Part shown: one piece after another, positions 1-64,000 of the stretch
How the letters are laid out: the number at the start of each line of letters is the position of its first letter
Numbering within the stretch: the stretch's first letter is position 1
From: Bacteroidota bacterium
Lineage (GTDB): Bacteria; Bacteroidota; Ignavibacteria; Kapaibacteriales; Kapaibacteriaceae
Length of the DNA: 64,000 nt
Assembly (NCBI GenBank): GCA_018266735.1
Contig: JAFDZT010000002.1
Location: forward strand, 670,439-734,438
Direction: 5' to 3'
The notes under the pieces: generated by a model
Database searches by the model: none
What the model saw: only the letters and a program-made list of their open reading frames with translations
Told to the model about the DNA's origin: nothing
Program-made: the position numbers and the translations under genes

Positions 1-1889
1 TGCGCATGTGCGACATGATCCTGGCGAATGCATCGGCCGGACTGATCGATCTGAACCTCGGGCAAACGCAGAAAGTGCGTGAGCCGTATGCGACGTTGCG
101 CATGATGACGGACTTCTCGCTGGAACAGCTCGGCGGTTCTCCCATGCCGGGCGAATCGCTTGAAGATGTGACGAAACATTTGCTCGATCAGATCGAGCTC
201 TTGAAGAAGGGCGCATTCGATGATAAGCTCATGCGATCCATCGTGCAGGATGTTCGCATCCGACAGATGCAGAGCGAGATGGGAAATGAAGGCCGTGCGT
301 ATCGCATCCTGCAAGCCTTTGAACATGGTATGCCTCTCGAGTCCGTGGTGCATGATGCCGACGCCCTTGCGGCGGTGACGAAGGCCGACGTGATGCGCAT
401 TGCCAAAGAGTACTTCCGTTCGAACTATGTGGTGGTGAACAAGCGCGAAGGAGATCGCACGGACATCAGCAAGGTGGAGAAGCCGGCCATCACGCCGGTG
501 CCCTTGAACCGCGACACGACGTCAACGTTCGGACGCGCCATCATCTCGGCTCCCGCACGTACGATCGAACCTCGATTCCTCGACTACACCACCGATATGC
601 AGCGAGCTGCCGTGCGACCGAACATCCCGCTGCTGGCCGTTCGCAACACGATGAACGATCTGTTCGAGCTGCGGTACTACCTCACCATGGGAACGGCGAA
701 CGATCGATACCTCAAGGTCGCCCTGGACTATCTCGATCTCATGAGCACGTCGGCCCTCACCAACGAGGCGCTTCAACAGCGCATGTATGCACTGGGCATG
801 GACTTTGGCGTGTATGCTTCGTCCGACCGATGCTACATCACACTGAGCGGCATTCGCAGCAACTTCAAGCAAAGTGTGCAGTTGATGGAGAACATCCTTG
901 CAACGTGCGTCGGCAACGAGGCATCGCTTGCAGCTTTCAAGCAACGATTGCTGCAGGAGCGCGAGGATGCACGCAAGGACAAGTCGACGATCTACTATCG
1001 TGGACTTCTCTCCTACGCACGATACGGTCCGCGCAACGCTGTCACCACCGACCTGACCACGACAGAGATCAATGGTCTCACGCATGCGCAGTTGTCAACG
1101 ATCGTGCACCGTCTGCTCTCGTATCCGCATGAAGTGCACTATTGGGGACCGGATGATGCGCCAACCGTTGCGAAATCGATCGCTGCCGTCCACGGTGCCC
1201 CTGCCACCTTCCGAAGCATCCCTGCGGCCATGACGTTCCCTGTGCGCCCCATGGATTCGGCAGAGGTGATCTTCCTCGACCATGAACAAGTGACGGCCGA
1301 TGTTGCCTTCTTTGCGCGGTCGTTCCCGCGGTTCGACAGCACGCTGAGTCCGCGCATTCGCTTGTTGAACGAGTATTTCGATGGCGGCATGGGAAGCATC
1401 GTTTTCCAGACCATTCGCGAGCAGAAGGCGTTGGCGTATTCAACGTCGGGCGGACTTGAGAATCCATATCGGATCGACGAGCCCTACACCGTGATGGCCA
1501 CGGTTGGAACGCAGGCCGACAAACTGCACGATGCCATCACGTCGATGCAAGAACTGCTCACCACCCTCCCTCGCATCGATCCCGCACTGCAGGCCGCGAA
1601 GAGCGCCATTCGTGCGCGACTTGCCACGGAGCGTCGCTCACGCATGGGCATCATCGATTCCTATGTGGGTGCTCGGCGCTTCGGTCTGAGCACCGATCAA
1701 GCGGCCTATACGTGGAAGCAGTTGCCGCCACTGGCATTCAATGATGTGGCCGAGGTGTATGCAACGGGAATGGCGAACCGACCCTATACGCTTGTCGTGA
1801 TGGGTTCGTCCGACTCCATCGATGTGCATTCCCTTGAGAAGTACGGTCGCGTTCGCACCGTTACCATCAACGATCTTTTCGCACCGTAA
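1..1889 (+). CDS. M16 (pitrilysin-type) zinc peptidase, 3' part
   Basis: The reading frame is open to the left edge, so the N-terminal part lies outside the window. About 628 residues are visible. They cover the end of one M16 module and a full C-terminal pair, with the family's typical 'RYYLTMGTAND' strand and, near residue 470, 'IREQKALAYS', the R/Y-containing segment that closes over the substrate in M16 enzymes. The catalytic HxxEH motif belongs to the missing first module and is not seen here. Enzymes of this type in Bacteroidota are usually about 900 residues and periplasmic or membrane-associated, degrading peptides. The gene ends 5 bases before the convergent RND pump gene, with no obvious terminator between them. 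Confidence 0.85.
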   Translation, partial: RMCDMILANASAGLIDLNLGQTQKVREPYATLRMMTDFSLEQLGGSPMPGESLEDVTKHLLDQIELLKKGAFDDKLMRSIVQDVRIRQMQSEMGNEGRAYRILQAFEHGMPLESVVHDADALAAVTKADVMRIAKEYFRSNYVVVNKREGDRTDISKVEKPAITPVPLNRDTTSTFGRAIISAPARTIEPRFLDYTTDMQRAAVRPNIPLLAVRNTMNDLFELRYYLTMGTANDRYLKVALDYLDLMSTSALTNEALQQRMYALGMDFGVYASSDRCYITLSGIRSNFKQSVQLMENILATCVGNEASLAAFKQRLLQEREDARKDKSTIYYRGLLSYARYGPRNAVTTDLTTTEINGLTHAQLSTIVHRLLSYPHEVHYWGPDDAPTVAKSIAAVHGAPATFRSIPAAMTFPVRPMDSAEVIFLDHEQVTADVAFFARSFPRFDSTLSPRIRLLNEYFDGGMGSIVFQTIREQKALAYSTSGGLENPYRIDEPYTVMATVGTQADKLHDAITSMQELLTTLPRIDPALQAAKSAIRARLATERRSRMGIIDSYVGARRFGLSTDQAAYTWKQLPPLAFNDVAEVYATGMANRPYTLVVMGSSDSIDVHSLEKYGRVRTVTINDLFAP

Positions 1890-1894
1890 CGCTG

Positions 1895-4800
1895 TTACCG
1901 AACGATCCGTCCGCTGAGTCGCAAGATCTCTGTGGCAGCAACGGCGATCTCGTATTCGAGGCGTGCCAGTTGCGCACCGATCTCTAGAAGCGATTGCTGT
2001 GTTTGTCGCACTTCGAGCGACGTGATCGACCCAAGTCGGAGTTTCTCAACAGCGATGGTCGCGTTGCGTTGGGCTGCTGCATACGATTCGCGCTCGATGG
2101 TGAGCATGGCACGACCTTGCTCATACCGTCGGTAGGCTTGCACCAATCTCGTCTGCAGATCGAGCGATACATCACGCACTTGCAGTTGCTGACGTTCGTG
2201 ATCGAGTCGTGCCTTCTCTGATTCCGCCGCATCGTACAGACCGTTGAAGAGATTCATCGAGAGTTGGAGTCCGGCCGTCCAGCCATTCGTCCGATTCTGG
2301 AGAATGAATCCCGCATCGGCTTGGTTGTTCACATACTGGTATCCGCCAACGGCCGAGATCCTCGGATAGAAGGCAGCATCCACTTCCTTCACATGGAACG
2401 ACGCAGCGGCCATGTCGCGCTGCGCTGCAATGAGTTCCGGATTCATCGTGGCAACATCTTGTCGCAAGGTATCCAAGGGCGGAATGGTGGGAAGGCTCAT
2501 CACCGTGTCGACGTCGAAGACTTGGTCGACGGGACGTGCCAACAATCGATTGAGCGTGTTCTTCGCATTCGCCACATCCACTTCGCTACGCACCACTTGC
2601 AGACGTACGCTGTTGCGATCGACCTCTGCCTGCGCAAGCTCCACGCCCGAACCCGAGCCAACGTCGTGACGGTTCTTCTCGATGACATATCGTTGGTCAA
2701 CGAGCTCCTGTCCACGTCGATTCGTCGCCAACACATACGAGTTCGCCACCACAGCATAGTACGCCGTGGTCACGTCGGCGATCGACCCTGCCACCTTGCT
2801 CCGTGCCATCTCCATGCCCGATCGCTCGAACTCCTTGAGCTTGTCATTCGTGGCGAACATCTTGAGTCCGTCGAATAACGTCCACGTCAACGTTGCATTC
2901 GCCGCCACGTTCGTGAAGCCCGCACCGGACCGATCCGTCACGGCCCCGCTCAGCGTTTTCTGATAGATGTCGTTCGCACCGCGAGTACCGGCGGCGGCAA
3001 TGCCAAGCGTTGGAAGAAAGCCCGACGTGCCCTGTTTTGCCGATGCACGCGCAACAGCAGAGTCCTTCGTGGCGATCTGGATGTTGTAGTTGTTGCGGAG
3101 GGCAATGCCAACGGCATCGTCGAGTGACAGTGTCGTTTGCGACGTCGCTGTTGTCATCCCCGCGACGAACATCAGCACGACAACGGCTGCCGTGGTCGCA
3201 TGAATACCGGAGCCACTGCGCTTGAGTCGCGAGAGCAACACATAGACGCTCGGGATCACAAAGAGCGTGAGTGCGGTTGCAAGGATCATTCCCCCCACGA
3301 CCACCACGCCCATGCCGATGCGACTTTCCGATGAAGCACCAAGCGACAAGGCAATGGGCAAGGCACCAAGGATGGTGGCGAGCGACGTCATGAGGATCGG
3401 TCGGAAGCGGGCCGTGGCCGCCTCGACAACGGCCGTGTGCCAGGCAACACCTGCCTCACGACGTTGATTGGCGAATTCCACGATGAGAATTCCATTCTTC
3501 GTCACCAAGCCGATGAGCACAATGGCGCCGATCTCGGAGAAGATGTTCAGCGTTTGATTCGTGAGCCAGAGCGAGAGCACTCCACCGGCCAGGGCCAATG
3601 GCACCGTGAGCATGATCGTGAGCGGATCGACAAAGCTCTCGAACTGTGCGGCAAGGATGAGGTAGACGAAGACAAGGGCCAAGGCAAAAGCATAGAGTAG
3701 CGACGACGAGCTATCGGCGTAGTCGCGCGACGGACCTGTGAGCGCCGTCGAGAAGCGTTCATCCAGCAGTTGCTGTTTGATCCCGTCCATCACGGCGATC
3801 CCGTCGGCAATGGTCTTCCCCGGTGCAAGACCCGCACTGATCGTAGCACTCACGTAGCGGTTGTATCGATAGAGGGCCGGAGGGGCGGCGAGCTCACGTA
3901 GGGACACGAGATCGGCAATCGGAAGCATGCTGCCGTTGTTGGTCTTGACCATGATCATGCGCAGATCGTCCGGCGTGCTCCGTCCGGTCCGTTCGATCTC
4001 ACCGATCACTTGATATTGTTTTCCGTCACGAATGAAGTAGCCATACCGCTGACCTGCAAAGCCGGCCTGAAGCACGTCGCCAATGTCCATTACCGACACG
4101 CCCACCTCGCGTGCACGTGCACGATCGATGGAGATATCCAGCTCCGGCTTCGTGAACTTCAGATTCACGTCGACGATGTTGAACACCGGACTCTTCTGTG
4201 CAAGATCCATGAAGCGCGGCAACACCGAGCGAAGATCTTGCAGATCGTTGGCCTGGATCACGTACTGCACGGGCAATGCTGCACGCGCACCGGTGGAGAT
4301 GGTCTGCTCTTGAGCGAGAATGGTACGCGCTTCCGACAGCGATCGCAGCTTCTGCGTGAGCATGGCGGTGATCTCCATCTGGGAACGCTTGCGTTCTTCC
4401 GGATCGACCAACAGCAAGCGGCCTGCGCCCGTGTTGTTGGCTCCGGAGAAGAACGTAGGCGATGTGACGGTGATGAGTGCTTTGCGTTCAGGAGCAAGTC
4501 GCGCCACGGCCACATTGAGCGTGTCGAGGAAATCGCTCATGCGATTGAAGGTGTATCCTTCGGGAGCCGTGACGTTCACCGACATGGCGCTGCGATCTTC
4601 CAGCGGAGCAAGTTCCTGTTTCAATTGTCGACCGACCACAACGATCACGAGTCCGCTCACGAGAAATGCTAGCAGCGCCGTGGTCGGCTTGTTCGTGGCC
4701 TTTGTCACGCCGCGCTCATAGACGCGATTCATCCATTGGAAGAACGGCTCGGTGACGCGTGTGAGCCAGCTCTGTGTTTCGACATGACGGAGCAAACGAG

Positions 4801-6280
4801 TGCTCATCATCGGCGTGAGCGTGAGCGACACGAAGGCACTGATGAGCACGCTCATGGCCACCACCAACCCGAACTCGCGGAACAACCGTCCCGTCAGTCC
4901 CGGCATGAAGATGATGGGAATGAACACCACCGACAATGTGATCGTGGTACTGATGATGGCAAAGTAGATCTCCGTACTGCCCTTCTCCCCTGCCTCACGC
5001 GGCGACATGCCGTCTTCGATCTTGGAGAAGATGTTCTCCATCACCACGATGGCATCGTCCACCACAAGACCCGTTGCCAGGACGATCCCCAAGAGCGTGA
5101 GCACGTTGATGGAGAATCCGGCGATCCACATGAAGAAGAACGTCGAGATGAGCGACACGGGAATGGCCACCACAGGGATCACCGTTGCACGCCATGTGCG
5201 CAGGAAGAGGAAGATGATGAGGACGACCAAACCGAAGGCGATCAGCAATGTTTCTTCCACTTCACTTACGGCCTTGCGAATGAACTTCGTGTTATCGAAG
5301 GCCACATCGAGTTTGATGTCTTTGGGTGCAGAGGCTTTGAGGGCGGCAAGGCGCTGATAGAAGATCGTGGCAATGTCCACTTGATTCGCACCCGGCAAGG
5401 GTGACACGGCAAGACCGACCATCGGAACGCCGTTCTTCTTCAGCATCGTGCGTTCGTTCTCGGCGCCAAGGTAGACGCGTGCCACATCGCGCAGACGTAC
5501 GATACCGCCTCCGGCCGTTGCGGATGCATCGGACGTGCCGGCGCGCAAGATCAGGTCTTCGAATTCTTCAGGTGTCGAGAGTCGGCCAACGGTTCGGATC
5601 GAAAGTTCCGTGCTGCGTCCTTCGAGTTTTCCTGCGGGAAGTTCGACGTTCTCGCGCTGAATGGCCGTGCGCACATCGGATGGTGAGAGACCATAGGCCG
5701 AGAGTTTGTTCGGGTCCATCACGATGCGCATGGCGAACTTTCGTTCACCCCACACCTGGATGGCACCAACGCCCGGAATGGTCTGCAGTCGTTCTTTGAA
5801 TTGGTTGACGGCAATATCGGTCAGGTCCACAAGGTTCCGATTCGGACTATCCACCGTCATCACGAGAATGGCGTTGCTGTTCGCATCGGCCTTGGCCACA
5901 ATGGGCAGGTCGGCATCGAGCGGCAGTTTGTTCACGGCACGCGACACGCGATCGCGCACGTCGTTGGCGGCCTTCTCGAGATCTTCGCCGAGTTCGAATT
6001 CAACGGTGATGGCCGAGCGTCCATCGGAACTCGTCGACGTGAGGCTCTTGATCCCGTCGATCCCGTTGATCGACTCTTCAAGCGGCTCCGTGATCTGCGA
6101 TTCGATCACGTCGGCATTGGCACCCGTATAGGTCGACGTGACGGTGATGTTCGGCGGATCGACATCCGGGAACTGGCGCACACCCAAGAAGAGATAGCCC
6201 ACGACGCCGGTGAGCACGATGATGATGCTCATCACGATGGCGAGCACCGGACGTTTGATGGAAAGCGTGGAGATGTTCAT
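1895..6280 (-). CDS. RND efflux pump fused to TolC-like outer-membrane channel
   Basis: This 1461-residue protein joins two usually separate subunits. Residues 1 to about 1020 are a complete HAE1/AcrB-type RND pump: TM1 near residues 11-31, the paired proton-relay aspartates D408/D409 in TM4 ('VVDDAIVV'), and the TM10 lysine near residue 928 ('GLVTKNG'). After TM12 comes a short basic linker ('RLKRSGSG'), then a signal-peptide-like stretch (about 1028-1046) ending 'TTATSQ'. From there to the end is an OEP/TolC repeat protein ('LSLDDAVGIALRNNYNI', 'LEVRQTQQSLLE'). No stop or frameshift separates the halves. The ATG overlaps the end of the adaptor gene by 4 bases, so all three parts of the tripartite pump are co-produced. 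Cleavage at the internal signal-like segment could release the channel; that is inference. The substrate is unknown. Confidence 0.93.
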   Translation of the reverse strand: MNISTLSIKRPVLAIVMSIIIVLTGVVGYLFLGVRQFPDVDPPNITVTSTYTGANADVIESQITEPLEESINGIDGIKSLTSTSSDGRSAITVEFELGEDLEKAANDVRDRVSRAVNKLPLDADLPIVAKADANSNAILVMTVDSPNRNLVDLTDIAVNQFKERLQTIPGVGAIQVWGERKFAMRIVMDPNKLSAYGLSPSDVRTAIQRENVELPAGKLEGRSTELSIRTVGRLSTPEEFEDLILRAGTSDASATAGGGIVRLRDVARVYLGAENERTMLKKNGVPMVGLAVSPLPGANQVDIATIFYQRLAALKASAPKDIKLDVAFDNTKFIRKAVSEVEETLLIAFGLVVLIIFLFLRTWRATVIPVVAIPVSLISTFFFMWIAGFSINVLTLLGIVLATGLVVDDAIVVMENIFSKIEDGMSPREAGEKGSTEIYFAIISTTITLSVVFIPIIFMPGLTGRLFREFGLVVAMSVLISAFVSLTLTPMMSTRLLRHVETQSWLTRVTEPFFQWMNRVYERGVTKATNKPTTALLAFLVSGLVIVVVGRQLKQELAPLEDRSAMSVNVTAPEGYTFNRMSDFLDTLNVAVARLAPERKALITVTSPTFFSGANNTGAGRLLLVDPEERKRSQMEITAMLTQKLRSLSEARTILAQEQTISTGARAALPVQYVIQANDLQDLRSVLPRFMDLAQKSPVFNIVDVNLKFTKPELDISIDRARAREVGVSVMDIGDVLQAGFAGQRYGYFIRDGKQYQVIGEIERTGRSTPDDLRMIMVKTNNGSMLPIADLVSLRELAAPPALYRYNRYVSATISAGLAPGKTIADGIAVMDGIKQQLLDERFSTALTGPSRDYADSSSSLLYAFALALVFVYLILAAQFESFVDPLTIMLTVPLALAGGVLSLWLTNQTLNIFSEIGAIVLIGLVTKNGILIVEFANQRREAGVAWHTAVVEAATARFRPILMTSLATILGALPIALSLGASSESRIGMGVVVVGGMILATALTLFVIPSVYVLLSRLKRSGSGIHATTAAVVVLMFVAGMTTATSQTTLSLDDAVGIALRNNYNIQIATKDSAVARASAKQGTSGFLPTLGIAAAGTRGANDIYQKTLSGAVTDRSGAGFTNVAANATLTWTLFDGLKMFATNDKLKEFERSGMEMARSKVAGSIADVTTAYYAVVANSYVLATNRRGQELVDQRYVIEKNRHDVGSGSGVELAQAEVDRNSVRLQVVRSEVDVANAKNTLNRLLARPVDQVFDVDTVMSLPTIPPLDTLRQDVATMNPELIAAQRDMAAASFHVKEVDAAFYPRISAVGGYQYVNNQADAGFILQNRTNGWTAGLQLSMNLFNGLYDAAESEKARLDHERQQLQVRDVSLDLQTRLVQAYRRYEQGRAMLTIERESYAAAQRNATIAVEKLRLGSITSLEVRQTQQSLLEIGAQLARLEYEIAVAATEILRLSGRIVR

Positions 6281-7359
6281 CGGATACGCACCTTCACGGG
6301 AAGGTTGGGCTTGACGAGTAGAAGTCCGGTGGTCACCACGGTGTCGCCGATGTTGAGTCCGTTCGTGACCCGCACATCGTTCGTCGATCGACCGCCGGTT
6401 TCCACCTTCGTCTTCTCTGCGTGACCATTGCGCACGCGAAAGACGAACGTACCGTTGTTATCCGGGATGATGCACTCAGATGGCACAAGGAGCGCATCGC
6501 TTACCTTGAGCAGTGGCAGCGCCACATCGGCGAACATTCCGGCCACAATGCCTTGCGGTTCCTTGCAACGCGCGCGGATCCGCAGCGAACGAGTTCGGTC
6601 GTCCATGGCCGGCTCCATCGCATAGATCGTCGCATGTCGGTGCGATGCCGTATCACGTCCACGCACGCGGAACTCCAACGTCATTCCCGGATGCACGACA
6701 GCGGCAAAGCGCTCAGGAATAGAGCACTCCACATTCAACGTCTGTTCGTTGGCCAGCGTGGCAATGGTCATCGACGGTGTGAGCACCGTTCCAACGCTCA
6801 CGTTGCGAAGTCCGATCCGACCACTAAAGGGCGCCACGATCTGCGTGCGCATGAGCTGTGCCTTGAGCACATCGGCCTCGGCCTTGCGGATCTCGACGTT
6901 GGACTGTGCGTTCTCGAGATCTTCCTGACTCACGCCATCCACCGCGCGCAACTGCTGGAAGCGATGCAACCGATCTTGATCCAGCTTGAGTTGTTGTGTG
7001 CTCTTCTGCAGTTGTGCACGCAGGTCGGCATCGAAGAGCTGCACCAACACTTGTCCCTTCTTCACCAGACTTCCCTCTTGGAAACTGATGGCCGTCACAC
7101 GTCCGCTGATCTCGCTGCGAAGATCGACGCGCTCATCGGCAACGATGGAGCCGGTGAGGTTCACCGATTCTTCGAAGGGCTTCGGTGTGATGGTGATGGC
7201 ATCGATGGTGGGGATGGGAATGGCCGCGCCGCGCGGACCGACGCCAGCATTCGGACCACTTGCCGCCCCGCCACCCTCCTTGCCCGATCGTGCAATGAAG
7301 AACCATGCGGCGGCCGCAAGGACGAGAAGTACAAGAACGATACCGGTGATACGAGACAT
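6277..7359 (-). CDS. RND periplasmic adaptor (membrane fusion protein)
   Basis: This is the adaptor of the tripartite efflux pump, 360 residues. It has an N-terminal membrane anchor (about residues 5-20), a Gly/Ala-rich linker, a barrel-sandwich/lipoyl half ('SGRVTAISFQEGSLVKKGQ'), a coiled-coil hairpin of about 60 residues, the second lipoyl half ('IVAPFSGRIGLRNVSVG') and a C-terminal beta-barrel/membrane-proximal domain. Such proteins bridge the inner-membrane RND pump to the outer-membrane channel. Its stop overlaps the start of the fused pump-channel gene by 4 bases, and it starts 9 bases after the hydrolase gene. With the channel fused to the pump, this is the only separate partner needed to complete the exporter. 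Confidence 0.93.
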   Translation of the reverse strand: MSRITGIVLVLLVLAAAAWFFIARSGKEGGGAASGPNAGVGPRGAAIPIPTIDAITITPKPFEESVNLTGSIVADERVDLRSEISGRVTAISFQEGSLVKKGQVLVQLFDADLRAQLQKSTQQLKLDQDRLHRFQQLRAVDGVSQEDLENAQSNVEIRKAEADVLKAQLMRTQIVAPFSGRIGLRNVSVGTVLTPSMTIATLANEQTLNVECSIPERFAAVVHPGMTLEFRVRGRDTASHRHATIYAMEPAMDDRTRSLRIRARCKEPQGIVAGMFADVALPLLKVSDALLVPSECIIPDNNGTFVFRVRNGHAEKTKVETGGRSTNDVRVTNGLNIGDTVVTTGLLLVKPNLPVKVRIR

Positions 7360-7368
7360 GGAGTGACC

Positions 7369-8571
7369 TTACTGTTTCACGAATGACCGCAAGTGGCCAT
7401 TCAATTCGATGACATAGATACCTGGAAGAAGTCGCGAACAATCGATGGTGTGCTCGTTCACGCGGGCCTCTAACGCAAGCGTGCCGTTGGTATTGTAGAT
7501 GCGTGCACGGTCAGCGTCGACCGCACAGGAGAGTTCGCACAGGTCGACAACGGGATGAGGTGCAATGTCGAACGACACAGGTGCTGCATCGGCATGCACT
7601 AACGTGGTCGGCGTCAGGAGTCGTGCGACAAACACCGCCGCCATGGAGTCGACGAGGGCTGTGTTATGCAGCTCGTGAGCCGCACCGGGATAGATGATGG
7701 TCTCGACGTGATCCAATGGATAGCCACACGTGGCTGTCCGTCGAGCAATGCGTTTCGTCCCATAGATCACAGGATAGTGATCGCCCACGCCAAGTGGCAG
7801 TCCCCACAGTCCGCGTCGTGCATCGCTCGACACCACAGGGTCATTCTCCTGATGATAGGAGAAGACCGGAACATCTGTGGCATCGTCGATCATCGACGTG
7901 TCGACCAACGCACCGAAGTAATTCACAACGGCGGCGATGTGCGGTTTCTCAGGAGCAGGTCCCATATCGGGACGCTCACGTTTGTCGAGCAACACTTGGG
8001 TTGCCCCGATGGCGCGTGTTGCATCGGGACGTTCATCGTCGTCCATATAGGCAACGAGGAGCGCCGTGATCCCACCGGCGCTCGTTCCGCCCACGACGAT
8101 GTGCGACGTGTCGAGCCGCAATGCCGTCGCCCGTTGGGCGGTCACCCAGGCAATGGCCGTGCGAACATCGATCGAAGCGCGATAGGCTGCACGAAGCACC
8201 TCTGCTTCATCGTAGGCATAGGGGGCGGGTTGTAAGGGCGGCGCGGTGAAGCCAAGGCGGTAGGAGACGGTAGCGGCCACATAGCCTCGCGACGCCCATC
8301 GCTCGCACAGGTCGCGCATTTCCGTGCGCGCACCCTGCAAAAAAGCACCGCCATGGATCCAGACCACCATCGGTCGGCGTCGCACCCCATCGTCCACCGG
8401 CTCGGCAATGTTCATCCGCAGGGTATCGGGCACGCCGTCAAACCGCGTGGCAACGCCATACACCTGGTCATCCGTCCACCGCACCGCATACTGCCGACGC
8501 ACCAGATCCTGCCCCGGTAACACCACGGCAAGTCCCAGGAAGGCGGCAAGGAGGAATGTGTGTTTCAACAT
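7369..8571 (-). CDS. Secreted alpha/beta hydrolase (carboxylesterase-like) with T9SS-type tail
   Basis: The 400-residue precursor has a signal peptide (residues 1-20). Its carboxylesterase/BD-FAE-like hydrolase domain carries the oxyanion-hole motif HGGA at 73-76 and an intact nucleophile elbow 'GGTSAGG' with Ser164. A histidine near the end of the domain ('PGAAHELHN') fits the catalytic His. The last 70 residues have the short beta-sandwich pattern of a type A T9SS sorting domain, ending '...LPGIYVIELNGHLRSFVKQ', which predicts export across the outer membrane and surface attachment or release. It is the first gene of the efflux operon (9 bases to the adaptor). An 'AGAGGA' ribosome-binding sequence lies just before the ATG. 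The substrate is unknown. Confidence 0.85.
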   Translation of the reverse strand: MLKHTFLLAAFLGLAVVLPGQDLVRRQYAVRWTDDQVYGVATRFDGVPDTLRMNIAEPVDDGVRRRPMVVWIHGGAFLQGARTEMRDLCERWASRGYVAATVSYRLGFTAPPLQPAPYAYDEAEVLRAAYRASIDVRTAIAWVTAQRATALRLDTSHIVVGGTSAGGITALLVAYMDDDERPDATRAIGATQVLLDKRERPDMGPAPEKPHIAAVVNYFGALVDTSMIDDATDVPVFSYHQENDPVVSSDARRGLWGLPLGVGDHYPVIYGTKRIARRTATCGYPLDHVETIIYPGAAHELHNTALVDSMAAVFVARLLTPTTLVHADAAPVSFDIAPHPVVDLCELSCAVDADRARIYNTNGTLALEARVNEHTIDCSRLLPGIYVIELNGHLRSFVKQ

Positions 8572-8593
8572 TATCCTCTAATTTACGTCAGTA

Positions 8594-8628
8594 TGACTTG
8601 TCACTCGTCACTTGTCACTCGTCACTCT
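8594..8628 (+). repeat. Heptanucleotide repeat TCACTYG, five units
   Basis: Five contiguous 7-base units (one degenerate TGACTTG, then TCACTCG, TCACTTG, TCACTCG, TCACTCT) sit between the divergent hydrolase and HMA genes, ending 13 bases before the HMA start codon. The same unit recurs at 22319-22409. Confidence 0.8.
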
Positions 8629-8641
8629 CTTCAGGTTTTGT

Positions 8642-8962
8642 ATGAAAACTCTCCTGCTTTTCTTCCTTGCTCCCGTCATCATGATGGCAGCAGAGCAAAC
8701 CGCCACCTTCAAGGTCTCGGGCAACTGCAATTCGTGCAAGAAGACCATCACAAAGGCGGCCAACACGGTCAGTGGTGTTCGTTCTAGCGATTGGGACAAG
8801 AACACGAAGATCGCTACGGTGGTCTATGACGATGCAACGGCCAAGCTGCCCGACATCAAGCAGGCCATCGTGAATGCCGGCTACGATGTGGAAAACATCA
8901 AGGCCACGGACGAAGCCTACAACAAGCTGCATTCCTGCTGCAAATACCGCGGCAAGGAGTAA
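8642..8962 (+). CDS. Periplasmic heavy-metal-associated (HMA) domain protein
   Basis: This 106-residue protein has a signal peptide ('[19 protein letters not shown]') followed by one HMA fold. The metal-binding CxxC is in 'GNCNSCKK', and the chain ends with a further Cys pair ('HSCCKYRG') that is not part of the standard fold. It probably binds Cu or another soft metal in the periplasm, as a chaperone or scavenger. The ATG at 8642 was chosen because the signal peptide starts there; an upstream TTG at 8612 would add ten repeat-encoded residues. A hairpin terminator candidate follows the gene. Confidence 0.85.
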
Positions 8963-8987
8963 ACGCTCTCCATCGAACACAACACGC

Positions 8988-9019
8988 GAAGGCGGTCGGG
9001 ATCACACCCTTCCGCCTTC
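8988..9019 (+). terminator. Candidate intrinsic terminator after the HMA gene
   Basis: GAAGGCGG (8988-8995) pairs with CCGCCTTC (9012-9019). Inside, GGG pairs with CCC around a six-base loop after a 2x2 internal mismatch. The sequence downstream turns pyrimidine-rich ('cttcgtatttt'). The hairpin separates the HMA gene from gcvP. Confidence 0.5.
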
Positions 9020-9024
9020 CTTCG

Positions 9025-9032
9025 TATTTTCG
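9025..9032 (+). promoter_or_regulatory. Possible -7 element for gcvP
   Basis: TATTTTCG differs by one base from the Bacteroidetes -7 consensus TAnnTTTG and lies 40 bases before the gcvP ATG, leaving room for a short leader. It overlaps the tail of the preceding hairpin. Confidence 0.35.
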
Positions 9033-9072
9033 CCTTCTCTTGCTGGTCGCATCACCATCCAATCCCACATCT

Positions 9073-11967
9073 ATGCCCACGCATCCACGCCTCGTCCATG
9101 ATCGATTCGTTCACCGCCACATTGGACCGAACCCTGCCGAGATCGAGCAGATGTTGCGGACCGTCAATGCCTCGACGCTCGATCAGCTGATCGGCGAAAC
9201 GGTCCCGTCGAAGATCCGGCTCTCGGCGCCATTGGATCTGCCGACCGCACAAACAGAAGAAGATTACCTTGAGCATCTCAAGGGCATTGCGGCACAGAAC
9301 GTTGTCGCGAAGAGCTACATCGGCATGGGCTACTATGACACGTTCACGCCGCCGGTGATCCTGCGCAACGTGGTCGAGAATCCGGGCTGGTACACACAGT
9401 ACACGCCGTATCAGGCAGAGATCGCCCAGGGACGCCTTGAGTCGCTCCTCAACTTCCAGACCATGGTCATCGATCTGACCGGACTCGAGATCACCAATGC
9501 ATCGCTGCTCGACGAAGCAACGGCCGCGGCCGAGGCCATGCATTTGATGTATGGTTCGCGCGCGAAGGCGCTGAGCGATGCGGGTGCGAACGTCTTGTTC
9601 GTGGACGAGAACGTGTTCCCGCAAACGCTCGACGTGTTGCTCACACGAGCAGAGCCACTCGGCATTCAGATCGAAGTGGGCTCGTGGGAATCGTATGCCT
9701 TCACGAACAAGGTCTTCGGCGCCTACATCCAGTATCCGGCCGGTGATGGTTCCGTGCGCGACTATGCTGCGTTCTGCGAACGCGCTCATGCCAACGGTTC
9801 GCTCGTCACGGCAGGATGCGACCTCTTGTCGCTCTGTCTGCTCACCCCTCCCGGTGAATGGGGTGCCGATGTTGCCGTCGGCTCGGCACAACGCTTTGGT
9901 GTACCGCTTGGGTATGGTGGACCGCATGCAGGGTTCATGAGCACACGCGAGGCCTTCAAGCGTTCGATGCCCGGACGGATCATTGGCGTTTCCGTGGATG
10001 CGCAGAACAACATCGCCTTCCGGATGGCACTGCAAACACGCGAGCAACACATCCGTCGCGACAAGGCCACATCGAACATTTGCACGGCGCAGGCACTGCT
10101 TGCCAACGTCTCGGCCATGTATGCAGTGTATCACGGACCGAAGGGTCTGCGTGATATCGCAGAGCGCGTGCACATCCTTGCAAGTGCAGCGGCCATGACC
10201 TTGCGCGATGCCGGCGTGGTGGTGAACACGACGAGCTTCTTCGACACCTTTACCGTGGCCTGCAACGCACCAGCTGTGCATGCGGCGGCCGAGGCGGCAC
10301 GGATCAACTTCCGCGCCATCGACGCCAACACGGTGGGCATCTCGCTCGACGAAACAACGTCGCCTTCCGATGTCCTCGCTCTTGTCAACGTCATCCTGCA
10401 AGCACAAGGTCTGGCACCCATCGATCGTGCCGCACTCGACACGTCGATCACGGCCACGAAGAGCTCCTTCCCAGAGTCACTCCGTCGCACCTCGGCCTAT
10501 CTCACGCACAGCGTCTTCAATAGCTTCCATGCCGAACACGAGATGTTGCGGTATATCAAGCGACTCGAGAACAAGGACCTGTCATTGGCCCACTCCATGA
10601 TCCCGTTGGGATCGTGCACGATGAAGCTCAATGCCACAGCAGAGATGATGCCGATCACTTGGCCGGAGTTCAATCGCATCCATCCGTTCGCGCCTACATC
10701 GCAAACACAAGGCTATCAGCGCATCTTCCGCGATCTCGAGCAATGGCTCTGTGAGATCACCGGTTTCGATGCCATGTCGCTCCAGCCCAATGCCGGCGCG
10801 CAAGGTGAGTATGCAGGTCTGCTCGTGATCCGCGCCTATCATCGCGCACGCAACGAAGCGCATCGCGATGTGGTGCTCATTCCCTCGTCCGCTCACGGAA
10901 CGAATCCTGCCAGTGCCGTCATGGCCGGCATGAAGGTCGTGGTGGTGGCCTGCGACGATCAGGGCAACATCGTAGTCGACGATATGCGCGCCAAGGCCGA
11001 GCAACACAGCGCCAACCTTGCCGCCCTCATGGTCACCTACCCTTCCACCCATGGCGTGTTCGAAGAGTCCATCCAAGAAGTATGTGCCATCATCCATCAG
11101 CATGGTGGACGTGTGTACATGGACGGCGCGAACATGAATGCGCAAGTTGGTCTTACGAGTCCGCGCAACATCGGTGCCGATGTCTGTCACTTGAACCTGC
11201 ACAAAACGTTCTGCATTCCGCACGGCGGTGGTGGCCCCGGTATGGGCCCCATTGGTGTGGTGGCCGATCTTGCACCGTACTTGCCGGGTCACTCCGTGAT
11301 CGCCCCAAATGCCAACGCCACCATGCCCACATCGGCCGTCAGCGCGGCTCCGTGGGGCAGTGCCTCCATCCTGCTCATCTCGCATGCCTACATTGCCATG
11401 ATGGGTGGCGATGGACTTACGCAGGCAACGAAGCTGGCCATTCTGAATGCGAACTATATCAAGACGCGACTCGAGCAAGAATTCAAGATCCTCTATGTGG
11501 GCACGAACGGTCGCGTGGCGCACGAGATGATCGTCGACATGCGGGACTACAAGCAACGTGGCGGGATCGAAGTAGAGGACATTGCAAAGCGCCTCATGGA
11601 CTATGGCTATCATGCGCCGACCGTGTCGTTCCCTGTAGCGGGAACGCTCATGATCGAGCCAACGGAGTCGGAAGCAAAGGCAGAGCTCGACCGATTCTGT
11701 GATGCGCTCATTTCCATCCGTTCAGAGATGGAGGCCATCTGCAATGGTCAGGCCCACGCTACCGACAACGTGCTCAAGAACGCACCGCACACACAATACG
11801 TGGCCATCGCCGATGAATGGTCGCACACCTATACACGTCAACAGGCCGTGTATCCATTGCCATGGGTACGCGACCGTAAGTTCTGGCCAAGTGTTGGTCG
11901 TGTGAACAATTCCCACGGCGACCGCGTGCTCGTCTGTACCTGTCCACCAATGGAAGCCTACATGTGA
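9073..11967 (+). CDS. gcvP: Glycine dehydrogenase (decarboxylating), P-protein
   Basis: This is the P-protein of the glycine cleavage system. It decarboxylates glycine with pyridoxal phosphate and passes the aminomethyl group to the lipoyl arm of GcvH. At 964 residues it is the single-chain (fused alpha-beta) type found in proteobacteria, plants and many Bacteroidota. The N-terminus has the hallmark '[14 protein letters not shown]'. The PLP-binding lysine lies in 'HLNLHKTF' (about residue 710), followed by the glycine-rich '[12 protein letters not shown]'. An in-frame ATG lies 33 bases upstream, but the conserved N-terminus begins after the ATG at 9073. The T- and H-proteins are not in the window. 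The stop overlaps the GyrI-like gene by one base. Confidence 0.97.
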
Positions 11968-12434
11968 TGAACGACATTGAGATCGTACAAACCGAAGAGC
12001 AACTCACGGCCTCCATTCATTTGATCGTGGGCGGTCCAGACATGCCGAACGTGATGGACGCTGCCATACAGGAGCTCTATGCCACCGTTCTCGGTCAAGG
12101 TGCCGAACCAACGGGTCCGCTCTTCTCCTACCACCACCGCCGTCCTTCCGACACCTTCGACTTCGAGATCGGCGTACCGGTGAACAAGGCAATCGCCCCT
12201 ACCGGTCGCGTCCAACCAAGCATCCTCCCCGCCGTCACCGTTGCCCGAGCCATCTATCGCGGTCCGTACGAAGGACTCTCAAGCGGATGGCAAGAGATGA
12301 TGAGCAAGGTGGCCGAAGCCAACCTGGAAACAGCCGATCGATTCTGGGAACGCTACGTGAAAGGTCCGATGGAAGCGCAAGGTCCGGAAGACTATGAAAC
12401 GGAATTGAACTGGGTGATCACGAAAAACGGATGA
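11967..12434 (+). CDS. GyrI-like small-molecule-binding domain protein
   Basis: This stand-alone domain of 155 residues is of the GyrI/AraC effector-binding (SRPBCC-like) type, with the characteristic 'ARAIYRGPYEGLSSGWQEMM' turn and 'WERYVKGP' near the end. There is no DNA-binding domain. Related proteins bind hydrophobic small molecules or hydrolyse cyclopropane-containing toxins; nothing here identifies a ligand. The ATG overlaps the gcvP stop (TGATG), so translation is probably coupled, although no metabolic link to glycine cleavage is evident. Confidence 0.8.
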   Translation: MNDIEIVQTEEQLTASIHLIVGGPDMPNVMDAAIQELYATVLGQGAEPTGPLFSYHHRRPSDTFDFEIGVPVNKAIAPTGRVQPSILPAVTVARAIYRGPYEGLSSGWQEMMSKVAEANLETADRFWERYVKGPMEAQGPEDYETELNWVITKNG

Positions 12435-12446
12435 ACGGCAACTCCA

Positions 12447-12863
12447 ATGGGTAAGCTCGCAAAGGTAAAAACCACTGAGAACAGTGAAAGTGTCGAGGAC
12501 TTTCTCAACGGCATTCAAGACGAGCGGAAACGTGCCGACAGTTTCCTCCTCCTCAAGATGATGCAGACCGTTTCGAAGCAAGAACCGAAAATGTGGGGTG
12601 GTTCGATCGTTGGCTTCGGAAAGATGATCTATAAAAGTCCAACGTCAGGTCGTGAAGTCGAATGGTTCATCATCGGCTTCTCCCCTCGCAAAGCCGCCCT
12701 AACGATCTACGTGATGAACGTTGATGTCCACGCAGACGCACTGAAGTCGTTGGGCAAACACAAGACGGGTGGCGGGTGCCTCTACATCAACAAACTCGAA
12801 GACATCGACATCAAGGTGCTGAAGAAGATCCTCGTTGCGACAGTGAAGAGTGCGAAGGGGTGA
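12447..12863 (+). CDS. DUF1801 (YdhG/YdeI-like) protein
   Basis: This small soluble protein of 138 residues has the DUF1801 pattern: an N-terminal helical 'SVEDFLNGIQDERKRADSF', 'KMWGGSIVGFG' in the middle, 'EWFIIGFSPRKAALTIYV', and a C-terminal 'GGGCLYINKLEDIDI' segment. The family is widespread and its biochemical role is not established. It lies 12 bases after the GyrI-like gene and is probably cotranscribed. It converges with the next minus-strand gene after only 7 bases. Confidence 0.88.
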   Translation: MGKLAKVKTTENSESVEDFLNGIQDERKRADSFLLLKMMQTVSKQEPKMWGGSIVGFGKMIYKSPTSGREVEWFIIGFSPRKAALTIYVMNVDVHADALKSLGKHKTGGGCLYINKLEDIDIKVLKKILVATVKSAKG

Positions 12864-12870
12864 AGGTGTA

Positions 12871-13635
12871 CTACCGAAGGGGATCCAACCTACCCTTTTC
12901 ACGGCATATCGAATCTATGACCGCTCGTTCTGGCGACTGCGCGAATTCTGTGCTCATCCATGCTTTGATCGGCATTTTCTTTAGTTCGTCGACATAGCAA
13001 TCGCAATAGGCACTCGAGTCAATAACATCTGTCCGGTCCGACTCCCGAATCTGCATTCCTAATCCTAGCCTGATGCCCTTCTCTAACGTAGGAGTCCACG
13101 CGAGGGCACTCGCTGAAGTGAACATACAATCGTTGAGATCGGACGATAGAGCGGCCTGACCTGACAATACTTTCGCAGCGACATCCGTGATCTTTCCGGA
13201 CTCGAGGTCATGCTTGTACTTCTGAACGAGATCTCGATCGGCGGTGATCTTAGTCGCCACGCAAACACAGTACTCTCGTCGCTTCGCTCTATCCGGGATG
13301 ACCTTCGTCATGTCCTCCATCAACATCGCAATGTCGACATCCACACCGTTGACCTTCACGATCTCGTGATGTGATCTGGTCATCCCAACGACGATAAAGG
13401 CAACAACCACACAGGCAACGCAGTTAGCCCCGTAGTACTTCCAGAACATTGCGGAACTGAGTTTGACGCGTTCACCGGTATGGCCGCTGACGATGAACCA
13501 GGTACTCACCAACAACAACAGCATTATCGGCAGCAACGGCGTGAGCCACGACGCTACCTGTCGACTGACCGATGCATACTCTGCACCGATCTGGACCGTG
13601 AAGAGACACCCAAGAACGTATTTTGTCTTATTCAT
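12871..13635 (-). CDS. Two-helix membrane protein with cysteine-rich exported domain, unknown
   Basis: I do not recognise a named family. The 254-residue chain has a short N-terminal segment, two hydrophobic helices (about residues 27-45 and 65-85) and a C-terminal domain of about 165 residues with cysteines at 'YCVCVA', 'NDCMF', 'AYCDCYVDEL' and 'SICREK'. Six or more cysteines suggest disulfides or a metal site if the domain is periplasmic. The ATG at 13635 is preferred over one 15 bases upstream because TACCTTG lies four bases before it, matching the leaderless promoter pattern seen elsewhere here. The gene is visibly more AT-rich than gcvP. Confidence 0.7.
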   Translation of the reverse strand: MNKTKYVLGCLFTVQIGAEYASVSRQVASWLTPLLPIMLLLLVSTWFIVSGHTGERVKLSSAMFWKYYGANCVACVVVAFIVVGMTRSHHEIVKVNGVDVDIAMLMEDMTKVIPDRAKRREYCVCVATKITADRDLVQKYKHDLESGKITDVAAKVLSGQAALSSDLNDCMFTSASALAWTPTLEKGIRLGLGMQIRESDRTDVIDSSAYCDCYVDELKKMPIKAWMSTEFAQSPERAVIDSICREKGRLDPLR

Positions 13636-13639
13636 CGCG

Positions 13640-13646
13640 CAAGGTA
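13640..13646 (-). promoter_or_regulatory. Leaderless-type -7 element
   Basis: On the minus strand TACCTTG is followed by four bases and then the ATG at 13635. No Shine-Dalgarno sequence is present. Confidence 0.35.
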
Positions 13647-13662
13647 CCAAAGCTCAAGTGAT

Positions 13663-14058
13663 TCAATGGAGTGCTATGAGCAGGAACACCACACTGAAGT
13701 ACGCCCACGACAGAGCGAACACAATGTGGATCGAGGTCTCGAACATCTTTCCTCTCCACAATGTGGAGGAGTACCCGAAGAATTGAACGGCGAGTCGCAC
13801 AAGCCAGAAGATCCCCATACCAAGCGACACACGGCGTCCGAGTTCTGTGTGCACAAGATCGCTCGCGGAGGTCAGACACAGCAGCCCCATGAGCAATAGA
13901 ATGATGGCGATGAAGACGAAATGAATGACCATCATTTCGCGATTGATCACGCTGAGTCGCGGCAATTCTGTGCTCCAACGAAAATACCTGGGGAAGCCAA
14001 CATGTGCCACCGCGAGAACGACGAACATCACGCCGATGATGCTAAGATGTAGTTCCAT
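13663..14058 (-). CDS. Four-helix integral membrane protein, unknown
   Basis: This 131-residue protein consists almost entirely of four predicted transmembrane helices. They are joined by short loops with conserved-looking polar motifs: 'VINREMMVIHF' before helix 2, 'LGRRVSLGMGIFWLVRL' and 'FGYSSTLWRGKMFETSIHI' between helices 3 and 4. The ATG at 14058 overlaps the end of the methyltransferase gene by 17 bases, so the two are probably translated together. No function can be assigned. Paired His/Glu/Arg residues inside or beside helices would suit a small membrane enzyme or carrier, but this is a guess. Confidence 0.75.
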   Translation of the reverse strand: MELHLSIIGVMFVVLAVAHVGFPRYFRWSTELPRLSVINREMMVIHFVFIAIILLLMGLLCLTSASDLVHTELGRRVSLGMGIFWLVRLAVQFFGYSSTLWRGKMFETSIHIVFALSWAYFSVVFLLIALH

Positions 14059-14806
14059 TGTGCCGTAGAACAAACGTTGTGATGAATGGTGTGATCTTCA
14101 GTTCTTGCTCAACACAAAGAGACGCAGCATCGAATGATCTCGTCCATGTACATTCGGAATGAAAATGCAAAGCTCCGATCGAATACGCCAGACCATTTGC
14201 GAGGTCACGGAGATGCTCAACGACGATCACACGACCTTTTGGCGAAAGTACCCTGTCGAGTTCTCGAAACAATGCATGTCGCTCCTCTGTGTTGCGGATC
14301 TCATGTGCGGATAGCAAGAGGAAGGCAACGTCCATGGAAGCGTCCGGGAGTTGAAGCGACGTCGACGCTACATGCCGTACGTCTGAGGGCAACGGATATG
14401 CAGCCCGTGCCCGACGGATGGACAGCTCGGTGTGTCGTTCAACATCATAGATGTCAAGGTGCACAAAGGTCGACGAAGAGAATCGTCTTTTCAGCAACGT
14501 GCTGAACTCGTCAAATCCTGCCGTGATCGACACGATCGTATCGACCTTCTCCAACGTGATACGATCAAGCCACTTGAGTGTGTAGAGATCCGAGAGATCA
14601 TACACGTACAAGGAAACAGCCATGGATGTGAAGGTGGAGGCTATGGTCAGGATCAACACAATATCGATAGCACTGCGAACCATCGGCTCCACCTGCTCTC
14701 GAATGAGCAAGAGAAGACATGCGCATGCCCCGGCGAACACATAGAAATGCCAATTGAAACGAATGACATTCCTCGATCCCTGAAGTGCCCCTCTTATCGC
14801 ATCCAT
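14042..14806 (-). CDS. Membrane-anchored class I SAM-dependent methyltransferase
   Basis: The 254-residue protein has two N-terminal transmembrane helices (about residues 20-36 and 48-67) followed by a Rossmann methyltransferase domain. Recognisable parts are 'VDTIVSITAGFDEFS' leading into motif I territory, an acidic strand end 'FVHLDIYD', the motif 'LQLPDASMDVAFLLLSAHEI' (motif IV) and 'LDRVLSPKGRVIVVEHL' (motif VI). The glycine-rich motif I is degenerate. The domain resembles the UbiE/Methyltransf_11 type, so a lipid or quinone substrate at the membrane is plausible but unproven. It overlaps the DUF2071 gene by 13 bases. A GTG at 14830 is an alternative start. Confidence 0.75.
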   Translation of the reverse strand: MDAIRGALQGSRNVIRFNWHFYVFAGACACLLLLIREQVEPMVRSAIDIVLILTIASTFTSMAVSLYVYDLSDLYTLKWLDRITLEKVDTIVSITAGFDEFSTLLKRRFSSSTFVHLDIYDVERHTELSIRRARAAYPLPSDVRHVASTSLQLPDASMDVAFLLLSAHEIRNTEERHALFRELDRVLSPKGRVIVVEHLRDLANGLAYSIGALHFHSECTWTRSFDAASLCVEQELKITPFITTFVLRHNGTTS

Positions 14807-15579
14807 CGTTCTTTTTTGCCCTTTTCCCACCGATATGGGATGTTCTCAAGGAAGGTGGCGCTCGCCAATCGCATCTCCGGAATGTGAAGCTGCTCCAACC
14901 TTTCAAAAGAATGCTCGATGATGTGAATCGGTGCCGGATCCCATCCGCTCCGCACTCCTTTGACGATCAACACCTCGCCTGAACGATCATCATACGAGAA
15001 TGTGAACGGCAAGGGGCCCTGATATCGCCGAGCTGTTCGATGATCCGGGAAGGGCGAACCAGGAGGTAGTGGAACGTTGGCGCGATCCGATACATCCGCC
15101 ACGACATGGATGCCGCCGTCATGAGACGAGATCTCAAGCATTTCACCTTGTTGCTTGACGTGCAGGTCGATCTTCGTGTAAGCGTAGGTTGTGAACACAT
15201 TACCAAGCGATCGCATCACGGAGCTATCCGTTTCAGATCCCAAGATGTACAAGCCTCGCATGACCCTTCCGGCCGCATTCCGATAGCGGACAAAGACCCG
15301 ATAGCCAACGAGGAAGAAATCACTTCCCAACCACTGCGGGAACCCTCGCGGACGTAGATGCTTGGTCCGAACCATGGCAACAGCCAGAAAAGCCCACTCG
15401 TTTTCGTAGGTATCAAGGGTGCAGCACGGCGGGATCAGTGGCTGGAGCCGATGGAACGGTACAGCGTACGTGAGAACGAGGGACGTTTCGAAGAATGCTT
15501 CTACCGGGAAGGGGTGCGATCGTAGGAAATGCGCCATCCTAAGAAGTTCTCGGTTGACCTGATCGGAGATGAAAGGCAT
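14794..15579 (-). CDS. DUF2071 (YqjF-like) family protein
   Basis: This 261-residue protein has the DUF2071 layout: an N-terminal 'LVLTYAVPFHRLQPLIPP' (in homologues the strand that places a ligand-facing pocket), 'WAFLAVAMVRTKHLRPRGFP', 'NEW...' and 'VFVRY' strands, and a C-terminal 'PIHIIEHSFERLEQL'. The fold is related to acetoacetate decarboxylase, but the catalytic lysine context cannot be judged here and the family's role is unknown. It overlaps the DoxX-like gene by about 40 bases if the ATG at 15579 is used. An alternative ATG at 15537 would start just past the upstream stop. Confidence 0.82.
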   Translation of the reverse strand: MPFISDQVNRELLRMAHFLRSHPFPVEAFFETSLVLTYAVPFHRLQPLIPPCCTLDTYENEWAFLAVAMVRTKHLRPRGFPQWLGSDFFLVGYRVFVRYRNAAGRVMRGLYILGSETDSSVMRSLGNVFTTYAYTKIDLHVKQQGEMLEISSHDGGIHVVADVSDRANVPLPPGSPFPDHRTARRYQGPLPFTFSYDDRSGEVLIVKGVRSGWDPAPIHIIEHSFERLEQLHIPEMRLASATFLENIPYRWEKGKKERWMR

Positions 15580-15961
15580 CGATATAGATCACAACGATCA
15601 ACAGCAATGCGAACACTGCGTTCATTCCTCCCCAAAGGAGAAGATCTCGTGCGAGGACGAACTCGAGGATATTCATGATCCCGACAACGGACATCTGGAA
15701 AACTGCAGTGATCTTCCACGCTTTACCGCGAAGGATCCAAAGTGCGAGCCCCATCTCCAGGATCCCGATCATAAGCGTCAACGGTCGGGCGAACTCGTTA
15801 CCAAGGATCCGTGCCACGATCAGCTCGTGTCGTGGCACGAGACCCAAGACCTTACAAAACAGTCCATTCCCCAACCAAATGGCGAAAAGCAGGAGTGTTA
15901 TGATCTGATGAGTGCGTGATCTCGATCGATCCCACGGTTGATAGAAAGTCGTTGTTGACAC
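15539..15961 (-). CDS. DoxX-like integral membrane protein
   Basis: This 140-residue protein has four hydrophobic helices with the DoxX-like pattern: 'IWLGNGLFCKVLGLVPRHELIV' after helix 1, then 'ARILG' and 'LTLMIGILEMGLALWIL', and a last helix 'MNAVFALLLIVVIYIDAF'. DoxX relatives are small membrane proteins often linked to redox or quinone processes; the precise role is unknown. The start codon is GTG at 15961. A possible -7 sequence, TATATTAG, lies about 41 bases upstream (16002-16009, minus). It is the first gene of the four-gene overlapping operon. Confidence 0.8.
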   Translation of the reverse strand: MSTTTFYQPWDRSRSRTHQIITLLLFAIWLGNGLFCKVLGLVPRHELIVARILGNEFARPLTLMIGILEMGLALWILRGKAWKITAVFQMSVVGIMNILEFVLARDLLLWGGMNAVFALLLIVVIYIDAFHLRSGQPRTS

Positions 15962-16042
15962 TTGCGCTCACTGTTCTTCAGATACATACGATGTTCAGAT
16001 CCTAATATACCGCCATCGTGAAAGAACACCCTCTCCGAAAGA

Positions 16043-16076
16043 TGGCCGACTCTCATACCTAATTGAGAGTCGGCCA
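16043..16076 (-). terminator. Strong hairpin between DoxX operon and the next small ORF
   Basis: A perfect 13-bp inverted repeat, TGGCCGACTCTCA at 16043-16055 and its complement at 16064-16076, surrounds an 8-base loop. Pyrimidine-rich sequence follows on the plus side ('ctttcttct'), and 'atctttc' follows on the minus side. It lies downstream of the small minus-strand ORF at 16186-16395 and upstream of the DoxX promoter, so it probably insulates them. Confidence 0.65.
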
Positions 16077-16185
16077 CTTTCTTCTAACCTACTGCCGTTC
16101 AAAGTTGTGAAAGAGGGGAATGGAACGTACAAGACATCGAACGGCAGCATTGCTGTGTGTACTCCCAGCATTCAGTATGTCACCT

Positions 16186-16395
16186 TTAGTTTCCGGTACC
16201 TCGATCAACGATCTCTATGGATGATATCTGCGTGAGATAGACCTCTGTCACCGTTCGCATTTGCGTCGAGTCGGCTGACACCATCACAACTGTCCCACTA
16301 TTCGTTGTTGCGATCGAGTTCACATTATCGAGTGTATACGAATGTTGCGTGCTCAGCAGTCCCAGGTAGAGCAGTATTGCAAGAAGTACGTCCAT
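16186..16395 (-). CDS. Small exported hypothetical protein (69 aa)
   Basis: This possible gene has a signal-like N-terminus ('MDVLLAILLYLGLLSTQHS') followed by about 50 residues predicted to be mostly beta strand ('GTVVMVSADSTQMRTVTEVYL'). An 'AGGGG' sequence lies 8 bases before the ATG, and a strong hairpin terminator follows in the right orientation. I recognise no family. It could be spurious, but the start signal and terminator fit a real gene. Confidence 0.4.
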   Translation of the reverse strand: MDVLLAILLYLGLLSTQHSYTLDNVNSIATTNSGTVVMVSADSTQMRTVTEVYLTQISSIEIVDRGTGN

Positions 16396-16508
16396 TGCTG
16401 AACCCCTTTGTTGTTCCGAGTTGTGTTGTACGTTCTGTTGCGAAACTCCGTACAATGGTTCAGGAGTCTTGGGTCAGTTGTGACGATTCTCGGACATTCA
16501 TTTTTCAA

Positions 16509-16516
16509 TAGTTTTG
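16509..16516 (+). promoter_or_regulatory. Leaderless-type -7 element, TAnnTTTG four bases before ATG
   Basis: TAGTTTTG fits the Bacteroidetes -7 consensus exactly. Only four bases separate it from the ATG at 16521, and there is no Shine-Dalgarno sequence. Transcription would start at or beside the start codon. Confidence 0.5.
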
Positions 16517-16520
16517 TGGC

Positions 16521-18032
16521 ATGGCATCGTCATCACGCAAACAGGCAATTTCCGACCTGCTCACGCTCGTTCGCGATCGTTCCGCGGACGGTTCGATGGC
16601 CATTGAACGGGCTCTTGGGACCAACACGGCCGTGCGAAAAGCAACACAGAAGCTCCTTTCTGAGGCGGATCAACACCTGCTCTCGAGTAATGATGAGCGT
16701 GCACTGTCGCGTGCCTTCGAGCAACTGCTGTCCGCTGCCGTGTCGATCGATGTCGGTCCACCGTTTGATTCGAGACCATGGACAGATACATTTCGATCGA
16801 TGCGGGATATGCTTGCCGCTCGAGTACTTCTCGCCTATGGATATCGTCATCCGGCACAACATGTGATCGTACGCCTCTTGGCGAGGGCGCGGAAGGCACA
16901 GATCACCTCCATCGAGATCATGTGTCTCTTTCAGCTCCGCATGTTCCTCTCGCTCCAGGGGAAACTGCGTGATGTCCAGCATGTCTCAGCCCAGATCAGT
17001 TCGCTCGTCCATCTCGAAGCACTTGAATTGGAGGCGGAAGGGTGGGAAGATGTTGCGACGGCCCTCGTGGCGAACAAGCGCATTTCACATCCCGCGAGTA
17101 TTCGACAGATCGAGAACATGGGCCGAAAGGCTGAAACGCTTCGGAAGAACTATGACAGGTGGGTGTTCCACGCAACGGCATTTCGCCTGCGTGGTCGCGC
17201 CATGCAACTTCGGAACGACTGGCACGGCGCACTTGCCGTGTGTGACGAGGCGGTGGAGTACTATCGCTCCCATCCCGAGTTCTCGTCCCCATCTCGGCTT
17301 GGCGAGTTCGTTCTACGGGCCATGGTGTGTCTCACCAAACTGAATGACCTAGACGGTGCTCGTCGACGTGCAGAGGCGGTCCGCCCACTTCTCGCACAGA
17401 ACACGGCCATGTGGATCATCGTCCTGGAGTACCTCTTCAATCTTGCCATGCGCGCAACGCGCTTACCCCTCGCTGCCGAGATCTGTGCAGAAGCGCGACG
17501 GTTTCACACTCGGACCTATACGGTTGCCCGTCGAGAGCGCTGGAAGTTTCGCGAAGTGGCCGTCTCGACACTAGCGCAAGTGTTCCCTTCCGATGTTGCC
17601 GAGATCGAGCGTCACTTGGGGTCGACGAGATATTATCTGAACAATGTGGAGCGGCGCATACCCAGTGTTGGTGCCGACAAGCAAGGCATGAATGCACAAC
17701 TGCTCTATGCGAAGGTTCTGTACTACCTCAATGCCAAACGATACTCCGATATCGTCGAACTGCGCGAGAGCATCGGCCTCTATGTGAAGCGTCATTTGTT
17801 GGGGGCCGCGTCGCAACGCACGGCAACGTTCTTTCGGATGCTCATGCGGATTTCGACGAACGAATTCGATGCAGATGCATGTGAGCGAGCTTGCGCACAC
17901 TTCGATGATCGATTGCGATTTGCGATCCCGGCCGGGAATGACGATGCCGAGCTCATCCCCTACGACGTGCTCTGGCGTGCCGTGCTCGACGTGTTGCGTC
18001 GCAATGCCACCGATACCCGTCGCCGTCGATAA
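16521..18032 (+). CDS. Helical-repeat (TPR-like) protein, unknown function
   Basis: This 503-residue, Arg/Ala/Leu-rich protein is made almost wholly of helices. Pairs such as 'WHGALAVCDEAVEYYRSHPE' and 'LNDLDGARRRAEAVRPLLAQN' match TPR spacing. There is no signal peptide, so it is probably cytoplasmic. The N-terminal 'AISDLLTLVRDRSADGSM' region resembles that of the protein at 52331-53707 in layout, and the two may be distant paralogues of a lineage-specific family. It lies 8 bases upstream of hrpB, whose promoter-like sequence overlaps its stop codon. No enzymatic motif is visible. Confidence 0.75.
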   Translation: MASSSRKQAISDLLTLVRDRSADGSMAIERALGTNTAVRKATQKLLSEADQHLLSSNDERALSRAFEQLLSAAVSIDVGPPFDSRPWTDTFRSMRDMLAARVLLAYGYRHPAQHVIVRLLARARKAQITSIEIMCLFQLRMFLSLQGKLRDVQHVSAQISSLVHLEALELEAEGWEDVATALVANKRISHPASIRQIENMGRKAETLRKNYDRWVFHATAFRLRGRAMQLRNDWHGALAVCDEAVEYYRSHPEFSSPSRLGEFVLRAMVCLTKLNDLDGARRRAEAVRPLLAQNTAMWIIVLEYLFNLAMRATRLPLAAEICAEARRFHTRTYTVARRERWKFREVAVSTLAQVFPSDVAEIERHLGSTRYYLNNVERRIPSVGADKQGMNAQLLYAKVLYYLNAKRYSDIVELRESIGLYVKRHLLGAASQRTATFFRMLMRISTNEFDADACERACAHFDDRLRFAIPAGNDDAELIPYDVLWRAVLDVLRRNATDTRRRR

Positions 18033-18040
18033 ATTGCACG

Positions 18041-20533
18041 ATGTCCCTTCCAACTCTTCCCACCTTACCGATCCTCGATGTGGTCGATGTGATCGCCGAG
18101 CGGTTGCAGCTCCATCACGTTTGCATGGTGGAAGCGCCGCCGGGCGCGGGAAAGACGACCTTGTTGCCACTCGTGTTGATGTCGGCTGCATGGATGCAAG
18201 GCGGCAAGATGCTGATGCTGGAACCGCGTCGACTTGCCGCCAAGGCGGCGGCTCGACGGATGGCTGCCTTGCTTGGTGAGCGCGTTGGCGAGACGGTGGG
18301 ATATCGCATGCGCAACGAGACCGCCGTGAGCGCACGTACGCGCATCGAAGTGGTCACCGAAGGAACATTGCAACGACTTCTCCACGATGATCCCTCGCTG
18401 CAAGGCGTGTCGCTCGTGATCTTCGACGAGTTCCATGAACGATCGCTCCAGGCCGATGTGGGGCTGGCGCTGACGTTGATGGTGCGCTCCGTGATGCGTC
18501 CCGACCTGAAGGTGCTGGTGATGAGCGCTACGCTGCAGCATCTCGAAGGACTGCCCGAAGTACTTGGCACAACGGAGGCCGATATTGTGCGATCGCTTGG
18601 CCGGGCCCATTCCGTTGATGTGCACTATGCGACCACGTCGGTCCGACGCGAGGACCTCTTCCCTACCGTGCGCACGACGATCTCCAAAGCGTTGCAACAT
18701 GATGATGGTGATGTGCTGGTCTTTCTGCCGGGTCGGCAGGAGATACGCCGTGTTCGTGAAGGACTCGTCGTCCCGCAAGGCGTGGAGATCCATGAACTGC
18801 ACGGACTGCAAACAGCCGAAGAACAGGACCTGGCCGTGCGTCCCGCACAGGCCGGTATACGACGCGTGATCCTGTCGACATCCATTGCCGAGACCTCCCT
18901 TACCATCGATGGCGTTCGTTCCGTGATCGACAGTGGTCTGTCGCGCGAACCACGCTTCGATCTGCGCAGCGGGATGACGCGCCTTGTCACCGTCAGTGTT
19001 TCACACGACGCGGCCACGCAACGCGCCGGTCGTGCGGGTCGCACGGCCGATGGGGTGTGCTATCGTTTGTGGACGCGACCCGAGCACGACCTCTTGCCAA
19101 CGCGGCGCATGCCCGAGATCATCAGTGCCGCCCTTGCCTCCCTCGTACTCGAATGCGCCTCGTGGGGCATTCGATCGATGAACGAACTGCGTTGGGTGGA
19201 TGAGCCGCCGCGAGCCCACGTTGACCAAGCACGCGAGCTCTTGCGAGATCTCGATGCGATCACCGACGACAATACCATCACGGATCACGGCAAGGTCCTT
19301 GCCGCCATGGGCCTTCATCCTCGCATGGCACACATGCTCACGACGGCCGGCACGATGGGGATCACGGCAACGGCCGTCGACCTCGTGGCATTGCTTGGTG
19401 AAAAGGACATCCTGCGAACATCGGCCGATGCCGATCTCTTGCGCAGACTTGCCGTGCTGCGCGGCATGGCCGATGCCGACGCGTCGCGTCATGATGTGCG
19501 CGCGGCACAGCTTCGCGCACAACACCTTCATGTGCGCATGCGCACGCGGCAGCACGGACCTGCCATGAACGATGCAGCCGATGTTGCGCGTTGCATTGCC
19601 CTTGCTTATCCTGACCGGATCGCACAACGTTCACGCGAGGGCAGTGCACTGTATCAGCTACGACATGGACGGACAGCACGGCTCTTCGGTGATGATGCCT
19701 TGCAGCGATCGCCATGGCTTGCGATCGCCGACGTCGACGGGACGTCGAACGATCTCGTGATCCGCGCTGCCGTTGCCGTTTCGGCCGCCGAGGTCGAGTC
19801 GATCTTTGCCGACCATCTCACAACGAAGATCTCCTGCACCTTCGACGAAGGACGCGAGGCCGTTGTCGCCCGTCGTGTGCGCATGCTCGATGCGCTCACC
19901 ATCTCCGAACAACCCCTGCGCGATGCACCGCAGCACGACATTGCCATGGAGCTGGCTCGTGTGCTTGCACAACGATCGCTGCGCGATCTACCGTGGACGT
20001 CGCATTGCACGCAGTTCATTGAACGCGTGACGTGTTGCCGATCCATCGGTCAGCTCACCGACCTTCCCGCCATGGACATGTCGTCGCTCATCGCACGAGT
20101 GGATGAATGGCTTGTTCCGCATCTCATGGGAATGCATCGATTGCGCGATGTGCGATCCCTTGACCTTGCCGCCATTCTCCATGGCCTGCTCACGTGGGAG
20201 CAACGGCAGCAACTCGATCGCGCATTGCCGACCACCTATCGACTACCGCGCGGACGGAATGTGGCCATCGACTACACGGATCCATCGAAGCCTGTTGTGG
20301 CTGCGCGCTTGCAAGACCTCTTCGGTGTTGACGGAATTCCATCCGTCCTCAACGGTCGACTCCCCCTTACCATCCATCTCCTCTCTCCGGCAGGTCGACC
20401 ACTACAGGTCACGCAGGACCTTGCCGGATTTTGGCGAGGTTCGTACGCCGACGTGCGCAAGGAAATGCGCGGTCGCTATCCGAAACATAAATGGCCTGAA
20501 CGTCCATGGGAAGAGTATCATGAAGGAACGTGA
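18041..20533 (+). CDS. hrpB: ATP-dependent RNA helicase HrpB (DEAH-box)
   Basis: This 830-residue superfamily 2 helicase has the HrpB architecture. Visible features are Walker A 'PPGAGKTT' (about residues 32-39), motif Ia 'EPRRLAAKAAARRMA', motif II in the form DEFHERSL (about 130), motif III 'SATL', motif V 'STSIAETSLTIDG' and motif VI 'QRAGRAGR'. The C-terminus is the HrpB-specific domain ending 'GRYPKHKWPERPWEE', which is diagnostic. HrpB proteins are DEAH/RHA helicases whose physiological role in most bacteria is unclear; some affect surface attachment and mRNA processing. The gene overlaps tag by 14 bases. TAAATTG spans the upstream stop and sits four bases before the ATG. Confidence 0.95.
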   Translation: MSLPTLPTLPILDVVDVIAERLQLHHVCMVEAPPGAGKTTLLPLVLMSAAWMQGGKMLMLEPRRLAAKAAARRMAALLGERVGETVGYRMRNETAVSARTRIEVVTEGTLQRLLHDDPSLQGVSLVIFDEFHERSLQADVGLALTLMVRSVMRPDLKVLVMSATLQHLEGLPEVLGTTEADIVRSLGRAHSVDVHYATTSVRREDLFPTVRTTISKALQHDDGDVLVFLPGRQEIRRVREGLVVPQGVEIHELHGLQTAEEQDLAVRPAQAGIRRVILSTSIAETSLTIDGVRSVIDSGLSREPRFDLRSGMTRLVTVSVSHDAATQRAGRAGRTADGVCYRLWTRPEHDLLPTRRMPEIISAALASLVLECASWGIRSMNELRWVDEPPRAHVDQARELLRDLDAITDDNTITDHGKVLAAMGLHPRMAHMLTTAGTMGITATAVDLVALLGEKDILRTSADADLLRRLAVLRGMADADASRHDVRAAQLRAQHLHVRMRTRQHGPAMNDAADVARCIALAYPDRIAQRSREGSALYQLRHGRTARLFGDDALQRSPWLAIADVDGTSNDLVIRAAVAVSAAEVESIFADHLTTKISCTFDEGREAVVARRVRMLDALTISEQPLRDAPQHDIAMELARVLAQRSLRDLPWTSHCTQFIERVTCCRSIGQLTDLPAMDMSSLIARVDEWLVPHLMGMHRLRDVRSLDLAAILHGLLTWEQRQQLDRALPTTYRLPRGRNVAIDYTDPSKPVVAARLQDLFGVDGIPSVLNGRLPLTIHLLSPAGRPLQVTQDLAGFWRGSYADVRKEMRGRYPKHKWPERPWEEYHEGT

Positions 20534-21083
20534 CAAGAAACGTTGTGCATGGTGCGGTACCGATCCGCTCTACGTTGCCTATCATGACGAGGAGTGGGGC
20601 AGGCCGTCGCACGACGACCGACATCTTTTCGAAATGCTCTGTCTCGAAGGGGCGCAGGCAGGCCTGAGCTGGATCACCATCCTGCGCAAGCGCGACCACT
20701 ATCGCAAGGTCTTCGATGGTTTCGATGCAGAACGCATGATCACCTACACACCGGAACGACTCGACCAGCTCATGCAGGACCCGGGCATCGTGCGGAACCG
20801 ACTCAAGGTGCACGGCTTCATCAAGAATGCACGCGCCTTCCTGGCTGTGCAGAAAGAGTTCGGCTCCTTCGATGCCTATCTCTGGAGATTCGTGGACAAC
20901 GTCCCCATCGTGAACCGCCCTGCCTCCCTTCGCAGCATCCCCACCACCTCGGCGGAGAGCGATGCGATGAGCAAGGACCTGAAGAAGCGCGGCTTCACGT
21001 TCGTTGGCTCCACCATCTGCTATGCCTTCATGCAGGCCGTTGGAATGGTGGATGATCATGTGAAGGACTGTTGGCGCGCCTGA
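20520..21083 (+). CDS. tag: DNA-3-methyladenine glycosylase I
   Basis: This 187-residue Tag-family base-excision enzyme removes 3-methyladenine from DNA. The N-terminus carries 'RCAWCGTDPLYVAYHDEEWG', in which a Cys and the His of YHDEEWG belong to the structural zinc site. The matching pair 'DDHVKDC' is at the C-terminus. The helical core has 'GLSWITILRKR' and 'FIGST'-type 'FTFVGSTICYAFMQAVG' motifs. The ATG at 20520 lies inside the end of hrpB, so translation is coupled. An upstream in-frame extension inside hrpB lacks similarity to the family and was discarded. Confidence 0.95.
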   Translation: MKERDKKRCAWCGTDPLYVAYHDEEWGRPSHDDRHLFEMLCLEGAQAGLSWITILRKRDHYRKVFDGFDAERMITYTPERLDQLMQDPGIVRNRLKVHGFIKNARAFLAVQKEFGSFDAYLWRFVDNVPIVNRPASLRSIPTTSAESDAMSKDLKKRGFTFVGSTICYAFMQAVGMVDDHVKDCWRA

Positions 21084-21089
21084 GCCACC

Positions 21090-21097
21090 TATCTTTG
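21090..21097 (+). promoter_or_regulatory. Leaderless-type -7 element before the FtsB/DivIC gene
   Basis: TATCTTTG matches TAnnTTTG exactly and is followed by four bases and the ATG at 21102. A TTGG lies 16 bases upstream. No Shine-Dalgarno sequence is present. Confidence 0.5.
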
Positions 21098-21101
21098 CGG
21101 T

Positions 21102-21422
21102 ATGGCAACTTCAACCGTCACCAAACAACGTTCCACCATGACGCGACAGCGTCTCATGGTGATCGGCATCCTGACGGTGATCGTGGCGCTCTTCGTGCTC
21201 TTCTCGTCGTATGGTGTGTTCACGCGCTTCGGACTTGAGACGGACAAAGGCACGCTGAACGCTCGCATTGCAGCGGAACGTCATATCGAAGATTCGCTGC
21301 GTGCCGAAATGCATCGCCTTGCCACGGACACCACAGAGATCGAGCGACTTGCCCGCGAGAAGTACGGCTATGTGCGCACCGGCGAAGAGGTCTTCATCAT
21401 CAAACGCGATCAACGTCCATGA
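21102..21422 (+). CDS. FtsB/DivIC-type septum formation initiator
   Basis: This 106-residue bitopic membrane protein has a basic cytoplasmic N-terminus, one transmembrane helix (about residues 18-37), then a coiled coil ('TDKGTLNARIAAERHIEDSL', 'MHRLATDTTEIERLA'). It ends in the family signature 'REKYGYVRTGEEVFII'. Such proteins pair with FtsL and FtsQ/DivIB to activate septal peptidoglycan synthesis. Its stop overlaps the ROK kinase start by 4 bases. Confidence 0.9.
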   Translation: MATSTVTKQRSTMTRQRLMVIGILTVIVALFVLFSSYGVFTRFGLETDKGTLNARIAAERHIEDSLRAEMHRLATDTTEIERLAREKYGYVRTGEEVFIIKRDQRP

Positions 21423-22315
21423 CCATTGGCATCGATATCGGTGGTACACATCTCAAGGCCGCTTGTGTGGATGCACAGGGCGAGCTGTTCGATGTGCGCA
21501 CCGTTCCGTCGCATGCCGATGAAGGCGTCGACGCGATGATCGATGTCATTGAGCGTTTGTATCGCGAGTTGGCCGGCACACGATCGCTGCCGCTGGGCAT
21601 CGGATGTCCGGGCGTCGTGGATCAGCACGGCACCGTGCACGATCCGCCCAACATGGTGGGCTGGGGTGTGGTGCCGCTTCGCGACATTCTTGCACAACGC
21701 TTGCAGTGCACCGTCGCCGTCGACAACGATGCGAACGTGGCCGCCATTGCCGAGGCCGATGCGGGCGCTGGTGCCGAAGTGAACTCATTCCTCTACATCA
21801 CGCTCGGCACGGGCATCGGCGGGGCCATTGTGATGGGTCGACACATTCTGCGCGGACCCACCGGTGGTGCGGGCGAGGTTGGCCACATCATCATCGACCG
21901 ACAGGATCGCAGCACCGTCACCGGTCATCAATGGCGCGCAGGCACGGTCGAGGAGTATGCAGGGCGGCAAGGCATTCAAGACCGCTACATCCTGGCCACC
22001 GGCATCGAGGCCAGCATCGAAGAGATCGCCGCAGAGGTTGCATCGCACAATGCAACGGCCATTGCCGTGCTCGACGCTGTTGCCGAAGACATTGCCCTTG
22101 CCCTGTGCAGCGCATGCGCACTGCTTGGCATGGGCACCATCATCATTGGCGGCGGCATCGCCGATGCCTTCCCGTCCATCATCGACCGGATCACGACGCA
22201 CATGCGTCAACGCGCCATCCCCACCATCGCCGCCGTGCTCGATGTTCGTCCCGCCACCTTCCGGAATCATGCCGGCATCATTGGCGCCGCCCTTCTCGTC
22301 CGGAGGTCTGCATGA
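21419..22315 (+). CDS. ROK-family sugar kinase (glucokinase-like)
   Basis: This 298-residue ROK protein has the ATP-binding 'GIDIGGTHLK' at the N-terminus, 'GIGCPGVVD', the catalytic Asp region 'VDNDANVAAIAEADAG' (about 91-106), 'ITLGTGIGGAIVMG' and 'GAGEVGHIIID' with the sugar/zinc-associated His146. The CxCGxxGC zinc motif that normally follows is absent; the equivalent stretch reads 'GHQWRAGTVEEYAGRQG'. This variant may bind substrate without the structural zinc. Its substrate is probably a hexose or acetylated amino sugar. The gene overlaps ftsB-like by 4 bases and the RidA-like gene by 4 bases (ATGA). Confidence 0.9.
   Translation: MTIGIDIGGTHLKAACVDAQGELFDVRTVPSHADEGVDAMIDVIERLYRELAGTRSLPLGIGCPGVVDQHGTVHDPPNMVGWGVVPLRDILAQRLQCTVAVDNDANVAAIAEADAGAGAEVNSFLYITLGTGIGGAIVMGRHILRGPTGGAGEVGHIIIDRQDRSTVTGHQWRAGTVEEYAGRQGIQDRYILATGIEASIEEIAAEVASHNATAIAVLDAVAEDIALALCSACALLGMGTIIIGGGIADAFPSIIDRITTHMRQRAIPTIAAVLDVRPATFRNHAGIIGAALLVRRSA
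22302..22306 (+). promoter_or_regulatory. Shine-Dalgarno GGAGG for the upstream RidA start
   Basis: GGAGG lies five bases before the ATG at 22312, inside the end of the ROK gene. The conventional RidA start at 22429 has no comparable sequence. This decides in favour of initiation at 22312 and translation through the heptad repeat. Confidence 0.6.
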
Positions 22316-22809
22316 ACGTCACTCGTCTCTTGTCACTCGTAACTCGTCACTTCCTACTCGTCACTTGTCACTTGTCACTTGTAACTCTCTTCTTGTCACT
22401 TATAACTCTCTTTTCTTGTACCAATCATATGCAACGAACCATCATCGTCCCCGATGCCCCTGCCGCCATTGGACCTTACTCACATGCTGCCGTGTGTTCC
22501 GGCACGATGCTGTACACGAGCGGACAGATCGGTCTGCTTGCTGACGGGACCATGGTCCCGGGCGGTGTGAAGGAGCAAACACAACGTGCGCTCGAGAACG
22601 TGAAGAACATCCTTGCATCGCAAGGTGCAACGATGAGCGATGTGGTCAAGACCACCGTGTTCTTGAAATCGATGAACGACTTTCAGGTGATGAATGCCGA
22701 GTATGCAGCGGCCTTTGGTGACCACAAGCCCGCACGTTCCGCCGTCGAAGTGGCACGACTGCCCAAGGACGCCCTTGTCGAGATCGAGGTGATCGCTTGT
22801 CTGCCCTAA
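22312..22809 (+). CDS. RidA/YjgF-family protein with repeat-encoded N-terminal extension
   Basis: From residue 40 (the ATG at 22429) the protein is a standard 126-residue RidA: 'AIGPYSHAAVCSGTMLYTSGQIG', 'TQRALENVKNILASQG', 'VVKTTVFLKSMNDF', and the active-site arginine in 'PARSAVEVARLP'. RidA enzymes hydrolyse reactive enamine/imine intermediates. Upstream, the frame stays open to an ATG at 22312 that overlaps the ROK stop and has a GGAGG five bases before it. The extra 39 residues are encoded by the heptad repeat. They read as a hydrophobic signal ending 'LITLFSC', which fits the PROSITE-style lipobox, so the product may be a lipoprotein. If the extension is not used, the gene starts at 22429. 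Confidence 0.8.
   Translation: MNVTRLLSLVTRHFLLVTCHLSLVTLFLSLITLFSCTNHMQRTIIVPDAPAAIGPYSHAAVCSGTMLYTSGQIGLLADGTMVPGGVKEQTQRALENVKNILASQGATMSDVVKTTVFLKSMNDFQVMNAEYAAAFGDHKPARSAVEVARLPKDALVEIEVIACLP
22319..22409 (+). repeat. Heptanucleotide repeat TCACTYG, thirteen units
   Basis: Thirteen consecutive 7-base units, mostly TCACTCG or TCACTTG with variants TAACTCT, TCTCTTG, CTACTCG and CTTCTTG, fill the space between the ROK stop and the RidA core. Because 7 is not a multiple of 3, the three-unit period reads as a seven-residue peptide repeat (SLVTRHx), and gain or loss of one unit shifts the frame. The same unit occurs at 8594-8628. Confidence 0.85.
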
Positions 22810-23369
22810 GACGTTCCATCACTGGTGTGCTCTTCGTACTGATGTGCGTTGCTGTGCCGCTATCGGCGCACACCGATGCACCGCAGACCATGGCATCGTA
22901 CTTTGCCGGCCCTGTGGTCGTGGCAGATTCGACGCCTGCGACCACCGGCGTTGCCCTCACGAAGGACCCGACCACGGCCGTGTTATGGTCGTTGCTCTTT
23001 CCGGGACTGGGGCAACTCTATGTAGAGAGCTACTGGAAGGTCCCGTTGTTCAGTGGCGTGGCCCTTGGCAGTGCTGGCTTCTTCATTTGGAACAACAACA
23101 AGTATCAGGACGCGCAGGACAGGTATGACCAGGCCGTTGCCGATTCGGCCGCGTCAAGTGTGATCTCTTCGTTAAAGCGCGAGAAGGAATACTACCGCGA
23201 TAACCGCGACCTCTCGGGAGGGATCTTCCTCCTCACGTACATCCTTGCTGCTGTGGACGCCTATGTTGGCGCGCATTTGCACGACTTCAGCGTCGACGAC
23301 GATCTGACACTCCAGCTCGTCCCCACTCGGCAAGGCGGCGTGGCGGCATGCATGGTCGCTCGATTCTAG
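22797..23369 (+). CDS. DUF5683-family exported membrane protein
   Basis: This 190-residue protein has a signal peptide ('LRRSITGVLFVLMCVAVPLSAHT') and the DUF5683 core: 'AVLWSLLFPGLGQLYVESYWKVPLF', a transmembrane helix with 'GSAGFFIWNNN', and a second one near 'GIFLLTYILAAVDAYVGAHL'. The family is common in Bacteroidota and of unknown function. The start is taken as TTG at 22797, overlapping the RidA gene by 13 bases, because the full signal peptide needs it and 'GAGGTGA' lies about 10 bases upstream. GTG at 22827 is an alternative. Confidence 0.85.
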   Translation: MSALRRSITGVLFVLMCVAVPLSAHTDAPQTMASYFAGPVVVADSTPATTGVALTKDPTTAVLWSLLFPGLGQLYVESYWKVPLFSGVALGSAGFFIWNNNKYQDAQDRYDQAVADSAASSVISSLKREKEYYRDNRDLSGGIFLLTYILAAVDAYVGAHLHDFSVDDDLTLQLVPTRQGGVAACMVARF

Positions 23370-23373
23370 AGTG

Positions 23374-23381
23374 TATTTTCG
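23374..23381 (+). promoter_or_regulatory. Leaderless-type -7 element before the first OmpA gene
   Basis: TATTTTCG, one mismatch from TAnnTTTG, ends five bases before the ATG at 23387. It overlaps nothing coding and no Shine-Dalgarno sequence is present. Confidence 0.4.
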
Positions 23382-23386
23382 AAGCC

Positions 23387-25291
23387 ATGCGCACAATCCT
23401 CCTGGTCTTCCTTGCTGCCCTGCTCCCTGCCACTGCACAATGGCAGGGCGGAACGCCGCGGGCGACCGAGACATTCGCCATCCGACTCATGGGTGGGATC
23501 GTCGCTTCGAACTACACGGCCAACTTGACGCAGACGGGAACGATCGTTGACTGCGGAGCGCTCACCGGCGGAAGCGGCATCGGACCATCCATCTCGGCCA
23601 TTGCCGAGATCCCGTTTTCGCCCACGCTCGGACTCGGCCTGGGAGCAAGCTATGTGGGAAGGAACGGTACGCTCAAGAACAACGGACAGTTCTTGCTGCG
23701 CGATCTTGCGAACAATCGTGACGTCCTCGTGACCACGGAGCATTCCGTGGCGGCCACATGGTCGTGCATTGAAGTCCAACCCGATCTGCGCATACCGCTC
23801 ATTGGTGAAACACGCACGAGTCCCCTTGGCATCGCCATCGGTCCACGCATCGCCTTCCCGCTCAGCGCCACGTACACGCAAACGGAAAGCATCGTCGAGC
23901 CCGACAATGCCTACCTCGTTGTTGATGGGCAGCGCGTTCAATCGCGAACGGTCTCCAGTGGCGACATTACCACGAAGTCCTCCGTGCTCTTTGGTATGAG
24001 TGCCGCCGTTGAATCCAAGATCCTCTTGAGCGATGGATGGGCCATTGCACCGCAGGTCTCGTTCGACTACTTCTTCAACAACATGGTCTCGGACGCATCG
24101 TGGAAGACGTGGGGTGTTCGCTTTGAACTCGGCGTTCGCATGGGCAGCATCGAGTATGAAGAACCGCCTCCCCCACCGCCACCTGTGATCGTGGCCGGAG
24201 TTGTTGCGGCTGCGCCGTCCATCGACATGAACTTCTCGGGATTCCGGGGTGCCGTGCTCACCGGCAATCAGCTCAAGGCCTCGGTACCGATCGTGCCGGC
24301 CGTGTTCTTCGATTCTGCGTCGGCCGATATTCCGGCGCGGTATATCACATCGGCCGTCGACTCGATCGACAACGACGCCATTGCCGCGCATTATCAGATC
24401 CTCCCGCGCATTGCCAAGATCCTGCGCGACAATCCGAATGCAACAGTGGTGATCGACGGAGCAACGAGTGGTACCTCGACCGAACCCGAAGGTCCGGTAC
24501 TTGCACGTCGAAGAGCCAACAGCGTGAAGAGCGTGCTCAAGAACCTTGGTGTGGAAGACCGTCGCATCTCCGTGATGGGATCGGTCATGCCGGCTGTTCC
24601 GTCCAACCAGGACTTTGCAGAAGGACGTATCGAGAATCGCCGCGCCGATATCACCGTGGTCAACGCACAGGTCCAGGAATGGGTCAGTGCGGAACGATTC
24701 GCCCGATTGAAGGGCGACGCCTTGCTGAACGTGCGCACGAATATGAAGAACGGCACGCCGATCGACCTTTCGATCGCCTCGGTCAAGGACACGACCATCA
24801 AGTACACCGGACAAACGGTGATCCCGTTCGAGATCCCGGTGGCCACCACGGCTGATACCATGCGGATCACGGCGAAGGCTCAGGGTGGCGGGGCCACCAC
24901 ACTTATCGACACCTTGCTCGATCTCCGCACGATCGCCCGTCAGCAAGTGGCCCTCGAAGCCGATGGATTCGAGGCCGTGCTTCGATTCGACTATAACAGC
25001 GCAGAGTTGACCGAGGATGTGAAGTCATTGCTACGACAGTTGCGCGAGCGCCTGCCCGCCAACAGTACGATCATCATCAACGGCAGTGCCGATGTGTTGG
25101 GATCCGATGCGCGCAACAAGGCGCTCTCCGAGCAGCGCGGTCAGGTGACCGAGAAGTTCATTCAGGGATTGCCGGGGGCTTCGTTCAAGTTCACGACGGG
25201 AACGACCACCGAGAAGTTCAGTGATGAAACTCCTCAGGGTCGATTCCTCAATCGTTGTATTCGGATCCGAGTGCAGCCGGCCAAGAATTAA
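23387..25291 (+). CDS. Outer-membrane protein with beta-barrel and two OmpA-like domains
   Basis: The 634-residue precursor has a signal peptide ('MRTILLVFLAALLPATAQ') and an N-terminal region of about 240 residues with barrel-like alternating strands. A proline linker ('EEPPPPPPP') leads to two peptidoglycan-binding OmpA-like domains. The first (about 305-420) runs from 'VFFDSASADIP' to 'EGRIENRRADITVV'; the second (about 520-634) from 'LRFDYNSAEL' to 'FLNRCIRIRV'. Between them lies a beta-rich spacer of about 100 residues. It is probably an envelope-anchoring porin-like protein. The protein at 53651-55807 has the same architecture. The gene converges with the YbjN gene with a 4-base overlap. 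Confidence 0.88.
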   Translation: MRTILLVFLAALLPATAQWQGGTPRATETFAIRLMGGIVASNYTANLTQTGTIVDCGALTGGSGIGPSISAIAEIPFSPTLGLGLGASYVGRNGTLKNNGQFLLRDLANNRDVLVTTEHSVAATWSCIEVQPDLRIPLIGETRTSPLGIAIGPRIAFPLSATYTQTESIVEPDNAYLVVDGQRVQSRTVSSGDITTKSSVLFGMSAAVESKILLSDGWAIAPQVSFDYFFNNMVSDASWKTWGVRFELGVRMGSIEYEEPPPPPPPVIVAGVVAAAPSIDMNFSGFRGAVLTGNQLKASVPIVPAVFFDSASADIPARYITSAVDSIDNDAIAAHYQILPRIAKILRDNPNATVVIDGATSGTSTEPEGPVLARRRANSVKSVLKNLGVEDRRISVMGSVMPAVPSNQDFAEGRIENRRADITVVNAQVQEWVSAERFARLKGDALLNVRTNMKNGTPIDLSIASVKDTTIKYTGQTVIPFEIPVATTADTMRITAKAQGGGATTLIDTLLDLRTIARQQVALEADGFEAVLRFDYNSAELTEDVKSLLRQLRERLPANSTIIINGSADVLGSDARNKALSEQRGQVTEKFIQGLPGASFKFTTGTTTEKFSDETPQGRFLNRCIRIRVQPAKN

Positions 25292-25722
25292 CCGAGATCG
25301 GCGTGGCGCTTGCCGCCCGCCATCTGCACGATGTGATCGTCGTAGTGATCGGCGATCACGGCCACGCTTGTCACCGCGGCCTCAAGCTCATTCGCATCGA
25401 TGCTCGTTCCCGGCAGGGAGTACGAGAACACGATCGTTCCATCGAAGAGCAAACTGAATGCACCAAAGTGGAGCTCTGCGTTCTTGCGCAGCAAGAAGTG
25501 CATCAACTCCGGCGTGACGGTGGCTCCCGTCACCACTTGCGAAAGCAGTTCTACCATGGTGTCGGTCTCGGTGTACGGACGAACCATGATCATCACCGAC
25601 GAAGAACCGTGCGTGATCACATAGGCCCCATTGTCGAACGGAATGGCATCCGGGAACGCCTTCTGCATGATCGCATCAACACGGCTCTGTGTATGGGCAA
25701 TGATGGCTTCGGTCGTTGCCAT
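25288..25722 (-). CDS. YbjN-like (type III secretion chaperone fold) protein
   Basis: This 144-residue cytoplasmic protein resembles YbjN/T3SC-like domains: an N-terminal helix, then 'NGAYVITHGSSSVMIMVRPYT', 'LMHFLLRKNAELHFGAFSLLFDGTIVFSYSL' and a C-terminal helix 'VTSVAVIADHYDDHIVQM'. Proteins of this fold often act as chaperones or adaptors. Its ATG overlaps the stop of the PspA gene (TAATG), so the pair are coupled, which suggests a shared role in envelope stress. Confidence 0.75.
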   Translation of the reverse strand: MATTEAIIAHTQSRVDAIMQKAFPDAIPFDNGAYVITHGSSSVMIMVRPYTETDTMVELLSQVVTGATVTPELMHFLLRKNAELHFGAFSLLFDGTIVFSYSLPGTSIDANELEAAVTSVAVIADHYDDHIVQMAGGKRHADLG

Positions 25723-26390
25723 TACTTGCTCCCTGCCATCTCTGCCTTCAGCTTCGCCAACTCGTCGTCGATCTTCTGATCGGTTCCCAAGTTCTTGAAC
25801 TGTGCTTCCAGGTCGGTGTTCTCTCCGGCAAGTTCCTCGAAGGCCGATGCTTCTGCCTCGAGCTTCTCGATCTTGCCTTCGTACTTGTCGAACTTGGAGA
25901 AGGCGTCGCTGCCAACACCGCTAAACGACTGTGCAATGGTCTTCTGTGCCTTGGCGGCTTGGGAACGGGCGATCAGCGTGGACTGACGTGCACGTGCTTC
26001 GTCGAGCTTGGACTTGAGTTGTGCAAGTTGTTCGCGCATCTTGGCCGTGGTGGCCGCCGCTTGCGCATGCAATGGCTCGAGATCGGCGATGTTGCGCTCG
26101 CAGATGGTCTTCTTTTCGAGGGCGGCGCGTGCCAGATCGTCGCGACCGGCTTGCACGGCTTGCCCGGCGCGCTGCTTCCATTCGGCCGCTTCTTCGTTGT
26201 TCTTCTGGATCTTGCGTTCCAGTCCCTTTTCGTTCGCAATGGCGTTGGCAATGGCAAGCGTTGCCTTGTTCACGCTTTCTTCCATCTCAAGCACCATTTG
26301 CTTGAGCATCTTTTCCGGGTCTTCGGCCTTATCCAACATGTCGTTCAAATTGGATTTCACGATATCCGAGATGCGATCAAAGATCCCCAT
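25722..26390 (-). CDS. PspA/IM30-family membrane stress protein
   Basis: This 222-residue protein is largely a long coiled coil, as in PspA and Vipp1. The N-terminus 'MGIFDRISDIVKSNLNDMLDKAEDPEKML' is the amphipathic membrane-binding helix and family signature. Later segments ('EEAAEWKQRAGQAVQAGRDD', 'KLDEARARQSTLIARSQAAKAQ') are typical ESCRT-III-like hairpins. PspA binds stressed or leaky inner membrane. The start at 26390 was chosen because the family begins with MGIFDR; 'GAGGA' precedes it. The gene is divergent from recR. Confidence 0.93.
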   Translation of the reverse strand: MGIFDRISDIVKSNLNDMLDKAEDPEKMLKQMVLEMEESVNKATLAIANAIANEKGLERKIQKNNEEAAEWKQRAGQAVQAGRDDLARAALEKKTICERNIADLEPLHAQAAATTAKMREQLAQLKSKLDEARARQSTLIARSQAAKAQKTIAQSFSGVGSDAFSKFDKYEGKIEKLEAEASAFEELAGENTDLEAQFKNLGTDQKIDDELAKLKAEMAGSK

Positions 26391-26481
26391 GGGGTCCTCA
26401 CAGTGTAAAAGTGTCACATTGACGGGTGTGGTAAACGGCCACCCTGCAAAAATGTTGCGGCACAACGTGCGAACCAACCCG

Positions 26482-26489
26482 TAACTTTG
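26482..26489 (+). promoter_or_regulatory. Leaderless-type -7 element before recR
   Basis: TAACTTTG matches TAnnTTTG exactly and ends five bases before the recR ATG at 26495. No Shine-Dalgarno sequence is present. Confidence 0.5.
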
Positions 26490-26494
26490 ACGGT

Positions 26495-27091
26495 ATGCAA
26501 TTCACAAGCGAATCCATCGAACACGTTGTTGAGCTCCTTTCCACCCTACCAACAATAGGGAAGAAAACGGCACGACGGTTGGCCTTCCATTTGTTACGAC
26601 AGCCCCAGGAGTTCGTCGACCAGTTCGCGTCGGCAATGGTGCAGATGCGAACGGGCGTGCGCGAGTGCAGCGTGTGCTGTACGTTCACGGACCGAGAGGT
26701 GTGCGCCATTTGCTCGCACGAGAAGCGCGATCGCAGTGTGATCTGTGTGGTCGAGCAACCAAGTGACGTGATGGCCATCGAGAAGACGAATGACTATCGC
26801 GGACTCTATCACGTCCTCCATGGCGCACTGAGTCCACTGGACGGCATCGGTCCGGACGACATTCGATTGCACGAACTTCTGTCGCGCCTGAACATGCAGG
26901 TGCACGAGCTCATCCTTGCCTTGAATCCGAACGTCGAAGGAGAAGTGACCACGCAGTACATCGCCAAAATGGTATCGCCCCTTGCCATTCCGGTCACCCG
27001 GATCGCACGCGGCGTTCCCATGGGAAGCGATCTCGAATTCGCAGACGACGCAACGCTTGCGCGTGCGCTCGAAGGAAGGACTCCCGTATGA
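26495..27091 (+). CDS. recR: Recombination mediator protein RecR
   Basis: At 198 residues the protein has the normal RecR length and order: the N-terminal helix-hairpin-helix ('[21 protein letters not shown]'), a C4 zinc finger ('[16 protein letters not shown]', residues 57-72), a Toprim domain from '[17 protein letters not shown]' to '[10 protein letters not shown]', and the Walker-B-like C-terminal '[16 protein letters not shown]'. RecR works with RecF/RecO to load RecA on gapped DNA. The stop overlaps the methyltransferase start by 4 bases. Confidence 0.97.
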
Positions 27092-27816
27092 CGTGGTTCG
27101 AATCGTGGTTCGAGTCTCCATGGTATCCCAGACTGTATCATCACCGCACCGAAGAAGAGGCCGCCGAGGCGATCGAACTCGTGCATCACGTTGCCGACCT
27201 GCCGCGCGGCGCGCGCATCCTTGACCTGTGCTGCGGATATGGTCGACATGCATCGGCCCTTGCCGAGCATGGCTATGAGGTCACCGGACTGGATGCATCC
27301 ACGTTCCTGATCGAACGCGCAAAACATCTGTATTCGAACGATCATGCGACGTTCGTGGTGGGAGATATGCGCGGTCCGTATCCGCATGCCCCCTTCGATG
27401 CCATTGTGAACTTCTTCACGTCGTTCGGCTATTTCGACGTTCACGAAGAGAACGCCGGTGTGATCAAGACCATGCACGACAGTGTTCGGGAAGGCGGCAT
27501 GGTGGTGATGGACTTCTTCAACGCACGTCGCGTGCGGGAACATCTTGTCCCGGAGACCGTGTCGATGATCGGTGGCGTGACCATCATTCAGGAACGTCGC
27601 ATCGACGAACCGTTCGTGCGCAAGACCATCACGATCAACGAACCATGTCGCGGCGAATACTCCTTCGAAGAACGCGTGTGGTTGTATACCCACGACGAAC
27701 TCGTGACCATGATGACCGATGCCGGACTCACCATTCAGCGATCGTGCGGCTCCTATCATGGTGCCCCATTCGACGAGGCCACATCAGAACGATGCATCAT
27801 TATCGCCAAGCGCTGA
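27088..27816 (+). CDS. Class I SAM-dependent methyltransferase
   Basis: This 242-residue soluble methyltransferase has a well-preserved motif I, '[19 protein letters not shown]' (about residues 45-63), followed by the acidic '[11 protein letters not shown]', motif II/III '[19 protein letters not shown]' and a helix-strand '[13 protein letters not shown]'. The N-terminal '[19 protein letters not shown]' is typical of a conserved bacterial family that often sits near recR-like housekeeping genes. The substrate is unknown. It overlaps recR by 4 bases and the next lipoprotein gene by 25. Confidence 0.88.
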
Positions 27817-28388
27817 TCGGCTGTTGTCTGATCCTCCTCTGCACGGCATGCGCGACCCGCACGCCCGAGGAGCCCGACACAGGCCGTTCCTCCTTTCTCC
27901 CTCCCACGGCACCTTCCACCGTGCTTGCCAACATGCGCAATGCCGTGATCGAGAAGAACACGGAGAACTTCATGCTGTGCTTGGCCGATGCGACCACGCG
28001 GAGCAAGTATCCGTATGTGTTCGAACCGAGCGCCGAAGTGCGCGCACGGTATGCCTCGCTCTTCACGGGATGGGGTCTGTCCAGCGAACGCCAGGCATTT
28101 CTGTCGCTCATGTCGCGGTTACCGCAGGGCACGAATCCATCCTTGGAATATGTGAACACGAACACAGCCTTTTCGTCGCCCGACTCCACCGTCTACGTCA
28201 CCGACTACGTGCTCGTCGCGCAACACGGCATCGCGTCGATCCCGACCACGCTCACGGGCACGATGGTGCTCACGATCACACCGGAATCGTCGGGGCTGTG
28301 GAGCATTTCGTCGTGGAAGGATGCCAAGCGCACATCGGATACGGTCGAGGCCACATGGTCCTTGATCAAGGCGCAACTTTCCAACTAA
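27792..28388 (+). CDS. Lipoprotein, unknown function
   Basis: This 198-residue precursor has a lipoprotein signal ('[14 protein letters not shown]', lipid-modified Cys about residue 19). The body is of mixed strand and helix and resembles SnoaL/NTF2-like or DUF4878-type lipoproteins in general layout ('VLANMRNAVIEKNTENFMLCL', 'WSISSWKD'). No confident family can be given. The ATG at 27792 lies inside the end of the methyltransferase gene and leads straight into the signal peptide. Confidence 0.75.
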   Translation: MHHYRQALIGCCLILLCTACATRTPEEPDTGRSSFLPPTAPSTVLANMRNAVIEKNTENFMLCLADATTRSKYPYVFEPSAEVRARYASLFTGWGLSSERQAFLSLMSRLPQGTNPSLEYVNTNTAFSSPDSTVYVTDYVLVAQHGIASIPTTLTGTMVLTITPESSGLWSISSWKDAKRTSDTVEATWSLIKAQLSN

Positions 28389-28397
28389 GGAACCATC

Positions 28398-28805
28398 ATG
28401 GAAGCAGCGGATATCTTGCGGGCGGCGCGAACCATTGCCGTCTATGGCCTTTCGAACACGCCGGGCAAGTCGGCCCACGACATTCCGTTGTTGATGCGCG
28501 AGAGCGGATACGACATCGTGGGTATCAACCCGAGTGTGACCTCGGTGGCCGGCATTCCATGCGTACCGCGGCTAGCGGACGTGGAGATGGACATCGACAT
28601 CCTCGATGTCTTCCGTCCGTCCGATCAATGCGACGCCATTGTGGACGAGGCCATCGAGCATTTCCGCGTGCACGGATCGCCGCGATGCGTGTGGCTGCAG
28701 GCCGGCATCACCACGGCCCACGGGGCAGAGCGGTGCAAGGCGGCAGGGATCCACTACGTGGAAGACTCCTGCATCTACGTGGTGCATCAAGTATATCTGC
28801 GCTGA
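28398..28805 (+). CDS. CoA-binding domain protein (YccU-like)
   Basis: This 135-residue single Rossmann domain of the CoA_binding_2 type has 'TIAVYGLSNTPGKSAHDIPLLM' (nucleotide-binding loop), 'GYDIVGINPSV', 'IDILDVFRPSDQC' and 'RCVWLQAGIT', ending with 'AGIHYVEDSCIYVVHQ'. These stand-alone domains are related to the CoA-binding part of succinyl-CoA synthetase. Their cellular role is not well defined. It follows the lipoprotein gene by 9 bases. Confidence 0.9.
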   Translation: MEAADILRAARTIAVYGLSNTPGKSAHDIPLLMRESGYDIVGINPSVTSVAGIPCVPRLADVEMDIDILDVFRPSDQCDAIVDEAIEHFRVHGSPRCVWLQAGITTAHGAERCKAAGIHYVEDSCIYVVHQVYLR

Positions 28806-28824
28806 TGGATCGGCTCCTCCTTGC

Positions 28825-28832
28825 TATATTTC
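28825..28832 (+). promoter_or_regulatory. Possible -7 element, TATATTTC
   Basis: One mismatch from TAnnTTTG, 25 bases before the ATG at 28858. A short leader with 'AGGATC' precedes the start codon, so this promoter would give a leadered mRNA. Confidence 0.35.
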
Positions 28833-28857
28833 CGGATCTTCATGAATAGGATCAACC

Positions 28858-29142
28858 ATGTCTGAACACGCACACGGCGGAGATTCCGCAGCAACACGAT
28901 TCTTGGGCCTTGTTCTGGGTCTCGTGATCATCGCCATCGGTATCAGCGTACACTTCTCGTGGCATTGGTCGTGGCATGCCGTTGGCATTGGCTATGGCAT
29001 CATGGCCGTCGTCCTTGGTGCCGGCGGAACATCCGTCCACAGCGAATCACAAGGCTCCATCATGGGCATTGCCGGCTTCACGTTGTTCATTGCCGGACTC
29101 TCATGGTTCTTCGGTCTTGGAAAGATGCTGTTCGGAGCGTGA
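28858..29142 (+). CDS. Small three-helix membrane protein, unknown
   Basis: This 94-residue protein has three hydrophobic helices (about residues 15-32, 40-57 and 68-90) and a His-rich start ('MSEHAHGG') and loop ('VHFSWHWSWHAVG'). The regularly spaced His/Trp could bind a metal or haem, but no family is recognised. Its TGA overlaps the start of the next lipoprotein gene (TGATG). Confidence 0.7.
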   Translation: MSEHAHGGDSAATRFLGLVLGLVIIAIGISVHFSWHWSWHAVGIGYGIMAVVLGAGGTSVHSESQGSIMGIAGFTLFIAGLSWFFGLGKMLFGA

Positions 29143-29663
29143 TGCGTTCCGCATCCCTCCGCATTGCCGTCGCCGTGGCACTCAGTTGCTGCGCCTTCAC
29201 GGCTTGCACGAATCCGTTCGCCCCTGCTCTCTCCACAGAGCAGGGAACGGCGCCCATCTTGGGCGATCAGCGAACGGTGGAAGGGGTGTTCCAGAATTTC
29301 CGATTCGCCTACGTGTTCAAGGACACGGTCACCTACGGTCGCCTTCTCGACCGCAGCTTCTCCTTCGTCTATCGGAATTACGACAAAGCGATCGACGTCA
29401 CCTGGGGTCGTGACGAAGACATGCTTGCCACGCAAGGACTGTTCAATGCCTCGCAGCAACTCGATCTCGTATGGAATGAGATCGTGGTCGCCGATGGTGA
29501 TTCTCTCGGCCAGAACATCTCTCGCGGATTCAATCTCTCGATCACGTTCTCACCAACCGACGTGATCCGTGCGCAAGGTCGAGTGAATCTGCGCATCGAA
29601 CGTCCGAGCGCCGACGTGCCCTGGAAGATCGTTCGCTGGCGAGACGAATCGAACTACTTCTAA
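29142..29663 (+). CDS. Lipoprotein, unknown function
   Basis: This 173-residue precursor has a lipobox 'CCAFTAC' (Cys about residue 22). The mature part starts 'TNPFAPALS', then has helical 'TVEGVFQNFRFAYVFKDTVTYGRLLD' and a beta-rich C-terminal half ('FSFVYRN', 'VNLRIERPSADVPWKIVRWRD'). The shape resembles NTF2-like periplasmic lipoproteins common in Bacteroidota, but no named family is certain. It is translationally coupled to the small membrane protein upstream, so the two may work together. Confidence 0.72.
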   Translation: MRSASLRIAVAVALSCCAFTACTNPFAPALSTEQGTAPILGDQRTVEGVFQNFRFAYVFKDTVTYGRLLDRSFSFVYRNYDKAIDVTWGRDEDMLATQGLFNASQQLDLVWNEIVVADGDSLGQNISRGFNLSITFSPTDVIRAQGRVNLRIERPSADVPWKIVRWRDESNYF

Positions 29664-29681
29664 CGCAGAACGGGGCTCTCC

Positions 29682-31019
29682 ATGCAGTTCGTCCAATTTG
29701 GGCTTGCCCTTCTCAACGGCGCCTTGTTCTATGCGAATGAAGTGCACTGGCTGGGCATCCCGAATGAAGTGTTCGGCGGCATCCGCCTTGCCATCCTTGC
29801 CGTCCTGATCTTCCTTGCCTTCCGAGCCCGGTCGCTCACGAACTGGATCTTGCTGAGCATGCTGCTCGGCATCGAACTCGGCTACGACTTCCCGGCCATT
29901 GCCGCCAACATGAACGTGATGAGCAAGATCTTCTTGAAGCTCATCAAGACCATCGTCGGTCCTCTACTCTTCGCCACGCTGGTCGTGGGCATTGCCGGAC
30001 ATAGCGATCTCCGTCAGGTGGGACGCCTCGGATGGAAGTCGCTCCTCTACTTCGAAGTGGTGACCACCATTGCCCTCTTCATCGGCCTTGCCGCCATTAA
30101 CCTTACCCAGGCAGGAGTGGGCGTGGACATGGCGCTCATGCCTGCTGTCGAAGTGCCGAAGGTGGCCGCGCAGACGTGGCAGGACGTGGTCTTGCACATC
30201 TTCCCGGACAACATTGCAAAGTCGGTGGCCGAAGGACAGGTCCTCCAGATCGTCATCTTCTCCGTGCTCTTCGCCATCGGTCTGGCCATGGTGCCCGAGC
30301 CGAAACGTGCCCCCATGCTGGCTTTCACAGAATCGCTGGCCGAGGTGATGTTCAAGTTCACGAAGGTGGTGATGTATATCGCACCGTTCGGCGTTGGGGC
30401 TGCGATCGCCTACACGGTGAGTCACATGGGCATTGGCGTGCTCGTCCACCTCTTCGCATTGTTGGGCACGCTCTACCTGGCCCTTGTGGTCTTCGTGATA
30501 GGTGTGCTCGGACCGATCGCCGTGTTATCACGCGTGCCCCTTCGAAAATTCCTTCGTGCCGTTGCAGAGCCTGTCTCACTTGCCTTTGCGACCACAAGCT
30601 CCGAGGCCGCCCTCCCGAAGGCCATGGAGAACATGGAAAAGTTGGGTGTGCCGCGAAAGATCGTGGCCTTCGTGCTACCCACAGGGTACTCGTTCAATCT
30701 CGACGGGACCACGCTCTATCTATCACTTGCCACGGTCTTCGTGGCCCAGGCCGCCGGCATCCATCTCCCGATCTCGCAACAGATCGTGATCGCCCTGACG
30801 CTCATGCTCACGAGCAAAGGTGTTGCGGGCATCCCGCGGGCATCGCTGGTGATCCTCATGGGCACGGCCGCATCGTTCGGACTGCCGATCGAACCCATCT
30901 ATCTGATCATCGGCATCGACGAGCTCATGGACATGGCTCGCACCAGCGTGAACGTGCTTGGCAATTGTTTGGCAAGTGTCGTGATGGCCCGTTGGGAGGG
31001 TGAGTTCTCGGAGAGCTGA
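29682..31019 (+). CDS. Dicarboxylate/amino acid:cation symporter (GltP/DctA family)
   Basis: This 445-residue inner-membrane transporter of the DAACS family takes up glutamate, aspartate or C4-dicarboxylates with Na+ or H+. Diagnostic elements are the serine-rich hairpin 'ATTSSEAALP' (HP1), the TM7 motif 'NLDGTTLY' (the counterpart of NMDGT), HP2 'LTSKGVAGIPRAS', and the C-terminal 'DELMDMARTSVNVLGN' with the substrate-coordinating Asp, Arg and Asn. Substrate specificity (acidic amino acid versus succinate) cannot be decided from this. It starts 18 bases after the lipoprotein. Confidence 0.93.
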   Translation: MQFVQFGLALLNGALFYANEVHWLGIPNEVFGGIRLAILAVLIFLAFRARSLTNWILLSMLLGIELGYDFPAIAANMNVMSKIFLKLIKTIVGPLLFATLVVGIAGHSDLRQVGRLGWKSLLYFEVVTTIALFIGLAAINLTQAGVGVDMALMPAVEVPKVAAQTWQDVVLHIFPDNIAKSVAEGQVLQIVIFSVLFAIGLAMVPEPKRAPMLAFTESLAEVMFKFTKVVMYIAPFGVGAAIAYTVSHMGIGVLVHLFALLGTLYLALVVFVIGVLGPIAVLSRVPLRKFLRAVAEPVSLAFATTSSEAALPKAMENMEKLGVPRKIVAFVLPTGYSFNLDGTTLYLSLATVFVAQAAGIHLPISQQIVIALTLMLTSKGVAGIPRASLVILMGTAASFGLPIEPIYLIIGIDELMDMARTSVNVLGNCLASVVMARWEGEFSES

Positions 31020-31049
31020 CCGGATTGGGGTCACGTTGGGCTAATTCCT

Positions 31050-31057
31050 TATATTTG
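31050..31057 (+). promoter_or_regulatory. typA promoter, -7 element TATATTTG
   Basis: The sequence matches TAnnTTTG exactly. TTGG at 31025-31028 lies 21 bases upstream as a -33 candidate. About 31 bases separate the element from the typA ATG. Confidence 0.55.
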
Positions 31058-31088
31058 TTGGCTTTACTTCAACAGATACCACCCCAAC

Positions 31089-32924
31089 ATGGCATTTCAC
31101 ACGAGAACCGACATCCGAAACATCGCAATCATTGCTCACGTTGACCATGGCAAGACCACGCTCGTGGATACCATGCTCCGTCAGAGCGGTACCTTCCGCG
31201 ACAACCAAGTAGTGGTTGAACGCGTGATGGACTCGAACGACCTTGAGCGCGAGAAGGGCATTACCATCCTTGCCAAGAATGCCTCTGTGCATTGGAAGGG
31301 TGTGAAGATCAACATCGTCGACACACCGGGTCACTCCGACTTTGGTGGCGAAGTGGAACGTATTCTGTCGCTCGTGGACGGAGTGCTGCTCCTCGTCGAC
31401 GCCGCCGAAGGACCGCTGCCACAAACACGTTTCGTGCTGCGCAAGGCGCTCGACATGGGTCTGCAGCCGATCGTTGTGGTGAACAAGATCGATCGCGGCG
31501 ATGCACGTCCGATGGAAGTGCTCGACGAAGTCATGGAGCTCTTCATCAACCTTGGCGCATCGTACGAGCAGCTTGACTTCCCTGTGATCTATGCCATTGG
31601 GAAGCAGGGCATTTCGAAGACGTCGCTCGACGATCCGAACGAAACACTCGATCCGCTGTTCAATGCCATCCTCGAACACATCCCACCACCCGAAGTAGAT
31701 CGCGAAGCACCATTCGCCATGATCATTTCTGCGCTCGACTGGAGCGACTATGTTGGTCGTATCGCTGTTGGTCGAATTGCCGACGGACGTGCCAAGATCG
31801 GCGACAACGTTGCCTTGATCAAGCCGGACGGAACGCGCGAGACCGCTCGTATCACGAAGATGTACACGTTCGAAGGAACGGGTCGTGCAGAAGTGAACGA
31901 AGCAGAGGCGGGCGAGATCATCGCCCTTTCCGGGTTCGAGAACGTCTTCATCGGCGAGACCATTGCCGATGTCACGCGCACGGAACCACTCTCCTATGTG
32001 AACATCGAAGAGCCAACGATCGCCATGTACTTCATGGTGAACACGTCGCCGCTTGCCGGCCGCGAAGGCAAGTTCGTGACCACACCGAAGCTGCGCGAAC
32101 GCCTCTATCGTGAATTGCGACTCAACGTTTCGCTGCGCGTGACCGACACGGACTCGCCCGATACGTTCAAGGTATCGGCACGTGGCGAATTGCAATTGGC
32201 CATTCTGATCGAGACCATGCGTCGCGAAGGATTTGAATTCGCAGTCTCACGTCCGGAAGTGCTCTTCCGTCGCGACGAGAACGACAAGCTCATCGAACCG
32301 ATCGAGCATGTGACCGTTGACGTATCCGAAGCACACGTGGGCACGGTGATCGAGATCTTGGGAAGGCGGCGAGGCGAGATGACGGCCATGAACCCCGGCA
32401 TCGGTCAGGTCCGCACCGAGTTCCTCGTTCCCGCACGCGGTCTGATCGGATTCCGCACGGAGTTCTTGACGGCAACACGCGGAGAAGGTGTGCTCAATCA
32501 CACGTTCGACTCCTTCATGCCATACAAGGGCGCCATTCCCGGTCGTGCACGCGGTGCACTGGTCTCCATGGAAACAGGTCTGGCCACGGGCTATGCACTC
32601 GAAATGGTGCAGGAGCGCGGCGTGCTCTTCGTTGCACCGGGCACTCCGATCTACGAAGGCATGATCGTTGGCGAGAACGCTCGTGAAGACGATCTGAGCG
32701 TGAACGCCTGCCGCAGCAAGCACCTGACGAACATGCGTGCAAGCGGTTCGGATGGTATCATTCGCCTGGAAACGCCACGCAATCTTTCGCTTGAACAATG
32801 CATCGAATTCCTGGAAGAAGATGAGCTCTTGGAAGTGACGCCGGTGTCGATCCGTCTTCGCAAGAAGATCCTCGACAGCACCCAGCGTGCTCGTGCGAAG
32901 AAGCGCGCCGAATCCATTGGCTGA
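31089..32924 (+). CDS. typA: Ribosome-associated translational GTPase TypA/BipA
   Basis: This 611-residue TypA/BipA protein has the usual length and order of the family. GTPase motifs are G1 'AHVDHGKTT' (residues 16-24), G2 'EREKGITI', G3 '[12 protein letters not shown]' and G4 'NKIDR'. They are followed by EF-G-like beta-barrel and alpha/beta domains. The TypA-specific C-terminal domain includes '[20 protein letters not shown]' and '[16 protein letters not shown]'. BipA assists 50S ribosome assembly and translation under stress such as cold. The gene stands alone behind its own promoter. Confidence 0.97.
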
Positions 32925-32981
32925 TCTGCCGACCCGATGACCATGAAACAAGGGTACGAGTTGAACGTCTAGGCCGCCCTT

Positions 32982-33851
32982 ATGCATCGTACGATCCTTC
33001 TTCTCTGTGTAGGTGTTCTGTGTCCGCTCGCCGCAGCGGCACAGATCTATCTGCAGTATCAGCTCGCCCCGCGCTCATCGTATGCGTACGTGAACACGTC
33101 GAAGGTCACGCAAGAGATGACCGTGATGGATCAGGACCTTACCACACAGATCAGTGTGGACACGAAGTACCGCATCAACATCACCGATGCCATCATGAAG
33201 CAGTACACGCTTTCGTGCGTGTACGATACCGTACGCATTCGCTCTTCGGTGGCGGGGCTGGAGAGCATCAGTCCGCGAAAGGACAGTACGCTTGTGTTCA
33301 GTGCCCTAGCAGGTGCGGTCGAGAACGTGACAATCACCCCGAACGGAACCGTGCTCTCCACATCCATGTCGATGAGCAAGGAAGCGTCGGCAGTGATGGC
33401 CTCCATCTCCAACAATGCCTTCAGCGGGATGCGACGGTTCCTGCTCGTGTATCCCTCGAAGGAGATCTCGCCGGGAGAGACCTGGACCACGTCCACCACC
33501 GACACGATGAGTGGCCGCTCCATGAGCGGCAACGTGATCACAGCTACCGACCTCACGTTGCGCTTCGAGCGATTGGTCGACACCCTCGGCTATCACTGCG
33601 CCGTGATCTCGAGCACATCCACGAAGATGTCGGTGCTCGGCACCGTGCAACAATCAGGCGTCGACATGACCATCGACGGGAGCGGATCGATCAACGGCGT
33701 GGCCTACATGGATGTAACAGATGGAATGCCCGTGTTGTCTTCTGCCACCGTCGACATGGACACACGACTTGCAATGGTAGGCCAAGCATCAATGATCATC
33801 CCTCTTCAAATGCAAACGGTGGCATCGGTACAGCGCGTGGGGTCGAAGTGA
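32982..33851 (+). CDS. Secreted DUF6263-like beta protein
   Basis: This 289-residue precursor has a clear signal peptide ('LLLCVGVLCPLAAAAQ') and then an all-beta body of about 265 residues. The pattern resembles DUF6263: an early hydrophobic strand 'LAPRSSYAYVNTS', a central 'LLVYPSKEISPGETWTTSTT', and a closing 'DGMPVLSSATVDMDTRLAM'. The role is unknown; periplasmic or outer-membrane-associated location is likely. It is the first gene of a seven-gene operon; its stop overlaps the next gene's GTG by 4 bases. I infer a link to the downstream exporter from that coupling alone. Confidence 0.75.
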   Translation: MHRTILLLCVGVLCPLAAAAQIYLQYQLAPRSSYAYVNTSKVTQEMTVMDQDLTTQISVDTKYRINITDAIMKQYTLSCVYDTVRIRSSVAGLESISPRKDSTLVFSALAGAVENVTITPNGTVLSTSMSMSKEASAVMASISNNAFSGMRRFLLVYPSKEISPGETWTTSTTDTMSGRSMSGNVITATDLTLRFERLVDTLGYHCAVISSTSTKMSVLGTVQQSGVDMTIDGSGSINGVAYMDVTDGMPVLSSATVDMDTRLAMVGQASMIIPLQMQTVASVQRVGSK

Positions 33852-34747
33852 GGTTGTTGCTCCGTACACTCCTTCTTCTCCTTGCCGCCCTCCCCCTCTC
33901 GGCACAGATCTATCCTCAGTCCGGATATCAACCGGCACCCATTGGTAAAGACACCTTGTGTTTTCGCTATCACTTCAAGGTTGGCGACACGCTGTTCTAT
34001 ACCGTGCATGCACTCGACAGTGTGAAAGGCGCATCGAAGCCGGTGTTGCAGAAGGACCGCACGGAACGCGTGATGTTGTTCTGCGATTCCGTGGATGCAC
34101 GACGCGGCATCTATCGCCTTCGTCAACGATTGCTCTCCGCGAAGAGCACGGAGACATCGGACACAACGAAGACCACACGCACCACATCGCCATGGGTGGG
34201 ACGCACGGCCACGTTGTTCATCGACACGCTTGGACGCAGACTTCATGCGACGGTGGACGACACGTCGCGCATTGCCTTGAACACCGGCGGTCCGTTGCAA
34301 CCGTGGCTTGTTGTCGATCTTGGACAGTCGTGCGGACGTCAGAATGAATCCTGGCTTCGCGAAGACTCCACGCTCATTCCCGAGAACGGCGCACCCGAAC
34401 CGGCCTATCGCTATCAATCGTTGTTCCGCGTGCTCGACAAGACCGACACGCTCGGTCGCTCGTTCGATCAGGTCCAGTACGCCCAGTCGGGCGTCGGTGC
34501 GTTCGATGTTGATGTGAATGGCATGTCCATGCACTACATGGGCACCGTGAACAGTTATGGCAAACTCACCATGGACCGTGCATTTCGCGTCCCCTATCAC
34601 TTGTTCGCTACGGCAGAGATCGTCTATACCATCACGGTTGGCAACGGCGGCAAGGAGGAAGGGAAACACTTGATCCTGATGCACTATTCACTCGATGAGC
34701 TTCGGTCGAAAGACCCTCGACGTCGGATCCACCTACGTAAGTCATGA
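33848..34747 (+). CDS. Secreted beta protein, partner of the exporter operon
   Basis: This 299-residue protein begins at GTG 33848, overlapping the previous stop (GTGA), and goes straight into a signal peptide ('LLLRTLLLLLAALPLSAQ'). The mature chain has the same overall layout as its upstream neighbour: 'FRYHFKVGDTLFYTVHALDS' near the start, an Arg/Thr-rich middle, and late strands 'GTVNSYGKLTMDRAFRVPYH'. It may belong to the same DUF6263/DUF3108-like group. Its stop overlaps the tolC-like start (ATGA). An in-frame extension further upstream is antisense noise. Confidence 0.72.
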   Translation: MRLLLRTLLLLLAALPLSAQIYPQSGYQPAPIGKDTLCFRYHFKVGDTLFYTVHALDSVKGASKPVLQKDRTERVMLFCDSVDARRGIYRLRQRLLSAKSTETSDTTKTTRTTSPWVGRTATLFIDTLGRRLHATVDDTSRIALNTGGPLQPWLVVDLGQSCGRQNESWLREDSTLIPENGAPEPAYRYQSLFRVLDKTDTLGRSFDQVQYAQSGVGAFDVDVNGMSMHYMGTVNSYGKLTMDRAFRVPYHLFATAEIVYTITVGNGGKEEGKHLILMHYSLDELRSKDPRRRIHLRKS

Positions 34748-36093
34748 AGATGCGGCTCCTTCTCACTCTTTGCATCATTACGATCGGCACATCGGCAATG
34801 GCCCAAGTACGCGGCGACGTGCCGGTGTATTCGTTGGACGATTGTTTGCGGCTGACGATCGAGAACAACTACGACATCAAGGTGGCAAGTGCGGCCACAG
34901 TGGCAGCATCGGCTTCGCTCACGCAGGCCTTCGGGAACTACCTCCCGTCGGCCGATATCAATGCTTCGTATTCCCGTCAGCTCACCAATCTCCGTCCGCA
35001 GATCTCCTTCATCAACGGTATTCCCGTAGCCGGGAATCCGTTGCCGAACTCATACAGTATGAGTGCCGGTATGAACTGGGTGATCTTTGACGGACTTCGC
35101 AGAGAAGCGCAGTATGATGCAGCACGCAACAATCTGAACGCCGCCGACAACGATCTCCGCTACACGCGTTTGGAAGCACAGTACAAGGTCACGCGACAAT
35201 ACCTCACCGTTCTGCAGAACATGCAACTGCTGAAGGCACGTCGTGATCAATTGGACCTCAGCAGGTCGACGCTTGAGCGCGTCAAGGCCATGTACGATGC
35301 CGGGAAGTCCCCCATCACACAACTGTATTCGCAAGAGACGGAAGTGGCGAACCAGGAGTCGGCACTCATCAAGGCAGAGAACGACGTGGACAATGCCAAG
35401 GCCACGCTCTTGCAGCTGATGTGCTTGAATCCGACCATGCCGGCAGAGTTCGCCGAAGCGTCCATCCCAAGTGAGGCAGCCGCGGTGGATGTTGAAGGCT
35501 ACCGTCGATTCATCGGAACGGAAGAAGCGTCCGTGATGCGTGCACTTGCATCACGTCCGGACATTGCCGCGGCCGATCAGCGCGTGAACTCCGCTGCCGC
35601 CGGTATCACGAATGCACGCTCTACCTACATGCCATCCGTGAATGCGAATGGTGGTTATTCATGGCGCAATTCCGAGATCTCCGATTTCGACCGTCAAGGT
35701 CAGATGTTCGTGGGACTCACACTGCGTGTTCCACTGTTCGATAAGTTCCAGACGAATGCCAACATCGAGTCGGCTACGCTCACACTCACAAGAAATCAGA
35801 TCGACCGGCAGAAGCTTGAACTGCAGATCCGCACCACGGTGAAGAGCAGCTATCTCAATCTTGCCGCATCGGAGAAGGGACTTGGGGTGACCGAGCGTGC
35901 GCTCAAGGCTGCGGAATTGAACTACGAAGCGGCTCGTGAGCGTTTCAACGTTGGAAGCGCAACACTGCTCGACGTACAGACAGCGAACAACCAACTCATC
36001 ACGGCGCGCATCAATCGCATTGGTGCCGTCTACACGTATTACGATGCACGAACCTTGGTGGAATTTGCCACCGGACTTTTTAGAGAGCGTTGA
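34744..36093 (+). CDS. TolC-family outer-membrane efflux channel
   Basis: The 449-residue precursor has a signal peptide ending 'AMAQ' and two OEP repeats. Each has the typical 'LDDCLRLTIENNYDIKVA' / 'ASRPDIAAADQRVNSAAAGI' helices and 'PSADINASYSRQ' / 'PSVNANGGYSWRN' beta strands. It forms the trimeric outer-membrane exit duct of the ABC exporter encoded downstream. It starts inside the end of the secreted-protein gene and is followed after 2 bases by the adaptor. Confidence 0.93.
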   Translation: MKMRLLLTLCIITIGTSAMAQVRGDVPVYSLDDCLRLTIENNYDIKVASAATVAASASLTQAFGNYLPSADINASYSRQLTNLRPQISFINGIPVAGNPLPNSYSMSAGMNWVIFDGLRREAQYDAARNNLNAADNDLRYTRLEAQYKVTRQYLTVLQNMQLLKARRDQLDLSRSTLERVKAMYDAGKSPITQLYSQETEVANQESALIKAENDVDNAKATLLQLMCLNPTMPAEFAEASIPSEAAAVDVEGYRRFIGTEEASVMRALASRPDIAAADQRVNSAAAGITNARSTYMPSVNANGGYSWRNSEISDFDRQGQMFVGLTLRVPLFDKFQTNANIESATLTLTRNQIDRQKLELQIRTTVKSSYLNLAASEKGLGVTERALKAAELNYEAARERFNVGSATLLDVQTANNQLITARINRIGAVYTYYDARTLVEFATGLFRER

Positions 36094-36095
36094 TC

Positions 36096-37388
36096 ATGGC
36101 GTCAAAACGATCCCGCAAGGGACTTTGGATAACACTCATCGTTCTTGCCTTCATCGTTGTGGCGGCTGTGGCCGTCTATCTGGTGAACAAGAAGGAACGA
36201 CCGGTACTCGTGAGCGTGGACCGCGTTGGCAAACGAACCATCACGCAAACTGTGAGCGCCATCGGCCGTCTGCAGCCGGAAGTGATGGTCAAGGTCTCTT
36301 CGGAGGCGAGCGGCGAGATCATCTTCCTTGGCGTCCGCGACGGGGATGATGTGAAGAAGGGACAACTTCTTGCACGGATCCAGCCGGATATCGTGAACAC
36401 GCAGCTCGATCAAACGCGCGCCGCGGCCGAGTCTTCGAAACTGCAGATCAGCATCGCACAGGCAGAAGTGCAACGAACCGACGCAGACCTGAAGCGCATC
36501 ACGGAGCTGCACAAAAAGAACTTTGCCTCGAAGGAAGAACTTGATCGGTCGACAGCCGCCTACGAGCAGGCCGCCGGTCGGTACCGTGCTGCCCAGGCAG
36601 ACTATCAGCGTTCCATCGGTGCACTCAAACAGACGCAGGCCTCGGCCAGTCGCACAACGATCTTCTCTCCCATCGATGGCACCGTGACCTACCTCGCCGT
36701 GGAACAAGGTGAGAAGATGGTGGGAACAGCCACGATGCAGGGCACGGAGATGATGCGCATCTCTGATCTGAACACGATGAATGCATGGGTGGACGTGGAC
36801 GAGAACGACGTTGCCTTGATCCAGATCGGCGATACGGCGCGGATCAAGGTGGATGCCCTGCGCGACGTGGTGTTGCGCGGTGTGGTCTATGAGATCGGCC
36901 ACAGCGCGAAAGTGTCCGCACAAGGAACACAAGAAGAAGTGGTGAATTTCCAGGTCCGCATTCGCATCCTCGACAAAGAGAACCGCATGCGGCCGGGTAT
37001 GTCGTGCAATGTGGAGATCGAAACAGAAACGAAGACGAACGTTGTGAGCGTTCCGATCCAAGCTGTGACGGTCCGTGCCGATGCCGCTGTGACGCAGCCC
37101 GACGTGCGATCAAACGTGCAAGACCGGTCAAGCGAGGCACGCAAGCAGCGTATCCACCCCACCTCGCAAGTGTTCGTTGTAGCGAAGAACAATTCCGTGC
37201 ACATGCGCACGGTGGAAACGGGGATCAGCGATCAGGGCTTCATCGAAGTGCTGAGCGGTCTCAAGGTGGGCGACGTGATCGTGACCGCGCCGTATCAGGC
37301 CGTGAGCAAGGTGCTGAAGGAAGGATCGAAGATCCAGATCGAAGATGATGCGGCCCGTCAGGAACGGTTCAAGAAGATGCGTCAATGA
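36096..37388 (+). CDS. MacA/HlyD-type periplasmic adaptor
   Basis: This 430-residue adaptor has an N-terminal transmembrane anchor (about residues 8-26), a barrel-sandwich half ('[26 protein letters not shown]'), a long coiled coil with '[22 protein letters not shown]', the second half '[20 protein letters not shown]' and C-terminal barrel and membrane-proximal domains. It links the MacB-like permeases to TolC. The ATG at 36096 is preferred to a TTG six bases upstream. Its stop overlaps the ATPase start by 4 bases. Confidence 0.93.
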
Positions 37389-38089
37389 CGTCCGACGCCA
37401 TCATCCAGATCGAACACATCTCGCGCTCCTATGCGATGGGCGATGAGGTCGTGCGAGCATTGCGCGACGTCAGTGTGACGATCGGCAAGAATGAGTACAT
37501 CGCCATCATGGGTCCGTCCGGATCCGGGAAGTCCACCCTCATGAACATGTTGGGCTGTCTCGACACGCCATCGAGCGGTTCGTACTTCTTCAATGGTGTG
37601 GATGTGCGAACACTGAGTGATGATGAGCTCGCCGACATCCGCAACAAGGAGATCGGTTTTGTCTTTCAGACGTTCAACCTCCTTCCTCGCGCCTCGGCAC
37701 TGAAGAATGTGGAGCTGCCGCTCATCTATGCCGGACTCTCGGCCGACGCCCGACGGGAACGCGCCATCGAAGCCCTCACATCGGTCGGCTTGGAGGCGCG
37801 CATGTCGCACAAGCCTAACGAACTGTCTGGCGGCCAGCGCCAGCGCGTGGCCATTGCACGTGCCCTGGTCACACGACCTTCCATCATCCTGGCCGATGAG
37901 CCGACCGGAAACCTCGACTCGAAAACAGGTCAGGAGATCATGGCCCTGTTCCAGCAATTGTGGGAGCAAGGCAACACCGTGATCGTGGTCACGCACGAAG
38001 AAGACATTGCCCGTCATACGCATCGCATCGTGCGATTGCGCGACGGACTCATTGAATCGGACGAACCCAACGATGCCAAGAGCCTCTGA
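37385..38089 (+). CDS. MacB/LolD-type ABC transporter ATPase
   Basis: This 234-residue nucleotide-binding subunit has all motifs intact: Walker A 'GPSGSGKST', Q-loop '[21 protein letters not shown]', signature '[15 protein letters not shown]', Walker B '[13 protein letters not shown]' and H-loop 'VVTHE'. The 'NLLPRAS' Q-loop region places it in the MacB/LolD/FtsE group that powers mechanotransmission rather than direct transport. It overlaps the adaptor by 4 bases and the first permease by 17. Confidence 0.95.
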
Positions 38090-39332
38090 GATCGCTGAAT
38101 CGTTCCGCATTGCGGTGAGCTCTGTCCGAGCCAACCTCATGCGATCGATCTTGACCACGAGCGGTATCGTTGTCGGCATCTTCTTTGTCGTGCTCATGGG
38201 CGTGTTCATCAAAGGCCTCGATGCAGTGTGGGAGAAGACCATCAGCATCATCGGCAAGGACATGATCTACGTCGACAAATGGGATTGGGCCGGCGGACAT
38301 TCATGGCGCAAGGCAGAGACACGAAAGGACATCACCTTCGAACAAGCAGAGGCACTGTGTGCCCGCCTCGAGGCGCCGGAACTGGCCATGCCATTGGCGC
38401 GACGTTGGGGCGGCTCGGTGATGGTCGGCAACAAGTCCATGAACTGCTCGGTGATGGGAACCACGTCGCTCTACGGACAGACCCCGGCCGGTGAGATCGA
38501 GTCCGGCCGGTTCTTCAATCCCATGGAAGAGCAGCAAGGCACGAACGTCACCGTGATCGGCTATGGCGTTGCAAAGACCTTCTTCCCCGATGGCAATGCC
38601 GTTGGACAGACGATCAAGATCAAGGGCTTTCCCTTCCGCATCATCGGCACCATTGCCAAGCGCGGATTCCTGTTCATGGACTTCATCGACAATCAGGCCT
38701 TCATCTCCCTAGAAGCTTTCAAGAGCGTCTACGGTTTTCAAGACCGAAACTTCGAAGTAGGGATCAAGGCGGGCAATGAGCGCATGCTCGATCTCGTACG
38801 CGACGAGGCCGTCGGTGTGATGCGGCAGATCCGCAATGTACCTCCGGGGGCGCCGGACGATTTCTCCGTCAACGAGATGAAGGCGTTCGACTCTCAGGCT
38901 GCCGCGATTCGACTCGGTATCTGGGTCGTGGGCATCGTCCTCACGGCACTGTCCTTCGTCGTTGGCGCCATCGGCATCATGAACATCATGTTCGTCTCCG
39001 TAACGGAGCGCACAAAGGAGATCGGCATTCGAAAGGCCATCGGCGCACGACGCTCCTCCATCCTGATGCAGTTCCTTCTGGAGTCGTCACTCCTTTGCAT
39101 TGCCGGCGCATTGATCGCCATTCCGCTCGTGCAGATCGTGGTGTTCTCCATCCGATTCTTCCTCTTGAACATCCTCGAGATAGAAGCCATTGAAGCCGTA
39201 TCGCCGCTACTACCGTTGGATCTGCTAGCCATTGCCATTGCCGTATCGATCTTTGTTGGATTGGTAGCCGGTATCTTCCCTGCCATCAAGGCAGCGTTCA
39301 TGAATCCCGTCGACGCACTTCGTTTTGAGTGA
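38073..39332 (+). CDS. MacB-like ABC permease, first copy
   Basis: This 419-residue permease has one N-terminal transmembrane helix, a periplasmic MacB_PCD domain of about 200 residues ('[21 protein letters not shown]', '[16 protein letters not shown]'), then the FtsX domain. That domain has '[32 protein letters not shown]' and three more helices, ending '[16 protein letters not shown]'. The ATG at 38073 lies within the end of the ATPase gene. Unlike E. coli MacB, the ATPase is a separate chain. Confidence 0.93.
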
Positions 39333-39334
39333 CC

Positions 39335-40582
39335 ATGCATATCTCTGAATCGATCGCTCTTGCCGTCGACGCCATCCGTGCCCAAAAGCTCCGGTCGGGA
39401 CTCACATTGCTCTCCATTGGTCTTGGCGTCTTCGCCATCATCTCGAGTACGAGCGTTGTCGGTTCGTTGAGCGACGTGATGTCGACGCAACTTGCCAACC
39501 TTGGCGAACACTCCTTTCTGATCCAACGCACACCAAGCTTTCAATTCGGTGGCGGATGGCGGAAGTATCAGAAGCGCAAGAACATCACCTATCAGCAGGC
39601 CGTGATGTTCCGCGACAAGATGACGCTCACGAATCAGATCACGATCAGCAACACCGCGCCCGGCGTCGTGATCAAGGCCGGCCTCGAGAGCACCGACCCC
39701 GATGTCTCGCTCATTGGTGCCGATGCGTTGTACTTCGTCGTGAACACGGCAACCGTTACAACAGGTCGTGCGTTCACCGATGCCGACGTCGACCTTGGCC
39801 GCAACGTTGCCATCATCGGACACGACGTCGTGGTAAAGCTCTTTCCCGGACGTGAGGCGGTGGGCCAACGCATCACCGTGAAAAACCAGGAATTCGAAGT
39901 GATCGGCGAGCTCGAAGAACGTGGCGGCATGCTAGGACAAAGTCAGGACAACCGCGTGATGATCCCCATCAGCGTCTTCGTGAAGTACTACTCGTCGCCC
40001 TGGGACAAGAGCGTCGACATTTCCGTGAAGGCCATTGCACGCGATGCACTACAACCAACAATGGACGAGGCCACCGGCGTTATGCGCGCTTTGCGTGGCG
40101 TGAAACCATGGGAAGAGAATTCCTTCGAGATGGACACGAACGAAGCGCTCTCATCGCAATTCAGCATGCTGAGCAGTTACATCGCCGGCATCGCCGTGGT
40201 CTCCGGTCTCGGCGCACTCATCGTGGCCGGCATTGGCATCATGAACATGATGCTCGTCAGCGTCAAGGAACGCACACGCGAGATCGGCGTCCGCAAAGCA
40301 CTTGGCGCACACCGCTCATGGATCGTTCGACAGTTCCTCATCGAGGCTGTGACCTTAAGTCAGATCGGCGGACTCATCGGAATGGCAGGCGGCATGTTCT
40401 CGGGCTTTGCTGCCGTGCTCGTGATCCGCAACCTCGGCATGCCTCTCCTCACCTACACGGTGCCGTGGTTCTGGGTGATCTTCTCTGTGATCGCCTGTTC
40501 CTTCATCGGCATCGTCTTCGGGCTCTACCCTGCCTACCGCGCCGCCTCGCTCGACCCGATCGAGGCCCTTCGCTACGAGTAG
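39335..40582 (+). CDS. MacB-like ABC permease, second copy
   Basis: This 415-residue permease is a second, divergent copy of the preceding gene with the same architecture. It has an N-terminal helix ('GLTLLSIGLGVFAIISSTSVVG'), a periplasmic domain containing 'ALYFVVNTATVTTGRAFTDADV', and the FtsX signature 'IGIMNMMLVSVKERTREIGVRKALGAHR', ending 'PAYRAASLDPIEALRYE'. Two permeases with one ATPase suggest a heterodimeric complex. A GTG at 39329 overlapping the previous stop is an alternative start. Confidence 0.93.
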   Translation: MHISESIALAVDAIRAQKLRSGLTLLSIGLGVFAIISSTSVVGSLSDVMSTQLANLGEHSFLIQRTPSFQFGGGWRKYQKRKNITYQQAVMFRDKMTLTNQITISNTAPGVVIKAGLESTDPDVSLIGADALYFVVNTATVTTGRAFTDADVDLGRNVAIIGHDVVVKLFPGREAVGQRITVKNQEFEVIGELEERGGMLGQSQDNRVMIPISVFVKYYSSPWDKSVDISVKAIARDALQPTMDEATGVMRALRGVKPWEENSFEMDTNEALSSQFSMLSSYIAGIAVVSGLGALIVAGIGIMNMMLVSVKERTREIGVRKALGAHRSWIVRQFLIEAVTLSQIGGLIGMAGGMFSGFAAVLVIRNLGMPLLTYTVPWFWVIFSVIACSFIGIVFGLYPAYRAASLDPIEALRYE

Positions 40583-40584
40583 CG

Positions 40585-41682
40585 TTACTCGATCATTACC
40601 GGCTGAACGACAACGCGTGCCTTGTGCTCATACCGCACAAAGACAACAGACGATGGGAGTCCGCGTGGGAGAAGGAACTGCACACTTCCGTCAACATGCT
40701 CCATGGAACCGAGTGCACGTCCCAACACATCGAGCACGGTGATCGTGCTATTGGCCACCACTCCGTCGATGGTGATCACATCATGCGCCGGATTCGGTCG
40801 CACCGTGAGCAACGCCGTCACATCATCTTGCACGGAGAGAGGGGCAAGGGGCACGGCGGCACGAAAGAACACGCGAATGGAGTCGATGTTCGGGATCACA
40901 TCAGTGATAATGGCACGCTCATGTGCTGCGCAACTATCGGCGAACGCTGCAAGACGTCCACGCAACGCTGCTGCATCACCCGAGTAGCATAGCATCGGAG
41001 GATAGCGATGCCCTTCGGTCAGATGGTCGATCGGTGAGGCGCGCCGCTGCTCTGCGAGGTCGGACCCAAATGCATTCACGTAGAGCGATCGTTCATCGCC
41101 CGTCGTGCTCTCGATCGTTCGCGACACGTCATACAACGGCGATCCCGTCGAGCACAGAGCGCGCACCGTTGACGCATCCACGCCCACCGCTTGCAGGAAC
41201 TCGCCGTTGGTGCAGACCAGCAGGGCCAGGTGTCCACCCGCTTCATCGCCCAACAAGCAGATCCGACGTCCATCACCATTGTACCGACCGATCCGTGCCT
41301 TCACCGCAGCAATGGCCTTGGCCACGTCGCGCGCCTGTAACGGAGCTCGCACGGCCGAGGGCGAGGTAGGGTCGCATGGTGGACAGGCAGGAGCGAGTCT
41401 GTAGTTCAGGCTCACGAACACCCAGGCACTATCGGTGAAGGCCTTGGCGAGCGAGTCGACCTTGGACCGATCGCCACCCTGCCACCCTCCTCCATGGACA
41501 AACATCACCACCGGAAGTTCGATGCGGCCGCCCTTGGGGACGTAGACATCCATCGACAGGAGCCCCTCATCAACTCCCGAGATCGTGTCGTAGGCAACGT
41601 TCTTGTAGGTAAGAAAGGTCTGCGCCTGTGTGTTCAGGCAGACCACAAGGCCAAGGAGGGCGGCAAGGACGGAACGGATCAT
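40585..41682 (-). CDS. Secreted alpha/beta-hydrolase-like protein lacking the catalytic Ser, T9SS-type tail
   Basis: This 365-residue precursor has a signal peptide ('ALLGLVVCLNTQAQ') and an acetyl-esterase-like hydrolase domain with oxyanion motif HGGG at 63-66 and 'SLNYRLAPACPP'. The nucleophile elbow, normally GDSAGGH, reads 'LGDEAGGHLA', placing Glu147 where the serine should be; the codon is an unambiguous GAA. The C-terminal 80 residues ('LLTVRPNPAHDVITIDG' onward, ending 'RVVVQPVMIE') are a type A T9SS sorting domain. It may be a binding protein or use another residue. It converges with the MacB operon 2 bases after its end. Confidence 0.85.
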   Translation of the reverse strand: MIRSVLAALLGLVVCLNTQAQTFLTYKNVAYDTISGVDEGLLSMDVYVPKGGRIELPVVMFVHGGGWQGGDRSKVDSLAKAFTDSAWVFVSLNYRLAPACPPCDPTSPSAVRAPLQARDVAKAIAAVKARIGRYNGDGRRICLLGDEAGGHLALLVCTNGEFLQAVGVDASTVRALCSTGSPLYDVSRTIESTTGDERSLYVNAFGSDLAEQRRASPIDHLTEGHRYPPMLCYSGDAAALRGRLAAFADSCAAHERAIITDVIPNIDSIRVFFRAAVPLAPLSVQDDVTALLTVRPNPAHDVITIDGVVANSTITVLDVLGRALGSMEHVDGSVQFLLPRGLPSSVVFVRYEHKARVVVQPVMIE

Positions 41683-41729
41683 AGTGCCCCTTTGAGAAGA
41701 GATGACGGTAGGCGAACATACGGAAGAGT

Positions 41730-41737
41730 TATCTTCG
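41730..41737 (+). promoter_or_regulatory. Leaderless-type -7 element before mgtE
   Basis: TATCTTCG (one mismatch from TAnnTTTG) ends four bases before the mgtE ATG at 41742. Confidence 0.4.
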
Positions 41738-41741
41738 CAGG

Positions 41742-43118
41742 ATGTACGGCAAACTCATCGCACCCGAGATCGAAGAACTCATTGCGCATCGCGACTTCGC
41801 GACGATCCGCGATGTCTTCGTGGAATGGTCCCCTGTGGACCTGGCCGAGCTCGTGAGCGACCTGCGTGAGGAGTCGCGCGCCGTGGTCTTCCGCCTCTTG
41901 CCGAAGGACATCGCTGCCGAGACGTTCTCGTATTGCGACCTCGAGACGCAGCAGGAGCTGTTGCATGATATGGCCAAGGAAGAAGTGGCCACGATCCTCA
42001 ACGACATGTCGCCCGACGACCGTACACAACTCTTCGAAGACCTGCCGGGCAATGTCGTCTCGGAACTGATCAACTCCCTCTCTGCGGAAGAACGTGCCAT
42101 TGCGCTCACGCTCTTGAACTATCCGGAGGACTCCGTTGGTCGTCTGATGACGCCGGACTATGTGATCATCAAGCGACATTGGACCGTGCAACAGGCACTG
42201 GACCACATTCGCAACTATGGCAAAGATTCGGAAACGTTGAATCTGCTGTATGTGACGGAGCATGGCACGCTCATCGACGAGATACGTATCCGAGAGATCC
42301 TCCTCTCGCCGCCCGATGCCCTTGTCGAGGATCTCATGGACTTCAAGGCAGAGTCGTTGCTCGTGACCGACGATCAAGAGACCGCCGTGCAGTTGTTCAA
42401 GAAGCTCGACCGGTTCGCCATTCCCGTTGTTGATGCCGATCGCAAGTTGCTGGGCATCATCACCATCGACGATGTGCTCGATGTAGCCGAAGAGCAGGCC
42501 ACGGAAGAGATCCAAAAGTTTGGTGGTATGGAGGCGCTCGAAGAGCCGTACACAGCGACACCATTGCAAGAGGTGATCCGGAAGCGTGCGATCTGGTTGA
42601 TGGTGCTCTTCATTGGTGAGTTGCTCACGGCCACAGCACTTGGCTTCTTTGAACACCAATTGGACAGAGCCGTCATCCTGACGTTGTTCTTGCCGCTGAT
42701 CATCTCGAGTGGCGGGAACAGTGGCTCACAGGCCGCAACGTTGATCGTTCGCGCCATGGCCCTGGGAGAAGTTGGATTGCACGAGTGGTGGTTCGTGTTG
42801 CGTCGCGAACTCGTGAGCGGACTGAGTCTTGGCGTGATCCTCGCCGTCCTCGGCGTGATCCGCATCATCGGATGGAATGCCGTCTTCGGCACGTATGGAG
42901 ATCACTACATCTTGGTCGCACTCACCGTGGGGTTCTCGCTCATCGGTGTTGTCATGTTCGGAACCATCACCGGTTCCATGCTCCCCTTCTTGATGAAGCG
43001 CCTGGGACTCGACCCCGCCACATCGTCCGCTCCCTTTGTTGCGACCCTCGTCGACGTGACCGGTATCGTGATCTACTTCACCATCGCCACGATGCTGTTG
43101 ACGGGCGTCCTCCTTTAA
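41742..43118 (+). CDS. mgtE: Magnesium transporter MgtE
   Basis: This 458-residue MgtE channel has the standard modules: an N-terminal superhelical N domain ('LAELVSDLREESRAVVFRLLP' repeats, residues 1-130), two CBS domains (about 135-255; 'GRLMTPDYVII', 'IPVVDADRKLLGIITIDDVLD') and five transmembrane helices. The pore signature 'PLIISSGGNSGSQAATL' and the last-helix 'PFVATLVDVTGIVIYF' with the Mg2+-coordinating Asp are present. The cytoplasmic domains sense Mg2+ and close the pore. No Mg2+ riboswitch fits in the 59-base upstream gap. Confidence 0.96.
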   Translation: MYGKLIAPEIEELIAHRDFATIRDVFVEWSPVDLAELVSDLREESRAVVFRLLPKDIAAETFSYCDLETQQELLHDMAKEEVATILNDMSPDDRTQLFEDLPGNVVSELINSLSAEERAIALTLLNYPEDSVGRLMTPDYVIIKRHWTVQQALDHIRNYGKDSETLNLLYVTEHGTLIDEIRIREILLSPPDALVEDLMDFKAESLLVTDDQETAVQLFKKLDRFAIPVVDADRKLLGIITIDDVLDVAEEQATEEIQKFGGMEALEEPYTATPLQEVIRKRAIWLMVLFIGELLTATALGFFEHQLDRAVILTLFLPLIISSGGNSGSQAATLIVRAMALGEVGLHEWWFVLRRELVSGLSLGVILAVLGVIRIIGWNAVFGTYGDHYILVALTVGFSLIGVVMFGTITGSMLPFLMKRLGLDPATSSAPFVATLVDVTGIVIYFTIATMLLTGVLL

Positions 43119-43187
43119 TTTCCAACGTGTGAAACCTTCGCGCGTGCATGCCGTAGCGCCTCGATCACGTTTTCTTGAGGGCTCGTT

Positions 43188-45587
43188 ATGCTACGCACAG
43201 TTGTTTGCGTTGTCGGTGTTCTTGCAAGTGTTCTTCCTTCCATTGCTGCTCCGGTGCGCGTTCGCGGTCGCGTTGTCGATGCCCGCAGCCAACAGCCGTT
43301 GCCAAGCGCAAGCGTTGCCGTGATCGATCGTGCAACGGGACGCATCGATCACGGTGTGATCGCACAACGAACGGGAACGTTCGAGATCGGATCGGTGGTG
43401 CTTGGACAACACACCATCCGCGTCACGTATACAGGGTACGACACTGTAACGGTCGACCCTGCCACCTTCACACCCGACCTCGATGTGGTCGACCTGCACG
43501 ATGTGCCGGTCGCTCCAACGGAGCATACGACCGACGAAGTGGCCGTGGTAGCAGAGAAAGATCAGATAACGTACGCGCCGGGAAAGAAGGTCTTCAATGT
43601 CGACAAGTCGCTCACAACGGCCGGGGGCAATGCGCTGGACGTACTGCGACAAGTGCCCTCTGTGAATGTCGATGTGAACGGTGCCGTTACCGTACGCGGA
43701 TCGGGAGCGGTGAACATCTACGTCGACAACAAGCCCATCACCGCCTATGGCGACCCGACGATGGTGCTGAAGAGTCTACCGGCTGCGGCAATGCAAACCG
43801 TGGAGGTGATCTCGAATCCCGGTTCGAAGTATGATGCCGAAGGTCAGGCTGGTATCCTGAACATCGTGCTCCGCAAAGAGCGGGAGCAAGGGCTGAACGG
43901 GACCACGATGCTGAATCTGGGACTGTTCGACAACTACAGCGGGCAGCTCAGTGGAAACTATCGCGATGCATCGGTGAACTACTTGGCATCGATCGACCTC
44001 GCAACAGCGAACGGACGTCGCTACAAGCGAGCCGAGTCGTGGTTCGACAACGGACTCTCCGTCTATCGCGACGGTGGAAGTCTTGCACAGAACACATCCG
44101 TGGTTGGAAAGGCAGGAGCAGAGATCACACTGTCGCAACACCATCGCATGTCGATAACAGGAGATCTTCAGTATTCCGGTGGCACGTCGTCCGATCCATT
44201 CTATAGCACCATCACGTCTTCAACGGGTGCGGTCACGAATGCCACGCTCGATCAACATAGCGAGTCGGCCTTCGTTTCCGGCGGTGGGACCATCGACTAT
44301 GCCTTTACGGACGATGTGCCAACGAACAAACTCACGGCCATGCTCATGGTGTTTCCGACAACGTTCGATGTCACGAGCACGTCGGAGAATTCATCGCCGC
44401 TGTACGGACGTCGTGCACGCACCTACGGCTCATCGATGTATGTTCAAGCGCAGTCCGATCTCAGCACGACCATCCACGATAGCAGTGTGGTGGAGGCAGG
44501 GGTCAAGGCGCTCCTGCAGACCATCGATTCCGACTTCCTATTCTCCAACGAGGATGCCGCAACCGGAGCATGGGTGCTCGACCCCACAACATCCAATGGA
44601 GCAGTTCACGTCAACAATGTGTATGCAGGATATGTGAACTACGCCAACAAGATCGGCGACCTTTCGTTGCAAGCCGGCCTGCGCGGTGAGTACACGGTGT
44701 ACATGTATGAAGGCAGGAACGTCGGCTCGCAGAACTTTGCGCGCTCCTATGGCAATCTCTTTCCGAGTTTCGCATTGAGTTACCAACTCAGCGACGAAGG
44801 AAGTCTGAATTGGTCGTACAGTCGGCGCATCAATCGTCCCGACGATACGCAACTCAATCCCTTCCTCGATCGGTCCGACTCACTCAATTGGCGCACCGGG
44901 AACCCGGCTCTCCTCCCCGAGTTCACGAACTCCTTCGAGCTTGGATACTTGCATGCCATGCCGTCGGCCGTGCTCAATGCGGAGTTGTTCTATCGACACA
45001 CCACCGACCACATCAACCTGCGGTTCCGTGAGCAGGTCGGTCCGGCCACCATTCTTGAACGTCCATACAACTTCGGCTATGCCGACTCATACGGCGCATC
45101 GCTGTATGCCAATCTCGAACCCACGGATTGGTTGAAAGTGAACACGGAGGTCAGTTACTACGCGCAAGACGTTGTCGGCGACATCTTCGATCAGCACTTT
45201 GAGAGTTACGGGCACGGATGGAATGCCAAGGCCTCGGCCATTGCGACATTACCCTTTGACGTGCGCGGACAACTCAACTTCGACTACACCGCACCGCAAG
45301 TGATCCCGCAAGGATATCGCTACGCGTTCACGTTCATGAGCGTGGCATTGAACAAGCAGTTTCTCGACAGGGCACTCACCGTGGGTCTGTCGTGGACCGA
45401 CCCATTCAATACGGCACGCTTCGGTGGTGTGGTGAACGGGCAAGGATTCTCGACCGAGCTCCTCAATCAGCGTGACTATCCGCTGGTCACACTGAGCGTC
45501 ACCTATCGGTTGAACAACGCCCGCGCGCAGCAACAACGCGGCGTTCCCGGTGGTGCACTCATTGGTGGTTCTTCAAGCAAGATCTAG
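43188..45587 (+). CDS. Outer-membrane receptor: carboxypeptidase-regulatory-like, plug and beta-barrel domains
   Basis: This 799-residue TonB-dependent-receptor-like protein has a signal peptide, then a carboxypeptidase-regulatory-like domain ('RVRGRVVDARSQQPLPSASVAVID', about 22-100) and a plug ('NALDVLRQVPSVNVDVNGAVTVRGSGAVNIYVDNKP', split over two strands). The rest is a large barrel of the outer_membrane_beta-barrel_3 type with 'YDAEGQAGILNIVLRKE' at its start and 'GSLNWSYSRRINRPDDTQLNPF' in the middle. No obvious TonB box is visible. The substrate is unknown; the neighbours mgtE and feoAB make a metal compound worth testing. 'GAGGG' lies about 9 bases before the ATG. Confidence 0.88.
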   Translation: MLRTVVCVVGVLASVLPSIAAPVRVRGRVVDARSQQPLPSASVAVIDRATGRIDHGVIAQRTGTFEIGSVVLGQHTIRVTYTGYDTVTVDPATFTPDLDVVDLHDVPVAPTEHTTDEVAVVAEKDQITYAPGKKVFNVDKSLTTAGGNALDVLRQVPSVNVDVNGAVTVRGSGAVNIYVDNKPITAYGDPTMVLKSLPAAAMQTVEVISNPGSKYDAEGQAGILNIVLRKEREQGLNGTTMLNLGLFDNYSGQLSGNYRDASVNYLASIDLATANGRRYKRAESWFDNGLSVYRDGGSLAQNTSVVGKAGAEITLSQHHRMSITGDLQYSGGTSSDPFYSTITSSTGAVTNATLDQHSESAFVSGGGTIDYAFTDDVPTNKLTAMLMVFPTTFDVTSTSENSSPLYGRRARTYGSSMYVQAQSDLSTTIHDSSVVEAGVKALLQTIDSDFLFSNEDAATGAWVLDPTTSNGAVHVNNVYAGYVNYANKIGDLSLQAGLRGEYTVYMYEGRNVGSQNFARSYGNLFPSFALSYQLSDEGSLNWSYSRRINRPDDTQLNPFLDRSDSLNWRTGNPALLPEFTNSFELGYLHAMPSAVLNAELFYRHTTDHINLRFREQVGPATILERPYNFGYADSYGASLYANLEPTDWLKVNTEVSYYAQDVVGDIFDQHFESYGHGWNAKASAIATLPFDVRGQLNFDYTAPQVIPQGYRYAFTFMSVALNKQFLDRALTVGLSWTDPFNTARFGGVVNGQGFSTELLNQRDYPLVTLSVTYRLNNARAQQQRGVPGGALIGGSSSKI

Positions 45588-46219
45588 CGGCGCAGAATGC
45601 GCATCGCTCTCTGCAGTGCGATCATCAACAAGGTCGCACTGCAGAGGACCACGCCGAGCACGAGCACACCTTCCAACATCGTTGTCCCCGGTGTGGCGTT
45701 CATCGCTTCACGCATGTACTGCATGCCGAACACACCATGTCCGATCATGGATGCCGTGGCAAGCGAGAGAATGGCCGGCACGACGATAAGTGGCGTCCAT
45801 CCGGGACGCAAGAGTGCGAGGGCGGCGGGCACAAGAAGGGCCGGACCAGCCATCAAGTAAAAGGCAAAGGAGTTCAGTGTTTCCGGCGAAACCGTCACCG
45901 GTGCGGACGTGAGCAAGAGCGACGCCCAATGCGAGATGCTGATGGCACCACCGGTACCAAAGGCCACCACCACTCCCCACCTCGCCGCCTTCCCCGACAT
46001 CGATTCCGTGCGGAAGTAGGCAGCGGCACCAAAGATCACAAGCACGGGCCCGTAGTAAGGGATGTACCAATGCATGAGCGGTGAGCGCAGAAGAACCAGC
46101 ACTGCGCCTACGACGCCGATCAGCAGACCAATGTTCATGGTGGGCATGCCGATGGCCCGTGTGAACTCGCGCGCAAGGTCGAGGTTCGGCTTATCGGATC
46201 GAACATCTGCAGTTGTCAT
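45584..46219 (-). CDS. Integral membrane protein, six-helix, unknown
   Basis: This 211-residue hydrophobic protein with about six transmembrane helices starts immediately after the feoB stop (the ATG at 46219 abuts it), so it is the third gene of the Feo operon. The N-terminal cytoplasmic segment 'ADVRSDKPNLDLAREFTRAIG' is followed by helices with few charged residues. A conserved-looking 'ATASMIGHGVFGMQYMREAM' hairpin holds a His and two Met. No family is recognised. A role in ferrous iron uptake is inferred only from position. Confidence 0.72.
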   Translation of the reverse strand: MTTADVRSDKPNLDLAREFTRAIGMPTMNIGLLIGVVGAVLVLLRSPLMHWYIPYYGPVLVIFGAAAYFRTESMSGKAARWGVVVAFGTGGAISISHWASLLLTSAPVTVSPETLNSFAFYLMAGPALLVPAALALLRPGWTPLIVVPAILSLATASMIGHGVFGMQYMREAMNATPGTTMLEGVLVLGVVLCSATLLMIALQRAMRILRR

Positions 46220-46220
46220 A

Positions 46221-48068
46221 TCATTGTGCGATGGTGAACACAAGGAACGATGCAGTATAGGCAAGAACGAACGTCATCGCAAATGCAATGGCCGGCCATT
46301 TCCACGAGCCCGTTTCGCGCTTCATGATGGCCATGGTGCTCACGCATTGCAAGGCATAGACGTAGAAGGCAAGGATGGAAAGGCCGGTGGCAAGGGGAAT
46401 GGTGGTATGGAGCACGGTGCGCAGCGGCACATCAGACTCACTCACATCGGCCGCATAGATCTGTCCCATCGCACTCACGAACGTTTCACGCGCCGCATAC
46501 GAACTCAACACGCCAAGCGTGATCTTCCAATCGAATCCCAGCGGTGCGAAGAGTGGTTGAATGGCCTTCCCCACCGATGCCGCATACGATCCTTCCATTT
46601 GCATCTGCGCTGCTTGCAGTGGTGGCGTATTCGCAGGGATCTCTGTGCGAGGAAGTGCTGTGAACACCCACAAGATCACCGAGAACACCACGATCACCGT
46701 GCCTGCTGTTTTCAAGAAGTCCTTCGAGCGATTGTAGACCGTGATCCACAAACTCTTCCACGATGGCATACGATACGGTGGAAACTCCATGAGGAAGGTG
46801 ACCACGCCGCCTTTGAACATCGTGCGCTTGAGCAGCAACGCAATGAGAAGTCCACTCAATGCACCGGCCACATACAGTGCCGTGAGCACCACGCCTTGCA
46901 CCGAGAGCACGCCCCAGAGCTGCGTGGCCGGGATACAGGCGCTGATGAGCAGTGCATACACAGGAAGTCGTGCACTACACGTCATGAACGGCGTGGCCAT
47001 GATGGTGGCCATGCGATCGCGGTACGAGGGAATGATGCGCGCCGACATGATGCCGGGGATGGCGCAGGCGAACGATCCGAGCAATGGGATGAACGATCTG
47101 CCTTGCAGACCAAACAGTCCCATGAACCGATCCACCAAGAATGCCGCACGCGCCAAGTATCCGCACTCTTCGAGGATGGTGATGAAGACATTCAAGATGA
47201 GGATCTGCGGCAAGAAGACGATCACGCTGCCTACGCCGGCAATGAGTCCGTTGCTGATGAAGGAGGATAGCAACGTATCCCCCATCGACGTGGCGATGCC
47301 TTCACGCACGGCACTCATGGCCGCATCGATGCCATCCATGAGCGGAGATGCCCACCAGAAGATCGACTGAAAGAAGAGCACCATGACGACGATGAAGATC
47401 ACCGTTCCAAGAATGGGATGCAGGAGCACTCGGTCGAGCGCCGCTGTGCGCAGATCCTGCTTGCCATGATGCCAGAATCGACGTTCCACATCGCGCGCCC
47501 AAATAAACCGCTCTTCGATAGTTGCCTCGGGTGGTACCACCACCGTGGGGACGCGTGCATCGTGCTCTGTCACAAGTGCGGCCTTCACATCACCGATGCC
47601 CAGACCTTTCGAGCCCACAACGGGAAGGATGCGCACACCGAACTCATGATACATGGAAATGTCGTCGAACCCGCCCCCTGCCGCCTTCACCGTATCGATC
47701 ATAGTGATGCAGACAAGCATGGGAAGGCCAAGGGCGGCAAGCTGCGAGTAGAGCACAAGACACTTCTCGGGATTGCTTGCATTCATCACGAAGAGGATGG
47801 CATTCGGTCGCGGGATCGATGGATGCACGCCGGTGAGCACATCCACGGTCATCTTCTCATCCTCTGAAACCGAAGCCAACGAATACGTTCCGGGCAGGTC
47901 GATCAGCGTGATGGATGTGCCGTCGTGTGTGACCGTACCCAGAAGCGGCTCGACCGTGACACCGGGATAGTTGCCAACGTGTTGTTGGAGTCCGGTGAGG
48001 ACGTTGAAGAGGGTGGATTTTCCGGTGTTCGGGGTGCCGACAACGGCAATGGTGCGATCAGGCCGCAT
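46221..48068 (-). CDS. feoB: Ferrous iron transporter FeoB
   Basis: This 615-residue FeoB has an N-terminal G domain with G1 'GTPNTGKS' (residues 11-18), 'GNYPGVTVE' switch I and G3 'DLPGTYSL' (57-64). Its membrane part holds two Gate motifs ('SFACAIPGIMSARII' and later 'LSSYAARETFVSAMGQIY'). The G4 motif, usually NxxD, reads 'TMID' with Thr122 in place of Asn, which may change guanine specificity. The protein is shorter than E. coli FeoB (773), mainly in the linker domain. The ATG at 48068 lies within the end of feoA. Confidence 0.95.
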   Translation of the reverse strand: MRPDRTIAVVGTPNTGKSTLFNVLTGLQQHVGNYPGVTVEPLLGTVTHDGTSITLIDLPGTYSLASVSEDEKMTVDVLTGVHPSIPRPNAILFVMNASNPEKCLVLYSQLAALGLPMLVCITMIDTVKAAGGGFDDISMYHEFGVRILPVVGSKGLGIGDVKAALVTEHDARVPTVVVPPEATIEERFIWARDVERRFWHHGKQDLRTAALDRVLLHPILGTVIFIVVMVLFFQSIFWWASPLMDGIDAAMSAVREGIATSMGDTLLSSFISNGLIAGVGSVIVFLPQILILNVFITILEECGYLARAAFLVDRFMGLFGLQGRSFIPLLGSFACAIPGIMSARIIPSYRDRMATIMATPFMTCSARLPVYALLISACIPATQLWGVLSVQGVVLTALYVAGALSGLLIALLLKRTMFKGGVVTFLMEFPPYRMPSWKSLWITVYNRSKDFLKTAGTVIVVFSVILWVFTALPRTEIPANTPPLQAAQMQMEGSYAASVGKAIQPLFAPLGFDWKITLGVLSSYAARETFVSAMGQIYAADVSESDVPLRTVLHTTIPLATGLSILAFYVYALQCVSTMAIMKRETGSWKWPAIAFAMTFVLAYTASFLVFTIAQ

Positions 48069-48297
48069 GGAGGAGTTCGACGTAGATCTGCAGGTTGCCG
48101 GAGGCACGGAACCCAAGGTGGGTGCGGTTCACGGTCAGCTCCATCGGTCCCCCGAGGAAGCCCTTGCGCACGATGGTGCACGTGGTGCCGGGCGTCATCC
48201 CGAGTTCCTGCACACGCAGAATGGCGCCGGCCTCGCCCTCGAGGCTGACGATCCTGCAGGGAGTGTTGACGGGGGCATCTTCAATGCGGAGCGACAT
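48058..48297 (-). CDS. feoA: FeoA, ferrous iron transport accessory protein
   Basis: This 79-residue SH3-like FeoA domain has 'RIVSLEGEAGAILRVQELGMTPG' and 'GPMELTVNRTHLGFRASGNLQIYV', the usual signature. It is thought to regulate FeoB. It overlaps feoB by 11 bases. The ATG at 48297 fits the family start better than one nine bases upstream. Confidence 0.93.
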   Translation of the reverse strand: MSLRIEDAPVNTPCRIVSLEGEAGAILRVQELGMTPGTTCTIVRKGFLGGPMELTVNRTHLGFRASGNLQIYVELLHAA

Positions 48298-48327
48298 GGG
48301 GATCAATTCGCTTGTTTGTACTTAGTC

Positions 48328-48335
48328 CAAATATA
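48328..48335 (-). promoter_or_regulatory. feoAB promoter, -7 element TATATTTG
   Basis: On the minus strand TATATTTG matches the consensus exactly, about 30 bases before the feoA start, giving a leader of roughly 24 bases. It faces the dinB promoter. Confidence 0.5.
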
Positions 48336-48360
48336 AGGGATATCGGGCTCAGGACGATCG

Positions 48361-48367
48361 TAATTTG
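48361..48367 (+). promoter_or_regulatory. Leaderless-type -7 element before dinB
   Basis: TAATTTG is followed by four bases and the ATG at 48372, with no Shine-Dalgarno sequence. No LexA-type palindrome is obvious in this short divergent region. Confidence 0.4.
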
Positions 48368-48371
48368 CGGC

Positions 48372-49601
48372 ATGGCACTGCGCGCCCTCTTTGTGGACTT
48401 CAATTCCTACTTCGCTTCAGTGGAACAACAGGAGCATGAGGAACTGCGCGGCAAACCGATTGCCGTTGTGCCGGTGATCGCCGACACGACCGTGGCCATT
48501 GCCGCATCGTACGAGGCAAAGAAGTTCGGCGTCACCACCGGCACCGTGATCGCCGAAGCAAAGAAGATGTGTCCGGACCTCATTCTCGTGCATGCCAAGC
48601 ACGGCAAGTACATCGAATACCATCACCGACTCGTCGAGGCCGTCGAATCCTGTCTGCACGTGCAACGCGTGATGTCGATCGACGAAATGGTCTGCGACCT
48701 GACCGGTCGCATGCAAGACCGTGAGCGCGCCGTTGCCGCAGCGCTCGAGATCAAACAGAAGATCGCATCAACAGTAGGAACGGAACTTCGATGCTCGATC
48801 GGTATTGGACCGAACACATTCATTGCCAAGCTGGCAAGCGACATGCAGAAACCCGACGGACTCACGGTGATCGAACAAGAAGATCTTCCGCAGGCACTGC
48901 ATCATCTTGAACTGCGAGACATCACCGGTATCGGCAAGCAAATGCACAAGCGCATTTGGAAGCAGGGCATCTATACCGTCGAGATGTTATGTGCCGCAAC
49001 CAAGGACCAGTTGCGCGCCGCATGGGGAGGGGTCGAGGGTGAACGGATGTGGGCAAGGTTGCGAGGCGAGAATGTACCCGTCACCGAAACACACAAGACA
49101 ACGGTTGGTCATTCTCACGTCCTCGAGCCATCGCTCCGCACACGCGACGGAGCGGCGGGCGTGATGCATCGTCTGTTGCAGAAGGCGGCCATGCGACTAC
49201 GGTCGTATGAATTGCTTGCAGCAAACCTTGCGGTGAGGATCCGGTATCGCGACGGACAGAAATGGAAGGCCGACATGGACATCACACCAACGCAAGACAG
49301 TATTCAGTTCACCGCTGTGTTGAACGCCATGCTCGATGCACGTCCGCACACCGACGCGCAACCCATCAGCGTTGCACTGTCGTTGAACAAACTCTCCCCC
49401 GTTGACGCCATCACCGTTCCCCTCTTTGCGAATACTGGTCCGGCCCGCGAGAAACTCAATGCCGCCCTCGACAAAATGAATTCGAAGTATGGCAAGAACA
49501 CGCTCTACATCGGAGGAGCGCACGGTGCGCTGAGCAGCGCTCCTATGCGCATTGCCTTCACGCACATTCCGGATATCGAGACGGATGATGATGCTGATTG
49601 A
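48372..49601 (+). CDS. dinB: Y-family DNA polymerase IV
   Basis: This 409-residue translesion polymerase has the fingers/palm motif 'FVDFNSYFASVEQQ' (catalytic Asp near residue 9), 'VAIAASYEAKKFGVTTG', the second catalytic pair in 'VMSIDEMVCDLTG', and 'CSIGIGPNTFIAKLASDMQKPDG'. A thumb with a helix-hairpin-helix 'LRDITGIGKQMHKRIWKQG' and a little-finger domain follow. It lacks a clear beta-clamp-binding peptide at the acidic C-terminus ('DIETDDDAD'), a point to check. In-frame ATGs upstream precede the promoter and were rejected. Confidence 0.94.
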   Translation: MALRALFVDFNSYFASVEQQEHEELRGKPIAVVPVIADTTVAIAASYEAKKFGVTTGTVIAEAKKMCPDLILVHAKHGKYIEYHHRLVEAVESCLHVQRVMSIDEMVCDLTGRMQDRERAVAAALEIKQKIASTVGTELRCSIGIGPNTFIAKLASDMQKPDGLTVIEQEDLPQALHHLELRDITGIGKQMHKRIWKQGIYTVEMLCAATKDQLRAAWGGVEGERMWARLRGENVPVTETHKTTVGHSHVLEPSLRTRDGAAGVMHRLLQKAAMRLRSYELLAANLAVRIRYRDGQKWKADMDITPTQDSIQFTAVLNAMLDARPHTDAQPISVALSLNKLSPVDAITVPLFANTGPAREKLNAALDKMNSKYGKNTLYIGGAHGALSSAPMRIAFTHIPDIETDDDAD

Positions 49602-50540
49602 TCACTGCCGTGCCTGCACAATGGCGTGCAGTGCGTCTTCGACGGACTGTCGTTCCGTGTACGTGAACATCGTGCGAAACAAGGATGCATCCACAACGCA
49701 GTGTTGACGTCCATCAAAGTCGGTCGCATCTTCTTGCGATGCATCTACGGAGATGGTGCCTTGCCACCCTGCTGCCTTCGCTACCATCTGATGCCATTGC
49801 AGCTCTGTGAAGGCCGTTGGTTCGGCGAACACATATGTGCCGGGGTGTTCCTGTGTGCAGGCAAGACAGATGGCATCTCCGACGTTGTTGACGGAACTGC
49901 GCGACATGCGAAACGATGCGAAGGTTGGAGGGAGATCGATGGTGTCGGTTCCATCCATCACATCGAGCAACGACTGCACACGACGTTGATAATCGTCGAT
50001 GCCGTAGACGGCCGGAAGTCGAATGACCGTACATGCCGTTCCAACATCGCTGGCATTCTGGAGGAATCGGCGCTCTGCCAGGATCTTGTCGTAGTCATGC
50101 AGCGACGCCGGCATACCGGGAACGTCGCGATACGGATAGAGTCGCTCGCGCAACTTCGATGTTTCCGTGATCGGCTCGTAGTTCACCTCGGCGATCACCC
50201 GCTTGTTGATCACATCCATGGCGTGATACACATCGATACTGCTGATGGCAACCACATGCGGAACGTGGTCGCCGATAGCGGAGCAGACAGTATCGACGTC
50301 CGCTTCGCCAAGCGGCATCATGTCGAGCAGGACATCGTAGCGATCGTCACGCACAATGCGCGACACGGCATCCCGATCCATGCGGTCGGCTCGGATCTCG
50401 CGCACATGGACATTCGTATTCGGCGTGTTGCCGCGATGCACAATGGTCACGTGATGACCATCACGCACGAGCGATGCCACGGCTGCCTTGCCGATGAAGC
50501 GCGTGCCGCCTAGGACGAGAACTTGCTTGGGTCGAACCAT
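49602..50540 (-). CDS. NAD-dependent epimerase/dehydratase-like protein
   Basis: This 312-residue short-chain Rossmann protein has the atypical dinucleotide motif 'LVLGGTRFIGKAAVASL' (residues 8-24), the GGTRFIG version seen in CSP41-like and some sugar-epimerase relatives. The active-site region has 'VVAISSIDVYHAMD' but no canonical YxxxK placed where expected ('LHDYDKILAERR' supplies a YDK). It may therefore be a non-classical member. The start overlaps the end of the oligopeptide-binding lipoprotein gene by 31 bases, so both are in one operon. Confidence 0.85.
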   Translation of the reverse strand: MVRPKQVLVLGGTRFIGKAAVASLVRDGHHVTIVHRGNTPNTNVHVREIRADRMDRDAVSRIVRDDRYDVLLDMMPLGEADVDTVCSAIGDHVPHVVAISSIDVYHAMDVINKRVIAEVNYEPITETSKLRERLYPYRDVPGMPASLHDYDKILAERRFLQNASDVGTACTVIRLPAVYGIDDYQRRVQSLLDVMDGTDTIDLPPTFASFRMSRSSVNNVGDAICLACTQEHPGTYVFAEPTAFTELQWHQMVAKAAGWQGTISVDASQEDATDFDGRQHCVVDASLFRTMFTYTERQSVEDALHAIVQARQ

Positions 50541-52252
50541 ACGTACTTGTAGATGCGCCGATCCATGGCGTTGTTCTGATAGTTGCGCACATAGGGTTGA
50601 AGGAACCGATAGTCCTCGTCATACATGATGAGCAGCATTGGCGCTTCGTTGATGGCGATCTGTTCTGCCTGTTGATAGAGCTTCATGCGCGCGGCACGAT
50701 CGGTGGTCGACAGGGCCGCTTCGAAGAGCGAGTCGAACGTGGCATTCTTGAATCGAACGGAGTTGATCGGACTCACACCTCCGCCCGATGGTACAAGCTT
50801 GCCGTAGTACAGATTCAAGAACGATTCTGGCTCGGGATAGTCGGCGATCCAACCGAGTCGATAGAACGGAGCGCGTCCGGCATCGATGGCATCGAGGTGT
50901 TGAGCGAACTCCACTTGCGTCAGGTTGATGTCGATGTTCAGATTCTCCTTCAGCATCCCCTGGATCGTTTCGGCGATCGACACGTTGCGTCCCCCGCCGG
51001 CATTCAACTGCAACGTCACCTCGGGGAATCCTTTGCCCTCGGGATAACCGGCTTCGGCGAGGAGCTGACGTGCCTTGACGGGATCGTAGGCATAGCCGCG
51101 GATCTCGTTCGAAGCATAGCCGGGCATGGCAGGGGGGACGAGGCCAAACACGGCCGGACCCGATGCCTGTCCGCGTAGAACATACTTGATGATGCGGTCC
51201 TTATCGATCGCATAGTTGAACGCACGACGGATACGCGGATCGCGAAAGACCGGATCGGTGTTCAACATGCCATAGTACTGCGTGGAGAGCGCCGTCTTGT
51301 GCGGGAGCTGATAGCGTGCATACGCACCTTTGGGTCGTTTCTGCGCGTCGACGATATCACCGAAGTACTCGTTGGCGATCCGGAACGACTCTTCGAGATT
51401 GCCCGCTTTGAATTCGAGGAGCTGCATCTTGTCGTCGCGCATGAACGAGTATCGAATACCGTCGAGATACGGAAGTCGATTACCATGCTCATCGAACTGC
51501 CAGTACTTTGGATTGCGCGTGAGCACGAGCGATCGGTCGGGCGTCCACGACACGAAGCTGAACGGACCTGTTCCCACCGGATGCTGGAAGAAGTTCTCTC
51601 CGTACTTCTCGACCGCTTCGTGCGGATGGATGAACATCTGATTCAATGCCACGATCTGCTCGAACGGTGCAAACGGCTTCACGAGATGAATAGCGAACGT
51701 TGAATCGTCGATCACCTCAAAGCCTGTGACCCCCTTCACTGCCGGCTCGCCGTGCGACTCGAACACGGCCCGCGTAGCGTCGTAATACGCATCGGCTCCA
51801 ACGACCTTGGCCTTGAGATAGTCGTACCCCTTGGTGTTCGCGCGGAAATCGCAGACACGCGTGAAGGAGTACTTCACGTCGTGCGCCGTCATCCGTCGAC
51901 CAACGCCGTTCGCAAAGCATGCATCGTTGTGAAAGACCACATCCGTGCGCAGATGATAGGTGTAGACCGTTCCATCGTCGGAGATCTCCCATCGCGTGGC
52001 CAGTTCGGGTTGTAACTGCAAGTCTGCATCGAAGGTGAGAAGGTTGTCATAGATGTTCGTGGCGATGTGGGCCGACGAGGCATCGTTCACGCCAACCGGA
52101 TCGAGCGAGCGCAACTCGCCATTCTCATTGTCGCGAAAGATGCCACCATAGTAGATGCCCCCATTGGCGGGACGCATCGTTCCTTCAGGCATGCCGTGCC
52201 TGGTACACGATACGCCAAGGATGCCGCAAAGAAGAAGGAGGAGAATTCGCAT
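50510..52252 (-). CDS. ABC transporter substrate-binding lipoprotein, OppA/DppA family (SBP_bac_5)
   Basis: This 580-residue precursor has a lipoprotein signal ('LLLLLCGILGVSC'). The mature protein has the family-5 binding fold: 'IATNIYDNLLTFDADLQLQPELATRWEI' (split), 'MTAHDVKYSFTRVC', 'PFAPFEQIVALNQMFIHP', 'GTGPFSFVSWTPDRSLVLTRNP', and 'RRAFNYAIDKDRII'. Such proteins deliver peptides or other ligands to ABC permeases, but no permease or ATPase gene is adjacent. The start at 52252 follows TATCTTTG by three bases. Confidence 0.92.
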   Translation of the reverse strand: MRILLLLLCGILGVSCTRHGMPEGTMRPANGGIYYGGIFRDNENGELRSLDPVGVNDASSAHIATNIYDNLLTFDADLQLQPELATRWEISDDGTVYTYHLRTDVVFHNDACFANGVGRRMTAHDVKYSFTRVCDFRANTKGYDYLKAKVVGADAYYDATRAVFESHGEPAVKGVTGFEVIDDSTFAIHLVKPFAPFEQIVALNQMFIHPHEAVEKYGENFFQHPVGTGPFSFVSWTPDRSLVLTRNPKYWQFDEHGNRLPYLDGIRYSFMRDDKMQLLEFKAGNLEESFRIANEYFGDIVDAQKRPKGAYARYQLPHKTALSTQYYGMLNTDPVFRDPRIRRAFNYAIDKDRIIKYVLRGQASGPAVFGLVPPAMPGYASNEIRGYAYDPVKARQLLAEAGYPEGKGFPEVTLQLNAGGGRNVSIAETIQGMLKENLNIDINLTQVEFAQHLDAIDAGRAPFYRLGWIADYPEPESFLNLYYGKLVPSGGGVSPINSVRFKNATFDSLFEAALSTTDRAARMKLYQQAEQIAINEAPMLLIMYDEDYRFLQPYVRNYQNNAMDRRIYKYVWFDPSKFSS

Positions 52253-52255
52253 GCA

Positions 52256-52263
52256 CAAAGATA
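52256..52263 (-). promoter_or_regulatory. Leaderless-type -7 element before the binding-protein gene
   Basis: On the minus strand TATCTTTG, an exact match to TAnnTTTG, ends three bases before the ATG at 52252. Confidence 0.5.
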
Positions 52264-52302
52264 CCGTAACCTTTCAGAAATGCTGTTGTTGTTAGGGCGG
52301 GT

Positions 52303-52314
52303 ACACACACACAC
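52303..52314 (+). repeat. (AC)6 dinucleotide tract in the divergent promoter region
   Basis: Six AC units are followed directly by TTTG and then, 13 bases later, the ATG at 52331. The tract would lie just upstream of, or within, the -7 region of the plus-strand gene. Confidence 0.6.
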
Positions 52315-52330
52315 TTTGTAGGAAGCCATC

Positions 52331-53707
52331 ATGGACAGCCGTGATGATGTTTTCGCTCTCGTCAAGTCGTTGACGGCGAGCGAGAAGAGGTTCTTTACTC
52401 TTCACGCACGCAGGCACGCTTCCGATCCGCACTATCTGCGGATGTATGAAGTGCTCGACGCCTTGCCAGCCTATGATGAAGCAGCGGTGCGACGGGCTTT
52501 CGAAGGAACGCCGGCCGCCAAGCATCTTGCCGTCATCCGACATACGCTGATCGAGGAGATCATCTCGTCGCTCGCTACATGGTCACTCGACCGAATGCCG
52601 GATGACGTGGTACAGCGCGAATGTGATGCGGCGCGGTTCCTTGCAGACAAAGGTTGCCGGAGCTTTGCCGAACGTCATGTGCGCAAAGCATTGGCCATTG
52701 CCGTCGAGAATGAGCTGCCCGTTCGCGTGCTCGAAGTGTGTGCGTTGCAGCGCAGACTGTATCCGGATGAGTCCAAGCACCTTCGTACCATTCTGGATCG
52801 TGAACTGCTTGCCGTGACGATGATCCATGAACTGCATACTGCGCAGCGGGCGGTGATGGAGCATGATATGGCAGAGGTGGACCTTTCGACCATTCACTCG
52901 CGCGTGGCACATGTGCGGTGGCTGCGTCGAGCGATGCATGCTGCAGTGCAACACGGAATAACATCGGACGTGCGCAATGCGATGATGGCCATTGTTGCGG
53001 CGCTCCGTGCGGTGCCCGACCTGTATCGTTCCCATAGTCGAGAGTGGTGCGACACTCTTCAAGATATGATCGTCGAAGCATCGCTTCATCGGGATCGGGA
53101 GACCTTGCGTGATGTGATCGATCTGATCTCTGACATGAGATCGATCTCGCATCCGCTTGCAGTGCGACGTCTCTTAGATACCGTACAGACGGTTGCGCAA
53201 TGTGCCATGGCGCTTCATAATGGAACGCCGGAACGGGCCATTGAGCTGCATGCCGACGGATCGTGTATTTCGCCCAGCATGCTGGCTGTGTGGGGCGTTC
53301 ACCGTGCCGCCCTTCACCTTGCAGCCGACAGAGCACAAATGGCGTTGCAGCTCATCAATGAAGTGCTGAACGATCCTGCATTGCGAACGGAACAGCCGCG
53401 CTGGTATGGTCAGGCCCTGATCCTGAACGTGATGATCCACTATGCCATGGGGAACGAAGAGTACGTGCCGTACTGCATTCGATCTGCACAGCGCAAAGGC
53501 GAGGCGAAGCACTTCTTCTCGGCCGGTGATATTGCCCTACTGCGTACGATCGGACGGATCGTTGAACGCAACGAAGGCAGCACGATGACGCAGGCCACTG
53601 CCGCGATCTCCACGTCACCGCTCATTACCGTGATCCGCGCTTGGGCCGTCTCACTTGATCGGCGTGTCGAGCTCGATCTGCACCGTACGAGAGTAGGAGC
53701 GGCCTGA
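52331..53707 (+). CDS. Helical-repeat protein, unknown function
   Basis: This 458-residue, almost all-helical cytoplasmic protein has an N-terminal motif 'VFALVKSLTASEKRFFTLHA' that recurs in a group of uncharacterised Bacteroidota proteins. TPR-like helix pairs follow ('ERHVRKALAIAVENELPVRVLE', split; 'RAQMALQLINEVLNDP'). It lacks any enzyme motif. Its general layout matches the 503-residue protein at 16521-18032. The last 57 bases overlap the convergent OmpA gene, so neither can have a terminator between them. Confidence 0.75.
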   Translation: MDSRDDVFALVKSLTASEKRFFTLHARRHASDPHYLRMYEVLDALPAYDEAAVRRAFEGTPAAKHLAVIRHTLIEEIISSLATWSLDRMPDDVVQRECDAARFLADKGCRSFAERHVRKALAIAVENELPVRVLEVCALQRRLYPDESKHLRTILDRELLAVTMIHELHTAQRAVMEHDMAEVDLSTIHSRVAHVRWLRRAMHAAVQHGITSDVRNAMMAIVAALRAVPDLYRSHSREWCDTLQDMIVEASLHRDRETLRDVIDLISDMRSISHPLAVRRLLDTVQTVAQCAMALHNGTPERAIELHADGSCISPSMLAVWGVHRAALHLAADRAQMALQLINEVLNDPALRTEQPRWYGQALILNVMIHYAMGNEEYVPYCIRSAQRKGEAKHFFSAGDIALLRTIGRIVERNEGSTMTQATAAISTSPLITVIRAWAVSLDRRVELDLHRTRVGAA

Positions 53708-55807
53708 CGGGGTGTCGTTCGGATACAACAGACGATCCGAACCGATGGGCTCCAGGGATACTTGCCCGGCAGGAAGATCGAGCTTACGCTGCACTTCCAC
53801 ACAACGCTTGCGTGCAAGCTCGCGGTTGTATTCGGGATTTCCGGTCCGGTCTGCATACCCGAGGATCCGCACGCGCGTTTCCGGTTGAACGCGACTTTTC
53901 ACGCGCTCTAGAATGGCCTTGTTCTCTTGGTTCAGCTCGGCACTGTTGTACTCGAACATGATGAGCGAATATCGCTCGATGAGCTTGCCTTGCTCCGTGG
54001 TCGAACGTCCGGTCTTCGCCGTGACCACTTCCACCGGCACACGAACCTGCGCCGTGCTTTGCTGTCCGGCATCGTTGAACACCGTATACGTTGCCACCAC
54101 CGGCTGATCGCTGTTCGGCTTTGGATCGACGTCGAGATTCCACGGCGTGCGGTTCGGAACGCCACTGCCTTGCTCATCACGAAGGGCGCGCTGTTGCTGG
54201 GTGACGTTGAGTGACCACTTGGAGATATCGGTCGACGACGTCACCGAAGGATCGAAGGTGATCTGCTTTGGCGTGACGGCGCGCTCACGGTCCTTGAACT
54301 CGACCGTTTCGAGAATGAGCGGATCGTTCGACTCGATCTCGACGCGCTGGTTCTCTTCACGTCCTTCGACGTACTGATTGTTGGCAGGACTCGATGGAAG
54401 CAGCCGCGCCTCGACCGACATGCGCGCCGGGTCGATGCCCCATACCGTTGACAGATAGTCGCGGACCGCTTCTGCACGAGCGCGCGCAAGGGTCTTGTTG
54501 TTTGCTTCCGGACCTGTATTGCTCGTACAGCCGATCAACTTGATGGTTGCTTTCGGATTCGAGCGCATCCGACTCCCCACGATGTTCAGCATGTTCTTAT
54601 ACACGTCGAGCTGATCGCGCACCAGCTCCGTTGCACGGAAGTCCTTCGTGTCTTCTGGATCGATACGAGAGAGCTGCGTGGTCGTGATATCGCTGCTGTT
54701 CTCGGTAAAGAAGATGTGGTGCAACAACGGGAACGTCTCGATCACATCGGTCTCTTCAATGCGGATCTTGGTCACCGGTACGGGACGCCCTTGCGCATCG
54801 AGCATCGTTGCCGTCACAGCCAGTCCCGGCGCGAATACACGCGGCACTTCGCGCACATACGATTCGTGGATGGTGATGGTATGATACTCCACCCAGTCTT
54901 CGGTGCGCGATTCGTCCTGCACATCCGAGCTCTTCAAATAGATCCGCTCCTGCGCTATCGTTGGCTTGGCCACAACGGACGTGTCGCGACGGTACACCGT
55001 ATCGCGCTTGATGATGGGATCACGCGGACGGTACGATCCATAGCGCACCATGGCACCCACTTGGAACTGCGATACCTTCCACTGCACATCAGAGATCTTC
55101 GTGATCGGGAACTGATAGCGCACTTCGGGAAGGAGTTCAAGGGAAGGTCCCAAGGGCAGCGAGTAGGCAAGGCCAATGGATGCGTGCAGTTGAAGCTTGG
55201 AGGCATTCGGGATAGCACCTGAGATCTCGTTGCGGACGGTGGATCCGTTCGCGGCAAAGACATAGCCATCGGGCGACACAAGCGTTTCGCGCTGTTCGAA
55301 GTTGGACGAGATCAGATAGCCGGCGCGACCGCCAACGTAGACCCAGAACTTGTCAAAGGGATTGATGCCGACGGTGGGCTCAAGCGTGATGAGCGGCAGC
55401 GTAGCATCGAGTGTGTGGTTGACGGTGATGGAGCGCCGCTCCCCCACGGGGATCGGTCCATCGCGGAGGACAGGTTCGTTGCCGATCACTTCATCGGTCT
55501 GCAGTGAGCCACTCAAGGAGGTGAAGCCCAACCGCGTTTGCAACGTGAACATGTCTGCCAATGGTACTTCGAAGAAGACACCCAAGGCCGGCGCAATGGC
55601 CGTGGCCCCTGTGTATTCGATGCAGCACGACGGGATGCCGGGAAGCTGTCCGAACGATGTGCTGTGCATCGTGATCGCTGCGCCCGCATAGGCACCGAAG
55701 TAGTGTCGCAAGATCAACGTATCACGCTGAGCGACGAGGGTTCCCGAGCCAAGGCACACAACAAGTAGTGCCAAGAACATGCGTCGCGCCGAATACCATG
55801 GTGTCAT
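53651..55807 (-). CDS. Outer-membrane protein with beta-barrel and two OmpA-like domains (second copy)
   Basis: This 718-residue precursor has a signal peptide ('MFLALLVVCLGSGTLVAQ', with the start possibly at that Met), a barrel-like N-terminal region of about 250 residues and a linker. The first OmpA-like domain (about 365-495) has 'HIFFTENSSDITTTQLSRID' and 'EGREENQRVEIES'; the second (about 600-718) has 'IMFEYNSAELNQENKAI' and 'GYADRTGNPEYN', ending '...RTVQIELDTPIK'. A beta-rich spacer of about 100 residues lies between them, as in the copy at 23387-25291. It is probably a peptidoglycan-anchored envelope protein. It follows the giant T9SS protein by 21 bases. Confidence 0.88.
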   Translation of the reverse strand: MTPWYSARRMFLALLVVCLGSGTLVAQRDTLILRHYFGAYAGAAITMHSTSFGQLPGIPSCCIEYTGATAIAPALGVFFEVPLADMFTLQTRLGFTSLSGSLQTDEVIGNEPVLRDGPIPVGERRSITVNHTLDATLPLITLEPTVGINPFDKFWVYVGGRAGYLISSNFEQRETLVSPDGYVFAANGSTVRNEISGAIPNASKLQLHASIGLAYSLPLGPSLELLPEVRYQFPITKISDVQWKVSQFQVGAMVRYGSYRPRDPIIKRDTVYRRDTSVVAKPTIAQERIYLKSSDVQDESRTEDWVEYHTITIHESYVREVPRVFAPGLAVTATMLDAQGRPVPVTKIRIEETDVIETFPLLHHIFFTENSSDITTTQLSRIDPEDTKDFRATELVRDQLDVYKNMLNIVGSRMRSNPKATIKLIGCTSNTGPEANNKTLARARAEAVRDYLSTVWGIDPARMSVEARLLPSSPANNQYVEGREENQRVEIESNDPLILETVEFKDRERAVTPKQITFDPSVTSSTDISKWSLNVTQQQRALRDEQGSGVPNRTPWNLDVDPKPNSDQPVVATYTVFNDAGQQSTAQVRVPVEVVTAKTGRSTTEQGKLIERYSLIMFEYNSAELNQENKAILERVKSRVQPETRVRILGYADRTGNPEYNRELARKRCVEVQRKLDLPAGQVSLEPIGSDRLLYPNDTPSGRSYSRTVQIELDTPIK

Positions 55808-55828
55808 ACGTTCCGAAGGGTCAGTTGC

Positions 55829-58800
55829 TTAATGAATGATGTGGAGCGGCGCCGTCCGACGGCGCGTTGGTGTGGTGAGGATCACGTGGTAGGCGCCTGC
55901 GGATACGGACTCCACATCGAGCGGCATCTGGTAGGGTGCATCGCCCGTGCGATGCGACCACGACGTTGTTGCCACGACCTGTCCTGTCACGTCCACGATG
56001 TCGATACGATGCGCTCCGGGTTCGAACACGTCTGCGGTGATGGACACGGTCGACGTGGCCGGATTCGGATCGGCACGAAGGACGAGTCCTCCAACACTGC
56101 GCACCAAGCGGTCGTCACCTTGTCGACAGATCTCGAGCATCAACGATCCGTCGTATCGACGGATGTTGGGCACCGACCCTGCGAGTTGCAGCGTTGCATC
56201 CACCACTTCGAGTGACGTACTGTCAACATCTCCCAACGTCACGTCACCGATGATGTTAAAGAGCGTATCAAGCGTTGACGTGAACGACAATCCGGAAACA
56301 TCCATGTCGAGATACGTGATACCGCCAATGCTCTCGTTGCGCGTGATCACGCCACCTTCGACCGACTTCGCCACGAACGTCGACGTGATGTACTTGATCG
56401 ACAGCGAGATCTGAATGTTGGTCGCATTCGGTGCGCCCAACACGATGTAGCCGGAGACGGGAATGGCGAAGTTCTTCGCACGTGGATCGGCGACGAGATC
56501 CGGCATGCGGATCTCCACTTGGATGTTCAAGCGACCGCTTCCACGCAACGGCACGATGCGCTCATCTGCGCATGGCTGATCGATGGTGAACACGATGCTA
56601 TCGCGATACTGCTGTTCTGCGGCAGGAGAGAAGCTCACGATCACATCATAGCCTGTTCCCGGTTGGATCACCACCGGTGCCGAGGCCACGATGGCGAAGG
56701 CTCCGTTCGATGTGCCCTTGAGCGACACACCGGTGATTCGAATGGGTGCCGATGTGGTGTTGAACAACGTGAGTCGCTGTTGCGACGTGGATGCTATGTC
56801 GATGGCACCAAAGGCAATGGTATTCGGTGCGCCGGGAAGTTCCGTGCGGCGTTCTGCGAAGACATCGGTGCGGAGTTCCGTGGGGGCATTGTTGATCGTT
56901 GCGCGAACCACCACGGTGGCCCGCTTCTGTCCGTCTACGGTTTGCTGCGCATCGAAGGCGATCTGCAATGCACGCGATTCTCCCGGAGCAAGTGCCGAGG
57001 CCAGGAAGGCCGCCTGATTCAGCACCGATACGAGCGACGCGTCCACTCCCTGCACCGCCACATCGATGAGCGAGATCGGAACGGTACTTGCATTGGTGTA
57101 CACGATGGAGTCCTGCTTCACAACACAACTCACATTGCCGAAGGTGATGGCCGTTGGTGCATTCACCACGCCGTTCACACCCTGGCCTTGCATGGCCACC
57201 ATGAAGGAGTCCTTGCATGGCGCATCGTAGATAAACCAGAGTTCGGCCGACGTAAGACCGGACGTTGTGGGCGTGTAGGTGATATCGAACTGCTGACTTG
57301 CAGCATCGGCGATGGTGACCGCTTGCGGCGTGACCACAACATCCGGTGACGTGGAACGCACGGCCACGATGCGAACATCAGCACCGGACGCATTCGTATA
57401 CGATACTTGCGTGAGCAACGGCGTGTTCAACTGCGTAACACCAACGTCGACGAAGGCCGGTCCGGTGATGTTCAACGGCACCTGCTGTACCGACACGGGC
57501 ACGTCGATGCTCAGATACGAAGGATCGTCCGTGCGTATGCTCACGATGGCAGACTTGACGCCGTCCAATGCGCCGGAGGCATTGTATTCGATCACGAACG
57601 ATACGGTCTCGCCGGGAGCGAGTGGCACATCCTGTGTTGGTTGATAGATCATCGTGAACGATGACGCATCCGGTCCGTTGATGAAGGCCGGATACAACAC
57701 GTTGAACGTGGTCGAACCGCTGTTGCGCACCACCACACTATCGCGCTTGCGTGTGCAGCGTTGGATCACGCCAAGATCGAGACTTGTTGCCGAGAGTTGG
57801 ACGGCGCTTTGAATGCCCTTGCCGGAGAGAACGACGTAGGCCGTATCGGCGCAACTGCGCGCCGTTGGTATCGAGCCGATCGCAAGAACGGCCGAGTCAT
57901 CACCAACTGCTGATGGTGCGTACGATAGCTGCAGCATCATCGACATGCCTGGCTTCAGCATCGTTGGTGGCGCCGGGATGGCCTGCATGATGGCGAATGG
58001 CGGAGCCACCGATGGCAACGATGGAATGTCGAGATCGCTCGTACCCGCATTGCGCACCTCCACCGTCAACGTTTTGGTATCGCCGACGCGTGTGCTTGCG
58101 AACTGACCTGTTCCGATCACCGACATGTTCGGGAGCACACCTTCGAAGCGCACATAGAGTGTGCGTGGGATCGAACACTCTGCCAGTTGCACGTGGATGG
58201 GCACGATGATGGGACCAAGTTGCTTTGCCGTGCACGTGATGCGCACGTTGCGAACTCCGTCCGGTGGAACGAGCACGAATGGCAACGTTCCCGTTGCGAT
58301 CACCACGCCAACGTTCGTTGAACGGATACTTTCCAATGTCGTTGTGATCGTTCCCGTGGTCTTGATCGTGATGTCTTCTGTAAGCCCCGCACCCAAACAG
58401 ATCGCACCATAGTCGATCGTGTCTTGTGTGGCAATGCCGCGCCAATAGAACTGCACATCACGTTTCTGTACTTCGGTGTTCAGCGTGATCACCCACGGAT
58501 CATGTCCGGCGATCGTATCGTTGTTGGGTAGGGACAGTGTTGCGCTGATGGGACCAAGCTGACCCGTTTGCGCCGTGAACTCTACGATATAGGGCTTCTG
58601 ATCGAAGGCCGCAACGGTATCGGGGAAGACGCTCGGCTGCACCAGCGTAAAGCCCGGGGCACCGGTGATCGTGGGTTGCGTGATCTCGAGCGGCGACTCG
58701 CCGGAGTTGCGGATCCAGATCGTGTCGCGGATCACAGCGTTCGGACACGCAGCCGTGTCGAATAGGACCGTTGACGGTGCATCGATCACGGGAGGACCGA

Positions 58801-60568
58801 AGAGACGGATGATGTTCGATGCCGACTGCGACAGTACCCATGACGGTTCGGTGACGAACGGAAGGTTGGACGGAGAAGGGATCTGTTGTGCGACCGAGAT
58901 CAGGAATGTCGAATCCTTGCTCGCGAAGAACACATCGGCCACCCACGAAGAGCCATAGCCCGAGATCGTGTCCCCTGCCTCCCAGCTTCCATCCTTGCCT
59001 CGCCAGAACACAACGATGTCGTTGCCATTGCCATAGCCGAGGAGTTTCATTCTGCGCAGTGAAGCAGACAGCGTATCGCTAACGGGTCCGTTGTAATACT
59101 GTGCATCGATCGGCACGTCGCGCACATCATAGCGCCGACGTCCATCGCCGCCATTCAACGTTCCCGTTTGATCTTGCGGAAATGGTTGTGCGCTCACGGC
59201 ACCGAATGCTCCATTGGCAAGACGTGAACCTAGAATGATACCACCACCTGAGCCCGCACCACCGGCAGCACTTTCTCGTGACGTGAAGTGGCCGTACGCA
59301 TAAGCATCGAAGTTCGAGAGACGCAGAGCATGCACGGACATCGCACCGCCACCGCCACCACCGGAACCCGAGCGATCGAAACCACCGGGATTGCCGCTTG
59401 CACCGCCACTGCCTCCGGCAAGCGGTACCATGGCCATGTTGCCATGGGCCTTGCCGCCTCCCTTTGCACCGTTCTCTGCTTTTCCTGATGTGCCGTATCC
59501 ACCACCGGCTCCACGTCTGCCCTCTTGATATCCGCTGCCGCCACCATATCCGCCGTCGGGATCGCAGGAGTTCTTGGTGGAACATCCAACACCACCACTG
59601 CCGAACGGATGTCCGGTGCCGCCGCCTGCATTTTCAAAACTCGTGAGCGCTTCACCACCAAGCACGCCGCTGAGTGCAGCGCTACCGTGCGTGTTCGAAT
59701 TGCCGGAGAGGATCTCTTCGCCGGAGCCAACGCCCGGCTTGCGACGATTGCTGCTTCCAATGGAGTTGTTCGCACCACCGGGGCCACCGCCAGTGTATCC
59801 ATCGCCACCGTTCGTACCTCCCGCACCACCGGTGAGATAGTTCTCGAACCCACCGCCACCACCACCGCCGCCCGGACCTCCATTGGATCCGTTGGCATCG
59901 GCATGGAGTTGCGCGCCATTGAGTCCGCGTACTTGTCCCACGGACAACAGCGTGAACGGTAGATAGCCTTGATTGCCCGGCGTGCGCGGATCGCAGTCGG
60001 CCGTCGATACGTTGTACGGACTCGGCACATTGTTCACCGAACCGGCCAACACCAAACTGTCGACAAGCATCGCACCCCTGCGTGAGCGCTTGCCCAAACT
60101 TCCGCTTCCAAGCACACGCTCGCCGTTGTTCGTGATGTCGCCGAGTGGCCATGGTTTCACGATGTAGAACGTGTCGACGTTCGAACGCTGACCGTTCACT
60201 TCGACCACAACGGGAATACGATAGGCAGGCGCAAGTTTTTCCCAGTCTTCCGAATTCGGGATCACATCGCGCATCACGAAGACATGCGAGCTGATCATCC
60301 GTCCGTTCCAGCTCACCACGCATGGACCGAATTTGATCTTGTTCGTATCGGCATCGTTCGCACAGCGAACACGCACCTTATCACCCGTGTTGTTCAAGTA
60401 CAACGAGTCCGCTCCGAACCCGCCCGGCTTATCGTACGCACCGATGAACTCCACATATGTGGTGAACTTCGTCGTACCAATGTCAGGGATCATGTACCGC
60501 AGTTGGGGCTGCGACGTTGCCTGTACAACAAGGAGGAGGAAGGTGGCAAGGAAGAACGATCGATGCAT
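55829..60568 (-). CDS. Large secreted protein: glycine-rich region, choice-of-anchor-D/ASH repeats, T9SS sorting tail
   Basis: This 1579-residue surface protein has a signal peptide ('FFLATFLLLVVQATSQ') and an N-terminal domain (to about 225). A strongly glycine-rich block follows (about 225-445) with runs such as 'GGPGGGGGGGGF' and 'GGAGSGGG' separated by Asn/Ser/Tyr. A linker leads to many Ig-like segments of the choice-of-anchor-D/HYDIN (ASH) type (about 650-1450), each with 'SPLEI', 'VVRNSGS' and 'FVIEY' patterns. The last 85 residues are a type A T9SS sorting domain ('LRADPNPATSTVSI'). The start at 60568 was chosen for the signal peptide. It lies 5 bases after the aminomuconate deaminase-like gene. 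Confidence 0.88.
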   Translation of the reverse strand: MHRSFFLATFLLLVVQATSQPQLRYMIPDIGTTKFTTYVEFIGAYDKPGGFGADSLYLNNTGDKVRVRCANDADTNKIKFGPCVVSWNGRMISSHVFVMRDVIPNSEDWEKLAPAYRIPVVVEVNGQRSNVDTFYIVKPWPLGDITNNGERVLGSGSLGKRSRRGAMLVDSLVLAGSVNNVPSPYNVSTADCDPRTPGNQGYLPFTLLSVGQVRGLNGAQLHADANGSNGGPGGGGGGGGFENYLTGGAGGTNGGDGYTGGGPGGANNSIGSSNRRKPGVGSGEEILSGNSNTHGSAALSGVLGGEALTSFENAGGGTGHPFGSGGVGCSTKNSCDPDGGYGGGSGYQEGRRGAGGGYGTSGKAENGAKGGGKAHGNMAMVPLAGGSGGASGNPGGFDRSGSGGGGGGAMSVHALRLSNFDAYAYGHFTSRESAAGGAGSGGGIILGSRLANGAFGAVSAQPFPQDQTGTLNGGDGRRRYDVRDVPIDAQYYNGPVSDTLSASLRRMKLLGYGNGNDIVVFWRGKDGSWEAGDTISGYGSSWVADVFFASKDSTFLISVAQQIPSPSNLPFVTEPSWVLSQSASNIIRLFGPPVIDAPSTVLFDTAACPNAVIRDTIWIRNSGESPLEITQPTITGAPGFTLVQPSVFPDTVAAFDQKPYIVEFTAQTGQLGPISATLSLPNNDTIAGHDPWVITLNTEVQKRDVQFYWRGIATQDTIDYGAICLGAGLTEDITIKTTGTITTTLESIRSTNVGVVIATGTLPFVLVPPDGVRNVRITCTAKQLGPIIVPIHVQLAECSIPRTLYVRFEGVLPNMSVIGTGQFASTRVGDTKTLTVEVRNAGTSDLDIPSLPSVAPPFAIMQAIPAPPTMLKPGMSMMLQLSYAPSAVGDDSAVLAIGSIPTARSCADTAYVVLSGKGIQSAVQLSATSLDLGVIQRCTRKRDSVVVRNSGSTTFNVLYPAFINGPDASSFTMIYQPTQDVPLAPGETVSFVIEYNASGALDGVKSAIVSIRTDDPSYLSIDVPVSVQQVPLNITGPAFVDVGVTQLNTPLLTQVSYTNASGADVRIVAVRSTSPDVVVTPQAVTIADAASQQFDITYTPTTSGLTSAELWFIYDAPCKDSFMVAMQGQGVNGVVNAPTAITFGNVSCVVKQDSIVYTNASTVPISLIDVAVQGVDASLVSVLNQAAFLASALAPGESRALQIAFDAQQTVDGQKRATVVVRATINNAPTELRTDVFAERRTELPGAPNTIAFGAIDIASTSQQRLTLFNTTSAPIRITGVSLKGTSNGAFAIVASAPVVIQPGTGYDVIVSFSPAAEQQYRDSIVFTIDQPCADERIVPLRGSGRLNIQVEIRMPDLVADPRAKNFAIPVSGYIVLGAPNATNIQISLSIKYITSTFVAKSVEGGVITRNESIGGITYLDMDVSGLSFTSTLDTLFNIIGDVTLGDVDSTSLEVVDATLQLAGSVPNIRRYDGSLMLEICRQGDDRLVRSVGGLVLRADPNPATSTVSITADVFEPGAHRIDIVDVTGQVVATTSWSHRTGDAPYQMPLDVESVSAGAYHVILTTPTRRRTAPLHIIH

Positions 60569-60573
60569 GAAGG

Positions 60574-60987
60574 TCAGTCGATGGTTGCGATACACTTGAG
60601 CTCCACGGCGATCGGCGTTGGTAAACAGTTCACTTCGACGGTGGTTCTGCATGCCTGGACATGACCGAAGTGTTCGGCATAGATGGCATTGAACGGTTTG
60701 AAATCGTCCTTCATGTTCGTGAGGAACACTTGCACGTCGACGATGTTCTCCCACGACGAGCCGCAATCCTCCAGGATGAACCGGATGTTGCGGAACACAC
60801 TGTGTGTTTGTGCGACGATGTCGTACGAGCGGATGGTCCCGTCGGCATTGAGTTCAACGCCGGGGATCTCCGAACGTCCACGCTCGCGCGGACCGATGCC
60901 GCTCAGGAACAACAGGTTGCCAACACGACGTGCATGCGGATAGGCCCCGACGGGCTCGGCCGCTCTGTCAGAATTGAATACAGACAT
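60574..60987 (-). CDS. RidA-family protein, probable 2-aminomuconate deaminase
   Basis: This 137-residue RidA-fold protein resembles the 2-aminomuconate deaminase subgroup: 'GAYPHARRVGNLLFLSGIGPRERG', 'GVELNADGTIRSYDIVAQTHSV', 'NIVDVQVFLTNMKDDFKPFNAIY' and the active-site 'CRTTVEVNCLPTP'. That enzyme deaminates 2-aminomuconate in the lower kynurenine/2-nitrobenzoate pathway. The overlap with the aldehyde dehydrogenase gene (20 bases) supports the assignment. A general RidA imine hydrolase is the alternative. Confidence 0.8.
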   Translation of the reverse strand: MSVFNSDRAAEPVGAYPHARRVGNLLFLSGIGPRERGRSEIPGVELNADGTIRSYDIVAQTHSVFRNIRFILEDCGSSWENIVDVQVFLTNMKDDFKPFNAIYAEHFGHVQACRTTVEVNCLPTPIAVELKCIATID

Positions 60988-62407
60988 TCTTTGCTTCCGT
61001 AAAGAATCGCAATGCTTCCTCTCCGCCTTCCCGCCCTACCCCACTGCTCTTCACACCTCCAAAGGGTGTGCGCAGATCGCGCTCAAGCCATGTGTTCACC
61101 CATACGATGCCACTTTCGAGAAGACGTGCAACGCGGTGCACGCGCGACACGTCGTTCGTCCACACCGATGCTGCAAGTCCATACGTGGTGCTGTTCGCAC
61201 CGCGAAGGGCTTCGTCTTCCGTATCGAAGGGGATGATGGTTGCCACAGGACCGAAGATCTCTTCTTGATTGACACGACATTCCGTTCCAAGTCCCTCGAT
61301 GAGCGTTGGTGCCACGAAGTACCCATTGGCACAACGACCTTCGAGATGGACACGTTCACCACCACACAATACCGTGCCACCTTCTGCGCGTGCGAGGTCG
61401 ATGTAGGAGAGCACCTTCTCGAGATGCTGTTCGCTGACCAATGCGCCATTGCGTGATGTGGTCTCGCGCGGATCTCCTACCGTGATGGTGGCGATCTCGC
61501 GCAGCAGCGCTTGCTTGAAGGCGTCGTAGATGGGGCGTTGCACAAAGATGCGCGAGCCGCAGAGGCAGATCTCGCCTTGATTCGTGAACGATGCGCGTGC
61601 TACTTTTTTGGCAACGGCGTCCACGTCCACATCAGCAAAGACCAGTGTGGGATTCTTCCCGCCAAGTTCGAGCGACAGTTTCTTGAACATCGGAGCGGCC
61701 GTGCGCGCAATGTCGGCGCCCGTCACCGTTCCCCCGGTGAATGAGATGGCCTTCGTCTTCGGATGCGCAACGATGGCCTTGCCGCATTCAGCACCGAGGC
61801 CGTGCACGATGTTCAACACACCCGGTGGCAACCCTGCATCGATGCAGATCTGCGAGAACAGGAATGCCGTGAGCGGCGTGAGTTCCGAGGGCTTTGCCAC
61901 CACGCAATTCCCGGCAGCAAGTGCCGGTGCGATCTTCCACGTGAACAAGTAGAGTGGGAGATTCCACGGCGAGATGCATCCCACCACCCCGATCGGTTGA
62001 CGGAGCGTGTAGTTGATCACCGATGTGTTGGTCTCGAAGGCACGCGTATGTGTGTGGAGGATCTCTGTTGCGAAGAAGGAGATGTTATCGACGGCGCGCG
62101 GAATGTCCATGGCCTTGGCCAACCACACGGGCTTGCCTTGATCCATGGACTCTGCCTCGGCGAGTTCATCGAAACGTTCCTTGATGCCGCGTGCAATGGC
62201 GAGCATGATCTCGGACCGTTGTGCTGCCGTGAGAGCGCTCCACATCGGAAAGGCGCGCTCGGCCGCCTCGACGGCTGCCTGCACATCGTCGGCATTGCTG
62301 CGCGGAAGTCGCGCATGCACCGTTCCGGTGGCAGGTTCCACGCTATCGAGCCACGCATCCGAGCGCGGTCCAACGAGCGTTCCGTCGATATAGTTGAGGA
62401 TGTCCAT
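60968..62407 (-). CDS. Aldehyde dehydrogenase, probable 2-aminomuconate-6-semialdehyde dehydrogenase
   Basis: This 479-residue NAD-dependent aldehyde dehydrogenase has 'CISPWNLPLYLFTWKIAPALAAGN' spanning the oxyanion Asn149, catalytic Glu247 in 'SLELGGKNP' and catalytic Cys281 in 'NQGEICLCGSR'. The C-terminal 'RDLRTPFGGVKSSGVGREGG' and the 'LPLYL' motif are typical of the 2-hydroxymuconic/2-aminomuconic semialdehyde dehydrogenase group. It would oxidise 2-aminomuconate semialdehyde to 2-aminomuconate, the substrate of its overlapping neighbour. The upper kynurenine-pathway genes are not in the window. TATATTGC lies about 31 bases upstream as a possible promoter. Confidence 0.88.
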   Translation of the reverse strand: MDILNYIDGTLVGPRSDAWLDSVEPATGTVHARLPRSNADDVQAAVEAAERAFPMWSALTAAQRSEIMLAIARGIKERFDELAEAESMDQGKPVWLAKAMDIPRAVDNISFFATEILHTHTRAFETNTSVINYTLRQPIGVVGCISPWNLPLYLFTWKIAPALAAGNCVVAKPSELTPLTAFLFSQICIDAGLPPGVLNIVHGLGAECGKAIVAHPKTKAISFTGGTVTGADIARTAAPMFKKLSLELGGKNPTLVFADVDVDAVAKKVARASFTNQGEICLCGSRIFVQRPIYDAFKQALLREIATITVGDPRETTSRNGALVSEQHLEKVLSYIDLARAEGGTVLCGGERVHLEGRCANGYFVAPTLIEGLGTECRVNQEEIFGPVATIIPFDTEDEALRGANSTTYGLAASVWTNDVSRVHRVARLLESGIVWVNTWLERDLRTPFGGVKSSGVGREGGEEALRFFTEAKNVCIQF

Positions 62408-62463
62408 GGTTGTGGTGTAGTTTTGCGTAGGACCTTGCAATATAAGACTTTACCACGTTCTAC

Positions 62464-63366
62464 ATGCTGCTTGCGGACGCCATCGCCACGTTCCTTTCCA
62501 CGCTCGAGACCGAGCGCGATGCTTCCGAGCACACGGTGACGGCCTATCGCATTGCCCTTGATCAATTCAGGGTGTTCTGTACGGAGGCATGGGGCACGGA
62601 GCCGGAGCTCGAAGAGCTCACGGAGAACGATGTGCGGCCGTTCTTGGGATGGCTGCACGACAGAGAACTGGCGCGCCGATCATTGCGCATGAAGCTGGCC
62701 GCCGTGAAGTCCATGTTCAAATTCTATGTGCGCAGCGGTGAGCTCTCGAAAAATCCTGCGGCCTTGGTTGCCAGTCCGAAGACCGACAAGAAACTCCCCT
62801 CCTTCCTGCAACGCTCCGAGATCGATGCCTTGTTCCCTGCGTTCGACGTGAGTACGCCGGCCGGTGCGCGAAACAAGGCGCTGTGCGAGTTGCTGTATGG
62901 TTCGGGACTGCGGATCAGCGAAGCCCTTCAGTTGAACGTTGGTGATATCGATGTTGCTGCGAGTACCGTGCGTGTGCTCGGAAAGCGCTCGAAGCAGCGT
63001 ATCGTTCCCGTCACCTCTGCCACGATCACGGCCGTGGAATCGTACACGGCGTTGCGACATCAACTACATCCCGATCCGTCGGAGTCGGCCCTCTTTCTTG
63101 GTGATCGTGGTGGTCGCCTCACCTCGGCCTCGGCCTATCGCATCGTCCGTCGCGCCCTTGGCCCCATCACCGAGGCCAAGCGAAAGAGTCCGCACGTGCT
63201 CCGCCATTCCTTTGCAACGCATCTGCTCGATAATGGAGCCGACCTCAAGGCTGTGAGCGACATGCTCGGTCACAGCTCGCTCTCGACCACACAGGTCTAC
63301 ACGCACGTGAGCGTGGAGCGATTGAAGGATGCCTACAAGCAGGCCCATCCCAAGGCAAAGAAGTAG
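62464..63366 (+). CDS. Tyrosine recombinase XerC/XerD
   Basis: This 300-residue site-specific recombinase of the XerC/XerD group resolves chromosome dimers at dif. The N-terminal SAM-like DNA-binding domain (residues 1-90) is followed by a catalytic domain with all six key residues: R150 ('GLRISE'), K174 ('GKRSK'), H244 and R247 ('HVLRHSF'), H270 ('LGHSS') and the nucleophile Y279 ('TQVYTH'). Its length and lack of integrase-type extensions support a housekeeping role. XerC versus XerD cannot be settled here. Confidence 0.94.
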   Translation: MLLADAIATFLSTLETERDASEHTVTAYRIALDQFRVFCTEAWGTEPELEELTENDVRPFLGWLHDRELARRSLRMKLAAVKSMFKFYVRSGELSKNPAALVASPKTDKKLPSFLQRSEIDALFPAFDVSTPAGARNKALCELLYGSGLRISEALQLNVGDIDVAASTVRVLGKRSKQRIVPVTSATITAVESYTALRHQLHPDPSESALFLGDRGGRLTSASAYRIVRRALGPITEAKRKSPHVLRHSFATHLLDNGADLKAVSDMLGHSSLSTTQVYTHVSVERLKDAYKQAHPKAKK

Positions 63367-63394
63367 TCGCGTGGTGTAACGAAGTCGTGCGAGT

Positions 63395-63402
63395 TAGATT
63401 TG
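63395..63402 (+). promoter_or_regulatory. Promoter -7 element TAGATTTG
   Basis: The sequence matches TAnnTTTG exactly, 22 bases before the ATG at 63425. 'GGAAGG' precedes the start codon, so this is a leadered transcript with a normal ribosome-binding site. Confidence 0.5.
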
Positions 63403-63424
63403 TGTCTCACTACGCAGGAAGGTC

Positions 63425-64000
63425 ATGATTCGCATCGCCGTCATCGGAACCGGTCATCTTGGTTCCATTCACGCAAAACTTTGGGGACAGCAGGACGGCG
63501 CATCGCTTGTGGCCGTTGTCGATCCGGATGAACACAAGGGTCGTGCCGTGGCCGCCGAACACGGCGCGATGTGGTATCCGTCGATCGACGATATGCCCGA
63601 CGTAGACGCTGTCACCATTGCAAGCCCTACCTCCCTGCACCATGCCCATGCAACGGCCGCCCTTGAGCGCGGACTGCATTGCTTCATCGAAAAGCCCATC
63701 ACCTCTACCGTTGCCGAAGCCACCGATCTGTTGCGTCTCGCCGCAGCGTCTGACCGTGTGGTCCAGGTAGGTCACGTCGAGCGCTTCAATCCTGCCATTC
63801 AAGCGCTGGCATCGGTGCAGGTAGCGCCGCGCTTCATCGAGGCGCACCGCCTTGCACAATTCAAACCGCGCGCCATCGATGTGAGCGTGATCCACGATCT
63901 CATGATCCACGACATCGATCTGATCCTGTGGCTCACGAAGAGCGCTGTTGCCGACGTGCGTGCGACGGGTGTCTCGGTGCTCACCGATACTCCCGACATT
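63425..64000 (+). CDS. Gfo/Idh/MocA-family oxidoreductase, GnnA-like, 5' part
   Basis: The first 192 residues are visible and the frame is open to the right edge. The Rossmann motif 'IAVIGTGHLGSIHAKLW' is at the start, 'AVTIASPTSLHHAHA' follows, and the catalytic lysine is in 'FIEKPITST'. The 'VQVGHVERFNPAI' segment is shared with UDP-GlcNAc 3-dehydrogenases (GnnA-type) that help make the 3-amino sugar of lipid A, so that role is a reasonable guess. Another sugar dehydrogenase is possible. Lipid A genes beyond the edge would support it. Confidence 0.88.
   Translation, partial: MIRIAVIGTGHLGSIHAKLWGQQDGASLVAVVDPDEHKGRAVAAEHGAMWYPSIDDMPDVDAVTIASPTSLHHAHATAALERGLHCFIEKPITSTVAEATDLLRLAAASDRVVQVGHVERFNPAIQALASVQVAPRFIEAHRLAQFKPRAIDVSVIHDLMIHDIDLILWLTKSAVADVRATGVSVLTDTPDI

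Follow-up and report, generated by a model that had tools for sequence, protein, structure and literature searches.

A dispersed heptanucleotide repeat as a predicted export signal of RidA and other envelope proteins in a Kapaibacteriaceae genome

The stretch of DNA analysed here (the window, 64,000 nucleotides) contains a gene for a ROK-family kinase (Pfam match; 21419..22315, plus strand), the TGA stop codon of which, at 22313-22315, is overlapped by an ATG at 22312, with a GGAGG at 22302-22306, five nucleotides upstream of this ATG. The frame that begins here (22312..22809, plus strand) stays open to 22806 and encodes 165 amino acids, read as a heptad-encoded lipoprotein signal followed by a RidA domain on the basis of Pfam and TIGR matches and of lipoprotein RidA homologues in relatives. 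The heptads form an array of about 13 degenerate GTCACTY units (22317..22425, plus strand), composed of a stretch of about 13 heptads that TRF delimits to 22317-22408 (76-77% matches at a period of 7 or 21) and a degenerate tail. Translation from the ATG through the array into RidA gives MNVTRLLSLVTRHFLLVTCHLSLVTLFLSLITLFSC-TNHMQRTIIVPDAPAAIGPYSH..., and the array exit reads ...LFLSLITLFSC-TNHM. The predicted signal peptide, MNVTRLLSLVTRHFLLVTCHLSLVTLFLSLITLFS, spans 22312..22416 (plus strand), and the lipobox LFSC (L33-F34-S35-C36) lies at 22408..22419, with 22417-22419 as the codon of the predicted lipidated Cys. All coordinates of the original prediction proved correct, and the overlap with the ROK stop, the roughly 13 imperfect heptads and the LFSC lipobox were confirmed in the sequence.

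The RidA domain (22429..22806, plus strand), which begins after 22429 in the profile matches, is recognized by PF01042 (1.9e-41, 141.3 bits) and by TIGR00004 (7.1e-42, 142.5 bits, above the curated cut-off of 106.25). It contains the conserved block KPARSxVEVARLPxDxxVEIE, and the Arg of the KPARS motif, which we take to be catalytic, is conserved in an alignment to 5yu2. A second RidA-like gene in the window (60574-60987, minus strand) overlaps an aldehyde dehydrogenase gene and resembles 2-aminomuconate deaminase; it is cytosolic and thus provides no backup for RidA of the TIGR00004 type.

The original prediction had argued for the start at 22312 from the GGAGG ahead of it and from the lack of a ribosome-binding site ahead of 22429. 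Neither argument held, because SD-like motifs precede 3 of the 50 called genes in the window versus a background of 3.8%, and are thus at background level, which makes the GGAGG uninformative and its counterpart's absence weightless. Bacteroidetes are known for absent SD use (PMC6847099, PMC9976891). An SD-like GAGGA ahead of the internal Met in relatives was dropped on the same grounds, and the open frame through the array was rejected as evidence of coding, since the heptad lacks stops in all three sense frames. The start-context score, from a small model with 20 training genes, is 2.04 at 22312, higher than at the median training start, and -1.66 at 22429; it counts among the evidence for the predicted signal peptide. 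The coding scorer set the RidA start at 22429, probably due to the atypical codons of the repeat.

The sequence LFLSLITLFSC fits the PROSITE-style lipobox core, with Cys at +1 and a residue of [AGS] at -1. Counted from ATG 22312, the predicted lipobox Cys is residue 36, one position outside the classical 15-35 with K or R within the first seven residues (R5 is present), and counted from an in-frame TTG at 22330 it is residue 30. The h-region of the signal is broken by R12-H13 and H20.

One genome per species was compared, including a sister species of the same genus (G001), and a scan of genome contigs for RidA returned mostly distant RidA genes from other phyla. A TIGR00004-like RidA occurs once per genome throughout the family, and in at least 15 relatives it has a lipoprotein signal. 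In G001, G003, G012, G014, G016, G018, G019, G021 and others this signal is ordinary and heptad-free, with the start and the lipobox Cys at matching places, for example MRSLIAAAVLLILCSC-SSTRHTMIEPFN... in G001 and MNRISIALALCVLITSC-TTQRNAMITPFS... in G012. Such repeat-free forms occur in the sister species and in the genera g3, g6 and g7, so that RidA can carry a lipoprotein signal without the repeat; in several relatives, as in the genome under study, the RidA start and the preceding gene's stop codon overlap. These heptad-free lipoprotein signals at the matching place, together with the heptad-built signals of at least seven other genes described below, favour the original prediction's reading of the ridA heptads as a putative lipoprotein signal.

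The original prediction also held that the repeat had turned a cytosolic enzyme into an envelope lipoprotein. A gain of this kind in the lineage of the genome under study would fit the RidA tree insofar as its RidA is placed weakly beside the cytosolic RidA of G015 (91/78, unstarred) and a single clade of lipoprotein RidAs has a p-AU of 0.026. Against this, the sister species has a lipoprotein RidA without the repeat, a clade of these two RidAs is not rejected (p-AU 0.067), and four other genes have the repeat at the position of an ordinary signal in relatives. The tree of this short protein lacks resolution and does not by itself decide between gain and replacement of the signal. Replacement of an older signal by the repeat, which we infer for ridA, is the simpler reading because the same-genus G001 already has a lipoprotein RidA, and a gain from a cytosolic enzyme is rather doubtful. 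Of the original prediction, the reading of the heptads as a lipoprotein signal stands.

It should be noted that the two forms of RidA might coexist. The internal Met (22429..22431, plus strand), a possible second start, lines up with the start Met of the cytosolic RidAs of the genera g5 and g2, as does the internal Met of the lipoprotein forms. All lipoprotein RidAs seen in the family have a Met 3-8 residues after the Cys, including those in which its position has shifted (CTTMKTT, CTSMSTT). Initiation at 22312 would then yield a lipoprotein and initiation at 22429 a cytosolic RidA, a dual localisation that would suit genomes with one RidA of this type. The kept Met was also counted in its favour because AUG codons close to starts are otherwise depleted in Bacteroidetes (PMC6847099). 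However, the start context at 22429 is poor and the Met could be kept by mere ancestry, so that we give dual localisation a tentative place, at somewhat less than even chances.

Other signal-bearing RidA genes were seen at greater distance. The RidA of G004 (L048), in another genus, has an odd, repeat-like presequence (TGTCAATCTCT units) ending in a SLFAC lipobox (LFACQTM), which is possibly a decayed heptad-built signal. An order-level family (f2) contains more RidA genes with lipoprotein signals (L156, L157, L160) or possible Sec signals (L158, L161-L163), mostly in genomes that have a further RidA copy. Judged from these sequences, export of RidA seems to have evolved more than once; a search of the open-licence literature for exported RidA found no paper.

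The array at ridA belongs to a family that is dispersed over the genome, with 359 GTCACTY array matches (one mismatch allowed) versus none for the reversed control, and with 10 matches in the window versus 0.06 expected. The genome has at least 90 arrays, and 90 were read with their flanks, taken as sampled stretches of the genome. They sit tight against neighbouring genes; 76 of 90 are intergenic, and their orientation to the downstream gene is unbiased (37 sense, 38 antisense). A second array in the window (8596..8627, plus strand) precedes a gene whose signal peptide is ordinary, and is not exapted. Whichever of the three sense frames is read, the heptad encodes the same peptide, VT(R/C)HLSL, without stops, whereas the opposite strand, GAGTGAC, has a TGA in every frame. 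Since 7 leaves a remainder of 1 on division by 3 and the peptide is stop-free in three frames, the array is ready-made coding material.

No array with the exact pattern was found in the sister species, and arrays are absent from most relatives as well, but abundant in a subgroup of g3 and in a distant family (f29) of the same phylum. An identical GTCACTY family is plentiful in G235, from that distant family, and missing from most genomes between it and the genome under study, a patchy occurrence that suggests horizontal spread or convergence. No paper on the heptad sequence itself was found in the open-licence literature.

Several further arrays have noteworthy positions. Four (L220, L226, L234, L248; contigs C8 and C13) end exactly at a start codon, and this GTCACT-ATG junction puts an A at -3, a favourable base in SD-less Bacteroidetes; an ATG lies within 12 nt of the 3' edge in 12 of 90 arrays versus 7.7% in the control. 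At L184-L186 (contig C7, 93300-120000 and 151500-155600), a series of long genes resembling one another shares the last 25 or so codons, DIKGKGLMNTYWLE, preceded by short arrays of the heptad and of other short repeats (GTGTCCCACGAA), which look as if they marked duplication junctions; the shared endings bear a passing resemblance to class III nucleotide cyclases. Another kind of low-complexity repeat (TTACTTCTCT-like, reading ...SLFLLFSFSFP...) adjoins heptad arrays upstream of genes at L173, L222 and L237.

On reading the 90 arrays, at least seven further genes were found in which an array runs in frame into an envelope protein and would supply its signal peptide. They encode an OprM-like outer-membrane efflux protein (L233; OEP, PF02321, 2.1e-42; MNLSLVTRYSSLVTRHSSLLLCHLSLLTLLVGC-SMAPRYERP), a lipase-like alpha/beta hydrolase (L243; Pfam; ...LVTLFLVSC-STIPSRL), an endonuclease/exonuclease/phosphatase (EEP) lipoprotein (L242; Pfam; MNVTRHLSLVTLFLSLVTLFSC), an M28 peptidase with a non-lipoprotein signal (L224; Pfam; MNVRHFSLVTLSLLCVTCHSLRVTA), a paralogous pair beginning SNPIVLWEAP... 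(L182; no Pfam match) and a small lipoprotein (L179; no Pfam match). By sequence, 7 of the 8 heptad-derived signals are of the lipoprotein class. Four of the seven were checked against relatives, namely the lipase, the nuclease, the peptidase and the efflux protein, and in each case the mature protein can be aligned with that of relatives, where the signal ahead of it is free of repeats (13 relatives for the lipase, G001 included), with the Cys or the mature start in register. Signal replacement in these four genes is shown at the level of aligned orthologues.

The same tendency is seen when all 90 arrays are considered in three frames. Of the 32 frames that run on into coding sequence, 6 have a lipobox near the array exit, versus 4 of 238 others (Fisher p=2.6e-4); one of these four is from the second paralogue at L182, probably a coding frame as well. 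Within the signal frames, the stretch encoded by the array exceeds in hydrophobicity both the two remaining frames of those arrays (p=0.0035) and the frames of other arrays (p=0.0004), p-values that are supporting only because the set of signal frames was chosen by eye. An ATG within 15 nt of the 5' edge combined with an open frame through the array was found for nine arrays, six of which are at the listed signal-peptide genes. Among 30 loci read in other repeat-bearing genomes (G008, G010, G022, G235), none had a convincing exapted signal, and exaptation is thus shown only in the genome under study.

These results bear on whether the array at ridA is translated at all. It could be a noncoding leader, with RidA cytosolic from 22429 and an accidental lipobox; most arrays are indeed intergenic, a heptad without stops keeps any frame open, the profile domain starts after 22429, and some relatives (g5, g2) have cytosolic RidA. 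Yet the start context prefers 22312, lipoprotein RidAs with a matching Cys and start occur in the same genus and in g3, g6 and g7, lipoboxes are enriched in the coding frames at array exits, and seven similar genes exist, four of them with orthologue support. A noncoding leader is therefore very unlikely.

We consider it highly probable that the ridA heptads, derived from a genome-wide intergenic family, are translated as a Sec/lipoprotein signal, that RidA is at least partly an envelope lipoprotein and that at least eight genes are alike in this respect. The ridA array, between start codon and lipobox, would encode the n- and h-region of the signal. The 7-nt unit, free of stops on the sense strand, would yield the weakly hydrophobic (VTRHLSL)n whatever the frame, and because the heptad is open in every frame, arrays at gene starts can take over a signal region in any phase. 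R and H near the cleavage site would then be replaced by L and F (VTRHLSL or VTCHLSL to VTLFLSL), and the lipobox would be completed by S or G, both small, just ahead of the Cys, the Cys at ridA stemming from the TGT of a heptad-like CTTGT. Translation, export and lipidation of the heptad signals are predicted from sequence.

One unit gained or lost would, by arithmetic, shift the downstream frame, and slippage of 7-nt units could thus switch the lipoprotein form on and off. In common with simple-sequence contingency loci, the RidA array is a tandem repeat in the 5' end of a gene with a unit not divisible by three; unlike them, it is degenerate (76-77% pure instead of a pure tract), and thus a poor substrate for slippage, and its consensus unit is stop-free in three frames. 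A phase-variable switch, the idea of the original prediction, is accordingly most improbable. A broader proposal, in which the heptads are a live signal source, with arrays at gene starts repeatedly creating, replacing and perhaps reversibly switching the signals of envelope proteins and with RidA as both lipoprotein and cytosolic protein, strikes us as improbable too, if slightly less so.

Several known systems have features in common with these arrays. Rickettsia palindromic elements are dispersed noncoding repeats that are tolerated and translated inside genes; they are palindromic and lie within mature proteins, whereas the arrays described here are tandem heptads that would form export signals. 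Signal peptides are permissive to random sequence, which explains how a hydrophobic peptide derived from a repeat can work; the present case differs in being a natural, recurrent replacement in one genome. The STRR heptanucleotide repeats of filamentous cyanobacteria form dispersed 7-bp tandem arrays, mostly intergenic, and we know of no report that they serve as signal peptides. The heptads described here share with them the dispersed 7-bp arrays and the mostly intergenic position, in different organisms. STRR repeats have been used for fingerprinting (PMC5088731). A search of the open-licence literature for repeats becoming signal peptides found no paper.

The scope of the phenomenon is wider than one odd RidA, as a noncoding heptad appears to have repeatedly become export signals in this genome. 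It would be a natural and repeated origin of protein targeting signals from a noncoding tandem repeat, for which orthologues show the version of the relatives, and a stop-free unit with a length that is not a multiple of three and with one peptide in all frames makes an unusually efficient source of new N-termini. RidA of this genome has the fold family of the RidA/YjgF enamine deaminases (TIGR00004) and the conserved PARSxVEVxxLPxxxxVEIE block; canonical members are cytosolic, whereas those of its clade have a lipoprotein signal. Thus, a protein normally regarded as cytosolic, and present here in one copy of its type, is predicted to be carried in the envelope as a lipoprotein throughout a bacterial family.
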